Shown in pieces: positions 1 to 10,227 of a stretch of 10,227 bases of DNA. The notes beneath the pieces are model-generated. The model ran no database searches. It was not told where the DNA came from and saw nothing but the letters and a program-made list of their open reading frames with translations. The position numbers and the translations under genes were made by a program. Origin of the DNA: an uncultured Eubacteriales bacterium (GTDB lineage Bacteria; Bacillota; Clostridia; Oscillospirales; Oscillospiraceae); contig CAKTLJ010000037.1 in the NCBI GenBank assembly GCA_934572535.1, positions 1 through 10,227 on the forward strand, in the 5' to 3' direction. How positions within the stretch are numbered: the stretch's first letter is position 1; every line of letters starts with the position of its first letter.

Positions 1-103
1 AACCCGGAATCCCTCCACCGCCGTCCCGGCGGTCCCCCTCCCTTTGACAAGGGAGGTTTTGGGTAAGCCCCCCGCGCCCCACAGGCGTTTCCCAAAACCT
101 TCC
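1..103. repeat. Palindromic intergenic repeat with tandem hairpins
   Basis: Three inverted repeats are packed together. A 7-bp perfect stem with a 3-base loop lies at 17-33 (ACCGCCG/CGGCGGT). An 8-bp perfect stem with loop TGAC lies at 37-56 (CCTCCCTT/AAGGGAGG) and is followed by TTTT. A larger inverted repeat pairs 51-66 with 88-103, with two mismatches in 16 bases and a perfect core GGTTTTGGG/CCCAAAACC. The middle hairpin could end a transcript entering from the left. The overall look (ccctcc ... ggcggt ... ccctccctttgacaagggagg) resembles the dispersed palindromic repeats common between genes of Oscillospiraceae; that link is from general knowledge and was not searched. The left boundary is cut by the window edge. 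Confidence 0.5.
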
Positions 104-124
104 TTCCATGCCCCAACAAAAGTC

Positions 125-153
125 TTGCATTTTTATGGGTTTCCGTGCATAAT
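125..153 (+). promoter_or_regulatory. SigA-type promoter for the small membrane protein
   Basis: The -35 box TTGCAT (125-130) and -10 box CATAAT (148-153) are separated by exactly 17 bases. The expected start is near 160, giving a leader of about 30 bases before the ATG at 191. The core closely matches the htpG promoter (4826-4854): both read GTCTTGCATTTTT, then GCATAAT at the same spacing. Confidence 0.6.
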
Positions 154-190
154 GGGTGCGAGGACCAAAGAAAGGTAGGGTATCACGCCT

Positions 191-583
191 ATGAAATCGA
201 ACGAAACAAACGTTACCGCCCACAAGCTGTCCTTCGTGTCCACCATTTTGGGCGTTGTCGCATGGGTTTTGGGCTTCTTCATGTACTTCGCGCTGAGCTG
301 GAACAGATGGCTGTACGTCTTTTTCGTCCTGATGAGCGTCGCGCTGCTGGTCATGGACATCAAAATGGCGGGCATCAGCAGCCGGGCGGAGGGCCACCCC
401 ATGAAGCGGAGCGTCTACGGCAGCGCGGTGTGCTTCGGCTTGCAGATCCTCTTCTTCGGCGCGCTGGTCGTGCTGGGTCCGGCCGCCCTTCCCTGGGCCG
501 GGTCCCTGTTCTTCTGCGTCACGGCGCTGTATCTCGTCTGCCCTGTGTGGGCGTTTTCCGCGGCCAAACAGCATGGCCTGTGA
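191..583 (+). CDS. Small four-helix integral membrane protein, function unknown
   Basis: The product has 130 residues and I do not recognise its family. Four hydrophobic segments are visible, at roughly residues 13-34 (SFVSTILGVVAWVLGFFMYF), 40-58 (LYVFFVLMSVALLVMDI), 78-98 (VCFGLQILFFGALVVLG) and 101-123 (LPWAGSLFFCVTALYLVCPVW). A short charged loop near residues 62-75 (SRAEGHPMKR) lies between helices 2 and 3. There is no signal peptidase site and no catalytic motif. The start is the first ATG after the promoter; the purine-rich GAAAGGTAGGG at 170-180 can serve as ribosome binding site, though its spacing is slightly long. The gene stands alone, with its own promoter and a terminator just after the stop codon, so no operon partner hints at a function. 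It is confidently a real gene from promoter, terminator and hydrophobic pattern together. Confidence 0.75.
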   Translation: MKSNETNVTAHKLSFVSTILGVVAWVLGFFMYFALSWNRWLYVFFVLMSVALLVMDIKMAGISSRAEGHPMKRSVYGSAVCFGLQILFFGALVVLGPAALPWAGSLFFCVTALYLVCPVWAFSAAKQHGL

Positions 584-589
584 TCCTGC

Positions 590-625
590 AAAAAACCCCC
601 CTCGGCGTGTGCCGAGGGGATTTTT
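590..625. terminator. Bidirectional rho-independent terminator
   Basis: A perfect 9-bp stem CCCCTCGGC/GCCGAGGGG (598-606 and 611-619) has loop GTGT. It is flanked by A590-595 on the left and T621-625 on the right, so it works for the rightward gene ending at 583 and the leftward gene ending at 625. Confidence 0.85.
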
Positions 626-1293
626 CATGGGAGTGGGAGCGGGGCGTCCGACAGCAGGACGCGGACGGTGCCCGCAAGGGTGCCGTCGGGTGTGGTGAAC
701 GCGACGCTGTGAGGGCCGGGTCGGGGATCGTTGACCACGAAGAGCACGGTCTCCCCGGGATCGACCTCGATGGTGTGGCTGGGCTGGTGCTTGCTGTAAG
801 TCACGTAGACCTTGGTCGGTACGCGGTTGGTGTTTTCTAATACAAGCAGGTAAGCTTCCATCTCTCCGGGCTGGTCCCAGTCAACATCGCTGTGAGAGAA
901 GGCTTCACTTGCGACGGAGGAATAGTTTTCTTGTAAAAAGGCTCTGGTATAGTTGGCTGGGTCGGGAAAGAAGGTCTCTTCCTCTGGTGCGTTCCACAGG
1001 GAGAACGCGCCGAAGCCCACCGCGAACGCTGCCAGGAGCGCGCACGCGCAAAGAGCAAGCTTTTTCCAGAGCGGGATCGGCCGGGGCAGCTCTATCGTTT
1101 GCAGAAGGGCGTCCGCCAGGTGCTCCGGCGGACCAAGGGCGTCCAGCAGGTCCTCATAGCTGGGGGAGGGGACCTCCTCCAGCAGCGGGACCAGAGAGCG
1201 CCGGAACGCCGCCGTGAGCCGCTTCCGCAGGCGGAAGCCTCGGACCGATCGTTTCACTTCCCGCCCATAGCGGCGCAGATCGGGGCTGTTCAT
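625..1293 (-). CDS. PadR-coupled single-pass membrane protein with extracytoplasmic beta domain (DUF6120-like N-terminus)
   Basis: The product has 222 residues in three parts. Residues 1-70 are a charged helical cytoplasmic region with the pattern LVPLLEEVPSPSYEDLLDALGPPEHLADALL, shortened here as seen: it resembles the helical HAAS/DUF1700/DUF6120-type domains that accompany PadR regulators. One membrane segment follows at about 76-98 (LWKKLALCACALLAAFAVGF). Residues 144-219 form an extracytoplasmic domain predicted to be beta-rich. This last domain aligns without gaps to the secreted 131-residue protein encoded divergently at 1874-2269, with about 27 identities in 76, ending DGTLAGTVRV against SGTLSGTVRV. 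The start ATG overlaps the PadR stop in ATGA, with GGAGG nine bases upstream, so the two genes are translationally coupled. A role as a membrane partner that senses or signals with the PadR protein is inference. The DUF6120 name is a resemblance, not a search result. Confidence 0.75.
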   Translation of the reverse strand: MNSPDLRRYGREVKRSVRGFRLRKRLTAAFRRSLVPLLEEVPSPSYEDLLDALGPPEHLADALLQTIELPRPIPLWKKLALCACALLAAFAVGFGAFSLWNAPEEETFFPDPANYTRAFLQENYSSVASEAFSHSDVDWDQPGEMEAYLLVLENTNRVPTKVYVTYSKHQPSHTIEVDPGETVLFVVNDPRPGPHSVAFTTPDGTLAGTVRVLLSDAPLPLP

Positions 1294-1694
1294 GGGACTT
1301 CACCTCCCGACAAGATATCGTTGACGCCCTGGGAAAAGACGTGATAGGTCTCCAAGAGCGCCCGAAGGTGGACCCGTCCTTCGTCCGTGATCTGATAGTA
1401 CTGCCGCAGCCGCCCGTCGGGGGCGGTTTTCTTTTTGGTCTCGGTCAGGTAACCCGCCTGGGTGACCCGGTAGATGGCCGCGTAGGGGAAGACGATGGAG
1501 AGGACCCCGTGACTGCGGGTGCTCAGAAGGTCCGCCAACTCCCCGATGTAGTGCTCTTCCTCGGAAAAGAGAAAGAGGATCAGCAGCTCGGTCAGGGCTT
1601 TTTTCAGGTTGTCCTCCAGGCCGTTGACCCGGCGGCTTTCTTGTTCTGGTTTTTTGTTTTTCACTGGTGTTTCCGCCTTTTCTGTCGTGTCCAC
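1290..1694 (-). CDS. PadR-family transcriptional regulator
   Basis: The product has 134 residues with a PadR winged helix-turn-helix over about residues 28-112: LKKALTELLILFLFSEEEHYIGELADLL, then the turn and recognition region (IVFPYAAIYRVTQAGYL), then the wing (KKKTAPDGRLRQYYQIT) and a closing helix (DEGRVHLRALLETYHVF). PadR proteins are dimeric repressors that usually control their own operon and a neighbouring gene. The first possible start is GTG at 1694, but the strong promoter at 1710-1738 predicts transcription beginning near 1703. That would leave almost no leader and would cut into the AAGGGAAAG site. An alternative GTG at 1664, eight bases after AAAGGCGG, removes ten charged residues and fits the promoter better; the exact start is open. 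It overlaps the downstream membrane-protein gene by four bases and diverges from the secreted-protein gene, whose promoter it probably also controls. Confidence 0.85.
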   Translation of the reverse strand: MDTTEKAETPVKNKKPEQESRRVNGLEDNLKKALTELLILFLFSEEEHYIGELADLLSTRSHGVLSIVFPYAAIYRVTQAGYLTETKKKTAPDGRLRQYYQITDEGRVHLRALLETYHVFSQGVNDILSGGEVP

Positions 1695-1709
1695 CGAAAT
1701 CTTTCCCTT

Positions 1710-1738
1710 ACTATAGCACGGGGAGGAGCAGGATGCAA
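1710..1738 (-). promoter_or_regulatory. Promoter of the PadR operon
   Basis: Reading leftwards, the -35 box TTGCAT (1738-1733) and the -10 box TATAGT (1715-1710) are 17 bases apart. The predicted start is near 1703, nine bases before the first GTG, which argues for use of the later GTG at 1664. Confidence 0.6.
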
Positions 1739-1751
1739 TTCTTTTTCAAAG

Positions 1752-1767
1752 AATAAAAATTTTTATT
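1752..1767. promoter_or_regulatory. 16-bp AT palindrome between divergent promoters, candidate PadR operator
   Basis: AATAAAAATTTTTATT is a perfect 16-bp palindrome between the two divergent promoters. It overlaps the first two bases of the rightward -35 box (1766-1771) and lies just upstream of the leftward -35 box. A repressor dimer bound here could affect both units. AATAAAAAT also recurs at 1811-1819. That PadR is the ligand is inferred from position only; A/T palindromes also arise by composition. Confidence 0.4.
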
Positions 1768-1794
1768 GACAAATTAATGGGAGTGTGATACCAT
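1766..1794 (+). promoter_or_regulatory. Extended -10 promoter for the secreted 131-residue protein
   Basis: A consensus -35 box TTGACA (1766-1771) is followed after 17 bases by TACCAT (1789-1794), preceded by the extended motif TGA (1786-1788). The predicted start is near 1801, leaving a leader of about 73 bases. Confidence 0.6.
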
Positions 1795-1833
1795 TTGGAT
1801 AAAGTAAATGAATAAAAATGGAAAGGAGAAATT

Positions 1834-1845
1834 ATGAATTTTTGA
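1834..1845 (+). other. Minimal three-codon reading frame in the leader
   Basis: ATG AAT TTT TGA is preceded at ideal distance by AAAGGAG (1822-1828). Ribosomes could start here and end after three codons, 28 bases before the real start at 1874. It may be a small regulatory leader or a remnant of an older start; nothing decides between these. Confidence 0.25.
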
Positions 1846-1873
1846 TTGATTAATAAATAGAAATGGAGGGAAT

Positions 1874-2269
1874 ATGAAGAAACTTTTATGTATGATTTTG
1901 GTGGCAATTGCCCTCTCTTCGGTTTGTGTAGTGGGAGCGGCAGAAGCAGACACCGTCGGAGAGATTGTCCCTATAGCGGATAAATTTGCGCTTAATGATC
2001 CGATTGTAGGAAAGAGCAACAGTTGGTATCAGAGCAAGAGATATACAGCCTATCGTGTATGGGTGGACAATACCACCACCCAACGGATGACGGTGACTGT
2101 CACCAGCAACTCTGCTTCGGACCGACACACCTTTTATGTTCCTGCCAACAGCAACAAGACCTACACGGTGAACAATGCGGTATCCGGTACACATACCATT
2201 ACCTTTGCCACCGCCAGCGGGACCCTGAGCGGGACCGTTCGTGTCCGGGTATCGGAGGAACCCCTTTGA
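1874..2269 (+). CDS. Secreted small protein with the C-terminal domain shared with the PadR-coupled membrane protein
   Basis: The product has 131 residues. It begins with a classical Sec signal peptide: MKK, a hydrophobic core LLCMILVAIALSSVCVVG and a likely cleavage after AEA near residue 26. There is no lipobox and no sortase motif, so release to the medium or loose wall association is likely. Residues 56-131 are rich in Thr, Ser, Val and Tyr with alternating patterns typical of a beta sandwich. They align gap-free with residues 144-219 of the leftward membrane protein (shared AY, N-T, V-VT, HT, G-H, F-T, GTL-GTVRV, PL). The start is ATG 1874, after TGGAGGG with a short gap. The function is unknown; the divergent arrangement suggests co-regulation with, or a ligand or decoy relation to, the membrane protein. 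It could equally be a duplicated structural domain without signalling. Confidence 0.75.
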   Translation: MKKLLCMILVAIALSSVCVVGAAEADTVGEIVPIADKFALNDPIVGKSNSWYQSKRYTAYRVWVDNTTTQRMTVTVTSNSASDRHTFYVPANSNKTYTVNNAVSGTHTITFATASGTLSGTVRVRVSEEPL

Positions 2270-2567
2270 TACTCTGATGATATCAGACCAGCCTGTGGAA
2301 GACAGGAAGGAGAAGAGGCCTATGTGGAATGGATAGTATACTCGCGTACATCTAACAATGTATCCCTTTCCTTGTCCGGATAAACTGCATCCTGTTCGGT
2401 TTTGTTGATGCTAATGAAAGTTTCGTTAAGATTTCGTCATCCATGATTCTTTGACGGCCGAATGAAAACGGGAGCCGGACTCAATCAAAAGCTGGACCAG
2501 CCTGGCTGGTATTACTCAGCTGAGTGCAAGTAAAACCTATTCTCCTGTAAAAAGAAAGGAATTTGTT
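2270..2567 (+). other. Gene-free stretch of 298 bases
   Basis: A perfect 6-bp hairpin TCTGAT-GAT-ATCAGA (2273-2287) follows the previous stop codon but has no T-run. A well-spaced AAGGAG (2307-2312) precedes a four-codon frame ATG TGG AAT GGA TAG (2322-2336), perhaps a gene remnant. TTTCGT occurs twice, 11 bases apart (2421 and 2432). The pair CCAG/CTGG (2497-2509 region) and a 12-bp palindrome ACTCAGCTGAGT (2514-2525) lie just upstream of the next gene. I see no convincing terminator or RNA gene. Confidence 0.4.
2405..2437 (+). promoter_or_regulatory. Possible promoter with an 11-base direct repeat
   Basis: TTGATG (2405-2410) and TAAGAT (2427-2432), 16 bases apart, could form a promoter for the secreted protein/lipoprotein pair. 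TTTCGT at 2421-2426 and again at 2432-2437 gives one-helical-turn spacing, the pattern bound by OmpR-type response regulators. This is weak, and the leader would be about 130 bases. Confidence 0.3.
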
Positions 2568-3089
2568 ATGAAAAGAAAACTCTTATCCGCAATATTGTCG
2601 TTACTTCTTGTCTTCTCTATGGCTATGTCAGTATCCGCTTCTGCAGTCGGAATTGAAGACAATTCTACAACAATAAGCCCATATGCACATGATGTCGAAG
2701 CCAAGCGAGAACTTGTCAATGCAAAAACACTAGTCAAACACCCTATTGGTTACGCTAAGGGACAACCAGCTAACGGCACAGTATTTTCCTCTCCTGGCGG
2801 GTTTTATTGGAGCGACGGAGGTTTTGGTAACTCTGTAACCCTTAACTTGTCTTTAGGTTGGGGCCCCGTTTCTGCAAATGTCTCTGTCGGCTCTACAGGC
2901 GGAACAACCGGTAAATTTATTAGCTCTCCCTACGTAAATAAACCCTGCAAACTTTTCATTTATAAAGACCTTTCCTGCAAAAGATATGCCAACTATGAAC
3001 GTTTGATCGGAACCACTACATGGAAGTTCGTCGGTTATGATAACGTTGTGACACCAACTAGGGAGTACTTAGAGGTTAAACTTGTATGA
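2568..3089 (+). CDS. Secreted protein of unknown function, AT-rich
   Basis: The product has 173 residues and I do not recognise it. The N-terminus MKRK plus LLSAILSLLLVFSMAMSVSASA is a clear Sec signal peptide, with cleavage likely after ASA near residue 26. The mature part has an aromatic/Gly/Ser-rich centre (PGGFYWSDGGFGNSVTLNLSLGWG, residues about 76-99, broken here by no charge) suggesting beta structure, and two cysteines in the C-terminal third (NKPCKLFIYKDLSCKRY) spaced to form a disulfide. There is no anchor after the signal peptide. AAAGAAAGGA precedes ATG 2568 at a good distance. Its stop overlaps the start of the following lipoprotein gene in ATGA, so the two are coupled and probably act together at the cell surface. 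Codon use is visibly AT-richer than in the flanking genes, consistent with recent acquisition or a niche-specific accessory gene. Confidence 0.7.
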   Translation: MKRKLLSAILSLLLVFSMAMSVSASAVGIEDNSTTISPYAHDVEAKRELVNAKTLVKHPIGYAKGQPANGTVFSSPGGFYWSDGGFGNSVTLNLSLGWGPVSANVSVGSTGGTTGKFISSPYVNKPCKLFIYKDLSCKRYANYERLIGTTTWKFVGYDNVVTPTREYLEVKLV

Positions 3090-3517
3090 CCATAACGAAA
3101 TATAAGAATCATCATATCCTCATCTCGTTGTGTCTGTTGGTAAGCTTGCCGGTTCTTCTGGTCGGCTGTACCTACACCGCCCCGCCCAAGACGGAGGTGA
3201 TCTCCGGGACCTATCTGGCTGGCACAGGACCGTATCAACGCATCTTTTCTGTCGATCCGCCCGCTGACGAGCGGTCCAGCGCGTTTTACTACGCGGACCA
3301 ACACAACGACCGCTATATCCTCGGCCAGCTCGACCCCCAAGAGGATGGCACCTACTTGCTCTCCTGTCTGGACCCCAACAACGCAGATATCATCCCCGAC
3401 CAGGAACTCACGTATGACGGCAGAGGCTTTTCTATCACCATCCAGGATGAACTGTTCTTATTCCAGAAAATCGATGATATACCATCTATCATCGGTGATA
3501 CCACACGCTATTCTTAA
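3086..3517 (+). CDS. Small lipoprotein of unknown function
   Basis: The product has 143 residues. The N-terminus carries positive charges (KYKNHH), a hydrophobic stretch ILISLCLLVSLPVLL and a lipobox LVGC with the lipidated cysteine at about residue 28, followed by TYTAPP. It should therefore be lipid-anchored on the outer face of the membrane. The mature region has repeated short strand-turn patterns (GTYLAG, FYYAD, RYILGQL, GTYLLSCL, ELTYDGRGFSITIQDELFLFQK) suggesting a small beta barrel or sandwich. No enzymatic motif is seen. Its ATG overlaps the previous stop by four bases, so translation is coupled to the secreted 173-residue protein. A surface receptor or chaperone for that protein is a reasonable guess and no more. 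Base composition is more GC-rich than its partner. No terminator is obvious after it. Confidence 0.7.
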   Translation: MTITKYKNHHILISLCLLVSLPVLLVGCTYTAPPKTEVISGTYLAGTGPYQRIFSVDPPADERSSAFYYADQHNDRYILGQLDPQEDGTYLLSCLDPNNADIIPDQELTYDGRGFSITIQDELFLFQKIDDIPSIIGDTTRYS

Positions 3518-3599
3518 CGCAGTTGACTGCAACAGAAGCAGCTCGTATCGCCTTGTCCCATTTGACGGATGCCCAGCGAACGCGGGCCGGGTCATTTGA

Positions 3600-3628
3600 T
3601 TGACAAATTTTGTAACCTGTGGTAGGAT
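3600..3628 (+). promoter_or_regulatory. SigA promoter for the 80/210-residue gene pair
   Basis: A consensus -35 box TTGACA (3600-3605) is separated by 17 bases from TAGGAT (3623-3628). The predicted start is near 3635, leaving an 80-base leader before ATG 3715. Confidence 0.65.
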
Positions 3629-3714
3629 GATGCTGGGAATAGTCAACAAAATGACAAGGAAAAGCCCTGCAAGATTTATGCACGATTGCGATTTATTAGA
3701 AAGGATGATCGCGT

Positions 3715-3957
3715 ATGGTTCGCTGGAGAAAAGGGGCAGCGCTATCAAGGTTTGGAAAAGTGCTCCTGCTGCTTCTGCTTGCAGACGCGCTGTACTTGCT
3801 CCTGCTCCTCCTTGATGTGTGTGGGATCAGGCTTCCGTGGATCGCGGACAGCGGCGCGACCCCCATGCGCCTCGTTTCCGCTGTCCTCATTACCATTGCA
3901 TTGATCGGTTTGCTTCTCCGGGATATCAAACGGGAAAAGCAGAGGAGATCCAGCTGA
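3715..3957 (+). CDS. Small two-helix membrane protein, function unknown
   Basis: The product has 80 residues. A basic start (MVRWRKGAALSRFGK) leads into a leucine-dense helix (VLLLLLLADALYLLLLLLDVC, about residues 16-36). A short outside loop (GIRLPWIADSGATP) follows, then a second helix (LVSAVLITIALIGLLL, about 52-67) and a basic tail (RDIKREKQRRSS). Both ends are positively charged, which places them in the cytoplasm with the loop outside. AAAGGA (3700-3705) sits nine bases before the ATG. It follows its own promoter and is 42 bases ahead of the 210-residue membrane-anchored protein gene, probably co-transcribed. I do not recognise the family. Other frames across this segment are longer at the left but lack a ribosome site and show no protein-like pattern. 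Confidence 0.6.
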   Translation: MVRWRKGAALSRFGKVLLLLLLADALYLLLLLLDVCGIRLPWIADSGATPMRLVSAVLITIALIGLLLRDIKREKQRRSS

Positions 3958-3965
3958 CCAGCTGG
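3950..3965 (+). other. Short hairpin between coupled genes
   Basis: CCAGCT-GACC-AGCTGG forms a perfect 6-bp stem that includes the stop codon of the 80-residue gene. It has no T-run, so it is not a terminator; it might affect translation or processing of the two-gene message. Confidence 0.3.
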
Positions 3966-3999
3966 TTCGGCTGACGATATAACAAAAAGGAGGCGCAGG

Positions 4000-4632
4000 A
4001 TGAAAAAGATTGTGATTCCCCTCGTTCTTGTGGGGATCCTTGGGATCGGCTGCGGCCTGTATTTTCTCCCCAACCGGGAAACGAAGGAGAGCATGGCGAC
4101 GGCGCTGGGAGAGGCCATCGAACACCGCGTTTGGAGCAGTGAGCCTCAAACCGTGGAGAAGGCAGCTTCCCTGCCCTCGGAAGAGGTGGACTGCCTCGTT
4201 GCGCTTTGGGTGGCTCCGGATGGCCCTTCCAAGGCGTGGTATCAGAACGGCCGGACCCAGGCCCACCTGCAAACGGACCTGGTCTGCCAAAGCGTTTTGA
4301 TCACGGGTTCGTCTGCGGGCTACACCCTGCGCTGGGGATGCGACCGAGACCACTATGACGCCGACCTGACCAGAGCGGGCGAGACGTGGACCGTGGAGAA
4401 CGACCTGGTTGACAACTTGGATGCCCAAACAGGGTGCGAAGAAGTGGACGCGATCCTCTCCCAGGCGAGAGAACAGGCTCAGACCGGGCGGCTGTCCGCG
4501 GAGAAACAGGCCCTGCTGGAGCGCATCGACGCGGCGGAAGCCCTCTGCACGACTTACCCCACCTGGGAAGCTGCCCTCGCCGCCGCCGGGACCCTGGACC
4601 TGGACGGACTCAACGTGTTCGCCCTGGCCTGA
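4000..4632 (+). CDS. Membrane-anchored extracytoplasmic protein, function unknown
   Basis: The product has 210 residues. A single N-terminal hydrophobic segment (IVIPLVLVGILGIGCGLYF, residues about 4-22) probably acts as an uncleaved anchor. The cysteine in GIGC lacks the usual Leu at -3 for a lipobox, so lipidation is doubtful. The rest is soluble, with a middle section of strands (DCLVALWVAPDG, SVLITGSSAGYTLRWGCDRDHYDADL) and a helical C-terminal part with heptad-like spacing (GCEEVDAILSQAREQ, SAEKQALLERIDAAEALC). Several cysteines outside the anchor could form disulfides. AAGGAGG (3987-3993) lies six bases before the ATG, a strong start. It follows the two-helix protein and likely shares its promoter. 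I do not recognise the fold and assign no role. Confidence 0.65.
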   Translation: MKKIVIPLVLVGILGIGCGLYFLPNRETKESMATALGEAIEHRVWSSEPQTVEKAASLPSEEVDCLVALWVAPDGPSKAWYQNGRTQAHLQTDLVCQSVLITGSSAGYTLRWGCDRDHYDADLTRAGETWTVENDLVDNLDAQTGCEEVDAILSQAREQAQTGRLSAEKQALLERIDAAEALCTTYPTWEAALAAAGTLDLDGLNVFALA

Positions 4633-4712
4633 CGCGCCCCGGCCCGCGCAGTATGTAAATGGATATATGTGAGCATCAAACTTCGGCGGAAACCCGCGCC
4701 GGAGGGATGAAA

Positions 4713-4799
4713 ATGAAATGGGATCCTCACCAATTCTGTCTCGTAAATCGCCCCCATGGAACGGGCAAACGATCCAATAAAATTAGCACTTCCCCCTGA
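4713..4799 (+). CDS. Possible 28-codon small ORF upstream of htpG
   Basis: ATG 4713 follows GGAGGG (4701-4706) at ideal spacing and opens a 28-codon frame beginning MKWDPHQFCLVNRPHG and ending at TGA 4797-4799. An in-frame ATG six bases earlier is too close to the ribosome site. The peptide has no signal or membrane segment. Its 3' end overlaps a degenerate CIRCE-like repeat. No promoter is evident, so it may be chance. Confidence 0.2.
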   Translation: MKWDPHQFCLVNRPHGTGKRSNKISTSP

Positions 4800-4809
4800 A
4801 AAGTGAAAA
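4783..4809. promoter_or_regulatory. Degenerate second CIRCE-like site
   Basis: TTAGCACTT, nine bases, then AAGTGAAAA matches the CIRCE consensus at 14 of 18 arm positions, with the exact nine-base spacer. It is centred 75 bases upstream of the perfect site, close to seven helical turns. It may be an auxiliary HrcA site or a decayed duplicate. Confidence 0.3.
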
Positions 4810-4825
4810 AATTTCAAAAAAGGTC

Positions 4826-4854
4826 TTGCATTTTTCTGCGGACGGTAGCATAAT
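4826..4854 (+). promoter_or_regulatory. htpG promoter
   Basis: TTGCAT (4826-4831) and CATAAT (4849-4854) are 17 bases apart. The predicted start, near 4861, falls within the CIRCE operator, the standard arrangement for HrcA repression. Confidence 0.75.
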
Positions 4855-4890
4855 AGGTTAGCACTCAAAGAGAAAGAGTGCTAACCTATT
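4852..4890. promoter_or_regulatory. Perfect CIRCE operator (HrcA binding site)
   Basis: TTAGCACTC (4858-4866), nine bases, then GAGTGCTAA (4876-4884) matches the CIRCE consensus exactly. The inverted repeat continues perfectly outwards to 15-bp arms (4852-4866 and 4876-4890) and touches the -10 box. HrcA is the known repressor for this site and is released on heat shock through GroEL; its gene is not in the window. Confidence 0.95.
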
Positions 4891-4914
4891 ACCCTTTTTG
4901 GAGGCACCATAAAA

Positions 4915-6822
4915 ATGGAAAAGAAACAATTTAAGGCCGAATCCCAGCGGCTCATGGATCTGATGATCAATTCCATTTATACCCATAAGGAGATCTTTCT
5001 GCGCGAAATTATCTCCAACGCAAGCGATGCCATTGACAAGCTGGCCTACAAGGCCCTCACCGACGAGAACGTGGGCCTGAACCGGGACGACTTCCGGATC
5101 GTGGTCGTGCCCGACAAGGACGCCAAGACCCTCACCGTCTCCGACAACGGCATCGGCATGACCCAGGAGGAGATGGAGAACAACCTGGGCACCATCGCCA
5201 AGAGCGGCTCTCTCCAGTTCAAGAAGGAGACCGAGAACGCCGACGACGCGGAGCTGGACATCATCGGCCAGTTCGGCGTGGGCTTCTACTCCGCCTTCAT
5301 GGTGGCCGACAAGGTCACCGTCATCTCCAGGGCCTACGGGACCGACACCGCGTTCAAGTGGGAGTCCGAGGGCGTGGAGGGCTACACCATCGAGCCGTGC
5401 GAGAAGGAGACCGTGGGCACCGACGTCATCATGCACATCAAGGACAACACCGAGGAGGAGGAGTACAGCGAGTACCTGCGCCCCTACTTCCTCTCCACCC
5501 TGGTCCAGAAGTACTCCGACTACATCCGCTACCCCATCCGCATGGAGATGGAGCACAGCCAGCAGAAGCCCAGGCCCGAGGACGCAGGCGACGACTACAA
5601 GCCCGAGTACGAGATGGTCAAGGCGTGGGAGACCGTCAACTCCATGGTCCCCATCTGGCAGCGCCCCAAGGCCCAGGTCACCGAGGAGGAGCACAACCAG
5701 TTCTACAAGACCAAGTTCGGCGACTGGCAGGACCCCCTGCTGACCATCCAGGTGGCCGCCGAGGGCAACTTTGAGTACAAGGCCCTCCTCTACATCCCCA
5801 GCCAGGTCCCCATGAACTTCTTCACCACCGAGTTTAAGAAGGGCTTGCAGCTCTACTCCTCCGGCGTGATGATCATGGACCGCTGCCCCGACCTGCTGCC
5901 CGACCACTTCAGCTTTGTCCAGGGCATCGTGGACACCCCCGACGTCTCCCTGAACATCTCCCGCGAGATGCTCCAGCACGACCGCCAGCTCAAGGTCATC
6001 GCCAACAACATCGAGAAGAAGATCAAAAACGAGCTGACCAAGCTCATGCAGAACGACCGCGAGAAGTACGAGAAGTTCTGGGCCTGCTTCGGGATGCAGT
6101 TCAAGTATTCCCTCATGAACGCCTATGGCCAGAACCGGGACGTGGTCCGCGACCTGCTGCTCTTCTGGTCCTCCAAGGAGAACAAGCTCACCTCCCTCAA
6201 GGAGTACGCCGAGCGGATGCCCGCGTCCCAGGAGAAGCTCTACTACGTCTGCGCCGACAGCGTGGAGAACGCCGCCAAAATGCCCCAGGCCGAGCGCGTG
6301 CTCAAGGCCGGGTACGAGGTCCTCTACCTCGTCAACGCCGAGGACGAGATCGTCCTGCAAATGCTGGAGAACCACGAGGGCAAGCCCTTCGTCTCCGTGG
6401 CCAGCGACGACGCCCTGCCCGTCACCGACGCCGAGAAGGCCAGCGCCGAGCAGGCCGAGAAGGACCACAAGGACCTGCTGGACTTCGCCCAGGAGACCCT
6501 GAAGGACCAGGTGGCCAAGGTCCGCATCTCCACCATCCTGCAAAGCGGCTCCGTCTGCCTGACCGCCGAGGGGCCGGTCTCCCTGGAGATGGAGAAGTAT
6601 TTCCACAAGATGCGCGGCGACTACCCCATGAAGGCCCAGCGGGTCCTGGAGCTCAACCCCGACTCCGCCGCCTTCCAGGCCCTGTGCGCTGCCTACGAGA
6701 CCGACAAGGAGAAGGCCGCCACCTACGTGGAGGTCCTGTATGACCAGGCCCTCATCATCGCCGACCTTCCCGTCCCCGACCCCGCCCGCTACGCCGAGCT
6801 GGTGTGCAGCCTGATGCACTGA
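4915..6822 (+). CDS. htpG: Chaperone protein HtpG (bacterial Hsp90)
   Basis: The product has 635 residues, the full length expected for HtpG, and acts as a homodimeric ATP-dependent chaperone in the cytoplasm. The N-terminal GHKL ATPase shows the E-N-D motif (EIISNASDAIDK; Glu31, Asn35, Asp38), DNGIGM (77-82), GTIAKSG and the lid/G-loop GQFGVGFYSAFM. The middle domain has YIRYPI, the client-binding region and the conserved catalytic-loop section SLNISREMLQ with its Arg. The C-terminal dimerisation domain ends LVCSLMH without MEEVD, as in bacteria. GGAGG (4900-4904) is ten bases before the ATG. It is a single-gene unit between a CIRCE-controlled promoter and a strong terminator. Codon use is strongly biased to C/G endings (GAC, GAG, AAG, CTC), typical of a highly expressed gene. 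In B. subtilis htpG is not under CIRCE, so direct HrcA control here is notable. Confidence 0.98.
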   Translation: MEKKQFKAESQRLMDLMINSIYTHKEIFLREIISNASDAIDKLAYKALTDENVGLNRDDFRIVVVPDKDAKTLTVSDNGIGMTQEEMENNLGTIAKSGSLQFKKETENADDAELDIIGQFGVGFYSAFMVADKVTVISRAYGTDTAFKWESEGVEGYTIEPCEKETVGTDVIMHIKDNTEEEEYSEYLRPYFLSTLVQKYSDYIRYPIRMEMEHSQQKPRPEDAGDDYKPEYEMVKAWETVNSMVPIWQRPKAQVTEEEHNQFYKTKFGDWQDPLLTIQVAAEGNFEYKALLYIPSQVPMNFFTTEFKKGLQLYSSGVMIMDRCPDLLPDHFSFVQGIVDTPDVSLNISREMLQHDRQLKVIANNIEKKIKNELTKLMQNDREKYEKFWACFGMQFKYSLMNAYGQNRDVVRDLLLFWSSKENKLTSLKEYAERMPASQEKLYYVCADSVENAAKMPQAERVLKAGYEVLYLVNAEDEIVLQMLENHEGKPFVSVASDDALPVTDAEKASAEQAEKDHKDLLDFAQETLKDQVAKVRISTILQSGSVCLTAEGPVSLEMEKYFHKMRGDYPMKAQRVLELNPDSAAFQALCAAYETDKEKAATYVEVLYDQALIIADLPVPDPARYAELVCSLMH

Positions 6823-6828
6823 GAACAG

Positions 6829-6877
6829 AAGATCCCTCCCACCGTGGATGCGTCCAGGGTGAGAGGGATCTTTTTTT
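6829..6877 (+). terminator. Rho-independent terminator of htpG
   Basis: The outer stem AAGATCCCTC/GAGGGATCTT (the left arm starts at 6829, the right arm starts at 6863) continues after a mismatch with CACC/GGTG and ends in T6871-6877. It starts seven bases after the stop codon. The opposite side has only a weak T-run, so it may serve the leftward gene poorly. Confidence 0.9.
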
Positions 6878-6893
6878 GGTTCGGGCGCGGCCG

Positions 6894-7415
6894 TCACTCG
6901 GCGACGGCCAGCCTCTGGCGGATGTAGGACCCCACCTGGTCGTCGGGGACCTGGAGGACGAAGGACAGCTCGTTTTCGATGATGCCCTCCGCCCGGCGGA
7001 GGGTGGTCTCATCGGAGGCGGAGAGCTTCTTGCCCCGGCCCGCCAGGTCGTGCTTGTGGCGGTAAATGCAGACCACCAGGCGGAGAAGCTCCCGCAGCTC
7101 GCAGGCCTTGAGCGCGGCCTGGAAGCTGGCCATGCGGACCTTCCGGTCCTCGACCCAGTCCAGCTCCGCCCCCCGGGTGGAGAGGATCAGCTCGTCGATC
7201 TCCGCCTGGGTGGGCAGGCGCTGCATCCTGGCCAGCAGGGTCTCGCTGGTGGTGGGGACGAAAATGGTGGAGCCGGGGTCGGCCACAGGCTTTAGAATGT
7301 AAAAGGTCTTGGGGGCTTCCTTGCCCCGGGGTGTATCCGTGCGGATATCCGCCACCAGACAAACGCCGTTGCAGGAATAGCTGACGTGCTCGCCGATGCG
7401 GTATGATTCTGCCAT
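6894..7415 (-). CDS. CarD/CdnL-type transcription regulator
   Basis: From the chosen start the product has 173 residues. The N-terminal CarD/TRCF RNA-polymerase-interaction fold is visible in YRIGEHVSYSCNGVCLVADI, followed by TFYILKPVADPGSTIFVPT, equivalent to the usual 'FxIGDxVVYPxHGVGxI ... YYVLK ... VMVPV' pattern. The rest is the helical C-terminal domain, including DWVEDRKVRMASF. CarD proteins bind the polymerase beta subunit and stabilise the open complex, often at stress or rRNA promoters. AAGGAGG (7429-7423) is seven bases from ATG 7415 and four from ATG 7418, so I take 7415. The open frame extends to 7496, but that extra part is not protein-like and lies before the ribosome site. It is monocistronic, has its own TATAAT promoter, and is convergent with htpG. 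No DNA-binding helix beyond the CarD fold is seen. Confidence 0.88.
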   Translation of the reverse strand: MAESYRIGEHVSYSCNGVCLVADIRTDTPRGKEAPKTFYILKPVADPGSTIFVPTTSETLLARMQRLPTQAEIDELILSTRGAELDWVEDRKVRMASFQAALKACELRELLRLVVCIYRHKHDLAGRGKKLSASDETTLRRAEGIIENELSFVLQVPDDQVGSYIRQRLAVAE

Positions 7416-7483
7416 CATAGGGCCTCCTTCCGGGTTCGTTTTGGGAACGGGGCATGGCTCGGTCCGCGCGTCTCGCGGCCGCA

Positions 7484-7498
7484 GTATGCCCAACATAC
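7484..7498. promoter_or_regulatory. Small inverted repeat at the start of the carD-like transcript
   Basis: GTATG-CCCAA-CATAC (5-bp arms, 5-base spacer) lies directly downstream of the -10 box, at about +1. This is a place where a repressor would block initiation. The arms are short, so chance is possible. Confidence 0.3.
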
Positions 7499-7500
7499 AT

Positions 7501-7530
7501 ATTATAGCAAAAAAGTCAGGAAAAATCCAA
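7501..7530 (-). promoter_or_regulatory. Promoter of the carD-like gene
   Basis: Reading leftwards, TTGGAT (7530-7525) is followed by 18 bases and a perfect TATAAT (7506-7501). The leader to ATG 7415 is about 80 bases. Confidence 0.7.
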
Positions 7531-7621
7531 GGGAATTTTGAACAAATAATACAAAGCGATTTTCAGCGGAAGCGCCAAAGCCCGGCCCGCCCTGTTTTTT
7601 TCGCCTCCCGCCCAAATGGAG

Positions 7622-7650
7622 TGGAAACCCGCGCCGGGCTGTGCTAGACT
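7622..7650 (+). promoter_or_regulatory. Promoter of the flavodoxin gene
   Basis: TGGAAA (7622-7627) and TAGACT (7645-7650) are 17 bases apart, and the -10 is extended by TGC (7642-7644). Transcription should begin near 7657, directly in front of the inverted repeat at 7660-7675. The weak -35 suggests reliance on the extended -10. Confidence 0.5.
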
Positions 7651-7659
7651 GCACCTGTA

Positions 7660-7675
7660 GTTAGCCAATGCTAAC
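7660..7675. promoter_or_regulatory. Candidate metal-repressor operator upstream of flavodoxin
   Basis: GTTAGC-CAAT-GCTAAC is a perfect inverted repeat with 6-bp arms at about +4 to +19 of the predicted transcript, a typical repressor position. TTAG...CTAA arms resemble operators of DtxR/MntR-type metal regulators. Since flavodoxin replaces ferredoxin when iron is short, iron control is a sensible reading, but the regulator is not in the window. Confidence 0.5.
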
Positions 7676-7685
7676 CGCATGGGAG

Positions 7686-7724
7686 GCGCTGCCCGCCCTG
7701 GCTCCGCACGGGGGCGGGCGGCGC
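7686..7724 (+). other. Strong GC hairpin in the flavodoxin leader
   Basis: A 13-bp stem (7686-7698 with 7712-7724, one G-U pair) has a 13-base loop and ends 22 bases before the AAGGAGG site. There is no T-run, so it is not a terminator. It may protect the 5' end of the message or be a control element. Confidence 0.45.
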
Positions 7725-7762
7725 GTCCCCCGCGAACCTGAATCACAAGGAGGTTGCGACAC

Positions 7763-8182
7763 ATGAACGAGATCGCAGTCATTTTCTGGTCCGGCACCGG
7801 CAACACCGCCGCCATGGCCACCGCCGTGGTGGAAGGGGCGGGCAGCCAGGCCAAGCTCATCAACGTCAACGACATCACGGCCGACGAGGCCGGGCAGTAT
7901 AGCCGCCTGGCGCTGGGCTGCCCCTCCATGGGCGACGAGGTCCTGGAGGAGGACGTCTTTGAGCCGTTCTTCACCGCGCTGGAGGGCCAGCTCTCCGGCA
8001 AGAAGGTGGTCCTCTTTGGCTCCTACGACTGGGGCGACGGCCAGTGGATGCGGGAGTGGGCGGACCGGACCAAGGCCGCCGGGGCGGTCCTCTGCGCCGA
8101 GCCGCTCATCGTCAACCTGTACCCGGACGCCAACGGCCTGAGCCAGTGCCGCGCCCTGGGCGCGGCCATCGCCAACGCCTGA
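7763..8182 (+). CDS. Short-chain flavodoxin
   Basis: The product has 139 residues and matches the length and pattern of clostridial flavodoxins (about 138). The FMN phosphate loop SGTGNT is at residues 10-15, directly after the beta-1 strand IAVIFW. GCPSMGDEVLEEDVFEPFF corresponds to the conserved 'GCxAMGDEVLE' segment, and FGSYDWGDGQWMREW is the second FMN loop with its stacking aromatic. It carries one or two electrons at low potential between oxidoreductases in the cytoplasm, substituting for ferredoxin under iron limitation. I chose ATG 7763 because AAGGAGG (7747-7753) is nine bases away; the TTG at 7754 abuts that site and is not usable. It is monocistronic, with a probable metal-responsive operator at its transcript start and a long terminator-like hairpin downstream. 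Confidence 0.95.
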   Translation: MNEIAVIFWSGTGNTAAMATAVVEGAGSQAKLINVNDITADEAGQYSRLALGCPSMGDEVLEEDVFEPFFTALEGQLSGKKVVLFGSYDWGDGQWMREWADRTKAAGAVLCAEPLIVNLYPDANGLSQCRALGAAIANA

Positions 8183-8254
8183 CGTACGCCTGATCCAACC
8201 GTGCGCGAACGTGATATTTCATCCTTCTCTCTCCTTTCAACGTGTGTAACATGC

Positions 8255-8300
8255 AACGCACCCGAGGGGCGGTCTGTTGACCGCCCCTCGGGTGCGTTTC
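8255..8300 (+). terminator. Very long perfect hairpin, probable flavodoxin terminator
   Basis: A perfect 20-bp stem (8255-8274 with 8279-8298) has loop TGTT. The T-run is short (TTTC), but the stem is unusually long and GC-rich. It is symmetrical and starts 72 bases after the stop codon. It could alternatively be a small palindromic repeat element. Confidence 0.6.
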
Positions 8301-8402
8301 TGCTTGTCGAAAAAGACTGCGCCTTTTCCGACAGAGGGGGATGGCAGGCCGCCGCGCGCAGGTCCTGTGCGCCTCTGGCGCCCACACCCCACACTTGCGG
8401 CC

Positions 8403-8457
8403 TGAGCAGCATGTTCTCCGACGTACACGCCGCCGGAGAACATGATCTCATTTTTTT
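8403..8457 (+). terminator. Terminator-like hairpin with T7
   Basis: An 11-bp perfect stem CATGTTCTCCG/CGGAGAACATG (8410-8420 and 8434-8444) is extended across a small internal loop by TGAG/CTCA (8403-8406 and 8447-8450). It runs directly into T8451-8457. No gene ends just upstream, so either it is a back-up for the flavodoxin unit or an RNA is transcribed between 8300 and 8457. Confidence 0.6.
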
Positions 8458-8460
8458 CGC

Positions 8461-8494
8461 AGCCTGCGGGCCGCGAACTCTGCGAGGCTTTTTT
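8461..8494 (+). terminator. Weak second terminator-like hairpin
   Basis: AGCCT (8461-8465) pairs with AGGCT (8485-8489) and is followed by T8489-8494. A bulged CG pairing adds to the stem. It lies in tandem with the T7 hairpin and 40 bases ahead of the mgtE promoter, so together they insulate mgtE from upstream reading. Confidence 0.4.
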
Positions 8495-8533
8495 GACCGT
8501 CTCGTTTGCCGCGCGGAAGTGTGCCGGAAGCGG

Positions 8534-8562
8534 TTGACAAATAGTGCCCGGACACATATAAT
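8534..8562 (+). promoter_or_regulatory. Perfect consensus promoter of mgtE
   Basis: TTGACA (8534-8539) and TATAAT (8557-8562) are exactly 17 bases apart, a full match to the SigA consensus. The predicted start is near 8569, leaving a leader of about 245 bases. Such a strong promoter implies that control acts after initiation. Confidence 0.9.
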
Positions 8563-8568
8563 GAGGCT

Positions 8569-8813
8569 GGTTCCCTGCGGGGAGCTTATTTCTGACGGAA
8601 AAGTGAGGTGGAAACAATGGACGCAGGCGGTAGTAACGGCACTTTGGCAGGCCGACCTCCCCAGCGCATGGAGGACCCGCCCCTAGGGGCGTCCATTCGT
8701 GCCCACTGATCCCTCATAGATCCCAAGATCGGTCCACCGGTGTGTCTTACTTCTTGCTCCGAAACTGGGCGTAGTCCGCGCCTTGAAACGAAAACAGCTT
8801 GGAGGAGATGCCA
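8569..8813 (+). ncRNA. Long structured mgtE leader, candidate Mg2+ control region
   Basis: The transcript has about 245 bases before mgtE. I find none of the conserved M-box (ykoK) segments I looked for, so this is probably not that riboswitch. Competing pairings are visible. The uORF start region 8617-8624 (ATGGACGC) is the exact complement of 8689-8696. Those bases also belong to a local hairpin (GGAC 8673-8676 with GTCC 8691-8694, inner GCC/GGC) whose 5' arm contains the two proline codons. CCTCC...AGC (8656-8665) can pair with GCT...GGAGG (8797-8805), the mgtE ribosome site. There is no rho-independent terminator inside, so control would be translational or Rho-dependent. Confidence 0.5.
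8617..8709 (+). CDS. 30-residue mgtE leader peptide (uORF)
   Basis: ATG 8617 is preceded by GAGGTGG and opens a 30-codon frame that ends at TGA 8707-8709, inside the mgtE leader and 104 bases before mgtE. The peptide starts MDAGGSNGTLAGR. It contains PP at 14-15, then R-M-E-D-P-P at 17-22, and ends LGASIRAH. Acidic residues followed by prolines are the hallmark of the enterobacterial MgtL leader peptide, whose nascent chain destabilises the ribosome when Mg2+ is low and thereby opens expression of mgtA. The proline codons CCG CCC (8677-8682) sit in the arm of a local hairpin, so ribosome progress there would change the RNA fold. The sequence shows the frame and motif directly; the Mg2+ role is inference. 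The internal ATG (codon 18) has no ribosome site. Confidence 0.5.
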   Translation: MDAGGSNGTLAGRPPQRMEDPPLGASIRAH

Positions 8814-10193
8814 ATGGCAGAGAAAAACGTGGTCACCCTCGGGGTGACCCTGGAAGCCTTGGTCGAGGCGAAGAAATACACCACCCTGCGGGACATCCTG
8901 GTCACCATGAATGCGTCGGACATTGCGACGCTCTTCGAGGATGTGCCCGAGGAAAAGCTGCCGCTGCTGTTCCGGCTTTTGCCCAAGGAGCTGGCGGCGG
9001 AGACCTTTGTTGAAATGGAACCGGAGGCCCAGGAGCTTTTGATCCAGGGCTTTTCCGACAACGAACTGAAGGAAGTCGTTGACGAGCTCTACGTGGACGA
9101 CGCGGTAGACATCGTGGAAGAGATGCCTGCCAACGTGGTCAAGCGCATTTTGAAGCAGGCCGACCCGGAAATGCGCAAGATGATCAACGAGATCCTGAAA
9201 TACCCCGACGACAGCGCTGGCTCCATCATGACCACGGAGTACGTGAGCCTGCGCCCCAACATGACCGCGGAGGAGGCCATCAAGCGCATCCGCCGCACCG
9301 GCGTGGACAAGGAGACCATCTACACCTGCTACGTCACCGACAACAACCGGAAGCTGGTGGGCATGATCTCCCTGCGGACCCTCCTGCTCTGTGACGACGA
9401 CGACGTGATGGAGGACGTCATGGAGCCGAACGTCATCTCCGTGAACACCCTGGAGGACCAGGAGAGCGTGGTCCAGATGCTGGCCAAGTACGACTGGTCG
9501 GCCATGCCCGTGGTGGACCAGGAGAACCGCCTGGTGGGCATCGTCACCATCGACGACGCCATCGACGTCCTCCAGGAGGAGACCACCGAGGACTTCGAAA
9601 AGCTGGCCGGTATGACCCCGACGGATAAGCCCTACCTCCGCACCGGCGTGCTGGAGACCTGGAAATCCCGCATCCCCTGGCTGCTGATCCTGATGCTCTC
9701 GGCCACCCTGACCAGCATGGTCCTGACCGGCTTCGAGACCTCCCTGGCGGCCTGCACCGCCCTGACCGCCTTCATCCCCATGCTCACGGGTACCGGCGGC
9801 AACAGCGGCACCCAGTCCTCCGTGGCGGTCATCCGCGCCCTGTCCCTGGGCGAGGTGGAGTTCGTGGACACCATCCGGGTCGTCTGGAAGGAGATCCGGG
9901 TCGCGGTGATGTGCGGCCTCACCCTGGCGGCCTGCAACTTTGTCAAGCTCCTGGTGGTGGACCGGATGCTCCTGGGCAACACCGGCGTCCGGGTCCCCGT
10001 GGCGGCGGTGATCTGCGTGACCATGGTCTTCACGGTCCTGTGCGCCAAGACGGTGGGCTGTGTGCTCCCCCTGCTGGCGGAGAAGATCCACCTGGACCCG
10101 GCCGTCATGGCCAGCCCCTTCATCTCCACCATCGTGGACGTCATCACCCTGCTCATCTACTTTCAGGTGGCCAAGGCCATCCTGCATATCTGA
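8814..10193 (+). CDS. mgtE: Magnesium transporter/channel MgtE
   Basis: The product has 459 residues and the complete MgtE architecture. A helical N-domain (residues 1-125) carries repeated short units (SDIATLFEDVPEEKLPLLFRLLPKELAAE, NELKEVVDELYVDDAVDIVEEMP). Two CBS domains (about 130-255) are introduced by YPDDSAGSIMTTEY. The connecting helix and five membrane helices start near residue 283 (IPWLLILMLSATLTSM). The pore signature TGTGGNSGTQSS is near 325, and HLDPAVMASPF near 426 holds the Asp that corresponds to the ion-selectivity residue of Thermus MgtE. The acidic N and CBS domains bind intracellular Mg2+ and close the pore. GGAGG (8801-8805) is eight bases before ATG 8814; ATG 8808 is too close and the TTG at 8799 is not credible. 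The gene follows a consensus promoter and a long leader with its own peptide frame. Confidence 0.97.
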   Translation: MAEKNVVTLGVTLEALVEAKKYTTLRDILVTMNASDIATLFEDVPEEKLPLLFRLLPKELAAETFVEMEPEAQELLIQGFSDNELKEVVDELYVDDAVDIVEEMPANVVKRILKQADPEMRKMINEILKYPDDSAGSIMTTEYVSLRPNMTAEEAIKRIRRTGVDKETIYTCYVTDNNRKLVGMISLRTLLLCDDDDVMEDVMEPNVISVNTLEDQESVVQMLAKYDWSAMPVVDQENRLVGIVTIDDAIDVLQEETTEDFEKLAGMTPTDKPYLRTGVLETWKSRIPWLLILMLSATLTSMVLTGFETSLAACTALTAFIPMLTGTGGNSGTQSSVAVIRALSLGEVEFVDTIRVVWKEIRVAVMCGLTLAACNFVKLLVVDRMLLGNTGVRVPVAAVICVTMVFTVLCAKTVGCVLPLLAEKIHLDPAVMASPFISTIVDVITLLIYFQVAKAILHI

Positions 10194-10227
10194 ACGACAA
10201 ACGTCCGGCGCGGAACGAGAAGCTTCT
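10194..10227. other. Downstream of mgtE, window edge
   Basis: Only 34 bases follow the mgtE stop codon. No terminator or gene start can be recognised before the sequence ends. Confidence 0.4.

Follow-up and report, generated by a model that had tools for sequence, protein, structure and literature searches.

Introduction

In translational attenuators of the erm type, translation of a leader ORF decides whether an anti-Shine–Dalgarno (anti-SD) segment masks the next gene, and a stalled ribosome frees that gene. Leader ORFs also serve magnesium uptake in enterobacteria, where efficient translation of MgtL (upstream of mgtA) and CorL (upstream of corA) at high Mg2+ represses the transporter, as described in the passages on these leaders in PMC11282234 and PMC11552253. 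In the same passages, MgtL appears as a short ORF before an Mg2+ transporter gene, with alternative RNA structures, efficient leader translation as the OFF condition, Rho-dependent transcription termination as the output and the run EPDP at codons 2–5 as the trigger (PMC11282234, PMC11552253). CorL, as portrayed in the part of PMC11552253 devoted to it, has a conserved N-terminus with a single proline, represses its transporter when translated and likewise acts through Rho. In Mycobacterium tuberculosis, a magnesium element is followed by a conserved small ORF upstream of pe20, and the section of PMC12810186 on this arrangement has an M-box controlling translation of the ORF.

Here we examine the leader of an mgtE gene in a stretch of 10,227 nucleotides (the window), a piece of a Clostridia-like genome. 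By comparison with related loci, it is a member of a new leader-peptide family that precedes mgtE in many gut Clostridia, with a predicted logic like that of MgtL and CorL, a different peptide signature and a predicted translational output. In open-access PMC text we recognised no description of an mgtE leader peptide of this kind.

Results

The mgtE locus and its leader ORF

The features of the leader and of mgtE all lie on the plus strand of the window. The mgtE gene itself (8814–10193) is identified by domain matches to MgtE_N, two CBS domains and the MgtE transport domain. Among the fetched loci, the most similar mgtE is that of L001, from a Bacillota metagenome assembly, at 94% protein identity; Ruminiclostridium-labelled and Evtepia genomes come next, and a plasmid collection searched with 8500–8900 gave no match. 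The initial annotation had pointed out a perfect TTGACA-17-TATAAT promoter, which we find at 8534–8562 with 12 of 12 matches; hexamers resembling it lie 5′ of the leader in many relatives, as judged by eye and uncounted. Where the transcript presumably begins, 8569–8586 can form a hairpin with a 7-pair stem, and in several close relatives the sequence has changed with the hairpin kept (by eye). This hairpin is perhaps a 5′ stabiliser of the transcript. Further upstream, strong inverted repeats were seen by eye at 8257–8296 and 8411–8443, between a flavodoxin-like gene (7754–8182) and the mgtE promoter; a T run follows the second, which is terminator-like. A minus-strand ORF at 6894–7496 encodes what we take to be a relative of CarD-type transcription factors.

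The 30-codon ORF reported earlier, with a ribosome site and the run Arg-Met-Glu-Asp-Pro-Pro, is present at 8617–8709. It starts with ATG, encodes MDAGGSNGTLAGRPPQRMEDPPLGASIRAH followed by a stop codon, and is preceded by the Shine–Dalgarno (SD) sequence GAGGTGG at 8605–8611. The ORF has no match in Pfam, and the leader folded as a whole (8569–8813) is of ordinary stability compared with shuffles (z 0.53). An Rfam scan of the same segment, M-box included, returned no family even at E ≤ 5, in agreement with the earlier remark that M-box landmarks are lacking.

A family of leader peptides upstream of mgtE

The ORF of the window belongs to a family with the peptide pattern MDAG-x-S-x-G-T-x-x-GR-S, represented upstream of mgtE by 87 distinct versions of 21–37 codons. 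Its members include the leaders of Evtepia gabavorous KLE1738 (L009) and [Clostridium] viride DSM 6836 (L014). An ORF fitting the pattern and provided with a ribosome site is found in 58 of 81 mgtE loci (the window and 80 others; L080, among the 58, is doubtful). A profile built from 55 leader peptides, searched against genomes at a cut-off of E ≤ 1e-3, had matches in 33 of 200 genomes in the family set, 17 of 394 in the order set, 8 of 391 in the class set and 2 of 398 in the phylum set; G001, a leader genome used as the centre, is counted in all four. The two phylum matches are G001, the query genome, and L145, a chance match without mgtE. For profile matches at E ≤ 1e-3, those of the phylum search apart, 51 loci were fetched, which include re-finds of earlier loci. 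mgtE is present in 49 of them and the leader ORF lies at most 0.35 kb from the mgtE match in 48; in L129 it precedes the first mgtE match, taken here in place of the gene start, by about 0.8 kb, and the matches in L128 and L136, which have no mgtE, look like chance.

Because the 87 leaders were selected by the peptide pattern [MV][DE][ATSVI]G, their uniformity at residues 2–4 is partly built in. For this reason ORFs were also picked blindly, by ribosome site, start codon and downstream CGAAG alone, from 130 loci. This selection gave 64 in-frame candidates, 61 of which start M-D/E-x-G; the other three are the same ORFs with the start read one codon earlier. The 19 out-of-frame candidates are, from a reading of the list, mostly second start codons within the same leader, and one, in L054, lies outside the leader. 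Among the 61 blind-picked leaders, residue 2 is Asp in 59 and Glu in 2, residue 3 is Ala in 55, and residue 4 is Gly in all 61. The Asp2 codons are divided between GAC (39) and GAT (20), and the Gly4 codons among GGC (31), GGG (13), GGA (11) and GGT (6). Asp-Ala-Gly is therefore kept at codons 2–4 with varying third bases, which reflects selection on amino acids, and an artefact of pattern-based picking is not borne out by the blind selection. As in leader-peptide attenuators generally, comparison of the loci shows a short ORF, equipped with a ribosome site of its own, whose first amino acids have been maintained by selection.

The Arg codon at position 10–14 (8653–8655 in the window) is the rare CGA in 83 of the 87 leaders; the remaining four have CAA (L016, L034 and L112) or CAT (L135) instead. 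CGA accounts for 3.7% of the Arg codons in mgtE itself (56 genes from these loci). It occurs 89 times in the leader frame vs. 3 and 2 times in the other two frames, and is held in frame although its distance from the leader start varies. In the his leader of Salmonella, CGA belongs to the Arg codons that are read slowly, according to the passage of PMC4046918 on that leader. The conserved part of the family is the N-terminal MDAG...G..GR(S) with its fixed CGA, corresponding in the window to codons 1–13 (8617–8655, MDAGGSNGTLAGR), and the tail is little conserved between clades. Within the clade of the window, codons 4–13 are strongly conserved at the nucleotide level.

The initial annotation had looked to conservation of the ORF, above all of its Glu-Asp-Pro-Pro codons. 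The ORF is indeed kept, in 87 distinct leaders, but Glu-Asp-Pro-Pro is not part of the conserved core. The motif [DE]{1,2}PP is found in 16 of the 87 leader tails vs. 1.5 expected by shuffling, and 11 of these 16 tails are those of the window and of L001–L011 without L009, which makes the motif mostly clade-specific. In the clade of the window, [DE]PP also overlaps an RNA hairpin. The looser motif [DE].{0,3}P[LIVP] occurs in 24 of the 87 tails (8.2 when shuffled). L121, L124 and L125 carry SEPPPRL in the leader tail and have a differently built downstream partner; they are possibly a separate branch that keeps an acidic-proline run.

Long-range pairing of the leader codons

Two pairings had been proposed from the window alone. 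The exact complementarity of the leader start region, 8617–8624 (ATGGACGC), with 8689–8696 (GCGTCCAT) is confirmed, and a full 8-base partner for the first eight bases (G-U allowed, searched in ORF bases 55–110) exists for 13 of the 16 leaders closest to the window, for 10 of the other 71 and in 53 of 1740 shuffles. Codons 14–17 (8656–8665) pair strongly with the mgtE SD in the window and in L001 and L002 (–10 to –18 kcal/mol), but this pairing is not conserved: the remaining 13 of these 16 leaders give –0.2 to –8.4 kcal/mol. Masking of the mgtE site by these codons was rejected, as it is not kept in relatives; the predicted mask is 8750–8758.

Missing from the initial annotation were the anti-SD at 8750–8758 and a long-range helix formed by codons 6–13 with 8729–8751. 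The 5′ arm of the helix (8632–8655) consists of AGTAA (8632–8636), GGCAC (8638–8642), TTGG (8644–8647) and GGCCGA (8650–8655), which pair, respectively, with TTACT (8747–8751), GTGTC (8742–8746), CCGG (8737–8740) and TCGGTC (8729–8734) of the 3′ arm (8729–8751). Across the family, the segment that pairs with codons 3–15 lies between the leader stop codon and mgtE and ends in the anti-SD; we refer to this pairing as the ON helix.

The ON helix was assessed by comparing the pairing of each locus' segment with its own partner and with those of other loci, row and column means being removed. With 52 representative loci and partners taken from the stop codon, the leader head has a mean own-pair advantage of –4.58 kcal/mol, which none of 2000 permutations reaches. 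The controls gave –0.63 kcal/mol for the leader tail with the same partners (197/2000 permutations) and –0.47 kcal/mol for the stretch upstream of the leader (300/2000). In an earlier version of the test, in which the partner overlapped the tail, the head scored –3.8, tail codons 17–29 scored –2.4 (0/2000), an upstream partner +0.26 and shuffled partners –0.1 to –1.1; the tail advantage is discounted because the partner stretch there overlaps the tail. The own-pair advantage is uneven: it is strongest in L130 and L029 and absent in L003, L034, L055, L057, L103, L111, L134 and the window, where its own partner gives no gain over foreign ones (+0.9). When the partner was shuffled with dinucleotides preserved, only 37 of 83 loci reached the 5% level.

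The innermost pairs, of codons 4–9 with the anti-SD, are nearly invariant in the 45 anchored loci (88.9% paired vs. 88.2% in shuffles, 214/2000 as good), and codons 3–9 alone have no own-pair advantage (264/2000 permutations), so the covariation of the ON helix comes from its outer part. Compensatory changes include GGCCGA/TCGGCC, GATCGAAG/CTTCGATC in L130, GGCCAAAGT/ACTTTGGCC in L112, and GGAAGCA/TGCTTCC in L062 vs. GGAAGTA/TACTTCC elsewhere. L029 keeps a long helix (AAGTGCAAAGC with GCTTTGCGCTT) though its codons 6–10 encode other residues.

The anti-SD and predicted switching

The anti-SD of the window (CTTCTTGCT, 8750–8758, exact register uncertain) overlaps the 3′ arm of the ON helix, and its predicted partner in the OFF state is the mgtE SD region AGCTTGGAGG at 8796–8805. 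In several relatives the anti-SD and the mgtE ribosome site pair as CTTCCTAA with TTAGGAGG; the pairing in the window, 8750–8758 with 8796–8804, is less perfect. Between the two elements lies a hairpin (8767–8783, GGGCG/CGCCT), the stem of which changes on both sides in relatives (alignment, by eye). Covariation of the OFF pairing is weak: 96 of 2000 permutations are as good, and the own pairing is better than the median foreign one in 45 of 57 loci.

Folding of 83 loci gave a predicted mean probability of 0.22 that the mgtE site is unpaired when the leader carries no ribosome. This value falls to 0.10 for a ribosome placed at codon 6 and likewise for one at CGA, and to 0.09 when the head is covered. 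With the ribosome at codon 6, predicted accessibility is lower in 35 of the 83 loci and higher in 1, and with the ribosome at the leader start or stop codon the change over the 83 loci is not significant. More than half of the loci have no predicted fall in accessibility with a ribosome (e.g. L029, L062, L112 and L130), and the mgtE site of the window is predicted to be mostly paired in every state (0.05–0.34). The ON and OFF pairings may be mutually exclusive, with covariation for ON, complementarity and weak covariation for OFF, and predicted switching in fewer than half of the 83 loci. In the folding model, the mgtE ribosome site is predicted to become hidden once a ribosome occupies the leader. 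This differs from erm-type attenuators, in that the presence of the ribosome would mask the next gene. The candidate in which a ribosome paused at CGA frees codons 4–6 and turns mgtE ON was rejected, as folding predicts OFF instead.

Relation to the M-box

The M-box (ykoK) riboswitch, RF00380, shares the kind of target gene with the leader and occupies the same place, upstream of mgtE, in 7 of the 23 loci of the first set that lack a leader. It has no match on the leader of the window. Among 26 further loci listed with a leader (L080 doubtful), an M-box was found only in L029, upstream of the leader, and no other riboswitch was found by Rfam in the leaders of the window and the scanned relatives. 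Of the 200 family genomes, 33 have the leader and 34 the M-box, and a single one, L111, has both vs. 5.6 expected (P 0.011, a value that ignores kinship and compares an M-box search with stricter filters than the leader search). A scan with looser filters found no M-box in 18 other leader genomes and recovered both M-boxes of the two tandem genomes, which were included knowingly as controls. In these two, L029 (M-box at 3611–3770) and L111, the M-box is a separate upstream element, and M-box, terminator-like hairpin (by eye), leader and mgtE follow in series. Four of eight fetched M-box loci (L137, L139, L140 and L143) have no mgtE match in the fetched stretch.

Together, the mgtE target, the presence of M-boxes mostly in other genomes and the two M-box–leader tandems suggest that cellular Mg2+ would be the input signal of the leader.

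Discussion

At the level of sequence, our comparison establishes the conservation of the leader ORF, its codon bias, its association with mgtE and its covarying long-range pairing. On these features, a conserved cis-acting leader probably controls mgtE translation through a ribosome/anti-SD switch with Mg2+ as its input. Codons 3–15 would pair with the segment just upstream of mgtE that ends in the anti-SD, a step to which the covariation points, and the same segment, once freed from the leader, would pair with the mgtE ribosome site, as complementarity, folding and a weaker covariation suggest. Ribosomes moving or pausing on the leader, aided by the slow CGA, would block the leader pairing, and the anti-SD would then mask mgtE (OFF). 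A ribosome that does not start or drops off would let the leader capture the anti-SD, and mgtE would be translated (ON). With plentiful Mg2+, translation of the leader would be stable and little MgtE made; in shortage, ribosomes would be lost and more MgtE made. In vivo, the anti-SD would thus act as the switch, ribosome loss as the trigger and Mg2+ as the signal.

Of the analogy with MgtL drawn in the initial annotation, the leader peptide, the alternative pairings before mgtE and the same on/off logic are supported, and the acidic/proline core is not. Like MgtL, the ORF precedes an Mg2+ transporter gene; unlike MgtL, it has no acidic/proline run at the peptide start, where generally only residue 2 is acidic in the head, its conserved peptide is MDAG...GR with CGA, and it is predicted to act by masking the ribosome site of mgtE. 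CorL, compared here by description, differs in gene family and in its Rho output (PMC11552253, in the part on CorL). In the pe20 case the M-box controls ORF translation, as set out in the relevant section of PMC12810186, whereas most mgtE leaders scanned have no M-box.

Other readings share part of this evidence. An MgtL mechanism in the strict sense, with acidic and proline codons causing Mg2+-sensitive loss of the ribosome as supposed from the window alone, is consistent with the acidic residue 2 of all 61 blind-picked leaders (59 Asp, 2 Glu), with the excess of [DE].{0,3}P[LIVP] in the tails (24 of 87 vs. 8.2) and with an on/off direction that is the same as for MgtL and CorL in the passages of PMC11282234 and PMC11552253 on these leaders. 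We nevertheless find it somewhat unlikely: most heads hold a single acidic residue and no acidic-proline run, [DE]PP is present in 16 of the 87 tails, 11 of which belong to the clade of the window, where it overlaps an RNA hairpin, and L009, inside that clade, lacks it. The invariant rare CGA could instead mean that the leader senses some other slowing of the ribosome, at CGA or elsewhere, through charged tRNA-Arg, antibiotics or the state of translation; the presence of mgtE in 49 of 51 profile-match loci and the joint occurrence of leader and M-box in two loci make this an unlikely account.

A direct RNA switch, with Mg2+ or another ligand bound by the RNA itself and the ORF carried along as a passenger or just reporting the state, seems quite unlikely. 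Nucleotide conservation of codons 4–13 in the clade of the window, the fixed CGA and the long-range helices would suit it; however, the third bases of codons 2–4 are free where the residues are kept, also in blind-picked leaders, CGA stays in frame at varying distance from the start, which argues that translation matters, and the leaders scanned match no riboswitch of Rfam except the separate M-box of L029. It is very improbable that the ORF serves to make a small functional protein together with MgtE instead of a leader peptide: despite the conserved N-terminus, the leaders are 21–37 codons long, their tails are little conserved between clades, and the ORF of the window lacks a Pfam match.

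In its most complete form, the ribosome/anti-SD switch would make the ribosome an independent Mg2+ sensor in Clostridia, a proposal that we hold tentatively, at slightly short of even chances. Translation of MDAG...G-R(CGA) would be stable only with enough Mg2+, ribosome loss would let the leader codons capture the anti-SD and turn mgtE ON, and the leader would replace the M-box in many genomes and stand in series with it in a few. If the proposal is true, ribosome-based control of magnesium would extend beyond enterobacteria in the form of a family that has a translational output, a different peptide signature and no match in Rfam 15 on the scanned leaders. It raises the question of whether ribosomes can sense Mg2+ when no acidic/proline run is present, and of the role of the fixed CGA. 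The tandem M-box loci would let both sensors be compared on one transcript. Such a switch would also make clear how magnesium uptake could be controlled in gut Clostridia in which mgtE is present and the M-box absent.
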